From Streptomyces sp. P9-A2 (GTDB taxonomy: Bacteria; Actinomycetota; Actinomycetes; Streptomycetales; Streptomycetaceae): DNA of 64,000 nucleotides. Below, one piece after another: positions 1 through 64,000 of this stretch. Numbering within the stretch: position 1 is the first letter of the stretch; the number at the start of each line of letters is the position of its first letter. A program made the translations under genes and the position numbers. The notes beneath the pieces were generated by a model. That model saw only the letters and a list, made by a program, of their open reading frames with translations, was not told the origin of the DNA and searched no databases. The stretch covers positions 124,001 to 188,000 of the forward strand of contig NZ_JAZIFX010000001.1 in NCBI RefSeq assembly GCF_036634175.1. Reading direction: 5' to 3'.

Positions 1-571
1 GGGTGTGCTCCCGGGCCAGCGCGTGGAAGGGGCAGTTCGCCAGAACGATGGCGTCGTCCTCGTGGCGTGGCTCGAAGCCGTAGCGCTCCAGCAGGTCGAA
101 GACGTTCGTCTCGTTCTGCTCGCCCAGTTGCGTGCCGAGTTCTTCGGCCTTTCGGTGCAGCACCTTGCGTACCGGCTCATCTGTCGCGTCGGATTCCTCC
201 ACGGCTTGGGCAAGGAGTTGTCCGGCCAGCTCGTAGCGGCGGTCCGGCAGGTTGATGGCGACCTGTTTCGTCGAGCGGCGGTAGAGCTTGGCCGGCCTTC
301 CCGCGCCCGGTCCGGAGCGTCCGCTGCGGCGTTCGTAGACGACGTCCAGCAGCGATTCGTCGGCCAGCCGGTCCAAGTGGAACGCGACGGTCCGCCGAGC
401 CAGCCCGAGGGCGGCGGCCGCCTCGTCACGGCCGACGGGACTCGGCTGACGCACCACATGGTCGTACAGCCTCCTGCGGGTCGGCTCGTCAAGAGCGGCT
501 ATGGCGGAGACATCCGGGTCGCGTACTTCCTTCGGGGTGTCCACGAACACCAGTGTAAAACCCACAGCCAT
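1..571 (-). CDS. COG2345-type winged-helix regulator (5' part, runs off left edge)
   Basis: The frame opens with ATG at 571 on the minus strand and is open to base 2, so about 190 residues are visible and the C-terminus is outside the window. Near residues 20-75 it reads DEPTRRRLYDHV, then LGLARRTVAFHLDRLADE, the layout of an ArsR-like winged helix. Near the right end of the visible part is LANCPFH, the cysteine-containing motif common in COG2345 predicted regulators, some of which bind metal or iron-sulfur clusters. The gene is divergent from the DoxX-like gene at 634, with only 62 bases between the two starts, so it probably controls that gene and itself. The inducer is unknown. An alternative start is GTG at about 550. 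Confidence 0.8.
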   Translation of the reverse strand, partial: MAVGFTLVFVDTPKEVRDPDVSAIAALDEPTRRRLYDHVVRQPSPVGRDEAAAALGLARRTVAFHLDRLADESLLDVVYERRSGRSGPGAGRPAKLYRRSTKQVAINLPDRRYELAGQLLAQAVEESDATDEPVRKVLHRKAEELGTQLGEQNETNVFDLLERYGFEPRHEDDAIVLANCPFHALAREHT

Positions 572-573
572 TG

Positions 574-623
574 ACTATAGAAAGGATCGGCGATTCTATT
601 ACCAATGAACCTTGTCGATAGAA
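574..623. promoter_or_regulatory. Divergent control region with three ATAGAA-type half sites
   Basis: The short intergenic region is unusually AT-rich. It holds ATAGAA at 577-582, its inverse TTCTAT at 594-599 (together an inverted repeat with an 11-base spacer), and a third ATAGAA at 618-623 directly before the AGGAGG of the DoxX-like gene. TTGACT at 571-576 could be a -35 element. The arrangement fits an operator bound by the divergent regulator; this is inference from symmetry and position. Confidence 0.45.
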
Positions 624-633
624 GGAGGGGGCC

Positions 634-1068
634 ATGTCCTCCGTAACCACAAGCACCACCTCCGCCGCTCCGCGGCGGGCGGTGCTCACCGACCCCGGCT
701 ACCAGGCGTTCGTGATCCTGCGTGTCGGCTTCACCGTGGCGCCGATCCTGTTCGGGCTGGACAAGTTCGCCAACCTGCTCGTGGACTGGCCCACCTACCT
801 CGCGCCGTGGATCGACGACCTGGCTCCCGGCAGCGCCCAGGCGGCCATGTACGCGGTGGGGACGATCGAGATCGTGGCCGGCCTCGCCGTGGCGCTGGCT
901 CCGCGCTTCGGGGGCTGGCTCGTGGCCGGCTGGCTGGCCGGCATCATCGTCAACCTGCTGACCATCCCGGACTACTACGACATCGCCCTGCGCGACTTCG
1001 GACTGCTCCTCGGCGCCGTCGCGCTCGCACGGCTCGCCCAGCACTACCACGCCGAGCGGCGGCCGTGA
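634..1068 (+). CDS. DoxX-like small integral membrane protein
   Basis: A 144-residue protein with four hydrophobic segments. The first is preceded by LRVGFTVAPILFGLDKF, the R...FG.DKF signature of DoxX-like proteins, and the second lies in YAVGTIEIVAGLAVAL. The start ATG follows a strong GAAGGAGGGGG site. Length and topology match the family. DoxX relatives occur in redox, thiosulfate and quinone-linked membrane functions, but the substrate of this one cannot be told. It lies divergent from the regulator at 1-571 and is its probable target. A weak hairpin (CTCCA/TGGAG) at about 1093-1107 may end the transcript. Confidence 0.75.
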   Translation: MSSVTTSTTSAAPRRAVLTDPGYQAFVILRVGFTVAPILFGLDKFANLLVDWPTYLAPWIDDLAPGSAQAAMYAVGTIEIVAGLAVALAPRFGGWLVAGWLAGIIVNLLTIPDYYDIALRDFGLLLGAVALARLAQHYHAERRP

Positions 1069-2119
1069 ACAGACGCCGAGCGCACTGAACCCCTCCAGCG
1101 GGTGGAGCCTCACGGCGCCACCCGCAGCGCCGCGCCTCCTCTGATCGCCCGGAATCCTGTTATCAGCCGCGCGCGCGAGAGCGATGGAGCAGATCCGATG
1201 AGACGGTGAAGCCGGCCGGCTGCGCGTGCTGGAGGACCGGCTGGCACGGAAACGCGCCGACTGGGCAGCCGGGCGGGTGCGCGTGGTGCGCGGCGGCAAG
1301 CGCCTGGCCCGGATGCGGCACCAGCTGCCCGCCGCGCAGTTGTCCGAGGGCGAGTGGCGTGGGCGCTGGGAGGCGGCCCGCTGGTTTTTGCGGGCGGACG
1401 GGGAGAGCGGCAAGCAATAGGGGAACGAGACGATCCGCATCGCACCAAACGGTGAGGTGAGCATCCGGCTGCCCGCTCCGCTCAAGGAGTTGGCGAATGC
1501 CCCGCCCGGCCGGTACGTGCTCACCGGCCGGGCGGCCTTTGCGCACCGGGGGCCGGAGTGGGCCGACCGGGTGGCGGCGAACCGGGCCATCGCCTACCGC
1601 ATCCACCACGACCCGGCCCGGGCGCGCTGGTATGTGACCGCGTCCTGGCAGACCCCCGTCACACACACGATCCCCCTGACAGCGGCGCTGGCCGACGGGG
1701 TGATCGGGGTCGACATGAACGCCGACCACTTCGCCGCCTGGCGCCTGGACACCCACGGCAACCCCACCGGCAGCCCGCGCCGCTTCTGCTTCGACCTGAC
1801 CGGCACCGCCGGCCACCGCGATGCCCAGGTCCGCCACGCCCTGACCCGGCTGCTGCACTGGGCCCGTACCTGTGGGGTGCGGGCGATCGCGGTCGAAGAC
1901 CTGGACTTCACCACCGAGAAGACCCGCGAGAAACACGGCCGCAACAAACGGTTCCGCCGACTGATCTCCGGCCTGCCCACCGGCCGGCTCCGCGCCCGCC
2001 TGACCTCGATGGCCGACGCCATGGGCATCACCGTCGTCGCCGTCGACCCGGCCTACACCTCGAAGTGGGGCGCCCAGCACTGGCAGAAACCCCTGACCAG
2101 CAGCACCCGCAGGACCACC

Positions 2120-2164
2120 CTCCCCCAAGCTCTCGACTGCGCTCAAGCAGGGGGCACCCCCATC
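2120..2164 (+). repeat. Short palindromic insertion in the decayed tnpB copy
   Basis: Forty-five bases present here replace two codons of the intact copy. The segment begins CTCCCCCAAGCTCTCGAC and contains CCCCC and GGGGG runs that can pair, with a further GGGGGCACCCCC at its end. The insertion keeps the reading frame. It resembles the short C-rich palindromes scattered in Streptomyces genomes; that resemblance is from memory and was not searched. Confidence 0.45.
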
Positions 2165-2407
2165 GACGCAGCCGCCGTGGCGATCGCACGACGCGCCCAG
2201 GGGCATCCGCTCCGGCGTCGGACGGCACCGCCCCGTGCACACCGGAGTGATGTGCACGGGCATCGGACCGTCCAGGCCGGACCGGATGCCCCCGGGCGTG
2301 AGGGACCCCGCCGCCGCCTTCCCGGACCACGGACACGATCCGTGCCGCCGGACGCGGAACGAACGCGGGCGACCAGGACACCCAACACCGTTCGGGGCGT
2401 CCGCGGC

Positions 2408-2440
2408 GAGCGGGAGTGGGTCCAGGACTCACTCCCGCTC
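2408..2440 (+). repeat. Right-end hairpin of the decayed TnpB element
   Basis: Perfect 11-base arms GAGCGGGAGTG (2408-2418) and CACTCCCGCTC (2430-2440), extended inward by further pairs. The equivalent position in the intact copy also forms a stem. It lies immediately inside the shared right boundary, where IS200/IS605 elements carry a subterminal hairpin and where TnpB guide RNAs end. Confidence 0.5.
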
Positions 2441-2954
2441 ACTGACTAGGAACGGTCCGTCCCGTATCAGCAGTCAGGTCGAGGGAAAACTCCGCGCCCC
2501 CGTCGAGCGCCATGAGGATCACTACAGCGCCACTGCCGTAGTCGATGACCTCGAAATAGGCGCGCTCCCCGAGCCCTTCGACCGGTGTCTTGACGATCTT
2601 GGGGCCGGTAGTGGTTTCGACGGCTTCGCCGTTGGCCTCGAACTCCGCTCGCGGGTCGGTCACCTTGTGCAACTTCAACCGTATGGTCAGCGTTCGGGAG
2701 ACCGGGTCGTCCGCCCTCTTCGCGATGAGGGAGGCGTTGCACTCCGCGACGTCCATCGCCCGGTGCCGGTGCTCCCCGTGCGTGGAGTCGTCACTCCGGT
2801 CGTAGACCACGCTCACGGCGGCCATTTCCGCGTCCGCGCACAGGTTGCCGCTCATCCGGTATCTCGCGTCCGGCCCGTCGGGGGCATCCGTGGACAGCAG
2901 AAGCGACCCACCCCAGACCGCTGTAACCAGCACGGCACCGCCCAGTGCCCACAC
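2439..2954 (-). CDS. Membrane-anchored or secreted protein of unknown function, C-terminus replaced by IS DNA
   Basis: A GTG at 2954 begins a hydrophobic stretch (ALGGAVLVTAVWGGSLLL) that would be a signal anchor, followed by about 150 polar residues with two cysteines. The last codons and the stop (2439-2441) lie in the right end of the decayed TnpB element, so the native C-terminus was probably lost when that element arrived. Upstream of GTG the frame stays open with an Arg-rich stretch typical of the inside of a membrane anchor, but no better start is visible. A different frame starting at 3045 would supply a Pro/Glu-rich cytoplasmic tail, so a frameshift is possible. No family recognised. 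Confidence 0.55.
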   Translation of the reverse strand: MWALGGAVLVTAVWGGSLLLSTDAPDGPDARYRMSGNLCADAEMAAVSVVYDRSDDSTHGEHRHRAMDVAECNASLIAKRADDPVSRTLTIRLKLHKVTDPRAEFEANGEAVETTTGPKIVKTPVEGLGERAYFEVIDYGSGAVVILMALDGGAEFSLDLTADTGRTVPSQ

Positions 2955-3054
2955 CGCACTTCCACCGCGACGCGGGAGTGGGCTGCGCCGAACCCGGTTC
3001 GGGCTGTTCTTCGGGCTCGCGCGTCCGCTGCGACGAGGTATGCACCAGGTGAAC

Positions 3055-3503
3055 CTACGTCACCTCCGCTGTCGCCCCTCCCCCACCACCTGAATCCGCG
3101 GCCGGTGCGAGCGGATCCATGGTCGGGCCGAGGTGCGCGGCCACCAGGTCGTCGCGGTCGGCGGCATCCGGGAAGGAGACGATCGCCATGTGCTCGCCGT
3201 GGCCGTGGTCGCACCGCACCAGCGCCGTCTGCGCCGCCAGGTCGAGGGTGGCTACGACGAACAGGACCAGTCGGCGCCGAGTTCGTCGGCGACGCGGATG
3301 GACACCAACGTCTTACCCGTGCCCGCAGCCGACACATACAGCGCCCGAGTGTTCGCCCGGCGCAGACGCCGCGCCGAGCGTGAGACGGCCTTGGCCCGAC
3401 CGGGAAGGAATACCGCCCTTTCAGCCGGCCTGGCGTGGAACAGCGATCGCGGTCGTACAGCTCTTCCTCGATCCGAAGCGGCGCCGACCGACACCGACCA
3501 CAT
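3055..3503 (-). pseudogene. Fragment of a DEAD/DEAH-type helicase, frameshifted
   Basis: From 3503 one frame reads through a Walker A motif (SAAGTGKTLVSIRVADELG), then stops at SCSS. At about 3265 the homology continues in another frame as LFVVATLDLAAQTAL and HGHGEHMAIVSF, ending at a TAG at 3055-3057. These are motifs I and Ia of the helicases carrying helicase-associated domains that are common near Streptomyces chromosome ends. Both flanks of the helicase core are missing, so this is a remnant, not a gene. Confidence 0.6.
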
Positions 3504-3844
3504 GTGCCGCCGGTCGGTGTGCTGTTACCGGAGGGTGTACTCGCCCATGTGCTTGCCGTCGACGCCCCCGGGCCCTCGGCGACCTTCTTCCCGTCGACGG
3601 TGATTGGGCAAGGGCTGCGGCGAACCGGCCGTTGCACAGCGTCACGGGCGCGGCGGTCCGCCGCCGACATGCGCCTGCTGTCGGCCGGCCCACCGGCCCG
3701 GCGTATGCGGCTTTCGGTCAGGTCGGGGACGGGACGCGGTGAGAGGTTGCGCGGTCCGTCGCGCATGACCGTCCCACCCCCGACCGCAGCACACCTACCC
3801 CGCTCCCCTTTGAGAGTCCTTGGCCTGGGCCGGTGCGGGTCGGA

Positions 3845-4015
3845 TCACCATCGATACCAACGGCCGCGGCCACCACCGGCGGCGGTGGAGCGCATCACGA
3901 AACCCAGCAGCCACAGCACCAGCACGGCGAGGGCCACCCACCACAGAATCTTGACGGCGAAACCCGCACCGAAAAGGATCACCGCGAGAAGCAGAACAAG
4001 AAGCAGGGGAACCAT
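3845..4015 (-). CDS. Small hydrophobic protein (56 aa)
   Basis: ATG at 4015 with an AGGAGG site eight bases upstream opens a 56-residue frame: MVPLLLVLLLAVILFGAG, then a second hydrophobic segment with WWVALAVLVLWLLGFV, and a basic tail RGRWYRW. Two membrane segments and this tail are typical of the short hydrophobic proteins that accompany CsbD and SigB-like stress genes in Streptomyces. It is divergent from csbD at 4157. Function is unknown; a role in membrane stress is inferred from the neighbours. Confidence 0.75.
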   Translation of the reverse strand: MVPLLLVLLLAVILFGAGFAVKILWWVALAVLVLWLLGFVMRSTAAGGGRGRWYRW

Positions 4016-4079
4016 GGTTATCGACCTCCTGCGGCTCCGTCTGCCCTGTCATTTTCCCTCCATTCCTGGGCGGCGCCTT

Positions 4080-4104
4080 GTTTGCGAAGGAGTAGCCGGG
4101 GCAC
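4080..4104 (+). promoter_or_regulatory. Possible SigB/SigF-type promoter of the CsbD gene
   Basis: GTTT (4080-4083), a 15-base spacer, then GGGCAC (4099-4104). This is one base from the GNNT-N14-16-GGGTAY pattern known for Streptomyces SigB-family sigma factors. It lies about 50 bases before the start of the CsbD gene, a usual SigB target. Confidence 0.35.
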
Positions 4105-4156
4105 AAGAGGCTTTACCGCGACAGCGGCACCAAAAGGATATGAGGAGGCGTGTTCC

Positions 4157-4330
4157 ATGACTGCCGGCAAGAAGGCCAAGGCGAAGACCGAGCAGGCCGA
4201 GGGAAAGGCCAAGGAGGCCCTGGGAAGCGCCCTCGGCAACGACCGCATGGCCGCCGAGGGGCAGGCGCAGAAGAGTAAGGGCGACGCCCGTGAGGCCAAG
4301 GAAAAGGCCAAGGACGCCTTCAAGCACTGA
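4157..4330 (+). CDS. CsbD family stress protein
   Basis: A 57-residue, highly charged protein made of Lys/Ala/Glu-rich helix repeats (KAKTEQAEGKAKEALGSALG, KSKGDAREAKEKAKDAFK), which matches the CsbD domain over its whole length. CsbD proteins are abundant general-stress proteins of unknown mechanism, controlled by SigB in Bacillus. The ATG follows TGAGGAGGCG. A perfect terminator comes 13 bases after the stop. The setting, beside a SigB-like sigma factor and its regulators, fits the same regulon. Confidence 0.92.
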   Translation: MTAGKKAKAKTEQAEGKAKEALGSALGNDRMAAEGQAQKSKGDAREAKEKAKDAFKH

Positions 4331-4343
4331 CGCGCTGTACCGG

Positions 4344-4381
4344 TCGAGGGTCTTCCCGGAAAAATCCGGGAAGACCCTCGA
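4344..4381 (+). terminator. Hairpin terminator after the CsbD gene
   Basis: Perfect 17-base arms TCGAGGGTCTTCCCGGA (4344-4360) and its complement (4365-4381) around an AAAA loop. It begins 14 bases after the stop codon. Confidence 0.85.
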
Positions 4382-5274
4382 TTTGCTTCGGCGAGCACCG
4401 CTCACCCCTTGTACTCCGGGCGTTTACCATCGGCAGCCGCCACCCCAGCCGCGCGGGAGGCCGGCGAGCTGTGATGATCCTTCCCGGCAGCACAGTGACC
4501 CCGTTCCCGCACGACCGGTCCCCCTGGCGTCCGGAGGTGACCGCTGCACAATGCACGCGGCCCTTGCATGGCTTGTCCCTGCCGCGCCTCTCCCCTCCCC
4601 CAGGCCCACTGCGTAGGTTCGGAACGCCGCTGGAGTCAGAACCGGATGGCGGAGTGACTGCCGGGGTGCAGAGAAAAGATCTGGTCGAGGCCGACGGTGC
4701 GCAGCACGCGCAGTGTGCGGGGCGGGACAGCTGCGAGCGCGATATCCGCCCGGGCGACGTGAGCATGGCCGCGGGCCGCGATCAGGGCGGGGAGTCCGCC
4801 AGCGGCAAGGAAGCCGGCGGGAGCGGTGCGGTCCGTCGACCCTCAGCGGGCGATCCCGCGGACACGGTGCTTGATGAGGTGACGCGCGTACCACCCCGCA
4901 CACGCTGCCCGGCCTCGTAGCGGCGCATGCCGAAACGGCCTTCCTGCACGGCTCCGCCATATCCCTGGGCACTGTCAGGAGTCGTATCCGTCGAGGACGC
5001 CGACAGTATGCTCCTCAGCGCCCTTCTCGATGCCCGGCGCCGCCATGCGGCAGGCGGCTGGGGCCTCGTTCGCCTCGGCCCCTCGGCAGCAGGCCGTCGG
5101 TCGGCTGCCGATTGTCAGTGGCACGCTCGAACAGTTCACGATCCCCGGCACCGGAACGCGCCGAACACCAGGACCGGTGGGTGCCCCATGAACAGGACGA
5201 TAGCGGGTAAGCGAAATGATGCGATAACGGCAACTTGCGTTGTACCAGTAAAAAAACGACCCACGGGAAGAGTT
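4382..5274. other. Mostly non-coding stretch with a STAS remnant
   Basis: No intact gene is convincing here. The only coding-like trace is the STAS remnant at 4636-4842. The last 80 bases before 5275 are AT-richer (TGCGATAACGGCAACTTGCG and a run of A) and probably hold the promoter of the HATPase gene. Confidence 0.5.
4636..4842 (-). pseudogene. C-terminal remnant of a STAS-domain anti-sigma factor antagonist
   Basis: Sixty-eight open codons read FLAAGGLPALIAARG, then LAAVPPRTLRVLRTVGLDQI and FSLHPGSHSAIRF followed by a stop. This matches the last two helices and final strand of STAS anti-anti-sigma proteins, where a GLD(Q/R)(I/V)F motif is typical. The frame is closed upstream by TGA at 4843-4845, and the phospho-acceptor serine region is missing. 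It sits among partner-switching genes (HATPase, sigma factor, PP2C), so it may be the decayed third partner. Confidence 0.5.
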
Positions 5275-5724
5275 ATGGTCACCCCGCTCAAAAATCGGGC
5301 ATCGGATGAACAGGAATCCGCAGCGCCCCTGCGATACAGCATTGCCTGGGACACTGCGGATGCATCAATCGCCGAAGCCCGAGCGGCCGTACGCACGCTG
5401 CTGGCCCAGGCCGGACACGACCCCGGCCACCGGCCGAGCCAGGACGCCCAACTCATCGTCAGTGAGCTGGTCACCAACGCACTGCGTCATGCGCCCGGTC
5501 CGGGCGAACTGGCGCTGGAAGTGGCACCCGACGCCGCCCTGCTGCGCGTCACCGTGAGTGACAGCTCCCCTCGCTCGCCCGAACTGCGAGCACACGACGC
5601 GCGCCGCGTCGGCGGACACGGCCTGCACCTGGTCGCCCAGCTGTGCGATCAGGTGCAGGCCGTCGCCCGGGAGACCGGCAAACAGGTCGTCGCTCACTTC
5701 CACCTGCGCAAGCCCGCTCACTAG
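5275..5724 (+). CDS. Anti-sigma-type ATP-binding protein (HATPase_c_2)
   Basis: A 149-residue RsbW/SpoIIAB-like serine kinase fold. The N box is SELVTNALRHA, the G1 region LLRVTVSDSSP, and the G2 glycine motif GGHGLHLVAQLCD; these are the ATP-binding Bergerat motifs. In Streptomyces many such proteins are anti-sigma factors or kinases of STAS proteins. Start chosen at ATG 5275 behind GGGAAG; an open frame extends further upstream but has no ribosome site or homology. It converges on the SigB-like gene 97 bases away, the likely partner. Whether it binds that sigma factor is inference. Confidence 0.85.
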   Translation: MVTPLKNRASDEQESAAPLRYSIAWDTADASIAEARAAVRTLLAQAGHDPGHRPSQDAQLIVSELVTNALRHAPGPGELALEVAPDAALLRVTVSDSSPRSPELRAHDARRVGGHGLHLVAQLCDQVQAVARETGKQVVAHFHLRKPAH

Positions 5725-5820
5725 TCGGCGTCCGTGGCTGCGGCAGCGCAGGCCCGAAGAGTCGGCAAGCCACCGGCCCACCGGCGGGCAGCTGTGTGCC
5801 CGCCACGCTCGGGCGCCCTC

Positions 5821-6666
5821 TCAGGGACCGGTGAGCATGCCCTCCCGCAGCCGGGCGAGAGTGCGCGACAGCAGCCGGGAGACGTGCATCTGGGAGACGC
5901 CCAGGCGTTCGCCGATCTGGGCCTGAGTGAGTTCTTCCACGAACCTCATGTGGATGATCTGCCGGTCCCGCTCATCGAGTTCCGCGATCAGCGGGGCCAG
6001 GGCGTGGAAGTCCTCCACCAGTTCCAGAGCCTGGTCCCGGGTACCGATGAAGTCCTGCAGCGCGGCTTCGCCGTCCTCGCTACCGCTGATGGTGGCGTCC
6101 AGGGAGGAGGAGCTGTAGCCGTTCGCGGCGAGGCGGGCCTCCCGCACCTCTTCCTCGGGCAGGCTCATCAGCTCCGACAGTTCCTTCACCGTCGGGGTGC
6201 GGCCCAGGCGGCTGCGGAGTTCCTCGGTGGCGCGCGCGAGCTGGACGCGGGCTTCCTGGAGCCGGCGCGGAACGTGGACGGCCCAGGTGGTGTCGCGGAA
6301 GAACCGCTTCATCTCGCCGACGATGTACGGAATGGCGAAGGAGGTGAACTCTGCCTCCCGGGAGAGGTCGAACCGGTCGATCGCCTTGATCAGGCCGATC
6401 ATGCCGACCTGGACGATGTCCTCCATCTCCTCCGGCCCGCGGCTGCGGAAGCGACCGGCCGCGAAGCGGACCAGGGACATGTTCATCTCGATCAGCGTGT
6501 TCCGCGCGTAGCTGTACTCCGGCGTGCCCTCCTCAAGCACCGCCAGCTGGTCGAAGAACAGTTTGGACAGCTCGCGGGCGTCCTTCGGCGCCACCTGAGA
6601 AGGATCGGCAACCTCCGGCAACCCGTGCGCCTGTGTGTCCGTTGCCGCCATATTCATGAGCGCCAT
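5821..6666 (-). CDS. SigB/SigF/SigG-family RNA polymerase sigma factor
   Basis: A 281-residue sigma-70 family protein. Region 2 includes ARNTLIEMNMSLVRFAAGRF and EEMEDIVQVGMIGLIKAIDR; region 3 includes PRRLQEARVQLARATEEL; region 4 ends in AQIGERLGVSQMHVSRLLSR. The domain order 2-3-4 without region 1.1 and the VQVGMIGLIKAIDRFD stretch identify the SigB/SigF subgroup, which is run by anti-sigma/anti-anti-sigma switching. The ATG at 6666 follows GGGAGGG; the frame is open far upstream but without homology. A promoter matching the subgroup consensus lies 68 bases upstream, so it probably activates its own gene. Confidence 0.93.
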   Translation of the reverse strand: MALMNMAATDTQAHGLPEVADPSQVAPKDARELSKLFFDQLAVLEEGTPEYSYARNTLIEMNMSLVRFAAGRFRSRGPEEMEDIVQVGMIGLIKAIDRFDLSREAEFTSFAIPYIVGEMKRFFRDTTWAVHVPRRLQEARVQLARATEELRSRLGRTPTVKELSELMSLPEEEVREARLAANGYSSSSLDATISGSEDGEAALQDFIGTRDQALELVEDFHALAPLIAELDERDRQIIHMRFVEELTQAQIGERLGVSQMHVSRLLSRTLARLREGMLTGP

Positions 6667-6733
6667 GACATATCCCTCCCGCCATCGAAGCCAACCGCGC
6701 TGCCGGCCGGATGCAGCCGACGCCGCCACGCGG

Positions 6734-6758
6734 ATACCCCCTCGTCCTGCATCCATAC
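6734..6758 (-). promoter_or_regulatory. SigB/SigF-type promoter of the sigma factor gene
   Basis: On the minus strand GTAT (6758-6755), a 15-base spacer and GGGTAT (6739-6734) fit the published Streptomyces pattern GNNT-N14-16-GGGTAY exactly. The predicted transcript starts about 60 bases before the ATG at 6666. This implies positive autoregulation. Confidence 0.55.
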
Positions 6759-6759
6759 C

Positions 6760-7287
6760 TGCACTCGCACGAACGGAGGAGGGACCACACTTCTCGAGCG
6801 GCTCGGCGCCCAAGAGGACGCTCCAGGGACACCCGGTCCTGAAGTACGACGGAACGGCATCACGGCCGCCGGGCCCACTGAGCAGGGGACCGAACTCGCC
6901 GCGGTCTTGTCCATGACCTGTTCGGCGACAAGCCTCGCCGGTGGCCTCCAGGCTGATGCGCCGGGCCACCCGGCCGGCGTCGGCGAAGCTCTCGGCTCTC
7001 CGGACAATCCCTGGCAAGCGGGCATGTTGGAGACCGGCGGCGTCCATCGGCCGGTAGGCGAAGGGGTGCAGGTCGTCGTCGTGCGCGGAGGGATCACAAG
7101 ACGGTTGGTCTTCTCCCGGCCGGTGCCGCCTGCGAACGTCGAGGTCAGGGTCGGCACCCGCACGGCCTGGTCACAGCGGCGCAGCAGTGGTCCGAGCCGG
7201 ACGACCAAGTCTCGCTCGGCGGCCCGAACGATGGCGCCGTCAAGAGTGTGGTGGGCAAAGCGGTGTCGTCCGGCGGGCCGCTGCGGC
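6760..7287. other. Stretch without a recognisable gene
   Basis: Open frames exist on both strands but none has a ribosome site or recognisable motifs. The minus frame in line with the sigma factor (to 7047) has no homology I can name. It may be a long leader or decayed DNA between the sigma factor and the phosphatase. Confidence 0.4.
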
Positions 7288-8481
7288 TCATGGCTGCGGG
7301 CCCGGTCCGGTACCGGCCGATCTGCGGCGTTTACCGTGCCAGTCCAGTATCAGGACCGTGGCATCGTCCTTGAGGCTGCCATGGCAGGCATCGAGCACCG
7401 CAGCGGTCAGGTTCCGGACGGCTTCTCTTGGATGCAGCGCGCGGGTGGCGTGAACGACCGAGGCCAGATCGACGGCCGCGGCACCGCGGTCCTGCATTCC
7501 GTCGGTGAGCAGGATCAGGCGGTCTCCGGGCTGCAGGTGCAGTTCCTGGAGACGGTAGGAGGTGGGTGCCGCCACACCGAACGGCAGGTTGACGGCGAGT
7601 CCGACCTCTTCGACGGTGCCGTCGCGCAGCCGCAGCGGCCAGGGATGGCCGGCGTTGACCAGTTCACAGATGCCTGTTTCGAGGTCGACGCACAGCAACT
7701 GTCCGGTGGCCAGGCCGCGGTTGTGGCTCAGCAGAGCCTGGTGGGCGTGGTGGGCCTGTTTAAGGGCGTCACAGCCGCTGCGGCGCGCCTGTCGCAGTGC
7801 GCCGACCAGCAGGGTGGCCAGCAGAGCGGAGTTCGTGTCATGGCCCATGGCGTCGGTGATGGACAGGTGCAGGGTGCCGCGGTCGAGTGTGTAGTCGTAG
7901 GTGTCGCCACCGATGTCGTCGGCGGGGATCAGCCCGGCGGCGAGGGTGAACTGGGCCGCCTCGCAGCAGGGGGCCGAGGGAAGCAGCTGGTGCTGGATCT
8001 CCGCGGCCAGGCTGGTCTCGGTGGTGCGCCGGCCCAAGTGGTACAGATCGGTGAAGCGGCGGTCCGTGACGATGATGTAGGCCAGCGCATGTGCCGCCTC
8101 GCGCACTTGTCGGAGCACGGTGTCGTCGGCGGCCTGCAGGGTCACCTCCAGGACGCCGATGCGGTCGCCGCGGTTGGTGACCGGCGTGATGACGCGCCGT
8201 CCGCCCTGGCCGTCCGGTTCCACATACTGGCGCTGGCTCTGCAGAACGCTGTCGTAGACACTGCCCTGCAGGTCGATCGGCTCGGCATGATCCGCGACAT
8301 CACCGCCGACCGCGGCGAGCCGTACCAGTCGCTGACCGATGAGGTCGACGAACAGGAAGGACACCTGTTCCGCACCGAATCGCTTCTGCAGGTCGTGTGC
8401 CACCACGTCCACTGACTCACCGGGTGGCGCTGCCTCCGCAGCGGCCAGCAACTCGCCCAGTTCCAGATCTCCACCCACCAC
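7288..8481 (-). CDS. GAF-PP2C (SpoIIE-type) serine phosphatase
   Basis: A 397-residue protein. Residues ~1-150 resemble a GAF sensor domain (FGAEQVSFLFVDLIGQRL, VITPVTNRGDRIGVLEV). Residues ~175-385 are a SpoIIE/PP2C domain with the metal-binding motifs DDIGGDTYDYT, SITDAMGHD, NAGHPWPLRLRDG, LLTDGMQDRG and KDDATVLILD. Such RsbU-like enzymes remove phosphate from STAS anti-anti-sigma proteins and so release a sigma factor. The start is GTG 8481 with AGGAGG five bases upstream. Together with the HATPase and sigma factor it makes a nearly complete partner-switching module. Confidence 0.92.
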   Translation of the reverse strand: MVGGDLELGELLAAAEAAPPGESVDVVAHDLQKRFGAEQVSFLFVDLIGQRLVRLAAVGGDVADHAEPIDLQGSVYDSVLQSQRQYVEPDGQGGRRVITPVTNRGDRIGVLEVTLQAADDTVLRQVREAAHALAYIIVTDRRFTDLYHLGRRTTETSLAAEIQHQLLPSAPCCEAAQFTLAAGLIPADDIGGDTYDYTLDRGTLHLSITDAMGHDTNSALLATLLVGALRQARRSGCDALKQAHHAHQALLSHNRGLATGQLLCVDLETGICELVNAGHPWPLRLRDGTVEEVGLAVNLPFGVAAPTSYRLQELHLQPGDRLILLTDGMQDRGAAAVDLASVVHATRALHPREAVRNLTAAVLDACHGSLKDDATVLILDWHGKRRRSAGTGPGPQP

Positions 8482-8492
8482 AGCAACCTCCT

Positions 8493-9142
8493 ATCGGCTG
8501 CCACAACTTTTTCCCCAAGTTTTCGCAACCTCACCTGATGCGCCCGTCTTACCTGGTCAGGGCGGTGAGACCGGCCGGTGCGGGCAGGTCCCGGGTCCGC
8601 CGGTGGGCGTCCGCGGGCGACCGGACGGCAGTGCGTCGGCGGCCGAGGGATACGGAGGAGGCAGCATGTCGGCACACGGTGAGCGGTCCGGAGCGGGCCG
8701 GTGCCGATTGGATGCGCGGTGGTTGCCGGACTGCCGGCGCCTTCGCCTGCCGCCGTGATCCCTTGCCCCTCACCCCGCAGGCGCTTCGACAAGCGGCTCG
8801 ACCTGCTCTCCGGCCGACCGTGCGGGAGGGCGGGTGTACGACGATCAGCGCGCTGCTCACGCTTCCGGCCGGGCTCGGCGAGCGAGTCCGCTGTCTGCGA
8901 TCAGGGCGTGTCGCCGGAAGAGGAGAAGCTGCACATCGCACCAGGGCCGGGCGTGCGCGGTTCGCCGGGGCGCGGGCCGTGCAGGGCGCGGCTGCCGGGC
9001 CACCGCGGCAGCTCGGTGGACGTGGCAGCATCGTCGTCGGCTTCGTCCGACCGCCGGCCCGTGGCGTCCAGGAGCAGAGCGTCAACGGTTCGTCGCCCAC
9101 GAGATCTACCGCCATCTGCTTCACACGCCCCACTGCCAAATC
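8493..9142. other. Stretch without a recognisable gene
   Basis: No frame here has motifs or a good start. The first 40 bases are AT-rich (AACTTTTTCCCCAAGTTTTC) and probably contain the promoter of the phosphatase gene. The rest shows only GC-rich open frames on both strands. Confidence 0.4.
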
Positions 9143-9175
9143 GCTCCCGCAGACCGCTTGACGATCTGTGGGAGC
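9143..9175 (-). terminator. Hairpin terminator after the Mrr-type nuclease gene
   Basis: Arms GCTCCCGCAGA (9143-9153) and TCTGTGGGAGC (9165-9175), eleven pairs with one G-T, loop of eleven. It follows the stop of the minus-strand nuclease gene by 28 bases. Confidence 0.6.
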
Positions 9176-9202
9176 TTCACCGGCCACCCGCCCTCCCCCG
9201 CT

Positions 9203-10030
9203 TCAGCCGGCCACGAACTCCGGCTCCCACGGCCGCGGCCCCACGTCGCCCTGCCAGCGCAGGAGTTCGTGGCCGTCCATGCAGACGATGCCGCACTGTC
9301 CGGCGTACTCGATCGCGGGAGCGGTGAAGTCGCTGGTGGTGACCACGACGGCGACATCGGCCCCGTGAACGGTGAAACGCGTGCCGCCGAACCGCTGCAT
9401 GTCCTGGGAACCGACTCGGTTGGCGTCGCAGTACCGCTTGCACTGGATGACGACCAGGCGCCCGTCCGGCGTCCTCGCCACGACGTCGGCGCCCAGGTCG
9501 CCGGCTCCGCCCACGACGTCCACGTCGAGGCAGCCGTCGCGTCGGCACAGTTCGGCTATCGCCTGCTCGAACTCGTCGGGATCCAGCGCCTCGTAGGCGA
9601 TCTTCTCAGTGTTCGCGAACACGTCGTTCACGGACTCGGGGAGCGGTGCGGTCCGTTCCACGTCGAGGCGACCACCGCAGGGATCGGTCCGTGCTGCCAC
9701 GGGGCCGGCGGCAGGAGTCGGTGGAGCGGTGTCGAGGGCTTCGACCGCCGTCTCCGTGGCCTCGTCCAGGGCTTCCGCGGCATGGCGCGCAAGCCTCGCT
9801 GCCGATATCCGGCGCCCTCTACGGCAACCTGCCACGACACCGCCGGCGCCCACGAGGACGAGCGCGACGGCCCAGGCAGGATGGTGCTCGACGACGGCCG
9901 TCGCGGTACGGACGGCCGTGCCCACCAATATCAGGACGACGGCGAGAAGGACGAAGTACAGGGCCGTCGCACGGAGTTCGAACCGGCGAGGGCGACGCCC
10001 GGAACGCGGAGCACGTGCGGGTACGGTCAT
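9203..10030 (-). CDS. Membrane-tethered Mrr-type restriction endonuclease
   Basis: A 275-residue protein with two N-terminal membrane segments (ALYFVLLAVVLILVGTAV and WAVALVLVGAGGVVAGC), an Ala/Glu-rich linker, and a C-terminal PD-(D/E)xK nuclease fold. The catalytic pattern is visible as GDLGADVVARTPDGRLVVIQ followed by CKRY: Asp182, then Gln196-x-Lys198, the Mrr variant with Q in place of D/E. Mrr-type nucleases cut modified foreign DNA; membrane-bound forms exist in bacteria but their role is poorly known. No methyltransferase lies nearby, which fits a type IV-like, modification-dependent enzyme. Start ATG 10030 follows GGGGAAG. It stands alone apart from a membrane protein upstream. Confidence 0.82.
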   Translation of the reverse strand: MTVPARAPRSGRRPRRFELRATALYFVLLAVVLILVGTAVRTATAVVEHHPAWAVALVLVGAGGVVAGCRRGRRISAARLARHAAEALDEATETAVEALDTAPPTPAAGPVAARTDPCGGRLDVERTAPLPESVNDVFANTEKIAYEALDPDEFEQAIAELCRRDGCLDVDVVGGAGDLGADVVARTPDGRLVVIQCKRYCDANRVGSQDMQRFGGTRFTVHGADVAVVVTTSDFTAPAIEYAGQCGIVCMDGHELLRWQGDVGPRPWEPEFVAG

Positions 10031-10158
10031 GGTGATGCTTCCCCTCCGAGGACGTCAACGAAGATCAAGAGGCGTCTGCCCCGGTACGGGATGTTCTACC
10101 GAGCCAGTGAGATCACCCGTGTCTCCGTGCTTCCGCACCGTCGACGAGGCGTGCGCCG

Positions 10159-10290
10159 CTGGATCCGACCGCCGACGAACGCTCGGTGGTGGAGGGTTGG
10201 GTGCGGCGGCACAGGTCCGTGCAGGACATGGCCATACAGGCCCAGACAATTCTGGCCTGCGACGAGGTCGGGGAGGACGGCTTCCCCCTG
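10159..10290 (+). pseudogene. N-terminal remnant of an IS630-type transposase
   Basis: The frame reads LDPTADERSVVEGWVRRHRS and then AIQAQTILACDE, the pattern of the first helix-turn-helix of IS630 transposases (E...L..W.RR....ALA.RA.I.LAC). No catalytic domain follows. The surrounding 10031-10446 contains nothing else I can recognise. Confidence 0.5.
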
Positions 10291-10446
10291 TCGACGGGTG
10301 TGGTGGTCGTGTCCGGGGGCCGGCCAGGAGGGGGCGGTGCCCCATGGGGTGGCTTCGGCGTCGGTCAGAGGAGCACTTGCGTCCGGTGGGCGGTGCCGTC
10401 TGGAGGAGGTGGACGTGAACAAAGGACTGCCCGCCGTAGCCGGAGG

Positions 10447-10824
10447 TCAGTCCGCGTACACGACGATCAGGCACAGAGCCACGAACGGCACGACGGAGGA
10501 GCCGAGCAGCGTCAGTACTGCCGGGACCGCCGCCGTCAGCCGCTCACTGCCCTTGCGCCGGCACGAGCGGAACACCACGCGGGCCAGGAGGAGCGGCAGC
10601 GCCAGCAGGGCCAGGAGGACCACCGGAGCCGAGAGCCTGCTGAACACGGTGGTACCGGTGTCGGTGACCAGGTGCCGGACGGTTGCGCCGAAGACGAGCG
10701 CCGGGACGGCCAGCAGGACGAACGAGAGGACCGACGCCACGGCGACGGTCAGTCCTTCGGTCAGCCGCTCGGCACGCCCACGTTCCCGGCGCACTTCCGT
10801 TGTCCCGCTGTCCCCCATGCCCAT
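10447..10824 (-). CDS. Membrane protein of unknown function
   Basis: A 125-residue protein with three hydrophobic segments: LTVAVASVLSFVLLAVPALV, VVLLALLALPLLLARVVF and a third that runs almost to the C-terminus (VVPFVALCLIVVYAD). The N-terminal 25 residues are polar and charged. Start set at ATG 10824 after a weak CTGGGG; a longer frame to 10896 has no ribosome site. It lies upstream of and in the same direction as the membrane-tethered nuclease but 417 bases away, so joint transcription is uncertain. No family recognised. Confidence 0.6.
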   Translation of the reverse strand: MGMGDSGTTEVRRERGRAERLTEGLTVAVASVLSFVLLAVPALVFGATVRHLVTDTGTTVFSRLSAPVVLLALLALPLLLARVVFRSCRRKGSERLTAAVPAVLTLLGSSVVPFVALCLIVVYAD

Positions 10825-11175
10825 CCCCAGGTGCCGCAGTCCGGTGCCGCCGGCCCTCCGGTCGAGCCGCTCAGCCTGTGGCCGGCAGGACGGCAACGTC
10901 CGGGCCCTGTGGCCGTGGACACGATGATCTCACGTGCCCATCGGCCCGCCGGTTCCCTGTACGCCTCCATACGGCTCGCGTCCGCCCGGCCGGCGCCTCG
11001 TTGTGCGGTCGGCCTCGCATCCGCTGGGCAACGCACGCCGTCCCGCCCGGCGCTGCACCGTCACACACTTCATTCAACGTCACTCGCTGAAGTAGGCCTC
11101 TTCGAGTCCTTCGGCGGTGATCTCCCACAGGCACTGGTCGGTGGCGTCTTGCCACCGGACGTACGGCCTGACGGC

Positions 11176-11577
11176 TCAGCGGCTGCCGAGCCCCGGATCC
11201 CCACTCCGCAGCCGGTCCTTGCCGGCCGGAAAGAGCGGAGTCCAGGGCAGTGCCGTGCGCCAGCCATCGCCGCCGCGCATCCAGTCCCCGATGACCTTGG
11301 CCACCGTCTCGGGTCCGACGATGTCCCCCTGCCACGGCACATGCGCCTCGAAGTGCAGACGGTCACCGCCCTCGCGATACTCGACCTGGTAGCTGAGATC
11401 ATCGTTCAGGTAGACCTGCATGAAGTGCCGGCCCACCGGTTCCCTGTCGGTCCGCTCGACGATCACGAACGGGTGCGACAGATTCATGTCGGCCAGCAGG
11501 TCATGGACAGCCACCTCCGACGGGTCGTCGATGGACTTCCCACCGGCCTCGGTGGCCCGGATCAACGGCTTGGTCAT
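11176..11577 (-). CDS. Conserved protein of unknown function (133 aa)
   Basis: Soluble and acidic, starting MTKPLIRATEAGGKSIDDPS at ATG 11577, with EVAVHDLLADMNLSHPFVIV and a repeated aromatic pattern (HFMQVYLNDDLSYQVEYR). The layout, an IDDPSE...L..LN..... VE box followed by a beta-rich half with QVEYR, is common to a group of small Streptomyces proteins some of which resemble Imm1-type immunity proteins. No toxin gene is nearby. The open frame runs on to 11931 but the residues before ATG 11577 look random. Confidence 0.6.
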   Translation of the reverse strand: MTKPLIRATEAGGKSIDDPSEVAVHDLLADMNLSHPFVIVERTDREPVGRHFMQVYLNDDLSYQVEYREGGDRLHFEAHVPWQGDIVGPETVAKVIGDWMRGGDGWRTALPWTPLFPAGKDRLRSGDPGLGSR

Positions 11578-11763
11578 GCAGACGACTGTAAAGGCGCGGT
11601 CCGACAGTCGGGCCGGGCGGCTGGCAGGCGAGGCGGGACTCACGCAGCTCTTCCCACAGCGTGCAGTCCTCCCCCTGTTGCAGACCGCGCTCCTGGAGCA
11701 TGCCGCATGCACCCCGGACACGTCCCTGCGTATGGTGCGTCGATGGTCCCTGGCGCAATTCCC

Positions 11764-11811
11764 GGCATCACCGAGCGCCGCCAGTACGTGTCGGCGGCGC
11801 TCGGTGATGCC
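11764..11811 (-). terminator. Long hairpin terminator after the SRPBCC gene
   Basis: Perfect 19-base arms GGCATCACCGAGCGCCGCC (11764-11782) and its complement (11793-11811), ten-base loop. It starts eight bases after the stop of the gene at 11820. Confidence 0.75.
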
Positions 11812-11819
11812 GTTGCGCC

Positions 11820-12239
11820 TCAGGCGCTTGCGGTCTTCTCGAGTGCGGCGAGGCCCTCGGTGTAGATGCCGTGGAAGAGGTCCTCGGCTTCGGCGTCGCT
11901 GACGCCCACGGGGGTGAACGTGCCGGACCATTCGACGCGCGAGGCGTCGCGGCTGCCGGGAACGGCGTGGACGCGCAGAGTGGAGCGGTAGCCGGTCACC
12001 GGGAAGGGCGCCTGCTCGATGGTGTAGGAGTAGCTGCGCGCATCGTGGTCGAAGGCATGGAGGCGCTCGATGATGACGCCGCCGTCCTGGTTGGTCAGGC
12101 GGCGTACACGGCCGCCTTCACCCAGTTCGCTCTCGGGGATGTAGGGGAGCCAGTCGGGCAGGGATCCGAAACCGCCGATGAGCTGCCAGACGCGGTCGGG
12201 GCCCTGCGGCAGGTCGAGGGATACGGTGGTGGTGGCCAT
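11820..12239 (-). CDS. SRPBCC family protein (START/polyketide cyclase-like)
   Basis: A 139-residue helix-grip protein: SLDLPQGPDRVWQLIGGFGS, LPDWLPYIPESEL, then GGVRRL-like strand and the C-terminal helix EAEDLFHGIYTEGLAALE. This is the common SRPBCC family, which binds hydrophobic ligands. Two starts are possible: ATG 12239 (MATTTV, chosen because homologues usually begin so) and ATG 12275, which overlaps the stop of the aldo/keto reductase gene as ATGA and would be translationally coupled. It is the second gene of that operon. Confidence 0.82.
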   Translation of the reverse strand: MATTTVSLDLPQGPDRVWQLIGGFGSLPDWLPYIPESELGEGGRVRRLTNQDGGVIIERLHAFDHDARSYSYTIEQAPFPVTGYRSTLRVHAVPGSRDASRVEWSGTFTPVGVSDAEAEDLFHGIYTEGLAALEKTASA

Positions 12240-12271
12240 GGTGGGTGCTTTCTGTGGTGTGCCGTGGTGTG

Positions 12272-13276
12272 TCAAGCGGTGGGAGCGTGGGCGGCGATGA
12301 GCTTCTCGTCGCGCAGGGCGTCCCAGAAGGCGACCGGGACGCTCTCGGTGAGGGCGGCGACGTCCTCGGCGATGCGGCTGGGCCGGGTGGCGCCGGGTAT
12401 GACGGCGGCCGTGGCGGGGTGGGCCAGTACGAACTGCAGCGCTGCGGCCTTGACGCTCACACCGTGCTCGGCGGCAAGCGTCTTGATCCGCTCGACCCTG
12501 GTGACGATTTCCGCCGGGGCCTGCTGGTACTCGAAGTGTCGGCCGCCGGCGAGGACGCCGGAGCTGTAGGGGCCTCCGACGACCATGTCGACGCCCTGCT
12601 CGGTAGCCGCGGGCAGCAGGCGCTGCAGGGACCGGTTGTGGTCGAGGAGGGTGTAGCGGCCGGCCAGGAGGAACGCGTCCGGCCGGGGCTCGTCCAGGTC
12701 GAGGGTGAGCTCGATCGGCTCCACCCGGTTGACGCCGAGGCCCCAGGCCTTGATGACGCCTTCCTCGCGGAGTCGCTGCAGCACGCGGAAAGCGCCGGTG
12801 CGCGCGGTCTCGTAGACGGCCGGCCAGCGGTCTCCGTGGAAGTCCTGGGCCACGTCGTGCACCCAGACGATGTCGAGGCGGTCCGTCTTCAGGCGCGTGA
12901 GGCTGTCCTCGATCGAGCGCAGGGTGGAGTCCGCCGTGTAGTCGTCGATCACCTTGTTCCGGCGGCCGTACTCGAAGAGGCCGCCCTTTTCGCCCAGGTC
13001 TCGGGTGGTGGGGTCCTCCGACTCGTCCAGGATGACGCGGCCCACCTTGGTACTGAGCACGAACTCGTCGCGCGGTCGGCCGGCGAGGACCTCGCCCAGG
13101 CGGATCTCGGACAGACCGGCGCCGTAGAACGGGGCGGTGTCGAAGTAGCGGATGCCCTGGTTCCAGGCGGCCTCGACGGTGGCCGCGGCCTCCTCGTCCG
13201 GGATGCTGCGGAACATGTTGCCCAGCGGTGCGGTACCGAAGCCGAGGGTGCCCGGCAGAAGGGACTTGATGCCCAT
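12272..13276 (-). CDS. Aldo/keto reductase
   Basis: A 334-residue TIM-barrel oxidoreductase. The catalytic tetrad is visible as FDTAPFYG (Asp, Tyr), VLSTKVGR (Lys) and DIVWVHDV (His). The NADP-binding end reads AAVIPGATRPSRIAEDV. It belongs to the D-threo-aldose dehydrogenase-like branch; substrate unknown. Start set at ATG 13276 behind AAGGA; MKRR at 13297 has no ribosome site. The gene is divergent from a LysR-type regulator with an inverted repeat between them, and forms an operon with the SRPBCC gene. Confidence 0.88.
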   Translation of the reverse strand: MGIKSLLPGTLGFGTAPLGNMFRSIPDEEAAATVEAAWNQGIRYFDTAPFYGAGLSEIRLGEVLAGRPRDEFVLSTKVGRVILDESEDPTTRDLGEKGGLFEYGRRNKVIDDYTADSTLRSIEDSLTRLKTDRLDIVWVHDVAQDFHGDRWPAVYETARTGAFRVLQRLREEGVIKAWGLGVNRVEPIELTLDLDEPRPDAFLLAGRYTLLDHNRSLQRLLPAATEQGVDMVVGGPYSSGVLAGGRHFEYQQAPAEIVTRVERIKTLAAEHGVSVKAAALQFVLAHPATAAVIPGATRPSRIAEDVAALTESVPVAFWDALRDEKLIAAHAPTA

Positions 13277-13375
13277 GGGGAAAATCCTTCTCTTCATTGC
13301 GTGACGCGGAGTTACATAGGGTTTTTCCGCTCCGCGGCTCTTGCTCTGTCGAGGCTAGGATCGACGGGTGAGACT

Positions 13376-13394
13376 GTCCAAGACTTGCTTGGAC
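13376..13394. promoter_or_regulatory. Inverted repeat between aldo/keto reductase and LysR genes
   Basis: GTCCAAG (13376-13382), five bases, CTTGGAC (13388-13394): perfect seven-base arms in the shared upstream region. LysR regulators bind such dyads near their own promoter. The site is 25 bases before the LysR ATG. Confidence 0.6.
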
Positions 13395-13419
13395 GGACTT
13401 GAGTCCTGAGAGGTCTTAA

Positions 13420-14334
13420 ATGCTTGACCTGCGCCAACTCCGGTATTTCGTGGCCGTCGCCGAAGAGGAACATGTCGGCCGGGCCGCCGAACGCCTGCAC
13501 ATCTCGCAGTCGCCGCTGAGCCGGCAGATCGCTCAGCTGGAGAAGAGCCTGGGCCTCACCCTGTTCGAGCGCAGCCAGCAGCGTATTCGGCTCACCTCCG
13601 ACGGCCACGTCTTCCTCACCGAGGCCACGGCCCTGCTGCGGCACGCGGACCGGCTGGAGAACCTGGGCCGGCGCCTCGGCCGGGGCGAGGAGGGCGGCCT
13701 GTGTGTGGGATACGTGGGCGACGCCATGCACACCGGCCTTCTCCCCCGGGCCCTGCGGGCGCTGCACGACGACCGCCCCGGGATCCATGTCGCCCTCTAC
13801 GACCTGCCCGCATCACAGCAGTTCGAGGGACTCCGCCAACGCAGCCTGGATATCGCCCTGGTCCCGCAGGCACCACCCGAGACCGACCCGGACCTGCGCA
13901 GCACCCTCCTCTTCGAAGACCCCCTGTTCCTGGCCATGCCGAACAGCCATCCCCTCGCCGGCGCGACGGAGATCCCGCCCGGTGACCTGGACGCCCAGCC
14001 GTGGGTCGCCATGGAAGACAGCCAGGACCTCACCTGGCGGGACGGCTTCGTCGCGTCCTGCACCGCCGCCGGCTTCACCCCCGACATCCGGCTGGAGGCG
14101 CCGGACCCCCTCACCGCACTCGGCCTCGTCGCATCAGGGCTCGGCATGGCGTTCGTACAGAAGAGCATGCTGCGCGGCCACATCCCAGGAGTCACAGTCC
14201 GCGACCTCCCCTGGTTCCAGAGGTCCGTGCGCCTGTGGGCCGCCTGGCACCGGATCGATCTCCGTCCCGTCGTCGCCTCGTTCCGCGCAACCGTCCTGAG
14301 CACCGGAAACGAGGAGCACGACCTCACCGGCTGA
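13420..14334 (+). CDS. LysR-family transcriptional regulator
   Basis: A 304-residue LysR protein. The N-terminal winged helix is textbook: LRQLRYFVAVAEEEHVGRAA, then LHISQSPLSRQIAQLEKSLG and LFERSQQRIRLT. The C-terminal two-lobed effector domain starts near residue 88 (LCVGYVGDAMHTGLLPRAL) and includes LDIALVPQAPPETD and ALGLVASGLGMAFVQ. ATG 13420 follows GAGAGG. It likely controls the divergent aldo/keto reductase-SRPBCC operon and itself. The effector is unknown. Its last codons overlap a transposase remnant on the other strand. Confidence 0.92.
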   Translation: MLDLRQLRYFVAVAEEEHVGRAAERLHISQSPLSRQIAQLEKSLGLTLFERSQQRIRLTSDGHVFLTEATALLRHADRLENLGRRLGRGEEGGLCVGYVGDAMHTGLLPRALRALHDDRPGIHVALYDLPASQQFEGLRQRSLDIALVPQAPPETDPDLRSTLLFEDPLFLAMPNSHPLAGATEIPPGDLDAQPWVAMEDSQDLTWRDGFVASCTAAGFTPDIRLEAPDPLTALGLVASGLGMAFVQKSMLRGHIPGVTVRDLPWFQRSVRLWAAWHRIDLRPVVASFRATVLSTGNEEHDLTG

Positions 14335-14521
14335 ACCCCGGCGCCACGCTGCCGTCGGCAACCTGACGCACCCTCACCCGATACCGCTCGTCGGCAGGGG
14401 CAGGTACGACCGTACGGATACCGCGCTTGCGCAGGTGCTTGCGGACGGCTCGTGAGCAGTACTTCTTGTCGGCGAGGACCACATACGGTGCGGAGCGGGA
14501 CCATCCACGTGGCACGGGCAC
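14324..14521 (-). pseudogene. Internal fragment of an IS5-type transposase
   Basis: The frame reads VVLADKKYCSRAVRKHLRKR, then GIRTVVPAPADERYRVR and GSVAPGFSR before a stop. This is the second catalytic Asp region of IS5/DDE_Tnp_1 transposases (LADKAYSSRAIR..LR.RGI...IP). Both ends are missing. It abuts and slightly overlaps the 3' end of the LysR gene. Confidence 0.65.
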
Positions 14522-14858
14522 TCGCAGGCCATGACCTCTTCGGAAGCGAAAACGGAAGCGGATGCGTCACCGGCCCGGCAGGCAGCCGGTACGAAGGCCG
14601 GGAGGGGGCGGCGCTCGTCGGCCACCGAAGGGATCTTCGTGGACAGTCGCCCGGGTCCGACCGACGGCGCGGTCGTCCGGTTCGCCGGCCGGGTTCTGCG
14701 TGCTTACCGACCGGCTGCTGCCTCACGCGTACATCGTTTTGACCGGAGGGCACCCGCCTCCGACTCGCACGGGAAGAGGGGCTCCCCACCGGCGCTGCAG
14801 CGGGCGCGCTGGGATGCCGGTCGCTCCTTCGGGTGTGCGAGCCCGGCCGGCGGGCCGG
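14522..14858. other. Stretch without a recognisable gene
   Basis: Between the transposase remnant and the ICL/PEP-mutase gene I see only random open frames. No hairpin stands out. Confidence 0.4.
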
Positions 14859-15686
14859 TCAACAGGGCTTGGAGAGGATTGCGTTGAGTTCGGAAAAGGT
14901 GATTCCTTCGGCGAGTGAGTCGTAGCCGCCGGTGCCGAAAAGCTCCTGCGCGGCGCGGCGGGCAGCGGCGTAGGCGGCTTGTGCCACGCCCGAGCCGAGA
15001 CTGACGCGAGCCACTCCGAGGGCGCCGAGCTCGGCAACGGTCGGTGTGCCGGGGCCGGCCATGACGTTCAGCGGCATGGAGATGTCTCCGGCCAACGCCG
15101 CGATGGTGGCGGTGTCGGCCACGCCGGGGACGAAGATGCCGTCCGCGCCCGCCTCGATGTACATGTGTGCCCGGGCCAGGGTTTCCTTCAGCCGGGTGTC
15201 CGGGTCGCCGAGCCCGAACAGGAAGGTGTCGATGCGGGCGTTGAGGAACAGGTCCACGCCTGCGTGGTCGGCGGCCTGCCGGGCCACGGCCAGCCGCTTC
15301 GCGAGCTCTGCCGGGGGTCGGGCGCCGTCCTCGATGTTGATGCCGACGGCGCCCGCCGCGAGCACTCCGGTGACGGTCTCGGCAATGCCGGCGGCGTCCT
15401 TCGTGTACCCGCCCTCGATGTCAGCGGTGACCGGGACCGCGACGGCGGCGACGATCCGGGCGATCAGTTCCAGTGCTCGGTTGCGGGCGAGGACCTCACC
15501 GTCCGGAGAACCCAGTGACCAGGCGACGCCGGCGCTGGTGGTGGCGATCGCGGGGGCGCCCGCGGCCTCGATGACGCGGGCGCTCGCAACGTCCCAGGCG
15601 TTGGCGAGCGCGAGGGGGGCAGGTGAGGCGTGCAAGGAACGGAAGAGGTGGGCGTCCTTGGCGTTGTCTGACTGTGTGAGGGTCAT
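14859..15686 (-). CDS. Isocitrate lyase/PEP mutase superfamily enzyme
   Basis: A 275-residue TIM-barrel protein. Family marks are LANAWDVASARVIEAAGAPA, TSAGVAWSLGSPDG, PVTADIEGGY (metal-binding Asp), GINIEDGA, LFLNARIDTFLFG and GADGIFVPG. These are the residues of the oxaloacetate decarboxylase/2-methylisocitrate lyase/PEP-mutase family that bind Mg and an alpha-keto acid. The KXCGH box of true isocitrate lyase is absent, so it is likely a C-C or C-P lyase acting on a small keto acid; substrate unknown. ATG 15686 has only a weak ribosome site; upstream in-frame starts exist. Confidence 0.87.
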   Translation of the reverse strand: MTLTQSDNAKDAHLFRSLHASPAPLALANAWDVASARVIEAAGAPAIATTSAGVAWSLGSPDGEVLARNRALELIARIVAAVAVPVTADIEGGYTKDAAGIAETVTGVLAAGAVGINIEDGARPPAELAKRLAVARQAADHAGVDLFLNARIDTFLFGLGDPDTRLKETLARAHMYIEAGADGIFVPGVADTATIAALAGDISMPLNVMAGPGTPTVAELGALGVARVSLGSGVAQAAYAAARRAAQELFGTGGYDSLAEGITFSELNAILSKPC

Positions 15687-16017
15687 GGACGCAGTCAAAC
15701 ATCGACCGGCGCCCGCTTTCCGGCAGGAATCCGACATGGACGTCGGCCTCGGGCCCGGCGAGAAAACGACCTCGCACAAGGACAGCCCCCGCCCCAGGAT
15801 GACCCCCACATGCGACGGGAGACACCGGGTTCGTCCGCCGCGATCCGCTACATCCTGGTCGGCGGGTGTTTCCGGCGGGCGGTGCTGCCCTGCTTCGGGA
15901 TATCGAGGTCTCCGGCCCTCCGCAGTTTCCCGATCCGGTAGGCCAGGCGCAAGACCCCGTGTTCCCTCTCAGCCGCGATCGCCCTGACGGCGCCGAAACC
16001 GCGTACCGGAAGGACGG
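15687..16017. other. Stretch without a recognisable gene
   Basis: A minus-strand frame ending at 15848 reads VRGFGAVRAIAAEREHGVLR and RLAYRIGKLRRAG, which looks protein-like but has no start of its own and no family I recognise. It may be the tail of a decayed gene. Confidence 0.35.
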
Positions 16018-17130
16018 TCAGCTGTTCGTGGTCAAGTCGGCACAGCGGGTCATGACGCGGGTGAGGCTGCCCTCCTCGGCCAGCAAACGGCGTTGCGTAC
16101 GCGCCCCGTTGCCCTGTTCGAGGAGGCGGGCGATGCCCTCGCGGACGAGATCGTCGTCGCCGTGGTCCACCAGCGCCTCGCGAACGTGCCGGTACATAGC
16201 CTGGACCGCCCCGACCGCGGAGGTCTCGCGCATGGTCTCGGGGTGCAGGAGGGGACCGTCGAGACCCGAGCGTCCCGCTCGCCACGAGGCCAGGCGCAGC
16301 AGACCCGTCCCGACCCTGGCCGGCGGTACGCCGTCCTGCCAGGCCCGGGCGGACGTCTCCACCAGGGCACGCGCGAGCGCGGCCAGCAGCACAGGTAGAG
16401 AAGCGTCCAGGCACACGTCCGCCACACGGATCTCCACGGTGGGATACGAGGCGGAGAGCCGGGCATCGAAGTAGATCATGCCCTCGTCACGGAGGACCCC
16501 CGTCTCGACCATGGCGGTAACCTGCTCGTGGTAGCGGTCGGCGGACCCGAAGATCTCGACCGGCCCGGCGGACGGCCAGCGGTTCCACACCCGGCTGCGA
16601 TAGCTGCCGTAACCGGTGTCCTGCCCCTGCCAGAAAGGGGAGTTCGCGCTCATCGCCGTCAGAACCGCCAGCCACGGGCGTATACGGTCCAGGACAGCCA
16701 CACCCTCCTCGTCGGAGTCCACCGACACGTGCACATGGCAGCCACAGGTCAACTGCTCCTGAGCCGTCACCCCGAACTGCTCACCCAGCCACCGATAACG
16801 GGTACCGGTACTCAGCGACGGCTCGACAGCCAACGGCGAAGTCGCCACAGCCGCCACTCTCGCGCCGGCAGTGTCCGCGTGCCGCGCCGCCTCCCTGCGA
16901 CAGCGGGTGATCTCCTCCTGGAGCCGGCCCATCTCCGTCACCGGCTCGGTCGCGAACTCCACCTGCTCCTGTTGAAGCTCCCCCTCGAACTGGTGGTCCT
17001 TCGCGCCGGCCCCTCCGTGCTGCCAGGCCCGGCGGTCGGCAGCCGCGAGCGCCGCGTCGGAGACGGCGACCGGCGCACCACTGTTCGGGTCCACCAGCAG
17101 TAGTTCCTCTTCCACACCCACACTTCGCAT
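16018..17130 (-). CDS. YbdK-type carboxylate-amine ligase (glutamate-cysteine ligase family 2)
   Basis: A 370-residue ATP-grasp-like ligase of the GCS2 family: SVGVEEELLLVDPNSG at the N-terminus, FEGELQQEQVEFATEPV (metal and glutamate binding), LTCGCHVHVSVDSDEEG and ANSPFWQGQDTGYGSYR. The E-E-E and CGCHVHV motifs are diagnostic. YbdK proteins have weak glutamate-cysteine ligase activity in vitro; in mycothiol-using actinomycetes their physiological product is unknown. ATG 17130 lies downstream of a striking perfect hairpin (17151-17190). The gene is divergent from the tandem GNAT gene. Confidence 0.9.
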   Translation of the reverse strand: MRSVGVEEELLLVDPNSGAPVAVSDAALAAADRRAWQHGGAGAKDHQFEGELQQEQVEFATEPVTEMGRLQEEITRCRREAARHADTAGARVAAVATSPLAVEPSLSTGTRYRWLGEQFGVTAQEQLTCGCHVHVSVDSDEEGVAVLDRIRPWLAVLTAMSANSPFWQGQDTGYGSYRSRVWNRWPSAGPVEIFGSADRYHEQVTAMVETGVLRDEGMIYFDARLSASYPTVEIRVADVCLDASLPVLLAALARALVETSARAWQDGVPPARVGTGLLRLASWRAGRSGLDGPLLHPETMRETSAVGAVQAMYRHVREALVDHGDDDLVREGIARLLEQGNGARTQRRLLAEEGSLTRVMTRCADLTTNS

Positions 17131-17150
17131 GCCGTCGCCCCTTGTCTCCT

Positions 17151-17190
17151 GCTCACCAGTCCTCCGGGCCCGCCCGGAGGACTGGTGAGC
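17151..17190. promoter_or_regulatory. Perfect 19-base hairpin upstream of the YbdK-type gene
   Basis: Arms GCTCACCAGTCCTCCGGGC (17151-17169) and its exact complement (17172-17190) with a two-base loop. It begins 21 bases before the ATG at 17130 on the minus strand. A terminator or leader structure would sit inside the 5' region of that gene; it could also be a transposon scar or a large operator. Confidence 0.5.
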
Positions 17191-17447
17191 AGGTGCCCCC
17201 GCGACGACACACCATGCCTGGAGGAGGCGCCGGGCTCCCTGCCGACGGCAGCCGGGGCCTCGATGCATCCACCGGCGGCCCGGGACACGGAGGCAGGCTG
17301 CGACAAGGCCGGGCACCGCTCGCCGAAACGAGGCTGCGGGAAGACGCGCTCCCGCTCCACGCCGAAGAACGTCAGGCCTCCCCGGGTGCGGGCGGCCGCC
17401 GGAAAAGCCGTTGCGGCCCGTGCTTCCTCCCCGGACTCTTGGTGGTC

Positions 17448-18377
17448 ATGCACTCCTACTCCCTGCGGCCTGCCTCGCTCATGGACGCGCCCGCCATCAC
17501 CGAACTACTCAACAAGGTCGACGAGATCGAGATCGGCCGGCCCGAGACTGACCTGCACACCGTCCAGGCCGACCTGAAACGCCCCGGGACCGATCCGGAG
17601 CGCGACTCGTGGCTCATGTGGGACGGGGACGTGCTGGTGGCCTACGGGCTGCTGTGGGACGAGTCAGGCGGCGACCGCATCGACATCGACCACTACGTGC
17701 TGCCCGACCATCAGCGGCCCGGTGCACACCTGCTGGAGGCGATGGAGGCCAGGGCGCTGGAGAAGGCACGGGAGAACGGCGCCGGGCGAGCCGTGGTCCA
17801 CCTCCACCTCAACGTGACGCCCACCCTCGACACGCAGTTGCTCCTGAGGCGGGGCTGGCAGGTCGTACGGCGATATCACGTGAAGCGCCGCCCGCTGGAT
17901 CCCGCACGGGACGTGGTGCCCGAGGTACCCGCCGGCGTGCTGATACGGAACTGCGGCGCCGAGGAGGACCGGGCCCGCGTCCACGCGCTCCACCAGGCTT
18001 CCTTCGTCGACCACTTCGACTTCCAGCCGCGCCCGTACGACCAGTGGCTGCACGACATCGACGCCGACGCGCTGGACTGGTCCCTGGTGTGGATCGTCTC
18101 CACCGACGAGCTGGGGGACGCCGGGTTCCTGCTGGCGCGCGACGACCGGGAGGCCATGGGGTGGATCCCCGGCCTCGGCGTTCTGACCGGGGCCCGCGGT
18201 CTGGGTCTTGGCGGTTTCCTGCTCCGGCACGCCTTCGCGGCCTTCGCGGCACGGGGCCGGGACGCCATCGGGCTCGGCGTGGACACCGCGAACGCCACCG
18301 GGGCTCCCCGGCTGTACGACCGCCACGGGATGACGACCCATTTCGCCGTCGACACCTGGGAAACCGTCCTGAGCTGA
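17448..18377 (+). CDS. Tandem GNAT acetyltransferase
   Basis: A 309-residue protein with two GNAT folds, as in mycothiol synthase. The C-terminal domain carries the acetyl-CoA loop in LGVLTGARGLGLGGFLLRHA (residues ~240-260) and AIGLGVDTANATGAPRLYDR; the N-terminal domain has VLPDHQRPGAHLLEAMEARA, a degenerate version. Mid-region DHFDFQPRPYDQWLHD is typical of MshD-like proteins. Substrate unknown. Start ATG 17448; a longer frame exists but lies over the hairpin region. It is divergent from the YbdK-type ligase gene. Confidence 0.85.
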   Translation: MHSYSLRPASLMDAPAITELLNKVDEIEIGRPETDLHTVQADLKRPGTDPERDSWLMWDGDVLVAYGLLWDESGGDRIDIDHYVLPDHQRPGAHLLEAMEARALEKARENGAGRAVVHLHLNVTPTLDTQLLLRRGWQVVRRYHVKRRPLDPARDVVPEVPAGVLIRNCGAEEDRARVHALHQASFVDHFDFQPRPYDQWLHDIDADALDWSLVWIVSTDELGDAGFLLARDDREAMGWIPGLGVLTGARGLGLGGFLLRHAFAAFAARGRDAIGLGVDTANATGAPRLYDRHGMTTHFAVDTWETVLS

Positions 18378-19178
18378 TTCCGCCCGCCGGCCCCGCCCTC
18401 CGCACTCCGTCGGTTCTACGGGCCGTCGGTCAGAACTCCCGAACGGCCGTGGTGCCCGCGAAGATGATCGGCACGTTCCGGTCGCGGGGCGGCGTTTGAT
18501 GTGGTCGGCGTCGGCCGGCTGCTGCTCGATGATCTGTACAGCGTGCTTCGGGGAAGAGTTCGCGTCGAACGCCGACCATGGAGATCGCGTACGTACTCGA
18601 TGGTCTCGAGGATGACGGTGGTGCCGTGGTGGACGACGCCAAAAGCGTCTTCGCCTACCGAGCCGGCCGCAGTGCTCGCCTCGGACAGGGGCGCAGGGGC
18701 CTCGCTGCTCGGGCGGCACGCTCAAGGCTCGTGAAAGCTCCCTCCGGGACGACCGGAGTGGGCGTGCCCACGGCCACGTCCGCCGTCGTCGGCCCTGTGC
18801 CACTCGGGGAAGCGTCCGTTTCTGCCGTTCCGCGGCCGATGCGGTCGGCATCGACGCGACACGGGCCGAACGGTCGGGCTTCGCAGCATCACGTTTGAGT
18901 GATGGTGGGGAGACGGTGTCCGTGCGGGCGAAGGATTCGACCGGCACTCTGCCGCCGCGTCGGCCCAGGGTACGCCGGAGCAGGAGGAACCTCATCATGG
19001 AAAGCGATTCCGCTTCGCGAGGCCGCCCTCGGAGCTCCTGAGGCCGGCGATCCGTTCGTCCCCGTGTTTTCGCGAGCCTTCGAGATCGTCCCGGCACCGT
19101 GCGGCTCCGCCGTCGCGGGGGAACCAGGTGGACCGCGCCGCCATCCTCACCTACGAGTCCATGGGAGGGTTCGAGCAA
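18378..19178. other. 800-base stretch before the polyketide synthase
   Basis: No gene is recognisable. Frames on both strands are GC-rich and motif-free. The minus strand near 18580-18640 reads VVHHGTTVILETIEYVRDL in one frame, coding-like but isolated. Promoter elements of the PKS gene are expected here but none is clear. Confidence 0.4.
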
Positions 19179-22100
19179 GTGAGTGCAGACGCGGACATCA
19201 TCAGGCCACTGCCGGAGTCGCTCCGGGAGCATGCCCGGCGCCTCGGGGAGAAAGTCGCCTTCCAGGACCGCCGTACGCGGCGGACCTACCGGGACCTGGA
19301 GCGAAGGACCGGGCGGCTGGCCGGCCACTTGGCGCGGCTCGGCCTGGCGCGGGGCGAGCGGGTGGCCCTCCTGCTCGGCAACCGCGTCGAGGCGGTCGAG
19401 AGCTCACTCGCCGTCACCCGGGCGAGCGGAGTGGGCGTACCGCTGGATCCCGGGAGCTCGGGGGCGGAGTTGGCCCGTCTGCTGGACGACTGCGGTGCGC
19501 ACGTGCTCATCACCGATGAGGCCCGACTGGCGCATCATCAGGAACTCCTGTCCCGCCCCGGGCTGATCGTGGTGACGGCCGAGGGCGGCGAGGAGGACGG
19601 GGATATTCCGTCGTCCGAGGGCTCCGGCGCGTTGACGGACGGGTCCGTGGCCGCGGGCGGTGCTCTGCGCTACGAGGAGCTGGCGGGTACGGAGCCCGGG
19701 ATTCCCGCCCGGGACGATCTCGGGCTGGACGAGGTGGCGTGGCTGCTCTACACCTCCGGGTCCTCCGGCACCCCCAAGGGGGTCCTGTCCACCCAGCGCA
19801 ACCGCCTCTCGCCGGTCGCGACGGGCCTCGTCGGCATTCTTGGCATGTCCGAAGAGGACCGGGTGCTGTGGCCGTTGCCCCTCCACCACGCCATGAGCCA
19901 GGTGGTCTGCGTCCTCGGGGTGACCGCGACCGGGGCCGGGGCCACTCTCGCGCCCCGGTTCTCGGTGGCGGAGGTACTCGGTGAGCTGCGCCGTACGGAC
20001 GCCCCTTACACCCTTCTCGGCGGGGTGCCGACGACGTATTCGGCCCTGCTCGACGCGGTCCGGCGCGAGGAGGGCGACAAAGCCGACGGCGGCCTCGGAA
20101 CACCCGCGCTGCGGGGCTGTGTCAGCGCCGGAGCTTCGGCGGGGCCCGCATTCCGGAAGTCCTTCGAGGCGATCTGCCGCACCCCCTATCTGGAGCACTA
20201 CGGCAGCACCGAGGCGGGCCCGGTCACCATGGCGGCACCGGGTGACACGTCGAAGGCCGGGTCGTGCGGCCGGGCGCTGCCCGGCACCCGGGTCCGGGTC
20301 GGCGGTGGCACGGACGGACGGGACTCCGGCGAGGGCGAGTTGTGGGTGAGCGGACCCGGCGTCATGGCCGGCTACCACGGCAGGCCGGAGGCCACCGCCG
20401 AGGTGCTGCGCGAGGGCTGGTTCCGCACCGGCGACCTGGCCAGGATCGAGGCCTCCGGGGACATCGTGATCACCGGCCGGGTGAGTGAGCTGATCATCCG
20501 GGGCGGGGTGAACATCCATCCGTCGGAGGTGGAGGCGGTGCTGCGGAGGCTGCCCGGGGTGGCGGACGCCGCCGTGGCCGGACGCCCGCATCCCGTCTTC
20601 GGTGAGGTGCCGGTCGGCTATCTGGTCCCCGAGCCGGGCGGCGGTGTGCCGGCCAGGGGGTCGGTCCTCGCCGCCTGTCGTGCGGAACTGTCCGCTTTCA
20701 AGGTGCCCGTCGAGCTGTACGAGGTGGAACGCATCCCCCGTACCGCCTCCGGGAAGGTCCTGCGGCATGCCCTCGCCGACGGGCCCACGCGAACGCTCGG
20801 CACGCCGGCGGCCGGGGGGCCGGCGGACGACCTGCTGGCCCTGGTGCGGAGTGAGGCGGCGGCCGTTCTCGGCCGTACGGCGGAGGCGGTGGAGCCCACG
20901 ACGGCGCTCCGGGACCTGGGCATGGACTCGCTGACGGCGACCGTGCTGCGGGAGCGGTTGTCGGCGGCGACCGGCCTTCCGCTCTCCGAGGCCGTCGCCT
21001 TCGACTTCCCCACGGCCGCCTCGCTCGCCGCCCACCTCCGCTCGCGAAGCGCCGCGAGTGCCGCGAGCGCCGCCGCACCGTCCGGCGCCGGGATCACGCA
21101 CCGTGGAGCGGCCCGGCCGGACGACGACCCCGTGGTGATCGTGGGCATGGCCTGCCGCTATCCCGGAGGCGTGACCTCCCCCGAGGAGTTGTGGCGGCTG
21201 GTGGCCGACGGGAGGGACGCCATCGGCCCGTTCCCCACGGACCGGGGCTGGGACACGGAGGCACTGTACGACCCGGATCCGGGCCGGTCCGGCCGGACGT
21301 ATGTGCGTGAGGGCGGCTTCCTCACCGGCGTGGACCGCTTCGACCCCGGCTTCTTCGGCATCTCCCCCCGCGAGGCCCAGGCCATGGACCCGCAGCACCG
21401 GCTGCTGCTCGAAGTGGCGTGGGAGACCTTCGAACGCGCCGGCCTTGTCCCCCGCACCCTGCGCGGCTCGCCGACCGGGGTGTACGTCGGGCTGATGTAC
21501 AGCGACTACGCCGGCCGCCTCACGGAGGTGCCCGAGCATGTCGAGGGCTACCTCGGCCTCGGCAGCGCCGGAAGTGTCGCCTCGGGCCGTATCTCCTACA
21601 CCTTCGGCCTGGAGGGCCCGGCCATCACGGTGGACACGGCGTGTTCCTCGTCCTTGGTGGCCCTGCACCTGGCGGCCCAGGCGCTGCGCCGGGGCGAGTG
21701 TTCCTTCGCGCTGGCCGGCGGGGCCACGGTGATGTCGGGGCCCGCGTCGTTCGTGGAGTTCAGCCGCCAGCGGGCGCTGGCCCCGGACGGCCGCTGCAAG
21801 GCGTTCGGCGCGTCCGCCGACGGCACGGGGTGGGCCGAGGGCGCCGGGATGCTGTTGCTGAGCCGGTTGTCCGAGGCGCGCCGCGCCGGGCTTCCGGTGC
21901 TGGCCGTGGTGCGCGGCTCGGCGGTGAACCAGGACGGGGCGAGCAACGGACTGACGGCGCCGCACGGGCCGGCACAGCAGCGGGTGATCCGGCAGGCCCT
22001 CGCGGACGCGGAACTGACCCCGGGGGACGTCGACGCGGTGGAGGCGCACGGCACCGGCACCCGGCTGGGCGATGTCATCGAGGCGGAGGCGTTTCTGGCG

Positions 22101-25100
22101 ACGTACGGGCGAGCGACACGGGAGCGTCCGCTCCGGCTGGGCTCGGTGAAGTCGAACATCGGTCACACCCAGGCCGCCGCCGGGGTGGCGGGCGTGATCA
22201 AGACGGTGCAGGCGATGGCGCACGGCGTGTTGCCGCGTACGCTGCACGCCGACGAGCCGAGTCGCCGGGTCGACTGGTCGTCGGGGCGGATGACGCTGTT
22301 GAACCGGTCGGTGGAGTGGCCGGGAACGGACCGCCCGCGCCGGGCGGGGGTGTCCTCCTTCGGTATCAGCGGCACCAACGCCCATGTGGTGCTCGAGGAG
22401 GCCCCGGCGGACCGGAACACTCCGCCGCCGGTTTCCGCGGCGGACGACGGGGCCGGGAGGGACCGTGTCGACGGCGGGGCGATGCCGGCGTCCGTGGCTG
22501 TCGCGGTGTCTGCGAGGAGCGGGCCGGGGCTGCGGGCCCAGGCGCGACGGCTGTACGAACAGGTGGCCGCCGACCCGGACACGGCCTTGGTGGACATCGG
22601 GTACTCCCTCGCCACCACCCGTGAGGCCTTCGAGCACCGGGCCGTGGTGGTGGCCCGGGACCGTGCGGAACTGCTCGCCTCCCTGCGGGTGGTGGCGGAG
22701 GGCGCGAGCCGGCCCCGGGTGCGGACGGGCACGTCCCGCCGCCGGGGACCGCTGGCCCTTCTCTTCACCGGCCAGGGAAGCCAACGCGTGGGTATGGGAC
22801 GTGAGTTGTACGAGTCCCGGGAACTACATCCGAGCTTCGCCCGGTCGTTCGACGAGTGCTGTTCCCTGCTCGACCCCTTGCTGCCGGTGCCCCTGCTGGA
22901 CGTCGTGTTCGCCGGCCCCGGCACGGAGACGGGCGCGCTCCTGCACACGACCCGGTTCGCGCAGCCGGCGCTCTTCGCCCTGGAGACGGCCCTGTTCCGG
23001 CTGCTCGAGGCCTGGGGTGTGCGCCCGGACCTGGTGGCCGGGCACTCGGTGGGCGAGGTGGCCGCGGCGCATGCCGCCGGGGTGCTGTCCCTCGCGGACG
23101 CCTGCGTCCTGGTGGCGGCCCGGGGCCGGTTGATGGACGCGCTGTCTCCGGGCGGTGCGATGGCCGCCGTGGCCGCCGGAGCGGACGAGGTGGCCGCCCG
23201 CCTTGCCGAGACAAAGGGTGCGGCGGAGATCGCCGCCGTCAACGGTCCCGCTTCGGTGGTCGTCTCCGGGGACGAGGCCGCGGTGCGGGAGACCGCCGCG
23301 TACTTCCGGGAGCGGGGCCGGTCCACGACGCCACTGCGGGTCAGCCACGCCTTCCACTCCGCGCGGATGGAACCCATGCTGGCCGACTTCGCCGAGGTCG
23401 TGCGGCGCCTCTCCTTCTCCACTCCGCGCATTCCTCTGGTCAGCGCCGTATCGGGCCGGGCGGCCACCGACGAGGAGCTGAGCTCGCCGGAGTTCTGGGT
23501 GGACCACGTCCGTCGGCCGGTCCGCTTCGCCGATTCGGTGGCGCACCTCCGCGGCCGGGGCGCGGCGCACTACGTCGAGCTGGGTCCGCGCGGAGTGCTC
23601 ACCGGCCTGGTCGAAGGCTGCCTCTCCGTGCCGGGCCCGGCACCGGCGGGCCCGGACATGGGCACAGGCACAGGCACAGGCACGGACATGGGCACGGGCA
23701 CGGGCACGGGCGGAGCGTCCGGCGGCGAGCGGACTCCGGCACCTCTGGTCCTGCCGACCCTGCGCGGGGCGCGGCCGGAGGCGGACGCCCTGCTCGACAC
23801 CGTGGCCGCGTTGCACACCCATGGCGTGCCCGTGGACTGGCGGGCCGTCTTCGCCGGGCGCGGCGGTCGGCGCGTCGCCCTGCCCACGTACGCCTTCCAG
23901 CGCCGCCGGTACTGGCTCGACGCCACCCCGCGGCATCGGTCCACGTCTCCGTCGGACACCCCGGCCCATCCTTTCCTCTCGTCCCGCACCATGATGGCCG
24001 ACGACGACGGGCTGTTGCTGAGCGGGCTGCTCTCGGTGCGCCATCAGCCCTGGCTGGCCGACCACGTGGTGGCGGGGGCGGTGCTGCTGCCGGCGGCCGC
24101 CTTCGTGGAGATGGCCCTGCACGCCGGTGAGTCGGCCGGCGCGCCCGTCCTGGACGAACTCGCCCTGACCACAGCGCTGTCACTGCCTGCGGACGGCGCC
24201 GTCGAGCTGCAGATGAAGGTGTCCGGGCCCGATGACACGGGACGGCGGACCCTGCTCTTCCACTCCCGGCCGCACTCGCCGGCGGGCGACCGGCCCTGGC
24301 AACGGCACGCCTCCGGGACGCTCGTGCCGGAGCAGCGGTCGACGGACCGCAAAGCGGCTGCCACCGTGGCCGGCACCACGCCCTGGCCGCCGCCGGACGC
24401 GGTGCCGCTGCGCACCGACGCCCCGGACGCCGACCCGTACGAGCGGCTGGCCGGGCACGGGCTGAGCTACGGCCCCGCCTTCCGGGGCCTGCGCGGCGCC
24501 TGGCGGCTCGGGGACGAGCTGTACGCAGAGGTCGCGCTGCCGGAGACCGCCGGAGTTGCGCTCCCGGACGCGGGAGGCCCGGGATTCGTCCTGCATCCCG
24601 CGCTGCTGGACGCGGCGCTGCACGCCCTGGCACTCGACGGATGCGCGGCGGACCGTGCCGGGGAGGGCCGTGCCGGGACGGGGGATGGCGGGGTGTCCCT
24701 GCCGTTCGCCTTCAGCGGGGTGCGCCTGCACACGGCCGCCGCGCGGCGGTTGCGGGTGAGGATCGCCCTCGGGCCGGACGGGCGGGCCGGGGTGGAGCTG
24801 ACCGACACGGCGGGCACGCCGGTGGTTTCGGTACGTTCGTTGACGCTCCGACCCCTTCCGCGCACCGGAGGGGGAACAGCGGATCCGGTCACCGGGGCTC
24901 TCCACCGGATGGACTGGGTGCCGCTGCCGGAGCCGCCCGTGCCCGCGGTGGTACCTCCGTGGGGCGTCCTGGGCGCGGCGGGCACACGACTGGTGGATGT
25001 GCTCGCACCCCGGGGCTCCGGCGTTCCGGTGTACGCCGGCCCGGCGGCGGGCGGCACGGCGCCGGCCGTCCTCGTCGCACCGTGCCCGCCGCCGCCGGCC

Positions 25101-27755
25101 ACGACCGGCGATGCGCGGGACCCGGCGGCAAAGCCGCGGTGGGCGGCGGGCTGGGCACTGGAGTTGATACGGGAGTGGCTCGCCGCACCGCACCCGGCGA
25201 ACTCCCGTCTCGTCCTCGTCACCTCCGGCGCCGTCGCCCCGGAGGACGGTGGTCCGGTCGACGGCGGTCCGGTCTGCGGCGGTCCGATCGACGGCGGCAC
25301 CGGTTCCGGGGATTCCGGCGCATCCGACGGGTGTGCTTCCGTACCGGCCCACGCACCGGTATGGGGGCTGGTCCGCTCGGCCCTGCGGGAGAATCCGGGC
25401 CGTTTCGCCCTGGTCGACATGGACGATCACCCCGACTCCTGGCGCCTCCTCCCCGCCCTGCTGGCCGCCGCGGCGCCGGAGACGGCCGTACGACGGGGCA
25501 CGGCGTACGTACCGAAGCCGGTACGGGTGGCCGAGGCGACGGGGGAACGGCGGCCCCGGCGGCGGCTCGATCCGGAGGGCACCGTCCTGGTCACCGGCGG
25601 CACCGGTTCCCTGGGCGTACTGGTGGCACGGCACCTGGTCACCGCCCACGGCGTCCGGCATCTGCTGCTCGCCGGCCGGCGTGGACCGGACGCTTCGGGG
25701 GTGGACGAACTCGTCGCGGAACTGGGCAGGTCAGGCGCCGAGGTCACCGTCCGGGCGTGTGACGTCGCGGACCGGACGGCGCTCGCCGCCCTGCTCGACG
25801 CGGTGCCGGCGGCCCATCCGCTGACCGGCGTGGTGCACGCCGCGGGGGTGCTGGACGACGGCATCGTCCCGGCGCTCACGGCCGACCGGCTGGAGCGGGT
25901 GCTGCGGCCCAAGGCGGGCGCCGCCCTCGCCCTGCACGAGCTGACCCGGGGACGCGACCTGGCGATGTTCGCGCTGTTCTCCTCGGTGGCGGGTACCTTC
26001 GGCTCCGCCGGTCAGGCCAACTACGCGGCCGCAAATTGCGTGTTGGACGCTCTGGCACGACACCGGAGGCGTCTCGGTCTGTCCGGTACGTCGATCGTCT
26101 GGGGTCCCTGGCGGCAGAACGAGGGCATGATGGCGCACCTCACCGACACGGACCTGCGGCGGATGGCCCGCTCAGGATTCGACCCATTGGAAAAGGAGGA
26201 GGGCCTGGCCCTCTTCGACGCCGCCGTGGCCGGTGACGACCCGGTGGTGGTGGCGGCCCGCTTCGGCCCGGCCGCCCTGAGCCACGGCGTTCCGGCGGCG
26301 GGCCGGTCCCGGGTGCCCGGTTCCGCCACGACGGGCGCGGGCGGCGGGGGCGGGGCTCCGCTCGTCCGACGGCTGGCGGCCGCTTCACCCGGTGAGCGGG
26401 GTGAGCTGCTGCTCACGGAGGTGCGGACTCTGGCGGCCTCGGTACTGGGCCACCCGGAGGGGGCGGGTGCGATCGACGGGGACGACCTGCTGGCCGACCT
26501 GGGGCTCGACTCCCTGGCCGCGGTCGATCTGGGCAACCTGCTCGTGGCGTCGACAGGGCTGGCTCTGCCGTCCACGCTGCTGTTCGACTTCCCGACTCCG
26601 CGTGCGGTCGCCGCCGAGCTGGCGGAACGGTACGCGCGGGAGGCGGCTCCTCCCGACGCACCTGGCGCATCCGACGCCCCCGAATCGCCGGATGCCGTCG
26701 GCCGTCCGGGCAGCCCCGGCCGACCGGCGGACGACGGTGTTCCCGGCGGTCCGGAGACGGCCGGTCGGCCGGAAGCCCCGGTGCGTGCCGGGAGCTCACC
26801 GGACGCCGGGGGTGCTTCGGATTCCCTGGAGACGCTCTTCCGCTCCGCCTGCGCCCGGGGGCAGACCTGGGACGGCATGGCTCTGCTCACGATCGCCGCG
26901 CGCCTTCGCCCGGTCTTCGACAGCGCCGGAGCGCCCGGTGCGGCACTCGAACCCGTCACGCTCGCACGGGGCGGTGCGGGACCCCGGCTGGTCTGCTTCC
27001 CTGCCCTCAGCGCGCTCTCCGGACCCCAGGAGTACGCCCGCTTCGGCGTCGGGCTGCGGGGTCTGCGACCGGTCCTGGCGGTACGGCATCCGGGGTTCGG
27101 CCCCGGGGAGGCGCTGCCGGCCACACTGGACGCCCTCGTCACCGCTCAGACCGCCACCGTCCGCGCGGCCGCGGGTGACGCACCGCTGGTCCTGGTGGGC
27201 CGGTCGGCCGGTGGCTGGGTGGCTCATGCCGTGGCCGAGCGGCTGGAAGCCGAAGGCTTCGCCCCGCTCGCCGTCGTCCTGGTGGACACCTATCCAAGCA
27301 GTGACGACCAGGACCAGGCGCTCTCCGCCATGACGACGGACATGCTGCACCGGGCTGCAGAGTTCCTCCCGGCCGGCCCTGACCGGCTCACCGCCATGGC
27401 CGGATACTTCGAACTCTTCGCCGGCCGGCAGCCCTCGCGGCTCGTCTCCCCCACCCTCTTCGTACGGGCCCGGGATCCACTGCCCGGTGCGGAGCCCGCT
27501 CCGGTCTGGGGGCTGCCGCACACCGAAGTCACCGTGCCCGGGGACCATTTCACCGTATTGGAGGAGCACGCCCGTACCACCGCGCTCGCGGTCCACCACT
27601 GGCTGGCCGGTCCGGACCGACGACGCCCCGACGCCTGGTACCGGTCGGAGTCCATGGCCGGTGACGGTCTCCTCGACGGCGGGAGCGATGCGGACCAGGG
27701 GCTCCCGGACGACGCCGACGACGGAAGCGGGCAGCACCACGCCGGTCGCCCTTGA
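19179..27755 (+). CDS. Single-extension type I PKS: AMP ligase-ACP-KS-AT-DH-KR-ACP-TE
   Basis: A 2858-residue assembly line, numbered from GTG 19179 (GGAGGG nine bases before; ATG 19161 and GTG 19128 are alternatives). Acyl-AMP ligase ~10-540: [22 protein letters not shown], Lys526 in TASGK. ACP1: Ser584 in GMDSL. KS ~650-1075: Cys822 (DTACSSS), His957, His996. AT ~1190-1490: Ser1290 (GHSVG) and HAFHS, the malonyl-CoA signature. DH ~1600-1890: His1629 ([10 protein letters not shown]), Asp1811. [13 protein letters not shown] motif (B-type), Tyr2282. ACP2: Ser2445. TE ~2590-2820: Ser2676 (GRSAGG), His2790. All catalytic residues are present. Inferred chemistry: an acid is activated and loaded, extended once with malonyl-CoA, reduced and dehydrated, then released as a 2-enoic (or 3-hydroxy) product. 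Starter unknown. No tailoring, transport or regulatory gene lies adjacent. Confidence 0.95.
23658..23714 (+). repeat. GGCACA/GGCACG hexamer repeat in the AT-DH linker
   Basis: Nine or so imperfect GGCACR hexamers, interrupted by ACATGG, encode a Gly-Thr rich linker ([18 protein letters not shown]) between AT and DH. The array keeps the frame in multiples of two codons, so copy number can change without breaking the protein. Confidence 0.75.
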
Positions 27756-27790
27756 GGCGTCTTGACGGCGTTGTCGACTTGACGCGGGGG

Positions 27791-27823
27791 TCCCACCCGG
27801 GGCGGGTTCAAGACCGGGTGGGA
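27791..27823 (+). terminator. Hairpin terminator after the polyketide synthase gene
   Basis: Arms TCCCACCCGG (27791-27800) and CCGGGTGGGA (27814-27823), 13-base loop, 36 bases after the PKS stop. The following bases to 28160 contain no recognisable gene. Confidence 0.65.
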
Positions 27824-28160
27824 TCGGCGGTGGTGCGGTCAGGCCGCTGCGAACAGACCGCCGGCGGCACACCGTGGCAGCCGGCGTCGGCAAGGGGGCC
27901 AGGGGCGATCCATCTCGTCCTCTGCGCGGCCGGCCCGCCGGACAAGGAGATCGCTCCCGCCCGCACGACGAGGCTCGCCCGTGGTCCCGCTTCACAGTTG
28001 GGAGTGGGGCCACTTCGGATCTTTCTTCCGGTAGCCGGTCGAGGGACACCCGCCGGCCCTGGAGGTGGCGAAGCCCTCCGGTGTCCTTCACCGACACGGT
28101 GCGGGTGACGTCGTGACGTCCGGTGCGGAGTTGCCCGCGTCCTTCCACGTCGTACGCACG

Positions 28161-28206
28161 GCACCGGAGCCCGCACGCCGGGAGGGGCGTGCGGGCTCCG
28201 GTGCCG
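28161..28206 (-). terminator. Perfect 20-base hairpin terminator after the flotillin gene
   Basis: Arms GGCACCGGAGCCCGCACGCC (28161-28180) and its complement (28187-28206), loop GGGAGG. It begins seven bases after the stop of the minus-strand flotillin gene. Confidence 0.85.
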
Positions 28207-28212
28207 GAAATG

Positions 28213-29640
28213 TCACTCCGAGATGTCGACCTTGCCGTTGGCGGGCTCGACGGGAGCGGGCGTCGCCGACGTACCGCGCCGGGTGAGCCCCTGGAGGAGC
28301 TGCGCGAGGTCGACTCCGGTGGCGGAGTTGAGGAGCTCCATGCCCTGGACGACGTTGTCGGTGACGGTGCGCGTGAGCTGCCCCGCGCCGTCGGTGGAGA
28401 TGACGGTCAGCTTGTCCACGGCGGCCAGCGGCTCGGCGGCCTTGCCGACGACCTGCGGCAGCACCTCGACCAGCATCTGCAGCACCGCCGCGTCGCCGTA
28501 GCGTTCGAAGGCGTCGGCCTTCTTGTGCATGGCTTCGGCCTCCGCCGAACCCTTCGCAGCGATCGCGGCGGCGTCGGCGTCACCCTCGAGGCGTACGGCG
28601 TCGGCGAGCGCCGCGCGGTGGGCCTTCTCACCCTCACCGGTCAGCCGTGCCCGCTCGGCGGCCGCCTCGGCTTCCTTGACCGAGGCGATACGGCGGGCTT
28701 CGGCCTCCTGCTCGGCCTGGTAGCGGGCGGCGTCGGCGGGCTTGCGGACCTTGGTGTCCAGTTCGCGGTCGGTCAGCGCGGCCTGCCGGGCCGCGACCTT
28801 CTCCTGCTCCTGCAGGACCTCCTGCCGCCGGGCTGCCTCGGCGAGCGGGCCGGCGGCGTCGGCGCGGGCGGCGGCCTCGTCCGTCTCGGCCTTGATCTCG
28901 GCCTGCTTCAGGGCGAAGGTGCGCTGGGCGATCGCGATCTCCTCCTCCGCCTTGAGCCGGGCCTGCTCGGAGGCGCGCCGGGCGACGGCCTCGGCGATGT
29001 CGGCCTCCTGCTTGGCGCGGGCCGCCTCGGGCCGGCCCAGGTCCTGCAGGTAGGAGCCCTCGGTGGTGATGTCCTGGATCTGGAAGGCGTCCAGCACGAG
29101 GCCCTGCCCGGACAGGCTGGCCTCGGCCTCCTCCGCGACCTGCCCGGCGAAGGCGGCACGGTCGCGGATGATGTCCTCGACGGACATGCGCCCGACGATG
29201 GAGCGCAGCGCGCCGGAGAGCACTTCCTGCGTGAACCCGACGATGCCGTCCTGCTGGTCGAGGAAGCGCTGGGCCGCGGCGCGGATCGAGTCCTCGGTGC
29301 CGCCGACCTTGACGATGGCGACACCCTCGAGGTTCGCCTTCACCCCGCGCAGGGTGACCGCGCCCCGGACAGCGATCGGAATGTGCCGGCTGGACAGTTC
29401 GAGGGTGAACTTCTGCTGGACGAAGGGCACGACGAAAACACCGCCGCCGACCACGACCTTCTGGCCGCTGTTGTCGGTGAAGATCCGGCCGGTCTCGGGG
29501 TCGGTGGACTGCTTGCCGCGCCGGCCGGTGACGATGAACGCCTCGCTGGGGCCCGCGACCTTGTAGCGAGTGACCACCACGAGCGCCAGCAGGACCAGGA
29601 GTACGACGACTCCTACCACTGCTATCAGTACAGAGCTCAT
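28213..29640 (-). CDS. Flotillin-like SPFH domain protein
   Basis: A 475-residue membrane-anchored scaffold protein. An N-terminal membrane segment (LIAVVGVVVLLVLLALVVVT) is followed by the SPFH domain (SEAFIVTGRRGK, VVVGGGVFVVPFVQQKFTLE, VKANLEGVAIVKV, VGRMSVEDIIRDR) and a long Ala/Glu-rich coiled coil (~200-370, many EAEA..KAEE repeats). The C-terminal region (VLPQVVGKAAEPLAAVDKLT) matches flotillin. In Bacillus flotillins order membrane microdomains and are paired with NfeD; an NfeD-like gene lies directly upstream here. Start ATG 29640. A perfect terminator follows. Confidence 0.93.
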   Translation of the reverse strand: MSSVLIAVVGVVVLLVLLALVVVTRYKVAGPSEAFIVTGRRGKQSTDPETGRIFTDNSGQKVVVGGGVFVVPFVQQKFTLELSSRHIPIAVRGAVTLRGVKANLEGVAIVKVGGTEDSIRAAAQRFLDQQDGIVGFTQEVLSGALRSIVGRMSVEDIIRDRAAFAGQVAEEAEASLSGQGLVLDAFQIQDITTEGSYLQDLGRPEAARAKQEADIAEAVARRASEQARLKAEEEIAIAQRTFALKQAEIKAETDEAAARADAAGPLAEAARRQEVLQEQEKVAARQAALTDRELDTKVRKPADAARYQAEQEAEARRIASVKEAEAAAERARLTGEGEKAHRAALADAVRLEGDADAAAIAAKGSAEAEAMHKKADAFERYGDAAVLQMLVEVLPQVVGKAAEPLAAVDKLTVISTDGAGQLTRTVTDNVVQGMELLNSATGVDLAQLLQGLTRRGTSATPAPVEPANGKVDISE

Positions 29641-29788
29641 ATGTGTGAAATCCCCTCAGCCCTCCCCGGGGGACGGCGATGTGGTTCGGATCGGACATGA
29701 ACGTGGGCAATGCGGAACACGGGACATACGGCGACCGCGGGAACGGAAGGCTCGGGCGGGTGGGCGGCGCGCTGCGGTGACGTACCGG

Positions 29789-30298
29789 TCAGCGCTCGAC
29801 CGGCCGGACCGCCACCGATGTCGCGGACAGCGCGGACTCCACCCAGACCTCGACGCCCCGCGCGACGGGCCCTGAGCTCTTCGCGGCCAGCTTCAGCGGC
29901 TGTCCGGCGAGATACACCAGCACCTCTCCGTACCCCTGGGCCGGGATGGCGGTCACCACGGAGCCGGAGGTGCCGACGAGATCGCCGCCGCGCGGGGTGG
30001 CAGCTGTCTGGTCCCGCATGAGGGCGCGGCTGAGCTTCCAGGTCAACCACCCCGCGGCCGTCCCGGCCACCACACCGACCGCCGTCGCTCCGGTGGTCCC
30101 CAGATCCGTCGTGCCGAGGACGATCGCGCCGCCGAAGCCGAGCATGGACACGAACCCGGCGATGACCGGCAGCGACAGGAGTCCGTCGAACAGCCCGTCC
30201 AGCACGCCGCCGAACAGGCCTTCCAGGATCCCGTCGAAGATCAACGAGAACAGCAACAGAAGCAGTCCCGCGATACCGAGACCCACAAACCAGTCCAT
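29789..30298 (-). CDS. NfeD-like membrane protein with C-terminal OB-fold
   Basis: A 169-residue protein: membrane segments at ~5-25 (GLGIAGLLLLLFSLIFDGIL), ~45-65 and ~70-95, then a small beta-rich domain (GGDLVGTSGSVVTAIPAQGY, GEVLVYLAGQPLKLAAKS) as in the OB-fold of NfeD proteins. It lies 148 bases upstream of the flotillin gene in the same direction, the usual flotillin/NfeD pairing. ATG 30298 was chosen because MDWFVGLG begins the first membrane segment. Part of the microdomain/membrane-stress system by analogy. Confidence 0.82.
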   Translation of the reverse strand: MDWFVGLGIAGLLLLLFSLIFDGILEGLFGGVLDGLFDGLLSLPVIAGFVSMLGFGGAIVLGTTDLGTTGATAVGVVAGTAAGWLTWKLSRALMRDQTAATPRGGDLVGTSGSVVTAIPAQGYGEVLVYLAGQPLKLAAKSSGPVARGVEVWVESALSATSVAVRPVER

Positions 30299-30797
30299 TC
30301 GGGCCTCGCTTCCACTCGGTGATCTCCCGCATCCGCATACTCCCACACGGCCCGGCTCGAACACATTGCCGGAACTCGGCAATCTTTACGCGTTCTTGAT
30401 GCCGCCTTCCGACGGATGCCGGGGTTCCGCTCCCGCTCCGGCCGCGGTACAGGTTACGGAGACGCGAGGCGAGATGCCCACGGCCCCCGCGTCTCGGCCC
30501 GGGGCGCGGCGGGGCGCCGGGCGGCACACAGCCGTTGCTCTACTCCGGCAGGATCAACGCCCCTGGGCCGACCGCGAGGGCCTGCGGGACCGTCCGGCGC
30601 GGGGACCTCTCCAACATGCCGTGTCCCAGCCGGCGAGGTTCCCGCGACGTACGACGAGACAGGTCACGGCGTGGGGTGGCGCGGCGAGGAACCGAAAAAC
30701 ATCAGCTGATTCCTGTCAAGTGGATCGCTCGACGCGGGAAGTACGTCTTCGCCGGCCCTTCGGCCGCGACCGGCTGAAGCCGCGGGGCGGCAGCACC
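30299..30797. other. Stretch without a recognisable gene
   Basis: Upstream of the NfeD-like gene the sequence is briefly AT-rich (30360-30410: ACACATTGCCGGAACTCGGC, then AATCTTTACGCG), a probable promoter. Further on only random frames are seen up to the copper-binding-protein remnant. Confidence 0.4.
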
Positions 30798-31021
30798 TTG
30801 ATCGCGGGCGTCCTGTCCCGGCACGCCGGTTACTACGCCGACATCGGCCCGGGCTGTGCTCGAGGTCTGTGCCATCGTCTGCACAGCGTCGTCGTACGGG
30901 GAGGAGTGCGCCCTCCACTCGGACATGCACGAGCACTGCCGCGTGTGCGCCAAGGTGTGCCGGCGGTGCGAACCGGTGTGCGACGAACTGCTCGCCCGGC
31001 TGGGCCAATGCCTGTCCGCGT
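30798..31021 (+). pseudogene. Remnant of a DUF326 four-helix-bundle copper-binding protein
   Basis: One frame reads LIAGVLSRHAGYYADIG, then after a frame change near 30850 another reads VLEVCAIVCTASSYGEECAL and HCRVCAKVCRRCEPVCDELL. The CxxxC spacing and the EHCRVCA..CRRCE..C motif are those of the DUF326/Csp-like copper-storage proteins. The first helix is missing and the two halves are out of frame. It lies just before the sirtuin gene. Confidence 0.6.
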
Positions 31022-31106
31022 GCGCCCGGGCGGCCCCTACGGACGGCGGACGGCGGACGGCGGACGGCACAAACGGGGAGGGCCGCCTGTTCCGTACCCT
31101 GGCGGT

Positions 31107-32006
31107 ATGCGCATGCGCCCCACTCTGAGCTGGTCCCCCGCCGAGGACTTGCCACCCGGCACCACGGATCTGGAGCCGGTCGCCGAGACGCTGAGTACCG
31201 GCGGGGTGCTGGTACTCAGCGGGGCGGGGATCTCCACGGAGTCGGGCATCCCCGACTACCGGGGCGAGGGCGGGAGCCTGAGCCGGCACACTCCGATGAC
31301 CTACCAGGACTTCACCGCCGGCATCCAGGCCCGGCGCCGGTACTGGGCGCGCAGCCACCTCGGCTGGCGCACCTTCGGCCGCGCCCGCCCCAACCCCGGG
31401 CACCGGGCCGTGACCGCGTTCGCGCGGCACGGCCTGCTCACCGGTGTGATCACCCAGAACGTCGACAGCCTGCACCAGGCCGCGGGCAGCGAGGACGTCG
31501 TGGAACTCCACGGAAGTCTGGCCCGGGTCGTCTGCCTTTCCTGCGGCGCCCTCAGCCCGCGCCGCGAACTCGCCCGGCGGCTGGAGGAGGCCAATACGGG
31601 CTTCGAGCCGGTGGCCGCCGGAATCAACCCGGACGGTGACGCCGACCTCACCGACGAACAGGTCGAGGGTTTCCGCGTGCTGCCCTGCACGCTCTGCGGC
31701 GGCATCCTCAAGCCGGACGTGGTGTTCTTCGGCGAAGCCGTTCCGCCGCGGCGGGTCGAGCACTGCCGCACGCTGGTCCGTGAGGCGGCCTCGCTACTGG
31801 TTCTGGGATCTTCGCTGACGGTGATGTCCGGGCTCCGGTTCGTCCGCCAGGCGGCCCAGGCCGGAAAGCCCGTACTGATCGTCAACCGGGACCCCACCCG
31901 GGGTGACCGGCACGCCGCCACCCGGGTCGCGCTCCCGCTGGGAACGGCCCTCACCACCCTGGCCGACCGGCTGAACATCCCCGTCGACGACGAGTTGACG
32001 GCCTGA
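31107..32006 (+). CDS. Sir2-family NAD-dependent protein deacylase
   Basis: A 299-residue sirtuin. NAD-binding motifs GAGISTESGIPDYRG and TQNVDSLH, catalytic His135 in ELHGS, four zinc ligands Cys143/Cys146 and Cys194/Cys197, and KPDVVFFGEAVP with the closing GSSLTVMSG and VNRDPT. It is complete and zinc-bearing, thus a true deacylase, not one of the NADase-type defence SIR2 domains. Length is somewhat above the usual 240-250 because of an insertion in the zinc module and an N-terminal extension. ATG 31107 was chosen; another ATG lies at 31113. Confidence 0.93.
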   Translation: MRMRPTLSWSPAEDLPPGTTDLEPVAETLSTGGVLVLSGAGISTESGIPDYRGEGGSLSRHTPMTYQDFTAGIQARRRYWARSHLGWRTFGRARPNPGHRAVTAFARHGLLTGVITQNVDSLHQAAGSEDVVELHGSLARVVCLSCGALSPRRELARRLEEANTGFEPVAAGINPDGDADLTDEQVEGFRVLPCTLCGGILKPDVVFFGEAVPPRRVEHCRTLVREAASLLVLGSSLTVMSGLRFVRQAAQAGKPVLIVNRDPTRGDRHAATRVALPLGTALTTLADRLNIPVDDELTA

Positions 32007-32081
32007 GCGGGGTCTGTACGGTGAACAGGTTAACTCCCGAGCTGGAAGCGGCAGTTGATGACTGACGTGACGAGTGACCAC

Positions 32082-32104
32082 TGAACGCTTGATTCAAGCG
32101 TTCA
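32082..32104. terminator. Inverted repeat between sirtuin and VOC genes
   Basis: Perfect eleven-base arms TGAACGCTTGA (32082-32092) and TCAAGCGTTCA (32094-32104) with one base between. It lies between convergent genes and overlaps the last codons of the minus-strand gene; probably a two-way terminator. Confidence 0.5.
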
Positions 32105-32549
32105 CTGCCGCCTCCTTGGAGAAGTCAAGCCGAGTGGATTTCGCTTCGCGAAGGACCAGGCGAAAGGGCGGCAGCCAACCGCGATGGCGGCCCTCGACGC
32201 AGAACTGGTCGCCTTCCGGATCGGCGAGCACCACATGCCCCTCCTCGGGGCGTTGACCGATGTCGATGTGGCGGGCGCCGAGCCCGAGTGCCCTCGCCAC
32301 CACCTGCTGCTGGTCGTCGAGGGACGTGCTCGTCAGGTCGAAGTGCATCCGGTTCTGGCCCGACTTCTGCTCCCGGGCGGGGAGAAATCGGAGCCGGAAC
32401 CCTGTGTCGTCGTTCGGTAGGAGAGTGGGCCCGTCGTCGGATTCGTGGGCCGTCTCCCAACCCAGGAGACCGGCCCAGAAGCGCGAGAGGCGGAAGGGAT
32501 CGTTCGCATCGAAGCAGAGGGCGTGGAGCTGAGACGTCATCTTCCGCAT
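32094..32549 (-). CDS. VOC (glyoxalase-like) family protein, C-terminus probably altered
   Basis: A 151-residue protein with one clear VOC half: LHALCFDANDPFRLSRFWAG, LLGWETAHESDDGPTLLPND, NRMHFDLTSTSLDDQQQVVA and VVLADPEGDQFCVE. Members of this glyoxalase_6/18 type usually continue with a second VOC half after FCV.E. Here the sequence instead goes into a basic tail (RHRGWLPPFRLVLREAKSTR) and stops in the inverted repeat at 32094, so the second half seems lost. Start either ATG 32549 or ATG 32540. Function unknown. Confidence 0.72.
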   Translation of the reverse strand: MRKMTSQLHALCFDANDPFRLSRFWAGLLGWETAHESDDGPTLLPNDDTGFRLRFLPAREQKSGQNRMHFDLTSTSLDDQQQVVARALGLGARHIDIGQRPEEGHVVLADPEGDQFCVEGRHRGWLPPFRLVLREAKSTRLDFSKEAAVNA

Positions 32550-32919
32550 ATCCGATCCGCCGGCTCGCCGCCCGCACCCGCCGATCGTGCGGGCGGCGAG
32601 CCGGCAACAGGGCTTCGTCCAAGTCGTGGGGGAGCCTGCCCCTGTGGCCCCGCCCGGTCAACTCGTTTTCGCTCACCACCGTCGCCACAGCCCTCCGTGG
32701 GCAGGAGCCGGGCGGTGGGCCGCGGCCGAGATCCGTGCCTGCGGACAGAGGTCGTCGGATCGTGGGGGCCGGCGGACCTCGTCCTCGGCAACGCGGGTGT
32801 CCACCTGTCCGCCGCGCGGCAGGCGTGGATGGCTTACGGCCGGGAGTGGTCGTGAGACGGCCGATGGGGGGTACAGGGGGTGCCGTCAGGACAAGAACTT
32901 CTCCCGTGAGGGCCCAAGG
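32550..32919. other. Stretch without a recognisable gene
   Basis: Only random open frames are present between the VOC gene and the gene at 32920, whose promoter should lie here. Confidence 0.4.
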
Positions 32920-33342
32920 ATGACCGATGACGCCTACCTCGTCCTGCTGAACGGCACGGCCGTGACGATCGGCGTGCCCCCCGCGGCCGTCGGGGAACTG
33001 GCCTGTATGGAGACCCCCGCGGTCCGGGCATGGCTGCAAGCGCAGGGGATCACCGCGACGTCCCCCGGCTTTCGGCTGCTGCCGCCCGAGGAGACGGCAG
33101 CCCTTCCCGACGATGCCGAGCGGCTGCCCGTCCCTCTCGGGGAGGAGGAGCTGAGCCGCGTACGCCGGCATGCCGCGCCGCCCGACGTCGCCCGGCTGGA
33201 GGAGGAACTACTGGCCTACCGTTCCCGCGCGGACGGCAGGGACGCACTGCTCGCCCGTGCCCTGGCAGCCGGGGTTCCGGCGCGCCGCATCGCGGAACTG
33301 ACCGGTGAAGACCTGGCCGTCGTCGAGGCGTTGACGCACTGA
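32920..33342 (+). CDS. Small protein of unknown function (140 aa)
   Basis: Starts MTDDAYLVLLNGTAVTIGVP at ATG 32920, seven bases after GAGGG. The middle is acidic (EEETAAL-like, LPVPLGEEELSRVRRHAAPP) and a helical segment ARLEEELLAYRSRADGRDAL leads to RALAAGVPARRIAELTGED at the C-terminus, which looks like a single helix-turn-helix. A DNA-binding role is possible but unproven. Codon use is typical of the surrounding genes. Confidence 0.6.
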   Translation: MTDDAYLVLLNGTAVTIGVPPAAVGELACMETPAVRAWLQAQGITATSPGFRLLPPEETAALPDDAERLPVPLGEEELSRVRRHAAPPDVARLEEELLAYRSRADGRDALLARALAAGVPARRIAELTGEDLAVVEALTH

Positions 33343-33582
33343 CACCACCTCTGCCGGACCGCGGCCGCGACCGGGCCCCGGCCGACGGCGGCGCGCCGTA
33401 AGCCGGTGGCCCGCCCTCCGGCCGCCCCGGCCGCGCAGGGGTCACCTCGCACCGGCAGGTGCGGTGACGTTGCGTCAAATATTGGCTCTCGAAGGTGCTT
33501 TCGTTGCAAACAGGGGCAGCCGGGACGCCAGGCCGGTACCGCGGCGGGCCAGCCTACGCACACCTGAGAGGAGACACATCAC

Positions 33583-34455
33583 ATGGTCAGGTCAAGCGGC
33601 AGCGTCCGGGTGGGCACGGCGTCCGTGGCCGGTGTTCTGGCCGGCACGGTGCTGGTCGGTTGCGGCAACGACGGCGACTCGCCGGAGGGGAAGGACCGCT
33701 CCGCGGGGAAGGAGACGTCCAGCGCTCGGGAGCAGGGCACGGAGGCCGTCCGTTCCGCTTACGACAGGACGGCCGAGCAGGACACCGCGCGGGTGACGCT
33801 GCGCGTGCAGACCTCGGCCGACGGCACCTCGGTGACGGCGAACGGCCGGGGGACCGTCGACCTGGAGGACGGTGACAGCGTCATGACCCTCGGCGCGCAG
33901 GGCGAGCGCATGGAACAGCGGGTCGTCGATCAGGTGCTCTACCAGAAGCTTCCCCGGGGCGAGACCCCCGGCGGTAAGCCGTGGATCAAGATCGACTTGC
34001 AGAAGGTCGCCGAGCGCCGGGGAGTCGGGGACCAGTCCGTGAACGATCCCGCCCAGGCGGCCACGTTCACCAAGGCGATCGACGACAAGGACGTCACCCG
34101 CAAGGGCACCGCCAAAGTCGGCGAGGTGAACACCACCCACTACCGGGTCGCCGTCGACGTCGTCGAACTCCCCAACGGTGCCACTCTGCGGCAACAACTC
34201 GGTCCGACGCTGCCGATGGACGTGTGGCTCGACGACGACGGCCGCATCCGGCGGCAGCAGATCGACATGACGCTCAAGGCCCCCGCGGAGAGCGGTGCCC
34301 CGGACCGGGCCTCCTCGTCCTCCCAGCAGGCGAAGGTGCGCACCGTCATGGAGTTCAGCGACTTCGGTACGGACGTGGAGGCAGAGGCGCCGCCGTCCCG
34401 GCAGGTCACCGACCTGACCCAGAAGGCCCTCGAAGGCAGCCGGAAGCAGGGCTGA
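33583..34455 (+). CDS. Secreted lipoprotein, LppX/LprG-like
   Basis: A 290-residue lipoprotein: signal peptide with lipobox LVGC (Cys27), a Ser/Glu-rich spacer, and a beta-rich domain with AEQDTARVTLRVQTSADGTS, YQKLPRGETPGGKPWIKIDL, VGEVNTTHYRVAVDVVELPN and PMDVWLDDDGRIRRQQIDMT. The last two are hallmarks of the LppX_LprAFG-like fold of actinobacterial lipoproteins that carry lipids. Start ATG 33583 behind AGAGGAGA. A TGACG-TTG-CGTCA dyad lies at 33465-33477. It is followed at 25 bases by a membrane protein gene, so an operon is likely. Confidence 0.8.
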   Translation: MVRSSGSVRVGTASVAGVLAGTVLVGCGNDGDSPEGKDRSAGKETSSAREQGTEAVRSAYDRTAEQDTARVTLRVQTSADGTSVTANGRGTVDLEDGDSVMTLGAQGERMEQRVVDQVLYQKLPRGETPGGKPWIKIDLQKVAERRGVGDQSVNDPAQAATFTKAIDDKDVTRKGTAKVGEVNTTHYRVAVDVVELPNGATLRQQLGPTLPMDVWLDDDGRIRRQQIDMTLKAPAESGAPDRASSSSQQAKVRTVMEFSDFGTDVEAEAPPSRQVTDLTQKALEGSRKQG

Positions 34456-34480
34456 TCCGTCTCGTACCGAAGGAGCGACC

Positions 34481-34888
34481 ATGACATCGACGCAAGGACA
34501 CCACGGGGGGTGGCAGGGCGGCCCCGCCGGTCCGGGTGAGCGCCGCAACGGGTTCGGTGTCGCGGCTCTGGTTCTAGGACTGGTCGGCGCCGTACTGTTC
34601 TGGACCGTGATCGGCGGGATCGTACTCGGTCTGCCGGCGCTGATCTTCGGAGTGATCGGCCACCGGCGCAAGAAGCACGGCGTGGCCACCAATGGAACGA
34701 TGTCCGTGATCGGCGCGGTGATCGGCGCGCTCGCACTCATCACCTCCTCGGTGCTCCTGGCCATGGGCGCGGCCGTGTTCAACAGCGACGAATTCAAGAG
34801 CTACACCGAATGTGTCGAGCACGCCGACACCGAAGCCGACCGACAGCAGTGCGCGCAGAACTTCGACCGGGACGTCGACAACCGGTGA
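34481..34888 (+). CDS. DUF4190-like membrane protein
   Basis: A 135-residue protein: Gly-rich start, two hydrophobic segments separated by a basic turn (VIGGIVLGLPALIFGVIGHR, RKKHG, then IGAVIGALALITSSVLLAMG), and a C-terminal polar tail with two cysteines (YTECVEHADTEADRQQCAQN). This is the DUF4190 pattern common in Streptomyces, often near lipoproteins. AAGGAGCGACC precedes ATG 34481. Its transcript meets the minus-strand ribosomal genes at the 56-base palindrome. Confidence 0.78.
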   Translation: MTSTQGHHGGWQGGPAGPGERRNGFGVAALVLGLVGAVLFWTVIGGIVLGLPALIFGVIGHRRKKHGVATNGTMSVIGAVIGALALITSSVLLAMGAAVFNSDEFKSYTECVEHADTEADRQQCAQNFDRDVDNR

Positions 34889-34999
34889 GCCCCGGTGGTC
34901 AGGGCCGGGACGGATTCCTCCGGAAGGTGCGGGTCTTCTTCGACGGCACCGTGTGAGCGCCGGTCGAGCATCGGCCGGCCTTCCGCTCCGCTCCCCCGT

Positions 35000-35055
35000 C
35001 GGCGCGATGGGCGGCCCGGTACCGCGATCGCGGTACCGGGCCGCCCATCGCGCCG
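35000..35055. terminator. 56-base perfect palindrome between convergent genes
   Basis: The sequence from 35000 to 35055 equals its own reverse complement at every base (CGGCGCGATGGGCGGCCCGG at the left end, centre CGCGATCGCG). With no loop it makes a 28-pair cruciform or hairpin. It lies between the plus-strand membrane protein gene (ends 34888) and the minus-strand rpmJ (ends 35061), the place of a two-way terminator. Confidence 0.8.
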
Positions 35056-35060
35056 GCGCG

Positions 35061-35183
35061 TCAGCCCTGGCGGGCCTTGAAACGCGGATCCTTCTTGTTG
35101 ATCACGAACGTCACGCCTCGCCGACGCACCACCTGGGCACCCGGCTTGGCCTTCAGCGAGCGCAAGGACTTGCGTACCTTCAT
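35061..35183 (-). CDS. rpmJ: 50S ribosomal protein L36, zinc-free form
   Basis: A 40-residue basic protein, [20 protein letters not shown] and [20 protein letters not shown], which aligns with bacterial L36. All cysteines of the zinc site are missing, so this is the C-minus paralogue that replaces the zinc form when zinc is short. ATG 35183 was chosen from family length; an in-frame ATG at 35273 overlaps the rpmG stop as ATGA and would add 30 unrelated residues. It forms an operon with rpmG. Confidence 0.9.
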
Positions 35184-35269
35184 CAGGGCCTTCTTCCGCG
35201 GTATCGAACGGGCGGGGGCGCCCTCGGCTCCCCCTCGGGGCCTCCGCCACAGGGCGACGGAGGCAGGTG

Positions 35270-35434
35270 TCATCGCTCTTCGCGGAAGAGGACGTGCTCA
35301 CCGGCGACCGGGTCGTACTTCCGCAGGACCAGCCGGTCGGGATCGTTCAGACGGTTCTTGCGGGTCACGTAGGTGACCCCCGTGCCTACTGTCGACCTCA
35401 GCTTGACGACCGGCCGTGCAGTGCTGCGTGCCAT
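35270..35434 (-). CDS. rpmG: 50S ribosomal protein L33, zinc-free form
   Basis: A 54-residue protein: [40 protein letters not shown], then [14 protein letters not shown]. It matches L33 end to end but lacks the two CxxC pairs, so it is a C-minus form. Such paralogues in Streptomyces are commonly under the zinc regulator Zur; I do not see a clear Zur box here. ATG 35434 follows AAAGGAGC. A small perfect hairpin lies 20-40 bases upstream in the leader. Confidence 0.92.
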
Positions 35435-35454
35435 GAGGTGCTCCTTTCGCCACC

Positions 35455-35475
35455 GCCCGAGCCATTGACTCGGGC
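35455..35475 (-). promoter_or_regulatory. Leader hairpin upstream of rpmG
   Basis: GCCCGAG (35455-35461), seven-base loop, CTCGGGC (35469-35475). It lies 21 bases before the rpmG start and could be a leader structure involved in ribosomal-protein autoregulation. The rest of 35476-35738 shows no gene. Confidence 0.35.
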
Positions 35476-35738
35476 ATGCCAGACATAGTGGACAACAGTG
35501 TCGACGGGCTCCGTATTCCGCGTCCCACGTTCAGCAGGCCGGGACCGCCGCCCGCTCCGTGCCCGGCACCTCGCCGGGCGGACCGATGCCACGTGCAAAA
35601 GATCATGGAGGGCGGTCACCCACGCGGCGAAGGGCTCCGCAGTGCTTCAGCCGAAGGACCGTCCCCGTGGGCCATGGGTGAGACCCGGGGACACCGCGTC
35701 AGCGCCGTCCACCGGGCCTTCGGCACCGGCCACAAGGG

Positions 35739-36182
35739 TCAGGTGGCGGGGCGGGCAGTGTGGTCGGGGTGGTGCCGGGTACGGCGGGCCTCCTTCATCT
35801 CCGCCTCGTACAGGTGGTCACGCCCCTCGGCCAGTTCCTGCCGGATCCCCTGCTCGATCTGCTGGAAGGGCCGGTAGTACGTGGCGTTGTACGCCTCGAC
35901 GATCTGGAAGGTCCAGTGCCCCGGGATCACGTTGCGGCCGAGGATCTCACGCTCCACCCGGTCCGCCTGCTCTTCGTGGCCGGCCTCGCGGAGCAGGCGC
36001 ACCGCGTCGTCGAGGGCGAGGTCGGCGCCGCCGGTCAGCTGGTGGAACGCATAGAGCGCACCACGGGCCCGTTCGGCCGTCTCCAGCGCCTTCGACAGTC
36101 CGCCCAGGGCTTTGACCGTCGTGTCGGAAACGCCGTCCGGCCGCCGGTGCTCAGGGGCGGGGTGCTGCGCGTTCGTGTTCAT
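35739..36182 (-). CDS. Conserved actinobacterial protein of unknown function (147 aa)
   Basis: After a polar start (MNTNAQHPAPEHRRPDG) the protein is helical: VKALGGLSKALETAERARGA, YAFHQLTGGADLALDDAVRL, LREAGHEEQADRVEREILGR, NVIPGHWTFQIVEAYNATYY and a C-terminal EAEMKEARRTRHH. This arrangement is widespread in Streptomyces and Mycobacterium as a protein without assigned role. ATG 36182 follows GGGGAAC; the frame is open to 36365 but the extra part looks random. Confidence 0.75.
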   Translation of the reverse strand: MNTNAQHPAPEHRRPDGVSDTTVKALGGLSKALETAERARGALYAFHQLTGGADLALDDAVRLLREAGHEEQADRVEREILGRNVIPGHWTFQIVEAYNATYYRPFQQIEQGIRQELAEGRDHLYEAEMKEARRTRHHPDHTARPAT

Positions 36183-36715
36183 ACGAAGACGGGTTCCCCA
36201 GGCAGGGCCGCAGAAGGCTGCGGCGTTCGGGGCAAGCCGTGTGCGGGGCGGATGTGAGCAGGGGACCTGGCGGCTGGAGACGTGACCGCTCAAGGAATCC
36301 GGCAGAATAGTCTGATCATCGTATTTTTCTTGGGATTCACCCATATCATGCGGTTTCCACCTCATGGCAAAGTAACCTGGCTGAGCCCGTCAAGCCGAAG
36401 TTCAGTCTTCGGCCGTCGGACGGGACACCGGAGAGTGGGGATACACGGGGGTTTCAGCAGCGCCGGAAGGCGGGAGCGACCTCGTACAAGAGGGACACGA
36501 CCCGACAGCACGGGACGGGCTCCAGGACATGGCCGACGACCGTCGCCGGGCTGTGCGCGAGCTGCTGCAGACGGCCGGGGAACTCCGCGAAGTGCTTGCC
36601 CTCGCGGCCGGCGATCTGCGAAGGGCCACCGCGTTCGCGGCCGAAGCGCGGGCGGGTGAGGTCCCCATGTCCGGCGTCCCTCCGGCCGACCTCATCGGCT
36701 GGGCGCCCGCACAGT
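36183..36715. other. Stretch without an intact gene
   Basis: Near 36310-36360 the sequence turns AT-rich (TCTGATCATCGTATTTTTCT), a likely promoter or boundary of acquired DNA. From 36529 a frame reads ADDRRRAVRELLQTAGELRE and helical continuation to ~36690, coding-like but with no start site I trust and no known family. Confidence 0.4.
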
Positions 36716-36970
36716 CCCGCTTGCCTGCCGGACCGTCCGCAGGACGTGACCTGGCAGCGGATCGAGACCAGGCCAGGAGACGCCCTGGTGCTGTGCACCG
36801 GCCACTGCGTGGACTTGTTCACCGGCCGGAACAACGAAGCCCTGACCGCGGCATGGTCGCAGGGTCCACCCGAACTGCCCTCCGTGTTGGGCCACTTCGA
36901 CCAGGCGGTTCCCCTCGGCGGCGCCGACCGGACCGCAGTCTGTCTCTGGGAGCACGAACACCGCGGTTGA
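36716..36970 (+). pseudogene. C-terminal remnant of a PP2C-type phosphatase
   Basis: The frame reads TWQRIETRPGDALVLCTGHC, then SVLGHFDQAVPLGGADRTAV and CLWEHEHR before a stop. This matches the end of Streptomyces PP2C phosphatases (RPGDALLLCSEG ... DDRTAV.LWE). The catalytic Asp before RTAV is kept, but the first two thirds of the domain are missing. Confidence 0.5.
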
Positions 36971-37506
36971 GAGGCAGTGAGTACGACACCTTGCCCAACG
37001 CCTGACCGCCGGGCACTTCCGATGCCGGCGCGGCCGGTCCTGGCGCCGGTATCAGGACTGCGGAGCTGCCCGTGTACGGCAGTCTCCCCGATACATGTAC
37101 ATGCGGAAGCTCCCCGTGTCTGCCCGGGGGACGCTGCTCTCGCTCGCCGAGGCGTGGTTCGGCACGGCATGACGCGTGTCCGTCACACCGTGCCGGAGAC
37201 CTCACGCCCTGGGCACACCGCCGGCCGCATACTGTCTTCGGTCAGTGATCCACAGGCTCCTCATCCGTCTCGTACGTGCCCGTCCGGGGGGGGAAGGGTT
37301 TCCCGGCCGGCAGGCCTGCGTTCTCGTTTCGAGACCTGGGGCGACCATGTCTCCAGGGAAACGGAACGTGATGATGTGCAAGAACCTCGCGATACGCCTG
37401 AACCCGCCGGGGCTCGCATGCGTAGGGAGTGCGGGAGGACACGCACAGCAGAATTCCGCACAGCCCGAAGCACCCGACGCACAGCGACATCTTCAAGGAG
37501 TGCCCG
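36971..37506. other. Stretch without a recognisable gene
   Basis: Only short random frames are seen. A GGGGGGG run lies at about 37287-37293. The promoter of the DoxX gene is expected near the right end. Confidence 0.4.
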
Positions 37507-37965
37507 ATGAGCACCGCACGTATCAGCGACCGGCTGACGAGCCGCCAGCCCCTCGTACTGGGCCTGTTCCGTATGGTCCTGGGTCTGCTGTTCGCCAGTG
37601 AGGGCGCGGCTACGGTCTTCGGGGTGCTGGACCGAACGGCCAGCCCGGTGGGCGACTGGCCGTTCTGGTACGCCGGGGTGATCGAGCTGGTGTGCGGCGT
37701 CCTCGTTCTCCTCGGAGTCACGACGCGCAGCGCGGCCTTCGTCAGCTCGGGCATCATGGCCTTCGCCTACTTCACGGAGCACCAGAAGGACGGCCTGTTC
37801 CCGCTGCAGAACGGTGGCCTCGCCCCCGCGCTCTTCTGCTGGGGATTCCTGCTCATCGTGTTCTTCGGGCCGGGTGCCCTGTCCCTGTCGGGCGTCGTGG
37901 GCCGAGGGGAAACCGACGTCCTGCGGTCTGCTCGCCCAAAGCCCGCGCAGCGGGTGGGCGAGTAG
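37507..37965 (+). CDS. DoxX family membrane protein
   Basis: A 152-residue protein with four membrane segments and the DoxX pattern LGLFRMVLGLLFASEGAATV, WPFWYAGVIELVCGVLVLLG and AAFVSSGIMAFAYFTEHQKD. AAGGAG precedes the ATG at 37507 by six bases. DoxX proteins pair with oxidoreductases or thiol systems in the membrane; no partner is obvious here. Complete and typical in length. It is a different branch from the DoxX-like protein at 634. Confidence 0.88.
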   Translation: MSTARISDRLTSRQPLVLGLFRMVLGLLFASEGAATVFGVLDRTASPVGDWPFWYAGVIELVCGVLVLLGVTTRSAAFVSSGIMAFAYFTEHQKDGLFPLQNGGLAPALFCWGFLLIVFFGPGALSLSGVVGRGETDVLRSARPKPAQRVGE

Positions 37966-38496
37966 GCGGCACCGGGACGAGGACGTCCGGCACGGGGTCT
38001 CCGTGCCGCATCCGATCCGGCTGCGCCTCCGGCGCATTGACGACCGGATCGAGGCCGCGGCGAGTTCCGCCCCGACCGTCCCGCGCCCGCGCACGGGCGG
38101 CTGCAGTCGCTCCTCCCCCACGAGGACGGGCGGCCCCATGTGATGCGCGGCGATCCGCGCCTGAGCGAGGGACGGAGTCGTGGCTCCGGGAACGCGCGTG
38201 CCCGGTATGCCTGATCGATCCGGACGAGAAGTGGCGTCACCGGGCCATCGTGTCGGGCTGCCACCGGCCGTGCTCAGCGCCCCGGTGGCCTCCGAGGCCC
38301 TTGGCGCCGGTCGCCGCTGTGCCGGCGGAGCCGGTCGGTGTGGCGGGCGACGTCATCGACACGCGCCGCGAGGTCGGAGGGGCGGACAGGCGAGGTGACA
38401 GGCTCTGTGGCAGGGTTCGCCCGTCGGATGCGCCGGGGTGCGAAGAGTGCCGCGCCCGAGGGCGCGACCGTGCCGGAGAATGACGAGGGAGACAGA
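37966..38496. other. Stretch without a recognisable gene
   Basis: GC-rich DNA with no supported open frame. Nothing repetitive or structured stands out. Confidence 0.4.
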
Positions 38497-38829
38497 ATGA
38501 TCTTTATCACCGCGAAGTTCCGGGTGCGCCCCGAATATGCCGACGAGTGGCCGGGGATCGCCGCGGACTTCACCTCGGCCACCCGGGACGAGCCCGGCTG
38601 TCTGTGGTTCGACTGGTCCCGCAGCCTCGATGACCCGACGGAGTACGTCCTGGTCGAGGCCTTCCGCGATGACGAGGCGGGGGCGGCCCATGTGCACTCC
38701 GAGCATTTCAGGGCCGCGCAGCGGACCCTGCCGCCCCACCTGGCCGAAACGCCCCGCATCGTGAACGCGACGGTCGCGCAGGACGACTGGTCGCTCCTGG
38801 GTGAGATGAGCGTCCCCGAGCGGGAGTGA
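38497..38829 (+). CDS. Antibiotic biosynthesis monooxygenase (ABM) family, putative quinol monooxygenase
   Basis: A 110-residue ferredoxin-like dimeric alpha/beta protein: MIFITAKFRVRPEYADEWPG, TRDEPGCLWFDWSRSLDDPT, EYVLVEAFRDDEAGAAHVHS and EHFRAAQ. The E..C..F.W.......Y.L.E.......HV.S.HF pattern is the ABM/YgiN family, which oxidises quinols or aromatic compounds without a cofactor. Physiological substrate unknown. The start follows GAGGGAGAC. It converges on the secreted phosphatase gene. Confidence 0.87.
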   Translation: MIFITAKFRVRPEYADEWPGIAADFTSATRDEPGCLWFDWSRSLDDPTEYVLVEAFRDDEAGAAHVHSEHFRAAQRTLPPHLAETPRIVNATVAQDDWSLLGEMSVPERE

Positions 38830-38857
38830 CGTACCCGCCTTGAGGTATCCGGACCGT

Positions 38858-39736
38858 TCAGCGGCCGCGTCGGGGGACCCTCAGATCCGTGACCACCGGG
38901 CGGTGGTCCGATGCCTCCGCCGCCACGGCTTCGGCACCGGCCACGGTGATGTCGAAGGAGGCGGCCACCAGGTCGATGCGCTTGATCGGGGCGACCGCCG
39001 GATACGTCCCACCGCCGTCCGGGTCGGCGTCCCGCAGCCGCTGCCACAGGGGTGCCAGCTCCGGAGCCGTCGCCTCGGCGTTGAAGTCGCCGATCAGGAT
39101 CTTCGGTCCGCGGTCGGCGGCCAGTACGTCGAGCATGTCCGCCACCTGGGCCGCACGGACCGAGGGGTCGGCCCGGTGGTCCAGGTGCGTGCTGTAGACG
39201 TGCACGTGTACGCCCTTGACGTCGACCGTCACCTCGGCGAACCCGGGCATCGGGGCCGGCACCGGGCCGGGTGCCTGGGTGGAGAGCCGGGTGATCTCGT
39301 GGTTCTCCGCCTCGATCACCGGATAGCGGCTCAGGACGGCGACACCGTACTGCCGGCGCTCTGCGTCCTCGGCTGCCGGGGCCAGATCGTAGATCGGTGC
39401 GAAGAACACCCGCATGTCCAGCTTCCCGGCCAGTGCACGGGCCTCGTCGACGAATTCGCTGCGGTCGCCCCAGTGCACGTCGACCTCCTGGAGGCCGACC
39501 ACGTCGGCGCCCAGATCACGCAGTGCCCGCGCGGTCCGGTCCAGGTCGAAGACCCCGTCCTCACCGGCACCGGCGTGAATGTTGTAGGTCGCCACTCTCA
39601 GCGGCACCGCCGGGGCGTCCGCCCTGGTGGCACCGGCACCCGCGGCTGTCGCAGGCGCCGCCGCGGCGAGCAGGACTACGGCCGGCGCGGCGGTGGCGGC
39701 AGCGCCGCGGACGAGGCGGGAAAAGCTCGGTTTCAT
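38858..39736 (-). CDS. Secreted endonuclease/exonuclease/phosphatase family protein
   Basis: A 292-residue exported enzyme. The signal peptide (RGAAATAAPAVVLLAAAAPA, cleavage near TAAGA) precedes an EEP fold: RVATYNIHAGAGEDGVFDLD (metal-binding Asn), ADVVGLQEVDVH (catalytic Glu), VYSTHLDH, ILIGDFNAEATAPEL (DFN motif) and EASDHRPVVTDL (catalytic SDH). All family residues are present. Substrates may be nucleic acid, sphingomyelin-like lipids or inositol phosphates; it cannot be told which. ATG 39736. The 280 bases upstream show no gene. Confidence 0.9.
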   Translation of the reverse strand: MKPSFSRLVRGAAATAAPAVVLLAAAAPATAAGAGATRADAPAVPLRVATYNIHAGAGEDGVFDLDRTARALRDLGADVVGLQEVDVHWGDRSEFVDEARALAGKLDMRVFFAPIYDLAPAAEDAERRQYGVAVLSRYPVIEAENHEITRLSTQAPGPVPAPMPGFAEVTVDVKGVHVHVYSTHLDHRADPSVRAAQVADMLDVLAADRGPKILIGDFNAEATAPELAPLWQRLRDADPDGGGTYPAVAPIKRIDLVAASFDITVAGAEAVAAEASDHRPVVTDLRVPRRGR

Positions 39737-40018
39737 GCCTGCTCCGGATCAGGTGGTGGGTGGGACGCGCGGGAGGGGCGGGGCCCGGTCGGCGCGACAG
39801 ATCGCCTGACAGCACGTCAACACCTGTACCAGGTGGGCGGGTTTATCCACCAGGTCCCCGGTGCCTCTCCCCTGTCGCGATGCCGGGGTGTCCCGTCGTG
39901 CCGCCTTCCGGGTGCCGTCGGCGGAGTGCGGGCGAGCCGGTGGTTCCATACCGTCGCACGGTACCTGTCCCGCGCCCCGCCCGGTGTCCGCCGGCTCACC
40001 GCCGTCCACGGGGACGGC

Positions 40019-40915
40019 TCACGGAGCCTCGGCGTTGACGGTGGAGCGGTCCTCGCCGGTCAGGGAACGGGCGAGCGCCAGCCTCGAGAGCATCAGCACG
40101 CCTGTCACGATCAGGGCGATGCCCAGCAGTTGGGGCAGGAGCCACCAGCCCGACCGCACGGATTCGGAGTAGACCGTGAGCCCGAGCGCCAGGCTCACGC
40201 TCGCGTCGCCGAGGGTGATGGCGGGCTGGGACGCGACCAGGGGGCCCGCCTGCAGCGCGTTCTCCAGGAGGAACAGCGCCGACGCGCCGAACAGGGCGAA
40301 GCCGTAGGTCTGCCAGGCCGTGAGGAACGCGGTGACGCCGCCGTCGTCGAGTGTGTGCATCGACGCCTTCATCAGCGCCGCGGTCACCGCGTACGCGACG
40401 GCGGTGGCCAGCCCGAAGCAGGCTGCGCGGGTGCGGCTCCCGGGCCGGCGGAGCGCGGCGAGCACGAGGGCGACGATCGCGGTGGCGCAGACGGCGAGTG
40501 CCGGGATCCAGCGGTCCATCGGCACGTGCGTGCGGTTTCCCGCGGGCGAGGCGGCGGCCAGGGCGACGGCGAGTCCTGCCACCACGGCGAAGGCGGCCGC
40601 CCAGCCGGTGCGGGACAGCCGCCCCCGCAACAGTACCGTGGCGATGGCCAGAGCGAGCGGGAGCTCCAGCACGAACAGGGGCTGAACGATCGTCAGTGGT
40701 CCCGTCGCAAGTGCCACGGCCTGGCAGACCGCCGCGGTGATCATGGTGATGATGCCGGCGAGCCAGACGGGGTGCCGCAGCAGGTCGAGCATCAGCCCGG
40801 CCCTCAGCTTGTCGGACCGGGGCACGCCGAGGGCCGCCTTGCGCTGCAGTACGGTGGCGAGCGCGCTACTGAACGCGGCGCCCAGGGCGAACAGGACCGG
40901 CAGCAGCATGTCCAC
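40019..40915 (-). CDS. DMT superfamily (EamA-like) transporter
   Basis: A 298-residue protein with about nine hydrophobic segments, beginning LLPVLFALGAAFSSALATVL with the basic QRKAALG turn, and including QPLFVLELPLALAIATVLLR and PAITLGDASVSLALGLTVYS. This is the actinobacterial DMT group whose first segment carries ALG.A....A.VLQR.AA. Start chosen as GTG 40915 behind GGAGG at nine bases; ATG 40909 is the alternative. Substrate unknown. The MFS gene upstream is in the same direction, 192 bases away. Confidence 0.85.
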   Translation of the reverse strand: MDMLLPVLFALGAAFSSALATVLQRKAALGVPRSDKLRAGLMLDLLRHPVWLAGIITMITAAVCQAVALATGPLTIVQPLFVLELPLALAIATVLLRGRLSRTGWAAAFAVVAGLAVALAAASPAGNRTHVPMDRWIPALAVCATAIVALVLAALRRPGSRTRAACFGLATAVAYAVTAALMKASMHTLDDGGVTAFLTAWQTYGFALFGASALFLLENALQAGPLVASQPAITLGDASVSLALGLTVYSESVRSGWWLLPQLLGIALIVTGVLMLSRLALARSLTGEDRSTVNAEAP

Positions 40916-41107
40916 GGTGTGGGTCCTCCGGGATGACGGGACGGCCCGCCCCCGGGCCCTGCCATGGTGCCCCGCGTTCTCCCTCCTTCTCGCGAACACA
41001 CGGGGGCGTGTCGCGGCCCGTACGGTGGCGGCCGTTTGCTCGGTGACCGCTCCGGGCCCCGGCGGATGCCGGGCAGGCGGGCGCGGATGTCACCGCGGCC
41101 CCCGCGC

Positions 41108-42298
41108 TCACGTCCCCGGCGGTACCGGTCGCCTCAGGAGGTAGACGGTCGCGGTCACGACCAGGACGATCATGCACGCGATGAACACCAGCCCCGCGTC
41201 CTGCAGGCCGAGAGGGCCCGTCAGTAAGCCCACGCCGATCACCGGCACCGAGATGCCCGCGTAGGCCACCACGAACAGCATGGAGATGACACCCGCCCGC
41301 TCCCCCGCCGGAGACACCTCGGCCAGTGCGGACAGCGCGCCGCGGAACGCCAGCCCCTGCCCGGCGCCGCCGACGATCGCGCTCAGCACCACCAGCGCGA
41401 GCAGGTCCCAGTGCAGCGCGCCGGCGAGCAGCGCCAGTCCGGCGAGAAGGCCGGCACAGCCCCATGGCAGGGACCGTGCCGCCCCGACCCGGCCGACGGC
41501 CAGTTGCCCGGCGGTCGAGGCGAAGAACGCCAGCGCGACGACCAGCCCGATCAGGGCGCGGTTCTGCACGTTCAGGAACTGCGCGAGGAACGCCGGGCTG
41601 ACCGACGTGAACACCCCGAACAGCGCGAAACCCACGAACGAGGCGATCGCCGCCGGCCCGAACACCGCCCGCACCTGCGGAGGCAGGCCGGGCCGTCGAG
41701 GCCGTACGGTGCTCAGCGGGCGTCGCTCCCGTACGGTCTCCGGAAGTCTCAGCAGGACAACGACCGAGCCGGCCACCAGGACCAGGTGCACGACGAACGG
41801 CAGGTACAGCGGCCCGGCCGCGTACTGGGACAGGACTCCCGCGAGCAGCGGTCCGCATCCCAGCCCGCCCATGTTGGCGGCGGTCGCGACGAATGTGGCG
41901 CGAGAGGCGCCGCCGGGCGGCGCCAGCTCCATCACGAACGCCGTGGCGGCCCCGGTGAACAGCCCGGCGGACAGTCCCGACAGCAGCCGCCCCGCGTACA
42001 GCCACCCCAGGTCGGCGGCGCTGAGGAAACAGACGGCGCTCAGGGCCGCGAATCCCAGACCCCACAGCAGCACCGGGCGCCTGCCCACCACGTCCGAGAC
42101 GTTCCCCGCCAGCAGCAGGACACCGATGACACCGAAGGCGTACACGGCGTACACGACGGTGACGGTCAGCTCGGAGAACCCGAACTTCTCCTGGTAGAGA
42201 CCGTAGAGAGGGGTCGGCAGCGTGGTACCGACCATGCACACGGCGAACACCGCACCGCCGAGCACACACGCGCGCCACCCCGGGCGATCACCGGCCAT
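41108..42298 (-). CDS. MFS transporter (drug/sugar efflux type)
   Basis: A 396-residue twelve-segment carrier. The cytoplasmic loop 2-3 motif is LAGNVSDVVGRRPVLLWGLG (G..SD..GRR), and segments 4-5 read LLSGLSAGLFTGAATAFVME. The second half repeats with VGRVGAARSLPWGCAGLLAG. Family members export drugs or small metabolites. ATG 42298 was chosen; the longer frame to 42424 translates a tandem repeat and is not a real N-terminus. Divergent from the acyltransferase gene, with five direct repeats between them. Confidence 0.88.
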   Translation of the reverse strand: MAGDRPGWRACVLGGAVFAVCMVGTTLPTPLYGLYQEKFGFSELTVTVVYAVYAFGVIGVLLLAGNVSDVVGRRPVLLWGLGFAALSAVCFLSAADLGWLYAGRLLSGLSAGLFTGAATAFVMELAPPGGASRATFVATAANMGGLGCGPLLAGVLSQYAAGPLYLPFVVHLVLVAGSVVVLLRLPETVRERRPLSTVRPRRPGLPPQVRAVFGPAAIASFVGFALFGVFTSVSPAFLAQFLNVQNRALIGLVVALAFFASTAGQLAVGRVGAARSLPWGCAGLLAGLALLAGALHWDLLALVVLSAIVGGAGQGLAFRGALSALAEVSPAGERAGVISMLFVVAYAGISVPVIGVGLLTGPLGLQDAGLVFIACMIVLVVTATVYLLRRPVPPGT

Positions 42299-42390
42299 GC
42301 CGACGACGGTAGCCCCGTGTGCGCCGCGGTCCCGCCCGGCACGCCAACCGGCCGGGAGAACCCGGAAAGCACCGGGCGCCGTCCCCGGCC

Positions 42391-42454
42391 GTGTCATGGG
42401 GGCCGTGTCATGGGGCCGTGTCATGGGGCCGTGTCATGGGGCTGTGTCATGGGG
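42391..42454. repeat. Five tandem copies of GTGTCATGGGGCC
   Basis: Units start at 42391 (14 bases), 42405, 42418, 42431 (13 each) and 42444 (11, partial). They lie between the divergent MFS and acyltransferase genes, 93 bases upstream of one start and about 97 of the other. They may be iterated binding sites or a simple minisatellite. Confidence 0.85.
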
Positions 42455-42550
42455 AGAACCACGCGGTACCCGTGGGCGCGGATACTCATGTGCCGGAACG
42501 CGTCGGCACGCGAAACTGGCGAGCAGGATTCCCGTGTCGAAAGGCCGACC

Positions 42551-43231
42551 ATGCTCAGCCGTGCCGCCGCCGCCCTGCTGCCCTTCTTCGGACGCCTCAC
42601 CGTCACCCGCGAGGCGGACGGACCGTACCCCGTGGGCAGTGTCTTCGTCGCCAACCACGACTCGGTGGCCGATCCCGCGGTCGTCCTGGCCGCCCTGCGG
42701 TCCGTGGACGTGATGCCGGCGATCCTGGTGACGGCGGGTCTCTGGCGCGTGCCGCTGCTGGGCCGGGCGTTGACACGGGAAGGGCACATTCCCGTCCACC
42801 GGGGATCGGCCCGGGCATCGGAGGCACTCGCTGCCGCGGCCGGAGCACTCGGGGCGGGGCGTCATGTACTCATCTACGCCGAAGGAGGTCTCCCCCTGCA
42901 CCAGGACGCGAGGTGCGCCGCACCCCTGCCCTTCCGCACCGGTCTCGCACGACTGGTGGTCGCGACCCACGCGCCGGTGGTCCCCGTCGGTCAGGTGGGG
43001 GCCCGGCGCCTCTGCTCGGGAACGGTCGCGAAGCAACTGGCCGGTGTGCTCACGGCCCCGGCGCGCCGCCCGCGGTTCCACGTGCACATCGGCGGTCCGG
43101 TGCGTCTGCCGGCGGAGACGGCGCGCGGTACGTCGGTCGCGCACGGTGCGGTCAGTGCCGCCTGGCGGCGAGCGGCACACGCCGTCGGTGAGCCGGTCCG
43201 CACTCCCGGGCCCCATGGAGAAGGGCGGTGA
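42551..43231 (+). CDS. 1-acyl-glycerol-3-phosphate acyltransferase (PlsC-like)
   Basis: A 226-residue acyltransferase. Motif I is VANHDSVADPAVV (HX4D), motif II GRALTREGHIPVHRG, motif III YAEGGLPLHQD (usual FPEGTRS, here altered to AEGGLP) and motif IV APVVPVGQVGARR. It acylates lysophospholipids in glycerolipid synthesis in most members. The departure from the EGTRS box suggests a different acceptor. ATG 42551 follows GAAAGG. Divergent from the MFS gene. Confidence 0.85.
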   Translation: MLSRAAAALLPFFGRLTVTREADGPYPVGSVFVANHDSVADPAVVLAALRSVDVMPAILVTAGLWRVPLLGRALTREGHIPVHRGSARASEALAAAAGALGAGRHVLIYAEGGLPLHQDARCAAPLPFRTGLARLVVATHAPVVPVGQVGARRLCSGTVAKQLAGVLTAPARRPRFHVHIGGPVRLPAETARGTSVAHGAVSAAWRRAAHAVGEPVRTPGPHGEGR

Positions 43232-43414
43232 CCCCTCGGTCGTCCAGGTCACCCGGCGGCGGCCAGGCGACGCCGGAGGGTACCAGCAAGGGCGTCGAGC
43301 TGGTGGACCAGCCGGGCCGTACCGTCGCAGGGCACCGGCCCGACCGCATCGACGTAACGCGCCCCGCGAGACGGCGGCGTGACTCATCCGCTCCACCTCG
43401 CGCCTCGCAACACC

Positions 43415-43882
43415 TCACGGCAGGAAGTACTCCGACATCAGGCGGCTGACCCATTCCGGCTGTTCGATGTCGGCCGGGCGGAACTCCTCCATCGTCGGCT
43501 TGAGGTCGATGACCGGGGTGCCGGAGACCGCGTCGAGGCCCACCACGGTCAGCTCGCGACCATGGACGGACTCGATGGCGCAGGACGTCACCCCGATGCG
43601 GTTGGGCCTGCGGGGTCCTCGGCCGGCGAAGACGCCGACCGGCGGGAGGTCGGGGCGGCCCCGGTAGGGGCGGGGTTCGCGGTAGTCGTCCTGTTCCGGG
43701 AACTGGTCGAAGACGAACAGCACCTCCACGTGGGAGAAGCCTTCCAGCCCCTGGAGGCAGGCATCGCCGAAGCGCTCGTAGACGGTGATGGTGCTGCGGA
43801 CGGCACCCCAGTTGTCCGTCTGCCGGACATCCGTCCGGTTGTTCCGGACCGTACCGATCGGCGTGATCTCGAAGCTCGGCAT
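43415..43882 (-). CDS. TrmO-like tRNA methyltransferase (UPF0066/VirR)
   Basis: A 155-residue beta-barrel protein: EITPIGTVRNNRTDVRQTDN, WGAVRSTITVYERFGDACLQ, GLEGFSHVEVLFVFDQFPE, GRGPRRPNRIGVTSCAI and LDAVSGTPVIDLKPTMEEF. The R.NRIG.....I and LDA..GTPV.D.KP motifs are those of TrmO, which N6-methylates t6A37 in tRNA with S-adenosylmethionine. ATG 43882. Some actinobacterial relatives may act on other substrates, so the tRNA role is by family only. The 43232-43414 and 43883-44041 gaps show no gene. Confidence 0.88.
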   Translation of the reverse strand: MPSFEITPIGTVRNNRTDVRQTDNWGAVRSTITVYERFGDACLQGLEGFSHVEVLFVFDQFPEQDDYREPRPYRGRPDLPPVGVFAGRGPRRPNRIGVTSCAIESVHGRELTVVGLDAVSGTPVIDLKPTMEEFRPADIEQPEWVSRLMSEYFLP

Positions 43883-44058
43883 GCCGAGAGGCTATCCCCG
43901 CCGCCCCCACACCGGCACCGGGAACGAGTACGAACCGTGAGCGGCGCGGGCCGCCTCGGGGTTGTCGTCGGCCGGCGGGGAGACCTACGGATCTTCACCT
44001 GCCCCGCCGACCACCGTCACGCCTTCCGGGTGGACCTGCACTGATGAGCTGGAGCTCA

Positions 44059-44940
44059 TCACCCGCGCTCCGGCCCATCCGACAGGCCCTGTCGCTCCGC
44101 CGCCTCTGTGAAGCGGTTCAACCCGAGCGCGGCGAGCAGGCGCAGCTTCCCGTGGCCCTCGGACCGGGGCGGCGCGGTGAGGACGAGGAGTGTCTGGGAC
44201 TGGTCCTCGGTGAACAGCGCCTGGCAGTCCACCTCGATCGCGCCGACCTCGGGGTGGATCAACGTCTTGTGGTCCTCGAACCGCTGTGCGACCTCGTGCC
44301 GGTCCCACAGGCCGGCGAACTCCCCGCTCGCCTTCTGCAAACTCCCCACGAGGTCGCCTGCCCGCGACCGCGGGCCGCGCAGGCCGTAGGCGGCGCGCAG
44401 GTTCGCGACCTGGGCGCGGCTCTGCCGGTCGTGGTCGGCCTCGGGATAGACCGACCGCTCAGCAGGGTCGGTGAACCAGCGGTAGATCGCGCTGCGGGCG
44501 AGGCCCGTGTGCTTCGACGCGTCCCCGAACAAGGCCGTGGCCATGGCGTTCTGCACCAGCGTCTCGGCCAGGTCGGTCAGGATCAGCGCCGGAGCGTCGT
44601 CGAGGCGGTCCAGCACGCGCAGCAGTGCGGGAGCGACGTGCGGCGAGGCCGACAGGGACGCCGGTGCGTGGTGTCCGGCGATCCGGTACAGGTAGTTTCG
44701 CTCGTCGGTGGTCAGCCGCAGGGCCCGGGCGAGCGAGGCCAGCATCTGCTGACTGGGCTGCGGGCCGCGCTGCTGCTCCAGCCGTGTGTAGTAGTCGGTC
44801 GACATCACGGCGAGGGACGCGACCTCCTCGCGCCGCAGACCCTGGGTCCGCCGGCGCGTGCCTGGAGGGAGGGCGACGTCCTCGGGCCGCAGTGCCTCAC
44901 GGCGGCGGCGCAGGAAGTCGGCCAGTGCTGCACGGTCCAC
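44059..44940 (-). CDS. XRE-family regulator with MmyB-like ligand-binding domain
   Basis: A 293-residue protein. N-terminal helix-turn-helix: LADFLRRRREALRPEDVALP, RRTQGLRREEVASLAVMSTD and YYTRLEQQRGPQPSQQMLAS. C-terminal MmyB-type PAS-like domain: TDLAETLVQNAMATALFGDA, SAIYRWFTDPAERSVYPEAD and LIHPEVGAIEVDCQALFTED. Such regulators usually sit divergent from a reductase whose gene they control; here an SDR gene is 100 bases away on the other strand. Start GTG 44940. The stop is part of a TGATGAGCT-GG-AGCTCATCA hairpin (44042-44061). Confidence 0.92.
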   Translation of the reverse strand: MDRAALADFLRRRREALRPEDVALPPGTRRRTQGLRREEVASLAVMSTDYYTRLEQQRGPQPSQQMLASLARALRLTTDERNYLYRIAGHHAPASLSASPHVAPALLRVLDRLDDAPALILTDLAETLVQNAMATALFGDASKHTGLARSAIYRWFTDPAERSVYPEADHDRQSRAQVANLRAAYGLRGPRSRAGDLVGSLQKASGEFAGLWDRHEVAQRFEDHKTLIHPEVGAIEVDCQALFTEDQSQTLLVLTAPPRSEGHGKLRLLAALGLNRFTEAAERQGLSDGPERG

Positions 44941-44976
44941 GATGCCGATTATCGTCCGAGGCCCGGACGTGAGCCA

Positions 44977-44991
44977 GGGATCGCCGATCCC
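44977..44991. promoter_or_regulatory. Dyad between XRE regulator and SDR gene
   Basis: GGGATC (44977-44982), three bases, GATCCC (44986-44991), in the 100-base shared upstream region. ATTATCG and CGATAA motifs flank it. It is a candidate operator for the XRE regulator, inferred from symmetry and position. Confidence 0.4.
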
Positions 44992-45040
44992 CCGATAAGC
45001 GCTCTCTGCCCAGCGCCGGCGAAGCGACGACAATCGAGGC

Positions 45041-45805
45041 ATGGACATCTCCGGAAACACCATCTTCATCCCCGGCTCCACCAGCGGCATCGGTCTCGCC
45101 CTCGCCCTGGAGCTGCAGGCCAAGGGCAACACCGTCATCGTCGGTGGGCGGCGCGCCGAGCTGCTGGCGCAGATCGCCGCCGAACACCCCGGCATCGACA
45201 CCGTGCAGATCGACACGGCGGACCCGGCGAGCATCGCCTCCGCCGCGAAGCAGGTGCTGGCCGGCCACCCCGGCCTCAACGTCCTCGTGACGATGGCCGG
45301 TGTCATGAAGGCCGAGGACTGGCGCGACCCGGCTTCCTTCCTCACCTCCGCCGAGACGACGGTGACGACGAACGTGCTCGGTCCGATCCGGCTCATCGCC
45401 GCGTTCATCGAGCATCTGCAGGCGCGGCCGGACGCCACGATCATGACCGTCTCCTCGGGCCTGGCGTTCACACCTCTCAAGTACACGCCGAGCTACAACG
45501 CGTCGAAGGCCGCGATCCACATGCTCAGCGAGTCCATCCGGCTGCAGCTCGCCGACACCTCGGTGCGGATCGTGGAACTCGAACCGCCGTCCGTCCGCAC
45601 CGCGCTGATGCCCGGACACGAGGACGACGAACACGCCATGCCGCTGGACGAGTTCATCGCGGAGGCGGTCGCCCTGATCGAGGCGGAGCCCGACGCCAAG
45701 GAGATCCAGGTCGAGCGCGTGAAGTTCCTGCGCTACGGCGAGGCCCGCGGCGACTACGACCAGGTCGTCGAGACGCTCAACGGCCCCGCCCCGCAAGGGA
45801 AGTAA
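45041..45805 (+). CDS. SDR family oxidoreductase (DltE-like)
   Basis: A 254-residue short-chain dehydrogenase. NAD(P) loop PGSTSGIGLALA, VTMAGVM in place of NNAG, catalytic Ser in TVSSGLAF and YxxxK as YNASKAA. Extended C-terminus with VELEPPSVRTALMPG and a helical lid. The family reduces or oxidises small alcohols or ketones. ATG 45041 follows TCGAGGC. Almost certainly controlled by the divergent XRE regulator, a common Streptomyces pair. Confidence 0.92.
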   Translation: MDISGNTIFIPGSTSGIGLALALELQAKGNTVIVGGRRAELLAQIAAEHPGIDTVQIDTADPASIASAAKQVLAGHPGLNVLVTMAGVMKAEDWRDPASFLTSAETTVTTNVLGPIRLIAAFIEHLQARPDATIMTVSSGLAFTPLKYTPSYNASKAAIHMLSESIRLQLADTSVRIVELEPPSVRTALMPGHEDDEHAMPLDEFIAEAVALIEAEPDAKEIQVERVKFLRYGEARGDYDQVVETLNGPAPQGK

Positions 45806-45854
45806 CCACACCGACAGCACCACCTCAGAGCCGACGCGCTCACAGCCGCAGGCC

Positions 45855-46460
45855 TCACCGGAGCCGAGCACAACCTGTCATCAGGCCCCAGGCGTTCACG
45901 TCTCGTGGGGTGACTTTCACAGCCCCGAGAGACGGGTCGATGGACATCCCCGTCCACGCGTCCACGCCCTCGTCGAGGAACCGTTCCTCGTCCCTGAAGT
46001 TCAGAAGTCGAGCCGCGCCGGCGCCCCAAAGGGTGGCCGTACTGATCGGACACTTGTCGAAGTCGCCCTGGAGAAGACGCAGGAGGAATTCCACCATCCC
46101 GCACTCGTACAGTCTCCGTCCTCCGCCTTGGCGTGCCCACACCGCCACCGGCCGGCGGTCGGGGTCGGGGTCCGTCGTCACCCGGCACAGCGCGTCAGCA
46201 CCGTTCGTATCTCCCCATCCGAGCATGTCCTTCAGGGACGGCCGGGGCTCGGGAGCTGGATCCTGCCGGCCCTGCGTGGTTTCGGAGTTCGCGGTGTCCT
46301 CCGGCACGTCCCGCCACGGGCTTTTGGCCCTGAGCCGCCACATCACGGCGTTGAACTGCCACCGCGGGTCAGGGACCGGACCGCGCTCACCCACCGGCGA
46401 GAACGGCTCGACCGACTCCCACTCGGCATCCGAGAGATCACCACGCGCCACCCGCGACAA
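45855..46460 (-). pseudogene. Chimeric ORF: IS5 transposase N-terminus joined to SMI1/KNR4-like (SUKH) C-terminus
   Basis: Residues 1-53 (SRVARGDLSDAEWESVEPFS, WQFNAVMWRLRAKSPWRDVP) are the start of an IS5-type transposase. From about residue 55, near 46298, the sequence changes to RPSLKDMLGWGDTNGADALC, VTTDPDPDRRPVAVWARQGG and YECGMVEFLLRLLQGDFDKC, the C-terminal half of a SUKH/SMI1-type immunity protein. The frame is open across the join. Neither half is complete. It records an IS insertion into an immunity-like gene and later loss of the rest of the IS. Confidence 0.65.
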
Positions 46461-46526
46461 CTACCAGGCCCGGCCTCCCACGCACCGACGGATCCGGAAA
46501 CCAGTGATCCGGACCTGGAGCAGCCC

Positions 46527-46955
46527 CTAGTCGGCCGTGATGCCCCGGCTTTCGAGGACGGCCACCAGGTCGGGGCCCAGGAACTCCGAGCCCAGGACGC
46601 GGCGGAGGTTCGGGAGGAGAACGAGGTCGTCGAGGGAGGCGATGTCGAACAGGTCGTCCTCACCGTCCCAGACCGGTGCGCACTCCTGGTAGACCTGGTT
46701 GCCGCCGTCCATGCACAGTTCCTCGACCCCGGCCAGGAGTTCGTCGCCGATCTCCAGCGACTCGAAGTACGCGCGTGCCTCGGGCACCACCTTGTACGCC
46801 AGGCCGTGCTCCTGGGCGTACGTCCAGGGGTCGCCGCCGAGGCCCTTCTCCTTCAGAAGGCCGGCCAGACTGAACCGCGGGGTCAGTTTCTCGTCGATGT
46901 ACATGAGCTGCTCGATGACGACGAGCTTGAAGTTGAAGTCCTTGAACCGGGCCAT
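46527..46955 (-). CDS. DUF6892-like protein
   Basis: A 142-residue acidic protein: MARFKDFNFKLVVIEQLMYI, DEKLTPRFSLAGLLKEKGLG, ESLEIGDELLAGVEELCMDG and LPNLRRVLGSEFLGPDLVAV. This layout matches the small actinobacterial proteins labelled DUF6892, whose role is unknown. It lies directly upstream of the SUKH remnant, in the same direction; SUKH and similar small acidic genes often cluster as immunity loci, so an immunity role is possible. ATG 46955 follows AGGGTCG. Confidence 0.65.
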   Translation of the reverse strand: MARFKDFNFKLVVIEQLMYIDEKLTPRFSLAGLLKEKGLGGDPWTYAQEHGLAYKVVPEARAYFESLEIGDELLAGVEELCMDGGNQVYQECAPVWDGEDDLFDIASLDDLVLLPNLRRVLGSEFLGPDLVAVLESRGITAD

Positions 46956-46996
46956 GGAAACGACCCTATTGCACCGTGCGGACGCCCTCCCCCGTC

Positions 46997-47030
46997 CCCG
47001 GTGCGGCACCTGCGAGGGTGCCGCACCGGG
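46997..47030 (-). terminator. Hairpin terminator after the GH1 operon
   Basis: Arms CCCGGTGCGGCACC (46997-47010) and GGTGCCGCACCGGG (47017-47030), loop TGCGAG. It starts 12 bases after the stop of the beta-glucosidase gene. Confidence 0.8.
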
Positions 47031-47041
47031 CCGGGCCCGGG

Positions 47042-48568
<1,527 letters not shown>

Positions 48569-49492
48569 TCAGCCCTTGACGGCACCGGCCATGATGCCGC
48601 TGACGATCTGACGGCCGAAGACGATGAACATCAGCAGCAGCGGCAGCGTGCCGAGCAGCGCGCCCGCCATGATCAGCGACTGGTCGCGGACATAGCCCGC
48701 GCTGAGCTGGGTGAGGGCGACGGGAACCGTCGGGTTGGTCATGTCGAGCACCACGAACGGCCAGAAGAAGTCGTTCCACGCGTGCACGAACGTGATCATG
48801 AACAGGACCGCCATCGCGGGCCGTGCGACGGGCAGCACGATGCTCCAGAAGATCCGCAGCGAGTGCGCCCCGTCCACGCGTCCGGCCTCGACGAGTTCGT
48901 CCGGCAGTGCCTCCGACAGGTACTGCCGCATGAAGAAGACGCCGACCGCGCTCACCAGGGTGGGGAAGATGACGGCGGGCAGCTGCTGCGACCAGCCCAG
49001 CTCGGCCATCATCATGAACAGCGGCACGACGGCGAGCTGCGGCGGCACCAGCATGGTGCCGATCACCAGCATGAGCAGGGCGTTGCGTCCCTTGAACCGC
49101 AGCTTGGCGAAGGCGAATCCGGCCAGGGTCGCGAACAGCACCGTGGACAGGGCGATCACCCCGGCCACGATGAGGCTGTTCATCATGGCCTTGCCCATCG
49201 CCGCCTCGTCCCAGGCCCGGGCGAGGTTGCTGAACAGGTTCGGGCCGGGCAGGAACGGCGGCGGCGTCTGGCTGACCCGGGTGTTGTCGGTGGAGGCGGC
49301 CACCATCGTCCAGTACAGCGGGAAGATCGACAGCAGCGCCATGACGGCGAGCAGGACGTAGGCGAGCGGGCCCGCGTGGTGCTGGCGGCCGGCGCGCTGG
49401 CGCAGCAGCCGGCGGCCACCGCGGCCGGTCGGCTTCTCGGCGGAGGTCCGGGCCGCGGTGTCCGTCCGGGCCGGGAGACTTTGAGTGGTCAT
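48569..49492 (-). CDS. Sugar ABC transporter permease (CebG-like)
   Basis: A 307-residue integral membrane protein with six segments, starting LAYVLLAVMALLSIFPLYWT. The ABC-binding EAA loop is ELVEAGRVDGAHSLRIFWSI followed by VLP. It belongs to the MalG/CebG branch of carbohydrate uptake permeases. The gene lies 12 bases after the first permease gene. The cognate ATPase is not in the operon; in Streptomyces the shared MsiK ATPase energises such systems. Confidence 0.92.
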   Translation of the reverse strand: MTTQSLPARTDTAARTSAEKPTGRGGRRLLRQRAGRQHHAGPLAYVLLAVMALLSIFPLYWTMVAASTDNTRVSQTPPPFLPGPNLFSNLARAWDEAAMGKAMMNSLIVAGVIALSTVLFATLAGFAFAKLRFKGRNALLMLVIGTMLVPPQLAVVPLFMMMAELGWSQQLPAVIFPTLVSAVGVFFMRQYLSEALPDELVEAGRVDGAHSLRIFWSIVLPVARPAMAVLFMITFVHAWNDFFWPFVVLDMTNPTVPVALTQLSAGYVRDQSLIMAGALLGTLPLLLMFIVFGRQIVSGIMAGAVKG

Positions 49493-49504
49493 GGCGACTC
49501 CAGG

Positions 49505-50500
49505 TCAGGACGTGCGGGAGCGCAGGCGCTTGATCAGGCGCTGCACGGCGAAGGCGAGGACGAGCAGCAGGAACATCGCCCAGGCGACGGTCGCCGAGCG
49601 GCCCATCTGGTAGTTCTTCCAGCCCTCCTCGTACAGCAGGAGTCCCAGCGTCTGGTACTGGTTGTCCGCGCCGCCGGTGATGCCGTTGGGTCCCTGGCCG
49701 AAGATCAGCGGTTCGCCGAACAGCTGGGTGGCGCCGATCGTGGAGAGCACGATGGTGAAGACGATGGTGGAGCGGATCCCGGGGATGGTGACGTGGGTGA
49801 ACTGCTGCCATCGGGAGGCGCCGTCGAGGGAGGCCGCCTCGTACCGGTCGGCGGGGATGGCCTGCATGGCGGCCAGGTAGAGCAGCGCGTTGTAGCCGGT
49901 CCAGCGCCAGATGACGATGGTGGAGATCGCCGCCTGGGCGGGCCACTTGTCCGCCTCCCAGTTCACCGGGTCGATGCCGACCGAGCCGAGCGCCCAGTTG
50001 ATCATGCCGAAGTCGCGTTCGAAGATCATGGTGAACACGAGGGCGGCGGCGGCGACCGAGGTGGCGTAGGGCACCAGTGACGCGACGCGGAAGAACAGCG
50101 AGGCGCGCATCCGGTAGTTGAGCAGGTGCGCCATGCCGAGCGCCATCATCAGCTGCGGCACCGTGGAGATGACACCGATGGTGATGGTGTTCCGCAGTGC
50201 GTTCCAGAACCGTGAGTCGTTCCAGAGGTCGACGTAGTTGTCGAAGGCCACCCACTCCATGACGTCGAGAGTGGCCAGTTCCACGTCGTGCAGGGAGATC
50301 CACGAGGTGTAGACGAGGGGGTAGAAGCTGAACGCGGCGAAGACGACGAAGAACGGCGCGATGAAGGCGTACGGGGCGCCCTTGATGTCGAGCCGGTGCA
50401 GCAGCCTGCCGCGCCGCCGGACGGTGCCCTCGCCGCCCGTCTTCCGCGGCGGGCCTGGCGGCTCCTCGCCGGCCAGGGCCTTGGTGGTGGAGGTGGCCAC
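49505..50500 (-). CDS. Sugar ABC transporter permease (CebF-like)
   Basis: A 331-residue permease with six segments: AFIAPFFVVFAAFSFYPLVY, TITIGVISTVPQLMMALGMA, and the EAA loop YEAASLDGASRWQQFTHVTI with PG. MalF/CebF branch. GTG 50500 was chosen (AAGGAAG five bases before); the longer frame to 50635 overlaps the intergenic hairpin and is unlikely. Second gene of the operon; it forms the channel with the CebG-like permease. Confidence 0.92.
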   Translation of the reverse strand: MATSTTKALAGEEPPGPPRKTGGEGTVRRRGRLLHRLDIKGAPYAFIAPFFVVFAAFSFYPLVYTSWISLHDVELATLDVMEWVAFDNYVDLWNDSRFWNALRNTITIGVISTVPQLMMALGMAHLLNYRMRASLFFRVASLVPYATSVAAAALVFTMIFERDFGMINWALGSVGIDPVNWEADKWPAQAAISTIVIWRWTGYNALLYLAAMQAIPADRYEAASLDGASRWQQFTHVTIPGIRSTIVFTIVLSTIGATQLFGEPLIFGQGPNGITGGADNQYQTLGLLLYEEGWKNYQMGRSATVAWAMFLLLVLAFAVQRLIKRLRSRTS

Positions 50501-50531
50501 CGGACTTCCTTCCTGAGAGCGAATGTGTGAG

Positions 50532-50564
50532 CCGGGCCCGCCGGCAGGACGCCGGCGGGCCCGG
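50532..50564 (-). terminator. Intergenic hairpin between binding protein and permease genes
   Basis: Arms CCGGGCCCGCCGGC (50532-50545) and GCCGGCGGGCCCGG (50551-50564), perfect 14 pairs, loop AGGAC. It lies 19 bases after the binding protein stop. Such hairpins reduce read-through or protect the upstream mRNA, giving more binding protein than permease. Confidence 0.6.
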
Positions 50565-50582
50565 ACCGCCGGGGGCAGTAGG

Positions 50583-51893
50583 TCAGCCGACGGCCTTCTC
50601 GATGCGCTCCGCGGTGGTCTTCCACGCCTCGTCACGCGGGGTGCCCTGCTGCTCGATCAGAACCAGGCCCTGGGAGAAGGTGTCCTTGATCGTGCCGTCC
50701 TTACGGCCGAGGACCTGCTTGTCCGGGATCTCCTGGGCGGCGGCCCCGAAGATCTGGCCGATCGGGGCGTCGTTGAAGTACTCCGACTTGGCGTTCTTCA
50801 CCTGGTCGCTCTCCAGCGCCTCTCCCGAGGACGGGATGTTGCCGATCTCCTTGAAGATGTGGGTCTGCTGCTCCGGTGCGGTCAGCCAGGCGACGAGCTT
50901 CTTGGCCTCCTCCTTCACCGGGCTCTGCTCGACCACGCCGAGGAAGGACCCGCCCCAGTTGGCACCCTTGGGGGCCTTGGCGACGTCCCACTTGCCCTTG
51001 TTCGCCTCACCGGCCTTCTCGCTGATGTGGCTGAGCATCCACGCGGGGCACACGGCGGTGGCGAACGTGCCGTTGGCCAGGCCCGGGTCCCAGCCCGGCT
51101 GGAACTGGCGGAGCTTGGCCGTCAGGCCGTCGTCCGCGGCGTCGGCGGCCAGGTTCCAGGCCTCCTTGACGACCGGGTTCTTGGCGTAGATCAGCTCGCC
51201 CGCTTCGTCGTAGTACTGCTCGGGGTAGCCGTAGACCATGGCGTTGAACAGACCGCTGGCCGCGTCCATGTAGGACACCTTGTCGCCCTTGAAGCCCTTC
51301 TTGAAGGTGCGGCCGACCTCGACGTACTTGTCCCAGTCGCCTTCCCAGAGCTTGGCGACCTCCTCGCGGTCGGTGGGCAGACCGGCCTGCTCGAAGTAGT
51401 CCTTGCGGTAACAGACGGCCATCGGGCCGATGTCGGTGCCCAGACCCAGCACCTTGCCGTCCCCGGTGCTGATCTGGGACTCCTTCCACGGCAGGAAGTG
51501 GTCGGTGCCGGTTACGTCGGAGAAGTCCGCGAACTTGTCCGCCTGGGTCTCGGTAATCTCCTTGGCCCGGCCGATCTCGATGCCCTGGATGTCCTTCAGG
51601 CCCTTGCCGGCGGCGAGCCTGGTCTGCAGCGCGGTGTAGTAGGTCTGCTCGTCGCCGGCGATCTCTTCCTTGATCTCGACGTTCGGGTTCTCCTTCTCGT
51701 ACTGCTCGAGAAGCCCTGTCTCCTTGATGCCCATCACCCCGTACATGCCCATGGTGATGACTACCTTGCCGTCCTTTTTGCCACCACCCGTGGCCGAGTC
51801 GTCACTGCTGCTGCAGCCGACGACGAGCGTCATCGCGCCGGCGACCGCGACCGCGGCCGCCGCCCTCGTACGCATCGAACCGGGACTGCCCAT
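50583..51893 (-). CDS. Sugar-binding lipoprotein of ABC transporter (CebE-like)
   Basis: A 436-residue extracellular solute-binding protein family 1 member. Lipobox LVVGC with Cys27, then the two-lobe fold: VVITMGMYGVMGIKETGLLE, YYTALQTRLAAGKGLKDIQG, VLGLGTDIGPMAVCYRKDYF and WMLSHISEKAGEA. CebE-type proteins bind cellobiose and cellotriose; specificity here is by operon analogy. ATG 51893 with AGGAGGAGATCC is clear. First gene of the operon, downstream of a paired LacI-type operator. Confidence 0.92.
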   Translation of the reverse strand: MGSPGSMRTRAAAAVAVAGAMTLVVGCSSSDDSATGGGKKDGKVVITMGMYGVMGIKETGLLEQYEKENPNVEIKEEIAGDEQTYYTALQTRLAAGKGLKDIQGIEIGRAKEITETQADKFADFSDVTGTDHFLPWKESQISTGDGKVLGLGTDIGPMAVCYRKDYFEQAGLPTDREEVAKLWEGDWDKYVEVGRTFKKGFKGDKVSYMDAASGLFNAMVYGYPEQYYDEAGELIYAKNPVVKEAWNLAADAADDGLTAKLRQFQPGWDPGLANGTFATAVCPAWMLSHISEKAGEANKGKWDVAKAPKGANWGGSFLGVVEQSPVKEEAKKLVAWLTAPEQQTHIFKEIGNIPSSGEALESDQVKNAKSEYFNDAPIGQIFGAAAQEIPDKQVLGRKDGTIKDTFSQGLVLIEQQGTPRDEAWKTTAERIEKAVG

Positions 51894-51970
51894 GGATCTC
51901 CTCCTAGCGACGGCGCTGACGCACCGGAGTGACGATTGCTGCGATGACCACAGCGGCTCTGGCAATGGGG

Positions 51971-52006
51971 TGGGAACGTGCCCATTTTGGGGTGGGCACG
52001 TTCCCA
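51971..52006. promoter_or_regulatory. Paired LacI-type operator upstream of the binding protein gene
   Basis: TGGGAACGTGCCCA (51971-51984) and TGGGCACGTTCCCA (51993-52006), exact reverse complements, 22 bases apart centre to centre. Each half is itself a near-palindrome and matches the CebR box TGGGAGCGCTCCCA of Streptomyces in eleven of fourteen bases. The LacI regulator gene is divergent just beyond. Confidence 0.75.
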
Positions 52007-52194
52007 TCGATGAACCGAAGACTCCTTGCAGCACAGCCGGTCTGTCAATGACTTGAACACAACTCGTAGTCCGGGCAACGAGTTCGGCACCGGGCTGCCG
52101 GGCCCCGGCACACTCGCTTCGAGCCGCCGTCTGCAAGAATTGCCGCTGGTCACCTCCGCGGCCGGTGTGGCCGCGGCCGCCGAGAGGGGAGCAC

Positions 52195-53208
52195 ATGGCC
52201 GGGAATCGCCGTCCCACGATCAAAACCGTCGCCGCCCGTGCCGGCGTGGGCCGGACCACGGTGTCCCGCGTCGTCAACGGCTCGGATCTGGTCAGTGCCG
52301 ACGCGCGGTCCAGGGTCCTGGCAGCGATCAAGGAACTGAACTACGTTCCCAACTCGGTCGCCCGCGGCCTGGTCACCAACCGGACCAATGCCGTGGCACT
52401 GGTGATCCCGGAATCGGAGAGCCGACTCGGTTCGGAACCGTTCTTCGCCGCGCTGATCCGGGGCGTCAGCGGCGCCCTCGCCGAGAGCCGTACCCAGCTG
52501 CAGCTCATGCTGGTCCGCGACCAGGCCGAGCGGGACCAGCTGACCGAATCGGTGGCGGCGCGCCGCGTGGACGGTGTCCTCCTGGTCTCGGTCCACGCCC
52601 ACGACCGGCTGCCGGGCATGCTGGAGGAGATGGGGCTGCCCACCGTGCTGGCCGGCCGCCGCGACGCGGGCGAGCGGCTGAGCTACGTCGACTCCGACAA
52701 CGCGGGAGGCGCCGCCGAAGCGGTCCGGCACCTGCTGGGCGGAGGCAGGACCAGGATCGCCACGATCACCGGGCCCCTGGACATGGACGTCGGCCGCAGC
52801 CGGCTCGCCGGCTGGCGTGACGCCCACCGGGAGGCAGGAGTGCCCGCAAGCGAATTCCTGGCCGAGACGGGTGACTTCACCGAGGAGGGCGGCACCCGCG
52901 CGATGCGTTCGCTTCTTGAACGTGCCCCGGACCTGGACGCCGTGTTCGCCGCCTCCGACCTGATGGCGGTCGGCGCGCTGGCCGAACTGCGCCGCCAGAA
53001 GCGGCGGGTGCCGGGTGATGTCGCCGTCGTGGGGTTCGAGGACTCCGTCCTCGCCCGCCACACGAACCCGCCCCTGACGACGGTGCGTCAGCCGGTGGAG
53101 GAGCTGGGCCGCACGATGGCCCGTATCCTCACCGACATCACCCAGCACGGCGCGCCCCGCCAGCAGTTGACGCTGCCGACGGAACTGGTGGTGCGCGAGT
53201 CGACCTGA
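52195..53208 (+). CDS. LacI-family regulator (CebR-like)
   Basis: A 337-residue repressor: helix-turn-helix TIKTVAARAGVGRTTVSRVV and hinge YVPNSVARGLVTNRTNAVAL, then a periplasmic-binding-like domain (VLAGRRDAGERLSYVDSDNA, AVFAASDLMAVGALAELRR, VAVVGFEDSVLARHTNPPLT). It lies divergent from the beta-glucoside operon with the paired operator between, as cebR does. The likely inducer is a short cello-oligosaccharide. ATG 52195 follows GAGAGGGGAGCAC. Confidence 0.92.
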   Translation: MAGNRRPTIKTVAARAGVGRTTVSRVVNGSDLVSADARSRVLAAIKELNYVPNSVARGLVTNRTNAVALVIPESESRLGSEPFFAALIRGVSGALAESRTQLQLMLVRDQAERDQLTESVAARRVDGVLLVSVHAHDRLPGMLEEMGLPTVLAGRRDAGERLSYVDSDNAGGAAEAVRHLLGGGRTRIATITGPLDMDVGRSRLAGWRDAHREAGVPASEFLAETGDFTEEGGTRAMRSLLERAPDLDAVFAASDLMAVGALAELRRQKRRVPGDVAVVGFEDSVLARHTNPPLTTVRQPVEELGRTMARILTDITQHGAPRQQLTLPTELVVREST

Positions 53209-53218
53209 ACCGGCGTTC

Positions 53219-53791
53219 TCAGCTCATCTGACCGCTGTCCGCCGGACGGCGGGCGCGGAGGCGGGTGAAGGCGGTCGGCGTCGGCCGGACCGGAAGGAAA
53301 TCCTTGATCAGTTCGGCGCACTCGCGCGGGCTCGCCGTACTGGTGTCGCATTCGACGTCGTAGTCACCGTGCTGATGGACCAGCTCGTACTGGAGCGCGG
53401 CGAGGCCCTGGGGCCGGTCGCCACGGGCCTTCTCGCGGCGAACCAGTTCGTCCGGTGAGCAGTGGACGCCGACGAACAGCACGTCCTCGGGGCGCAGTAC
53501 GGCCAGGCAGTCGGCCGGCCGCCAGGGCTCACTGAGGACATGGTCGACGACGACATCGTTGCCCACCTCGGCCATGGCCGCGATCGAGCGGTGGAAGCCC
53601 ATTCTCGTCCGGCGCAGAGCGGTGTCGAGGTCCTCCGGTGCGAGGGGCCGCTTCGTACGCATCGCGTTGAAGCCGTCCACCGCCAGGTGGGAGAAGACAC
53701 CGTCGTCCAGGATGCCGAGCAGTTCACGGGCGATGCTCGACTTCCCTGAACTGGACGTGCCGTTGAGGAAGATGATCCGACCGGCTGCCAT
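53219..53791 (-). CDS. CPT-like chloramphenicol phosphotransferase family P-loop kinase
   Basis: A 190-residue small-molecule kinase. Walker A FLNGTSSSGKSS with Lys17, Asp in VVVDHVLSE, and a LID-like ELVRREKARGDRPQGLA. This is the CPT/AAA_33 family, first known for 3'-phosphorylating chloramphenicol in a Streptomyces producer. The catalytic Asp near residue 39 (AVDGFNAM) is present. Whether it confers resistance is unknown; substrates may be host metabolites. ATG 53791 lies at the right end. Convergent with the LacI gene, ten bases apart. Confidence 0.85.
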   Translation of the reverse strand: MAAGRIIFLNGTSSSGKSSIARELLGILDDGVFSHLAVDGFNAMRTKRPLAPEDLDTALRRTRMGFHRSIAAMAEVGNDVVVDHVLSEPWRPADCLAVLRPEDVLFVGVHCSPDELVRREKARGDRPQGLAALQYELVHQHGDYDVECDTSTASPRECAELIKDFLPVRPTPTAFTRLRARRPADSGQMS

Positions 53792-53884
53792 GCGGACATG
53801 ATCACACGGCTGCCCCCGGTACCGGCCGTCCCTCCGGGCGCCGGTACCGGGTGGGGCCGGACCCGGGAGGACGGCCGGGTGGAG

Positions 53885-53945
53885 TCAGGTGGTGTTCAGG
53901 GTCCATTTCTGGTTGGCGGCGCCGGTGCAGATCCAGATCTGGGCG
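53885..53945 (-). pseudogene. C-terminal fragment of a ricin-type (CBM13) lectin-domain protein
   Basis: Twenty codons end with QIWICTGAANQKWTLNTT and a stop. The W.C.GA.NQKW motif is the last repeat of a beta-trefoil carbohydrate-binding domain. The upstream part is cut off by the TnpB-type element, so this was probably a secreted polysaccharide-active enzyme. Confidence 0.6.
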
Positions 53946-54141
53946 GGGTGAAGAACTGTTGGGGCTTGGCTGAGTACGAGTGTGTTCCGGTGTGTATGAG
54001 TGAGCGCAGGCGGTCACAGTCAGGGCCAGGGGTGTGTGCTGTCGTGCCAGAAGGGGGAATGTGGGTTCGCCTGCCGGATGCGTGTCCTTGGCGGGTGGTG
54101 CTCGTTGGGCGGGGTGATCGGGTTTCTCGGCGGCTGGGCTG

Positions 54142-55794
54142 ATGGGGGTGTGTCGGGTGGGCGGTCTGCGGAAGGTCGCGGCGCCGTTCGTCGCGCCCGG
54201 CCCGTCGGGGGTGGCCATCCGCACCCGGCTCAAGCAGCTCACCGCCGCCGATGAGGAGGTACTGCGGCGAGTGGGCGCACATCTGGGCACCCTCGCCTCC
54301 CGTGACCTGAAGACGCGCTGCCACGACGGCCTCGAGCACGATGCCGGGGCGTGGGCGGTGCGCAAGCGGGAGCTGACCCCGCTCTCGTCGGCCCGCTGGG
54401 CAGGGGCGGTCACCAAGGCCACACATGATCAGTGGGCCCTGGCCCGCCGCTGCGCCCTCGCCCACCTCCAGAACCTTCAGGCGGGGGTGCGGATGCTGCG
54501 GCACCGGCTGTCGCTGCCGCTCGGCGCACAGGGCAGCAAGCGGGCGCCAGGCGGTTACCGCAGCAGGCGGGAATGGCACGCCAAGGCCCGCCGCCTGCAC
54601 ATGCTGGAGGACCGGCTGGCGCGGGAACACGCCGACTGGGAAGCCGGGCGGGTGCATATCGTGCGGGGCGGCAAGCGCCTGGCCCGCATGCGGCACCAGC
54701 TGCCCGCCGCACGGCTCACCGAGGACCAGTGGCGCGAACGCTGGGAAGCAGGGCGGTGGTTTCTGCAGGCGGACGGGGAGAGCGGGAAACGGTACGGCAA
54801 CGAGACGATCCGTATCGGCCCGGATGGCGAGGTCAGTATCAGGCTCCCCGCCCCGCTCAAGCAGTGGGCGAACGCTCCGCACGGCCGGTACGTTCTCACC
54901 GGCCGGGTGACGTTTGCGTACCGAGGGCCGGAGTGGGCCGACCGGGTGGAAGCGAACCGGGCCATCGCCTACCGCATCCGTTACGACATGGTCCGTGGGC
55001 GCTGGTATGTGACCGCCTCCTGGCAGATCCCCGCCTCTCCGGTAGTGCCGATGGCGGCGGCGCTCGCGCACGGAGTGATCGGGGTGGACATGAACGCCGA
55101 CCACCTGGCCGCCTGGCGCCTCGATGTCCACGGCAACCCCATCGGCACCCCGCGCCGCTTCTCCTACGACCTGACCGGCACCGCCGACCACCGGGACGCC
55201 CAGGTCCGCCACGCCCTGACACGACTGCTCAACTGGGCTAGGGCCTGTGGGGTGAAGGCGATCGCGGTGGAGGACCTGGACTTCACAGCCGAGAAGACCC
55301 GCGAGAAACACGGCCGCAAAAGGCGCTTCCGGCAGCTGATCTCCGGCCTGCCCACCGGCCGACTCCGCGCCCGGCTGACCTCCATGGCCGACGCCACCGG
55401 CATCACCGTCATCGCTGTCGACCCCGCCTACACCTCCCGGTGGGGCGCCCAGCACTGGCAGAAACCCCTGACCAGCACCACACGTAAAACCACCCGGCAC
55501 GATGCCGCCAGCATCGCGATCGGGCGACGCGCCCAGGGCTATCCCCTCCGGCGTCGGACGGCACCGCCCCGCACCCACCAGAGCGATGGATGCGGGCATC
55601 GGACCGTCCAGGCCGGCCCGGAGTCCCCTGGGCGTGAGGGAGCCCGCCCCCGCCTTCCCGGACCACGGACACGATCCGTGCCGCCGGACGCGGAGCGAAC
55701 GCGGGCGACCAGGACACCCAAAACCGTTCGGGATGTCCGCAGTGAGCGGGATTGGACCCAGGACTCACTCCTGCTCACTGACCAGGAACGGTAG
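54142..55794 (+). CDS. TnpB-like RuvC nuclease without the usual zinc ribbon
   Basis: A 550-residue protein. The RuvC triad is Asp316 (GVDMNADH), Glu377 (VEDLDF) and Asp454 (HDAASIAI). Between the second and third motifs, where TnpB has a CxxC...CxxC zinc finger after VDP.YTS, the protein reads [20 protein letters not shown] and TTRKTTRHD with no cysteine. The N-terminal 200 residues are basic and helical with W..R......RR. The last 80 residues are Arg/Pro-rich and run to the end of the element; the DNA there may also be guide RNA. No cognate TnpA. ATG 54142 is a reasonable start but uncertain. Catalytically intact by motif. Confidence 0.85.
55741..55779 (+). repeat. Right-end hairpin of the intact TnpB element
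   Basis: AGTGAGCGGGATTG (55741-55754) can pair with CACTCCTGCTCACT (55766-55779) at 12 of 14 positions. It is the counterpart of the stem at 2408-2440. Confidence 0.45.
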
Positions 55795-55841
55795 TACTCC
55801 CACTTCAGCCAGCCCATCCGGTCCATGCGGCCGTTGTCCTT

Positions 55842-55979
55842 CATCCGCATGGTGGTGGACTTCCCGGCCCCGTTCGGCCCGAAGAAGCCCGTCATCTCTC
55901 CGGGGCGCACGGTGAAGCTCAGGTCGTCGACGGCCAGGACTTCTCCGTAGCGTTTGGTGAGACCACACACCTCAATCAC
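55842..55979 (-). pseudogene. N-terminal fragment of an ABC transporter ATPase
   Basis: ATG 55979 starts [20 protein letters not shown], then [20 protein letters not shown] and STTMRM, the beginning of a drug-export type ABC ATPase through Walker A. After codon 46 homology ends abruptly and the frame continues into DNA of unknown origin and the TnpB element. The rest of the ATPase is missing. Confidence 0.75.
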
Positions 55980-56018
55980 CGAATCTTCAGAGGACGTCCT
56001 GATCGAAGAAGCGATAGT

Positions 56019-56160
56019 TCATGGATTGTGCCAGGTTATGACTGTTTCACCCGTAGCTCGTTTCGCGAGGTTGGAGATCATCGCGAGGCGGATCATGCTC
56101 TCGGAGTGTGCGGGTTTGGCCTCGTAGTCGCGGGCGAGGCGGCGGTGCATCATGATCCAT
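56019..56160 (-). pseudogene. C-terminal tail of an IS5-type transposase (left of a head-to-head pair)
   Basis: Reads GWIMMHRRLARDYEAKPAHS, ESMIRLAMISNLAKRATGET and VITWHNP with a stop at 56019-56021. This is the HRRL.RDYE..P..SE.MI end of IS5-type transposases. It meets the plus-strand tail at about 56161. Confidence 0.7.
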
Positions 56161-56162
56161 CC

Positions 56163-56291
56163 GGTTGGGTCGGCCGCGACTACGAGACCCTCCCCGTCAG
56201 CTCCGAAGCCATGATCCACGCCGCATCGATCGACAACCTCGCCAAGCGCATAACGGACGAGACCACACCAACCTGGCGAGGAACTTACTAG
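56163..56291 (+). pseudogene. C-terminal tail of a related IS5-type transposase (right of the pair)
   Basis: Reads GWVGRDYETLPVSSEAMIHA, ASIDNLAKRITDETTPTWRG and a TAG at 56289-56291. It is similar to, but not identical with, the minus-strand tail, and the two face outward from a common point. Confidence 0.65.
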
Positions 56292-56711
56292 AACTTAAAG
56301 GGCAATTCGGCTACATCAAACGCCCTCTCAGAAGTAGGCCGTTGTAACACGCGCACCGTCCGGTGCGTCGGGGCCAAGGCTGGCCGGGGCGCCTGGGAGC
56401 CGGATGGGCGATTCTGTGAGCTGCATGGGAACGAGTACCGGGGCGAGGGCGAACGGCCTGATCAGGGTGTGTGGTTCCGCGTATCCCCGGCCTCCGGCAG
56501 GCGGAGTCCCGCCGGACTCCCACAGAACTCGCAGGAACGGGGAGGCTGCTCCCCCACGCACGGCCCCGGACTTTGAACTCTCTGATGACAAAGTATGGAC
56601 ATGTCAAGCAGAAGTCCTCTAGCTTGACGGCTCAAGTACAGCGCCACCGCAGCAGACCGGAACGAAATCCGGCACGGTCCGGTCCCCTACTCGTGTACTC
56701 GTGGAGGACCA
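56292..56711. other. Stretch without a recognisable gene
   Basis: No supported frame. It has a GGAGTCC-CGCC-GGACTCC hairpin at 56503-56520 and a GTCAAGC...GCTTGAC dyad (56603-56609 and 56622-56628) about 85 bases before the next start, possibly an operator. AT-rich CAAAGTATGGACATG nearby may be promoter. Confidence 0.4.
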
Positions 56712-59700
56712 ATGCGCCACCGTCTGTTTCCACGCGCCCGAAGACACCTCACCCCCCTGTTGTTCGCGGGAGCCCTGACCGTGGGGCTGTGCTCCGCGCC
56801 GCCGGCCGCCGCCGCTCCCTCGGACATTCCTCCCCAGGAACCCGGCGTCACACTGCGCGTGTTCGACGTGCAGACGCCGCTGAGCAAGCTGTGCACCCTG
56901 AAACCGGGTCAGACCCCCAACCACGACAAGCTGATGCCGACGGTCGACTGGTCCACGGAGGCCGACTTCGGCGGACTGGCGGACCGCTTCGTCACCGAGG
57001 CGTCGGGCTACCTGAACGTGCCGAGCGACGGCTCGTACGTGTTCCGCCTGACCAGTGACGACGGCTCACGGCTGGCGATCGACGGCGACACGGTGATCGA
57101 CCACGACGGGTTGCACGGTGCCGAGCCGAAGGACGGCACGGTCCATCTCACCGCCGGGGCGCACCCGTTGCGCATCGACCACTTCGAGCGCGACGGCGGG
57201 CAGCAGCTCCAGCTGGCCTGGAAGCCGCCGGGCGCGAGCGACTTCGCGATCGTGCCCCGGGAAGTGCTGAGCACCGACGCCGGGGTCGTCCGGGTCACGG
57301 CGCCGGGCCGCAAGGAGTGCGAGGCGAGCGGCGACTCCCCCGGCGACGGCCTCCCGCTCACCGACGTACGCCCCGACCTGACCCTCACCGATCTGCGCCC
57401 GGACGGATTCGAGCCGCAGGTCAGCGGCATGGACTGGCTGCCCGACGGGCGTCTGGCGATCAGCACGTGGGGCGGCACCGACAACGTTGCCGGAGAGGTG
57501 TACCTGCTCGACGACGTCACCGGTGCCACGGGCCGCGACAAGGTCACCGTCACGAAGGTGGCGAGCGGGCTGCGCGAGCCCATGGGGATCAAGTACGTCG
57601 ACGGATCCCTGTACGTCTCGCAGAAGCACGAGCTGACACGGCTCGTCGACCGCGACGGCGACGAGGTGACCGACGAGTACCGGACGGTCGCGACCTGGCC
57701 CTACGGAGGCAACTTCCACGAGTTCGCCTTCGGCCTGCTCTACCGGGACGGCCACTTCTACGTGAACCTCTCCGTCGCCATCGACCTCGGCGGCGCGACC
57801 ACCGTGCCGCAGCCGGCCCCGGGCCGCGGAGCCACGTACAAGGTCAGCAAGAAGACGGGGAAGATCAGCCCGGTGGCGGGAGGGCTGCGGACGCCCAACG
57901 GCATCGGCTGGGGACCCGACGGCAGCATCTTCGCCACCGACAACCAGGGCGGATGGCTTCCCTCGTCGAAGCTCGTACAGATCAAGCAGGACCGCTTCTT
58001 CAACCACTACACCGAGCCCGCCGGTCCCTTCGACGGCTCCCCCGTCACCGAGCCGGTGCTGTGGCTGCCGCAGAACGAGATCGCCAACTCGCCCTCCACT
58101 CCGCTGTATCTGAAGAAGGGCGCGTTCGCCGGCCAGATGCTGCTGGGCGACGTCACCTACGGCGGACTGCAGCGCGCCTACTTGGAAAAGGTGAAGGGCC
58201 AGTACCAGGGGGCCGTGTTCCGCTACACCCAGGGCCTGGAGGCCGGCGTCAACCGGGTCACCCAGGGGCCCGACGGCGCGATCTACGTCGGCGGGCTGGG
58301 GGCCGACGGCAACTGGGGCCAGGAGGGCAAGCTCAAGTTCGGTCTGCAGAAGCTGGCGCCGAACGGCAAGAACACGTTCGACGTCCGCACCATGCGTGCC
58401 GTGCCCGGTGGCTTCGACCTGACGTACACCCAGCCGGTGTCCGAGGCCACCGCCGAGCAGTTGGCCGGCCACTACCGCGCGGAGCAGTGGCGCTACACAC
58501 CGACCGCGGATTACGGAGGCCCGAAGATCGCCGAGGAGCAGCTGGCGGTGCGCTCGGCGACGCTCTCGAAGGACCGGCGTACCGTCAAACTCCGGCTGGA
58601 CGAACTCAAGCCGGGCCGTGTCGTCCACATCCGCTCCCCGCGTCCCTTCACGTCGGACTCCGGTGAGCAGTTGTGGAGCACCGAGGCCTGGTACACCCTC
58701 AACCGGATTCCCGGCAAGCAGCCGCCCCCCGCGACCCGGTACGAGGCCGAGGAGGCGCGCCTGACGGGCACGGCCGGTGTGAACACCGACCACGCGGGCC
58801 ATTCCGGCAGCGGCTTCGTGGACCGTTACGCCACCGAGGGCAAGGCCGGTACGACATTCGACGTGACGGTCCCGAAGCCGGGCACCTACGACGTGGGGCT
58901 GCGCTACTCCAACGGGCCGAACCCGTTCCGGGGCACCAAGTCCCTGTCCTTGTACGTCAACGGGAAGAAGCTGCGGCAGACGCAGCTTCCGCCCACCGAC
59001 GACTGGGACTCGTGGTCGACGCGGACCGAGCGGCTGGCGCTGCGCGCCGGGAGCAATACGGTCTCCTACCGGTTCGACGCCGGCGACACCGGTCATGTCA
59101 ATCTCGACATGCTCAGCGTCCACCCGCGCGGAGCCCCGGTCCCGCTCTTCGACGGCACGGCCGCCTCCCAGGCGCAGTGGCAGCACACGGACGGCCGGAA
59201 TCTGCGATGGCCGCTCGGTGACGAGAAGTCGATGGAGGTGTGCTGCGGCGACATCCGCACCAAGGACGCGTACCAGGACTTCAGGCTGCACGTGGAGTTC
59301 CGGGTGCCGCTGCTTCCGCCCGACGTCACCGGACAGGACCGCGGGAACAGCGGCATCTTCCTCCAGGACCGCTACGAGCTCCAGATCCTCGACTCCTACG
59401 GTGACACCACGCTCGACACCAACGAGGCGGGAGCGTTCTACCTGAAGCGGGCACCGGACGTCAACGCGGCGACGGCGCCCGAGACCTGGCAGAGCTACGA
59501 CATCGACTTCCGCGCGGCGCGTTTCGACGACAGCGGCCGCAAGACCGCCGACGCCCGGGTCACGGTGGTGTGGAACGGGAAGAAGGTCCACGACGACATC
59601 GTCCTCGACGGACCGACCGCGTCGGGCCGGTCCGAGACTCCTGCCGCGGGAGCGATCCGGCTGCAGGACCACGGGAACAAGGTGAGGTTCCGCAACATCC

Positions 59701-59720
59701 GGATCACTCCACTGGCGTGA
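56712..59720 (+). CDS. Secreted PA14-propeller-CBM-DUF1080 multidomain protein
   Basis: A 1002-residue exported protein. Signal peptide 1-36 (LLFAGALTVGLCSAPPAAAA). PA14-like domain ~45-190 (YLNVPSDGSYVFRLTSDDGS, HPLRIDHFERDGGQQLQLAW). Beta-propeller of the sorbosone dehydrogenase type ~225-560 (PQVSGMDWLPDGRLAISTWG, GLRTPNGIGWGPDGSIFATD). A small strand-rich linker, then a CBM35/CBM6-like module ~675-805 (TRYEAEEARLTGTAGV, GTYDVGLRYSNG). C-terminal DUF1080 (3-keto-disaccharide hydrolase-type) domain ~810-1002 (DFRLHVEFRVPLLPP, GNSGIFLQDRYELQILDSYG). All parts act on extracellular sugar. Clear GGAGG before ATG 56712. It precedes a LacI-ABC sugar import set. Confidence 0.88.
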   Translation: MRHRLFPRARRHLTPLLFAGALTVGLCSAPPAAAAPSDIPPQEPGVTLRVFDVQTPLSKLCTLKPGQTPNHDKLMPTVDWSTEADFGGLADRFVTEASGYLNVPSDGSYVFRLTSDDGSRLAIDGDTVIDHDGLHGAEPKDGTVHLTAGAHPLRIDHFERDGGQQLQLAWKPPGASDFAIVPREVLSTDAGVVRVTAPGRKECEASGDSPGDGLPLTDVRPDLTLTDLRPDGFEPQVSGMDWLPDGRLAISTWGGTDNVAGEVYLLDDVTGATGRDKVTVTKVASGLREPMGIKYVDGSLYVSQKHELTRLVDRDGDEVTDEYRTVATWPYGGNFHEFAFGLLYRDGHFYVNLSVAIDLGGATTVPQPAPGRGATYKVSKKTGKISPVAGGLRTPNGIGWGPDGSIFATDNQGGWLPSSKLVQIKQDRFFNHYTEPAGPFDGSPVTEPVLWLPQNEIANSPSTPLYLKKGAFAGQMLLGDVTYGGLQRAYLEKVKGQYQGAVFRYTQGLEAGVNRVTQGPDGAIYVGGLGADGNWGQEGKLKFGLQKLAPNGKNTFDVRTMRAVPGGFDLTYTQPVSEATAEQLAGHYRAEQWRYTPTADYGGPKIAEEQLAVRSATLSKDRRTVKLRLDELKPGRVVHIRSPRPFTSDSGEQLWSTEAWYTLNRIPGKQPPPATRYEAEEARLTGTAGVNTDHAGHSGSGFVDRYATEGKAGTTFDVTVPKPGTYDVGLRYSNGPNPFRGTKSLSLYVNGKKLRQTQLPPTDDWDSWSTRTERLALRAGSNTVSYRFDAGDTGHVNLDMLSVHPRGAPVPLFDGTAASQAQWQHTDGRNLRWPLGDEKSMEVCCGDIRTKDAYQDFRLHVEFRVPLLPPDVTGQDRGNSGIFLQDRYELQILDSYGDTTLDTNEAGAFYLKRAPDVNAATAPETWQSYDIDFRAARFDDSGRKTADARVTVVWNGKKVHDDIVLDGPTASGRSETPAAGAIRLQDHGNKVRFRNIRITPLA

Positions 59721-59730
59721 TCCTTCCGTC

Positions 59731-59767
59731 GTGCCGGGCGGTCCTCGCGGCCGCCCGGCACATTTTT
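59731..59767 (+). terminator. Rho-independent terminator after the multidomain gene
   Basis: Arms GTGCCGGGCGG (59731-59741) and CCGCCCGGCAC (59751-59761), loop TCCTCGCGG, followed by ATTTTT. It starts ten bases after the stop. Confidence 0.9.
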
Positions 59768-59808
59768 ACGTGGCCGCGAAGGACCCGAAGGGACGCCTCA
59801 CCGATGGT

Positions 59809-60000
59809 TCAGACCCGCGCGTCGGACGCCAACGCCGTGAACGCCGACCATGCGCGGCGGGACACGGCCAGTGCCTGCCGCTGGATATCCTTCGAGTCCC
59901 GGACGTGAACGGCTTCGGGGCGCATGGCGACCTCGACGCAGTTGTCGCCGCCGCCACCGCTGTAGCTGCTCTTGAACCAGGCCGTTTCAGCGGTGTTCAT
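59809..60000 (-). CDS. DUF397 domain protein
   Basis: A 63-residue protein, AETAWFKSSYSGGGGDNCVE and VAMRPEAVHVRDSKDIQRQA, the WFKSSYSG..GNCVEVA signature of DUF397. In Streptomyces these small proteins pair with XRE/DUF5753 regulators (as in the WhiJ-type loci) and affect development. ATG 60000 overlaps the stop of the upstream regulator as ATGA, with GAGGAG six bases before. The partner regulator here is truncated, so the pair is probably inactive. Confidence 0.88.
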   Translation of the reverse strand: MNTAETAWFKSSYSGGGGDNCVEVAMRPEAVHVRDSKDIQRQALAVSRRAWSAFTALASDARV

Positions 60001-60290
60001 AGCGCTCCTCGCATCTGTTCCAGCAGGCATGCCGTGGCCTGATGGCTCAGGGCCTGCGAGCGCAGCTTGCCATAGCGCTGGAGCATGCTGCTTGCGGCTT
60101 TCGGGTCGTTGACAAGCATGCTACTGCCGTGCCCCTCGATGTAACCCGCCCACCGATGATCGGTGGTCTCGGCGAGGTACATCTCACCCTCGAAGCCGGC
60201 GTGCTCCTCCTGGACCAGTGGCATCACCTGAAGCTCCACATTGCGGTGGCGGCCCACTACGAGGAGGTGCGTCAGCACGAGGGTGCCGCC
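59997..60290 (-). pseudogene. 5'-truncated XRE/DUF5753 regulator
   Basis: The frame ends with HLLVVGRHRNVELQVMPLVQ, EEHAGFEGEMYLAETTDHRW and MLQRYGKLRSQALSHQATAC, the C-terminal half of DUF5753. Upstream, from about 60290, the sequence loses resemblance, and the helix-turn-helix and first DUF5753 half (~170 residues) are absent. No start with a ribosome site is visible. Confidence 0.78.
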
Positions 60291-60376
60291 GGGGAGGGGC
60301 GCCGCCTCGGCGCCACCGCGAGGGTGCTCGTGACACGTCCCCGCCCATAGCCTTGTCAGTGTCCCGGATACGGATG

Positions 60377-60391
60377 TATAACGTTGTAAAA
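60377..60391. promoter_or_regulatory. LacI-type operator candidate upstream of the second LacI gene
   Basis: TATAACGTTGTAAAA with ACGT at the centre and near-symmetric flanks, AT-rich in a GC-rich setting, about 90 bases before the GTG at 60482. A similar AACGATGTAAAA occurs upstream of the binding protein gene. Confidence 0.5.
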
Positions 60392-60481
60392 CTCGAGCCC
60401 GGCGGCTCGGCGCCCGGCTCACGGTGACGGCACCCGCATCTGCACCGGTCCCCGGTTCGGGCCGCTCACGAAGGGATTGTC

Positions 60482-61513
60482 GTGCGGGTCAGCCTCAAGG
60501 ACGTCGCCGCGCACGCGGGGGTCTCCATCAAGACCGTCTCCAATGTGGTGAACAACTACCAGCACGTCACCCCCGCCATGCGCGAGCGCGTCCAGCGATC
60601 CATCGACGCCTTGGGCTACCGGCCCAACCTGGCCGCCCGCCACCTGCGCAAGGGGCGTACGGGCATCATCGCGCTCGCCCTGCCCGAACTGGGCAACCCC
60701 TACTTCGCCGAACTCGCCGCCGCCGTCATCGACGCCGCGGCCGAGCACGACTACATCGTGCTGCTCGACCACACCGGGGGCCGGCGCGAGCAGGAGATGC
60801 TCGTCAGCCAGGGCTTCCGGGCCAGGGTCATCGACGGACTCGTCCTCAGCCCGATCGAGATGGAGGCCAAGGACTTCCAGGACCGCGCCGAGCACGTGCC
60901 GCTGGTCCTGCTGGGCGAACGGGACTACGACCTGCCGTACGACCACATCGCCATCGACAACGTCGCCGCCGCGCGCGCCGCCGTCCGGCACCTGGTCTCG
61001 CTGGGTCGCCGGAAGGTGGCGTTCATCGGAGCGCGTCGGGGGCGCAGTCAGCCCGCCCAACTGCGCGTGCAGGGCTGGCGGGAGGAGCTCACCGCCGCCG
61101 GGCTCCCGGCCGACGAGAGCCTGGTCGCCGCCACCGACGGCTGGGGGCACGCGGACGGAGCCGCGGCGATGGCCCACATCCTGGACGGCGGGGTGCGCCC
61201 CGACGCGGTGTTCGCCTACAACGACCCGATGGCCATCGGGGCGATGCGGGTGCTCCACGAGCGCGGCCTGCGGGTCCCCGAGGACATCGCGGTCGTCGGA
61301 TTCGACGACGTGCTCGAAGGGCGTTTCAGCGCGGTGACGCTCACCTCCGTGTCACCGGACAAGGCCGCCATCGGCCGTCTCGCCGTCGAGTCGGTGCTCG
61401 CCCGGCTCCACGACGCGGATCCGGAGCCGCGCCGCATCTGGGCGGACTACCGGCTGGTCGAACGGGAGAGCACACTGGGCCGGCCCGCGGGCGTCCACGG
61501 CTCGGGCACCTGA
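60482..61513 (+). CDS. LacI-family regulator of a sugar ABC importer
   Basis: A 343-residue repressor: SLKDVAAHAGVSIKTVSNVV helix-turn-helix, YRPNLAARHLRKGRTGIIAL hinge, then the ligand domain (LALPELGNPYFAELAAAVID, FAYNDPMAIGAMRVLHERGL, VAVVGFDDVLEGRFSAVTLT). GTG 60482 follows AAGGGAT. It lies upstream of and in the same direction as the binding protein-ATPase genes, and related AT-rich motifs precede both, so it probably represses itself and the importer. Confidence 0.92.
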   Translation: MRVSLKDVAAHAGVSIKTVSNVVNNYQHVTPAMRERVQRSIDALGYRPNLAARHLRKGRTGIIALALPELGNPYFAELAAAVIDAAAEHDYIVLLDHTGGRREQEMLVSQGFRARVIDGLVLSPIEMEAKDFQDRAEHVPLVLLGERDYDLPYDHIAIDNVAAARAAVRHLVSLGRRKVAFIGARRGRSQPAQLRVQGWREELTAAGLPADESLVAATDGWGHADGAAAMAHILDGGVRPDAVFAYNDPMAIGAMRVLHERGLRVPEDIAVVGFDDVLEGRFSAVTLTSVSPDKAAIGRLAVESVLARLHDADPEPRRIWADYRLVERESTLGRPAGVHGSGT

Positions 61514-61575
61514 TTCCCGCTCACTCACCCCCTCCCTCCCCCGCGTTGCTTCCATCCCGCCTTGTGCGCAAGGGG

Positions 61576-61602
61576 TTTACAGCATCCTTCCAACGATGTA
61601 AA
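61576..61602. promoter_or_regulatory. Operator candidate upstream of the binding protein gene
   Basis: TTTACA (61576-61581), 15 bases, TGTAAA (61597-61602), a perfect six-base dyad whose right half continues the AACGATGTAAAA motif shared with 60377-60391. Confidence 0.5.
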
Positions 61603-61712
61603 AACCTGATTGCGGCGAACCGGACGCCGCTTCGCACACAGGGAGCACCATCAGTTCCGCGCGCCCTACAGCTCCCCAGTTCCCTTTCAGCGTCACCCGG
61701 ATCGGGGTCACC

Positions 61713-62810
61713 ATGCAGCGCACCACCCACCGCTCTCCTCTCCTCGCCCGTCCCGTGATCGTGGCCATGGCCGCCGCGGTGGCTCTCACCGCCACCTCCT
61801 GCGCGAAGTCGGAGGACGACGCCTCGACCGGCAAGAAGTCCCCGACCGCCGCGGCCGACGCCGGTCAGAAGGTCGCCTCGCCGAAGCCGGGCGGCAAGAC
61901 CTGCACCATCGACGCGTACGGCGGCGAGAAGCTCGACCTCAAGGGCGCGACCGTCGGCTTCTCCCAGTCGGAGAAGGAGGCCAACCCCTTCCGCATCGCC
62001 GAGACGCAGTCCATCAAGGACGAGGCGGCGAAGCGGGGCGTCAAGCTGCTGACGGCCAACGCCCAGTCGCAGTTCTCCAAGCAGATCAGCGACGTCCAGG
62101 ACCTGCTCGCCAAGGGCGTCGACCTGCTGGTCGTCGCGCCGCTCAACTCCGACGGCTGGGACCCGGTGCTGCAGGCCGCCGCCGCCAAGAAGGTCCCGAT
62201 CGTCACGATCGACCGCAAGATCAACGCCACGGCCTGCGAGGACTACGTCTCCTTCATCGCCTCGGACTTCGTCGAGCAGGGCCGGCGCGCCGCCGACCTG
62301 ATGATCGAGGCCACGGGCGGCAAGGGCGAGATCGCGATCCTGCTGGGCGCGGCCGGCAACAACGTCACCACCGAACGCACCAAGGGCTTCAAGGACCGCG
62401 TGGCCGAGAAGGCTCCCGGCCTGAAGGTCGTCTCCGAGCAGACCGGTGACTTCGCCCGGGAGAAGGGCCAGCAGGTCACCGAGCAGCTCATCCAGTCCAA
62501 GCCCGGTATCAAGGGCATCTACGCGGAGAACGACGAGATGGGCCTGGGCGCGGTGGCCGCGCTCAAGGGCGCGGGCAAGAAGGCCGGCGACGTCGAGATC
62601 GTCACGGTCGACGGCACGCGCAACGCCGTGCAGGGCATCGTGGACGGCTGGATCACCGGCGTGGTCGAGTCCAACCCGCGGTTCGGCCCGCTGGCGTTCG
62701 AGACGCTGGACACCTTCACCCAGGGCAAGGAAGTGGCCCAGGACATCATCATCGAGGACGGCGCCTACGACACCGGCAACGCCGAGCGGGACCTCGGCAG
62801 GGCCTACTGA
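61713..62810 (+). CDS. Sugar-binding lipoprotein (periplasmic-binding protein family 4)
   Basis: A 365-residue ribose/galactofuranose-type binding protein. Lipobox TATSC with Cys30, then the two-domain fold: GATVGFSQSEKEANPFRIAE, ISDVQDLLAKGVDLLVVAPL, KKVPIVTIDRKINATACEDY and GIYAENDEMGLGAVAALKGA. It most resembles YtfQ-like proteins, which bind galactofuranose, but the sugar cannot be fixed from sequence. It follows the LacI gene by 200 bases and precedes the ATPase gene after a hairpin. Confidence 0.92.
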   Translation: MQRTTHRSPLLARPVIVAMAAAVALTATSCAKSEDDASTGKKSPTAAADAGQKVASPKPGGKTCTIDAYGGEKLDLKGATVGFSQSEKEANPFRIAETQSIKDEAAKRGVKLLTANAQSQFSKQISDVQDLLAKGVDLLVVAPLNSDGWDPVLQAAAAKKVPIVTIDRKINATACEDYVSFIASDFVEQGRRAADLMIEATGGKGEIAILLGAAGNNVTTERTKGFKDRVAEKAPGLKVVSEQTGDFAREKGQQVTEQLIQSKPGIKGIYAENDEMGLGAVAALKGAGKKAGDVEIVTVDGTRNAVQGIVDGWITGVVESNPRFGPLAFETLDTFTQGKEVAQDIIIEDGAYDTGNAERDLGRAY

Positions 62811-62816
62811 TCCCCC

Positions 62817-62846
62817 GCGGGGCCCGGCCTTCCCGGCGGGCCCCGC
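62817..62846 (+). terminator. Intergenic hairpin between binding protein and ATPase genes
   Basis: Arms GCGGGGCCCG (62817-62826) and CGGGCCCCGC (62837-62846), ten-base loop, six bases after the stop. Likely an attenuator or mRNA-protecting structure, as at 50532. Confidence 0.55.
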
Positions 62847-62891
62847 CACCACGTCACCCCTCACTTCCTGACCCACTTCCTGGAGGCACAG

Positions 62892-64000
62892 GTGGCTCCC
62901 CCCGCCGAAGTCCTCGCCGTCCGCGGACTGAGCAAGACCTTCCCCGGCGTCCGGGCCCTGGACGACGTGGACCTGACCCTGCACCCGGGCGAGGTGCACG
63001 CCCTGATCGGCGAGAACGGCGCCGGCAAGTCGACCCTCATCAAGCTGCTCACCGGGGTCTACCGGCCCGACGCCGGTGACATCGTTTTCCAGGGCCGTGA
63101 CGTCTCCTTCGCCACTCCGCTGGAGGCGCAGAAGGCCGGGATCTCGACCATCTACCAAGAGGTCAACCTCATCCCGCTGCTGAGCGTGGCCCGCAACCTC
63201 TTCCTCGGCCGCGAGCCGCGCACCCGCTTCGGCCTGCTGGACTTCGCCCGCATGCACAAGGAGGCCGAGGAGACGCTGCGCGCCTACGGGGTCCGGGTGG
63301 ACGTCCGCCTGCCGCTGCGCGCCCTCGGGGTGGGCGCCCAGCAGATGGTCGCCCTGGCCCGCGCGGTGGCCACCGAGGCACGCGTGGTCATCATGGACGA
63401 ACCGACCTCCTCCCTCGAATCGCGGGAGGTCGAGACACTTTTCTCGGTGATCCGGCGGCTGCGCGACGACGGCATCGCGGTCGTCTACGTCAGTCACCGT
63501 CTGGACGAGCTGTACGCCGTGTGCGACACGGTCACCGTGCTGCGCGACGGACGCCGGGTCCATCACGGCCGGCTCGCCGACCTCGACCGTCTCTCCCTGG
63601 TGTCGACCATGCTGGGCCGGGAGCTGGGCGAGGTCCGCGAGGAGGGCCTGACCAAGTTCACCGGCGACCACCACGCGGCCGGCGCCCAGCCCGTACTTGA
63701 GGCACGGGATCTGACGGTCCCGCATCGGCTGCGGGGCGTGTCCGTTCAGATCCGGCCCGGCGAGGTCGTGGGGCTCGGCGGGCTCCTCGGATCCGGGCGG
63801 ACCGAGACGGCCAAGGCCATCGCCGGTGCGCTGGCGACGAGTTCGGGCCGGGTCGTGGTGGCCGGTGTGCCACTGCGCGGCGGGTCCACACCCGCCGCCA
63901 TCCGGGCCGGCGTCAGTCTGCTGCCCGAGGACCGCAAGAGCGAGGGCATCGTGCCCGGTCTCTCGGTCCGCGAGAACATCGCGCTGGCCGTGCTGCCCCG
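62892..64000 (+). CDS. Sugar ABC transporter ATP-binding protein (RbsA/YtfR-like), runs off right edge
   Basis: GTG 62892 behind CTGGAGGCACAG opens a frame that is still open at 64000 (369 codons). First ABC domain: Walker A GENGAGKSTL, Q-loop IYQEVN, signature LGVGAQQMVALARAVA (degenerate, as is normal for RbsA first domains), Walker B VVIMDEPTSSLE and VSHRLDE. The second domain begins near residue 255 with GLGGLLGSGRTETAKAIAGA and LPEDRKSEGIVP. Two-domain ATPases of this type energise monosaccharide importers; the permease genes should follow outside the window. Confidence 0.93.
   Translation, partial: MAPPAEVLAVRGLSKTFPGVRALDDVDLTLHPGEVHALIGENGAGKSTLIKLLTGVYRPDAGDIVFQGRDVSFATPLEAQKAGISTIYQEVNLIPLLSVARNLFLGREPRTRFGLLDFARMHKEAEETLRAYGVRVDVRLPLRALGVGAQQMVALARAVATEARVVIMDEPTSSLESREVETLFSVIRRLRDDGIAVVYVSHRLDELYAVCDTVTVLRDGRRVHHGRLADLDRLSLVSTMLGRELGEVREEGLTKFTGDHHAAGAQPVLEARDLTVPHRLRGVSVQIRPGEVVGLGGLLGSGRTETAKAIAGALATSSGRVVVAGVPLRGGSTPAAIRAGVSLLPEDRKSEGIVPGLSVRENIALAVLP

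Follow-up and report, generated by a model that had tools for sequence, protein, structure and literature searches.

The window analysed here is a 64,000-nucleotide stretch of Streptomyces sp. P9-A2 (G000:C1:124001-188000). Its first base lies 124 kb in from an end of the larger of the two contigs that make up this 8.39-Mb genome. On its forward strand lies a polyketide synthase (PKS) ORF, 19128..27755, open throughout and 2875 amino acids long when counted from the first in-frame GTG. A GTG at 19179 (2858 amino acids) is a better fit than that at 19128 and is favoured as the start, since it aligns with the called start of a near relative (L141) and has the sequence GGGAGGG just 5' of it. The gene contains no TTA codons, which are present in four of nine relatives checked, and six upstream regions, when compared, had nothing clearly in common apart from the start region. 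The sole Rfam match at gathering thresholds, to ASpks (22080-22151, minus strand, 53.6 bits against a cut-off of 52), falls inside the ketosynthase codons; it most likely reflects coding homology to other ketosynthase genes and is not taken for an RNA. Elsewhere in the window is an ordinary sugar-uptake block (47042-53208: a family 1 glycosidase, two ABC permeases, a solute-binding protein and a LacI-type regulator). Near 7.71 Mb in the same genome is another ligase-loaded PKS (L158, G000:C1:7708323-7728322), with two ketoreductase-type matches and an enoylreductase (ER), followed on the same strand by a long ORF; this locus is probably an assembly line.

A Pfam search, one of the checks proposed in the sequence-only reading, recovered all eight domains of the PKS in the expected order: AMP-forming ligase, acyl carrier protein (ACP), ketosynthase (KS), acyltransferase (AT), dehydratase (DH), ketoreductase (KR), a second ACP and thioesterase (TE). 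Their limits and catalytic residues are collected in Table 1, with domain and residue numbers counted from GTG 19128. HAFHS in an AT is the malonyl motif and LDD in a KR marks the B type; both, as first described, are present. KS, AT and ACP lie on one chain with their active sites intact, as in a cis-AT type I PKS module, and the protein scores 1812 bits against the NF045894 profile (cut-off 1740). The description of this gene as a stand-alone enzyme is thus borne out by a full domain set and its own release domain on a single ORF.

Table 1. Coordinates of the PKS, its domains and other features (window positions unless a locus is named).
Feature	Position	Strand	Evidence
Whole gene, stand-alone AL-ACP-KS-AT-DH-KR-ACP-TE polyketide synthase	19179..27755	+	ORF list, Pfam, L141 alignment
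AMP-forming ligase (adenylation) domain; A10 Lys = K543	19221..20756	+	Pfam: AMP-binding 32-417, AMP-binding_C 467-543; tree; pocket residues
First ACP (loading), Ser601	20844..21038	+	Pfam 573-637; S601 in 115/115
Ketosynthase, C839 H974 H1013	21126..22250	+	Pfam 667-1041; tree; alignment of 115
Acyltransferase, GHSVGE S1307, HAFHS	22761..23615	+	Pfam 1212-1496; alignment of 115
Dehydratase, H1646 and D1828	23967..24869	+	Pfam 1614-1914; alignment of 115
Structural half of ketoreductase (SpnB-type Rossmann)	25347..25514	+	Pfam 2074-2129
Ketoreductase catalytic half, LDD motif, Y2299	25578..26114	+	Pfam 2151-2329; alignment of 115
Second ACP (extension), Ser2462; limits approximate	26409..26627	+	Second Pfam PP-binding stretch; S2462 in 115/115
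Type I thioesterase, S2693 D2720 H2807	26985..27602	+	Pfam 2620-2825; alignment of 115
SRPBCC (Polyketide_cyc2) protein	11820-12239	-	Pfam
Aldo/keto reductase	12272-13276	-	Pfam
Second-family members L121, L122, L124-L140; single ORF, 2655-2851 aa			
CndH-like flavin halogenase	L125 4250-5752	-	Family shown for this copy (L125)

The window PKS is a member of a real family, which widens the scope from a single gene. A protein search with it gave 1694 matches; among the best 120, 99 are 2650-2960 amino acids long and, the window's own protein apart, are 66-86% identical to it with the same core domains. Their named sources are nearly all Streptomyces, with one Embleya. The ligase is found at 65% identity or more in 19 of 392 genomes of the genus and in 6 of 197 genomes of an order sample, all six from the same genus (the host genome is included in both counts). 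In three of the 19 (G130:C235, G119:C23, G327:C24) the frame is short or broken, the result of either pseudogene formation or assembly faults.

Residue conservation was assessed in 115 distinct proteins, obtained by de-duplicating the 99 listed proteins and 21 proteins from compared loci, the window's included. Left out were L013, L146 and L148, identical to others used or to each other (the PKSs of L146 and L148 are the same as those on the Streptomyces contigs L011 and L013), L142, L154, L155, L157, L017 and L159, with short, broken or missing gene calls, and the larger PKS of L019. Kept in all 115 are the ligase A10 lysine, both ACP serines, the KS Cys-His-His, the AT serine, the DH histidine and aspartate, the KR serine and tyrosine, and the TE serine, aspartate and histidine; the DH glycine is less constant (109 of 115), and the histidine of the first AT motif and a few other positions have single exceptions. 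The earlier claim that all eight domains of the window PKS retain their catalytic residues is supported, and all eight are apparently active. Against three near relatives, dN/dS is 0.35-0.42 for the whole protein and 0.11-0.79 by region, and no domain reaches 1. The lowest value belongs to the KS or an ACP and the highest to the DH or the structural half of the KR, with the AT tying for highest in one pair.

The surroundings of the gene are far less constant. Within about 8 kb, the genes with Pfam names encode an SRPBCC protein (Polyketide_cyc2, a broad family), an aldo/keto reductase, a LysR regulator, a PEP-mutase-type enzyme, a GCS2 ligase, a GNAT protein, a flotillin, a Sir2 protein and a glyoxalase-like protein; several further ORFs have no Pfam match. 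The SRPBCC and aldo/keto reductase genes are adjacent, about 6-7 kb upstream of the PKS. Comparison of the 19 genes called within 10 kb with 24 other PKS loci of the family, many of which carry just 5-6 kb of flank, gave a single match: a relative of the aldo/keto reductase at one locus (L153). Either of the two may be involved with the PKS; neither is conserved near its relatives. When four genes on each side were compared across 25 loci of the window's group (group 1), using a simple gene caller and including two loci with short PKS calls (L154, L157), a neighbour family was common to 9 of 300 locus pairs, none of the 25 had a co-directional gene within 150 bases downstream, and no conserved partner gene was found. 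The initial impression that no accessory genes surround the PKS thus holds in the sense of conserved partners. Two annotated relatives are plasmid-borne, one in S. atratus and one in Streptomyces sp. KN37; the plasmids are large and linear, and the surroundings differ. With no conserved neighbours, and with plasmid relatives so placed, the PKS gene appears to spread and function as a self-contained unit.

The best explanation of these features, with about an even chance of being correct, is a self-contained PKS that takes an aryl-type acid through one malonate extension, reduction and dehydration to a 2-enoic acid released by its own TE. The ligase would use ATP to convert a free carboxylic acid to the acyl-AMP and load it on the first ACP; the starter would most likely be an aryl or arylpropenoic acid already supplied by the cell or the soil. 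The KS would carry out a single condensation with malonate from the second ACP, the KR would reduce the beta-keto group (B-type, going by its motif), the DH would remove water to give the trans-2-enoyl chain, and the TE would free a 2-enoic acid two carbons longer than the starter: benzoate would give a cinnamate-type product, and cinnamate a 5-aryl-penta-2,4-dienoate-type one. The best solved relatives of the TE are FluC and the DEBS thioesterases. Hydrolytic release would be the simplest outcome, since one extension leaves no hydroxyl on the chain; a lactone is in general unlikely, as the starter would have to bring a suitable hydroxyl.

An enzyme of this kind would behave as the rifamycin loading module and module 1 do together, with a DH and a TE added. 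In PMC13254586, that pair of modules converts benzoate to a reduced diketide in vitro: an AMP-ligase and carrier of RifA load an aryl acid, and one extension with ketoreduction follows. The ligase of L019, which groups in the tree with the RifA-named P0109, is 51% identical to that of the window. There are differences as well: the extender supplied to module 1 there was methylmalonyl-CoA (PMC13254586), whereas the window AT is malonyl-type; P0109 has three KSs and no listed thioesterase domain; and the window protein has, besides its DH and TE, other residues in the A4-A5 pocket.

The aryl starter and the single extension round, both of which we infer, can be questioned separately. As to the second, one possibility is that the same enzyme is iterative, its KS retaking the enoyl chain several times before the TE frees an aryl polyene carboxylic acid or a longer polyunsaturated acid; KR and DH without an ER would then yield a conjugated polyene. 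Wang and co-workers, in PNAS in 2020, are reported to have observed iteration in 7 of the 11 that they tested. Iteration by single-module type I PKSs is described as commoner in Streptomyces than first thought (PMC8622039), and single-module PKSs as generally iterative (PMC10308959). The phylogeny, another of the checks first proposed, points the other way: the family KSs form one clade (100/100) among assembly-line KSs, far from those of PTM (ikarugamycin-type) systems, and their best solved relatives are 7s6b, an entry called polyketide synthase, and the DEBS modules. Judged by sequence, this placement fits a module that is single-use by descent. As an argument against iteration it is a weak one, since the sole iterative references are five PTM KSs, used as the outgroup, which make up their own 100/100 clade on a long branch with the window KS outside it. 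(Six PTM loci, recognised by a neighbouring gene of the FA_hydroxylase family, entered the KS analysis, and L164 gave no KS match and was dropped; one, L166, was checked with Pfam.) PTM iterative PKS-NRPSs do resemble the window PKS in having KS, AT, DH, KR, carrier domains and TE in one protein (Pfam, L166), but they lack an N-terminal loading ligase, condensation and adenylation domains come after, and the KS is very distant. On balance, iteration is considered less likely than a single round.

For the starter, the evidence lies mainly in the ligase. Its best genus-wide matches outside the stand-alone families are often in long PKS frames, at about 47-56% identity, and the listed matches include proteins named RifA or rifamycin PKS (P0109, P0113). 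By these matches it is closest to PKS loading domains, the rifamycin-named ones included; the ligase tree held solely such rows. The A4-A5 pocket residues of the RifA type are not common to the window ligase. There are 25 ligase positions specific to group 1, 16 of them at 226-368, of which 8 are in the A4 and A5 motifs; H253, M256, Q258, H357, A363, P365, V366 and M368 occur in at least 95% of 21 group-1 rows and at most 7% of 30 comparison rows, and Q258 is found in 105 of the 115 family proteins. This concentration of specific positions suggests that the family probably uses one kind of acid. The C-terminal part of the ligase matches PF13193, the FAAL comparison being confined to that part. 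A structure model (26 rows, mean pLDDT 80.8) has benzoate, feruloyl and anthranilate ligases among its top structural matches, nearly tied with others; with so many acid ligases at nearly tied Z, the search does not name the acid, and the attempt to name the starter from it was dropped.

Those same pocket residues, so unlike the rifamycin type, and the presence of FadD13 and MatB among the near sequence and structural matches are what an alternative starter would draw on: a medium or short aliphatic or an amino-substituted acid, the product then being a simple 2-enoic or 3-hydroxy acid that might serve as a signal. This is judged unlikely in view of the nearest domains outside the stand-alone families, which are PKS loading domains, and of a second family with the same layout in which a CndH-like halogenase is the next gene at 6 of 21 loci.

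In that second family, 30 rows were counted with ligase-ACP coverage and frames of 2.6-3.0 thousand amino acids; 19 were fetched and, with two less complete, make up the 21 loci. Three checked with Pfam have the same domains, and in L122 and L124, which are among them, the order is the same too. The ligase is about 50% identical to that of the window (47-51% in nine aligned members), with an A5 motif of the TETCG type and mostly GLTS in the first ACP. The halogenase gene (L122, L125, L127, L129, L131, L132) overlaps the PKS gene by 4 bases in five of the six, and is absent from this position in the other 15 loci. CndH is a phenol-type halogenase, and from that role its relatives here would support phenolic starters in the second family; PKS and halogenase together could form a two-gene route to halogenated phenolic enoic acids. 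First trees suggested two independent origins of the stand-alone layout. No such claim is made here, since a single clade is not rejected by AU tests of the KS (p 0.49, 14 rows against 28) or of the ligase (p 0.107, 14 against 9); the tests were run without L123 and L160, two of the 21 loci, which fall elsewhere in the trees.

It is very improbable that the window PKS is the displaced first protein of a larger assembly line with its later modules elsewhere in the genome: the ligase-loaded locus near 7.71 Mb might suggest such a partner but carries its own loading module, with a ligase at its N-terminus and a TE at its C-terminus the protein has no obvious room for one upstream or downstream, and the relatives have none conserved in 25 loci, with two on plasmids.

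Among short ligase-loaded synthases, the closest found is the venemycin synthase VemG/VemH of S. venezuelae, which likewise combines ligase loading, malonyl extension and a terminal TE, in a cluster that also has halogenases (PMC5132015, PMC6941969). As described there, it differs in using two proteins and two non-reducing extensions to make a pyrone, in an A-KR-ACP loading layout, and in that 3,5-dihydroxybenzoate is made by the complete cluster itself (PMC5132015, PMC6941969); the window PKS is one protein with intact KR and DH. VemG and VemH have been produced in E. coli together with Sfp (PMC6941969). Searches of an open-access collection found no paper with this domain order and, judged from titles and abstract beginnings, none evidently concerned with this enzyme, which as far as searched is uncharacterised. 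The remark in the sequence-only reading that no characterised product is known for this exact order stands for the order itself, less so for the chemistry, since the two rifamycin modules do nearly the same in vitro (PMC13254586).

Polyketide pathways usually need a gene cluster; the window PKS is probably a pathway in one gene. All steps from loading through extension, reduction and dehydration to release appear to be built into this protein, whose relatives turn up in Streptomyces genomes with no conserved partner. More tentatively, there may be a family of one-gene pathways on Streptomyces chromosomes and giant linear plasmids that turns a single acid common in the environment, maybe a plant hydroxycinnamate or benzoate, into one aryl-enoic product conserved across many species, possibly a signal or a compound directed at plants or competitors. 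If the acid and the product are found, the enzyme would offer a ready-made one-pot catalyst for lengthening free acids by two carbons, and a clear-cut way to test whether stand-alone reducing modules act in one round or iteratively.
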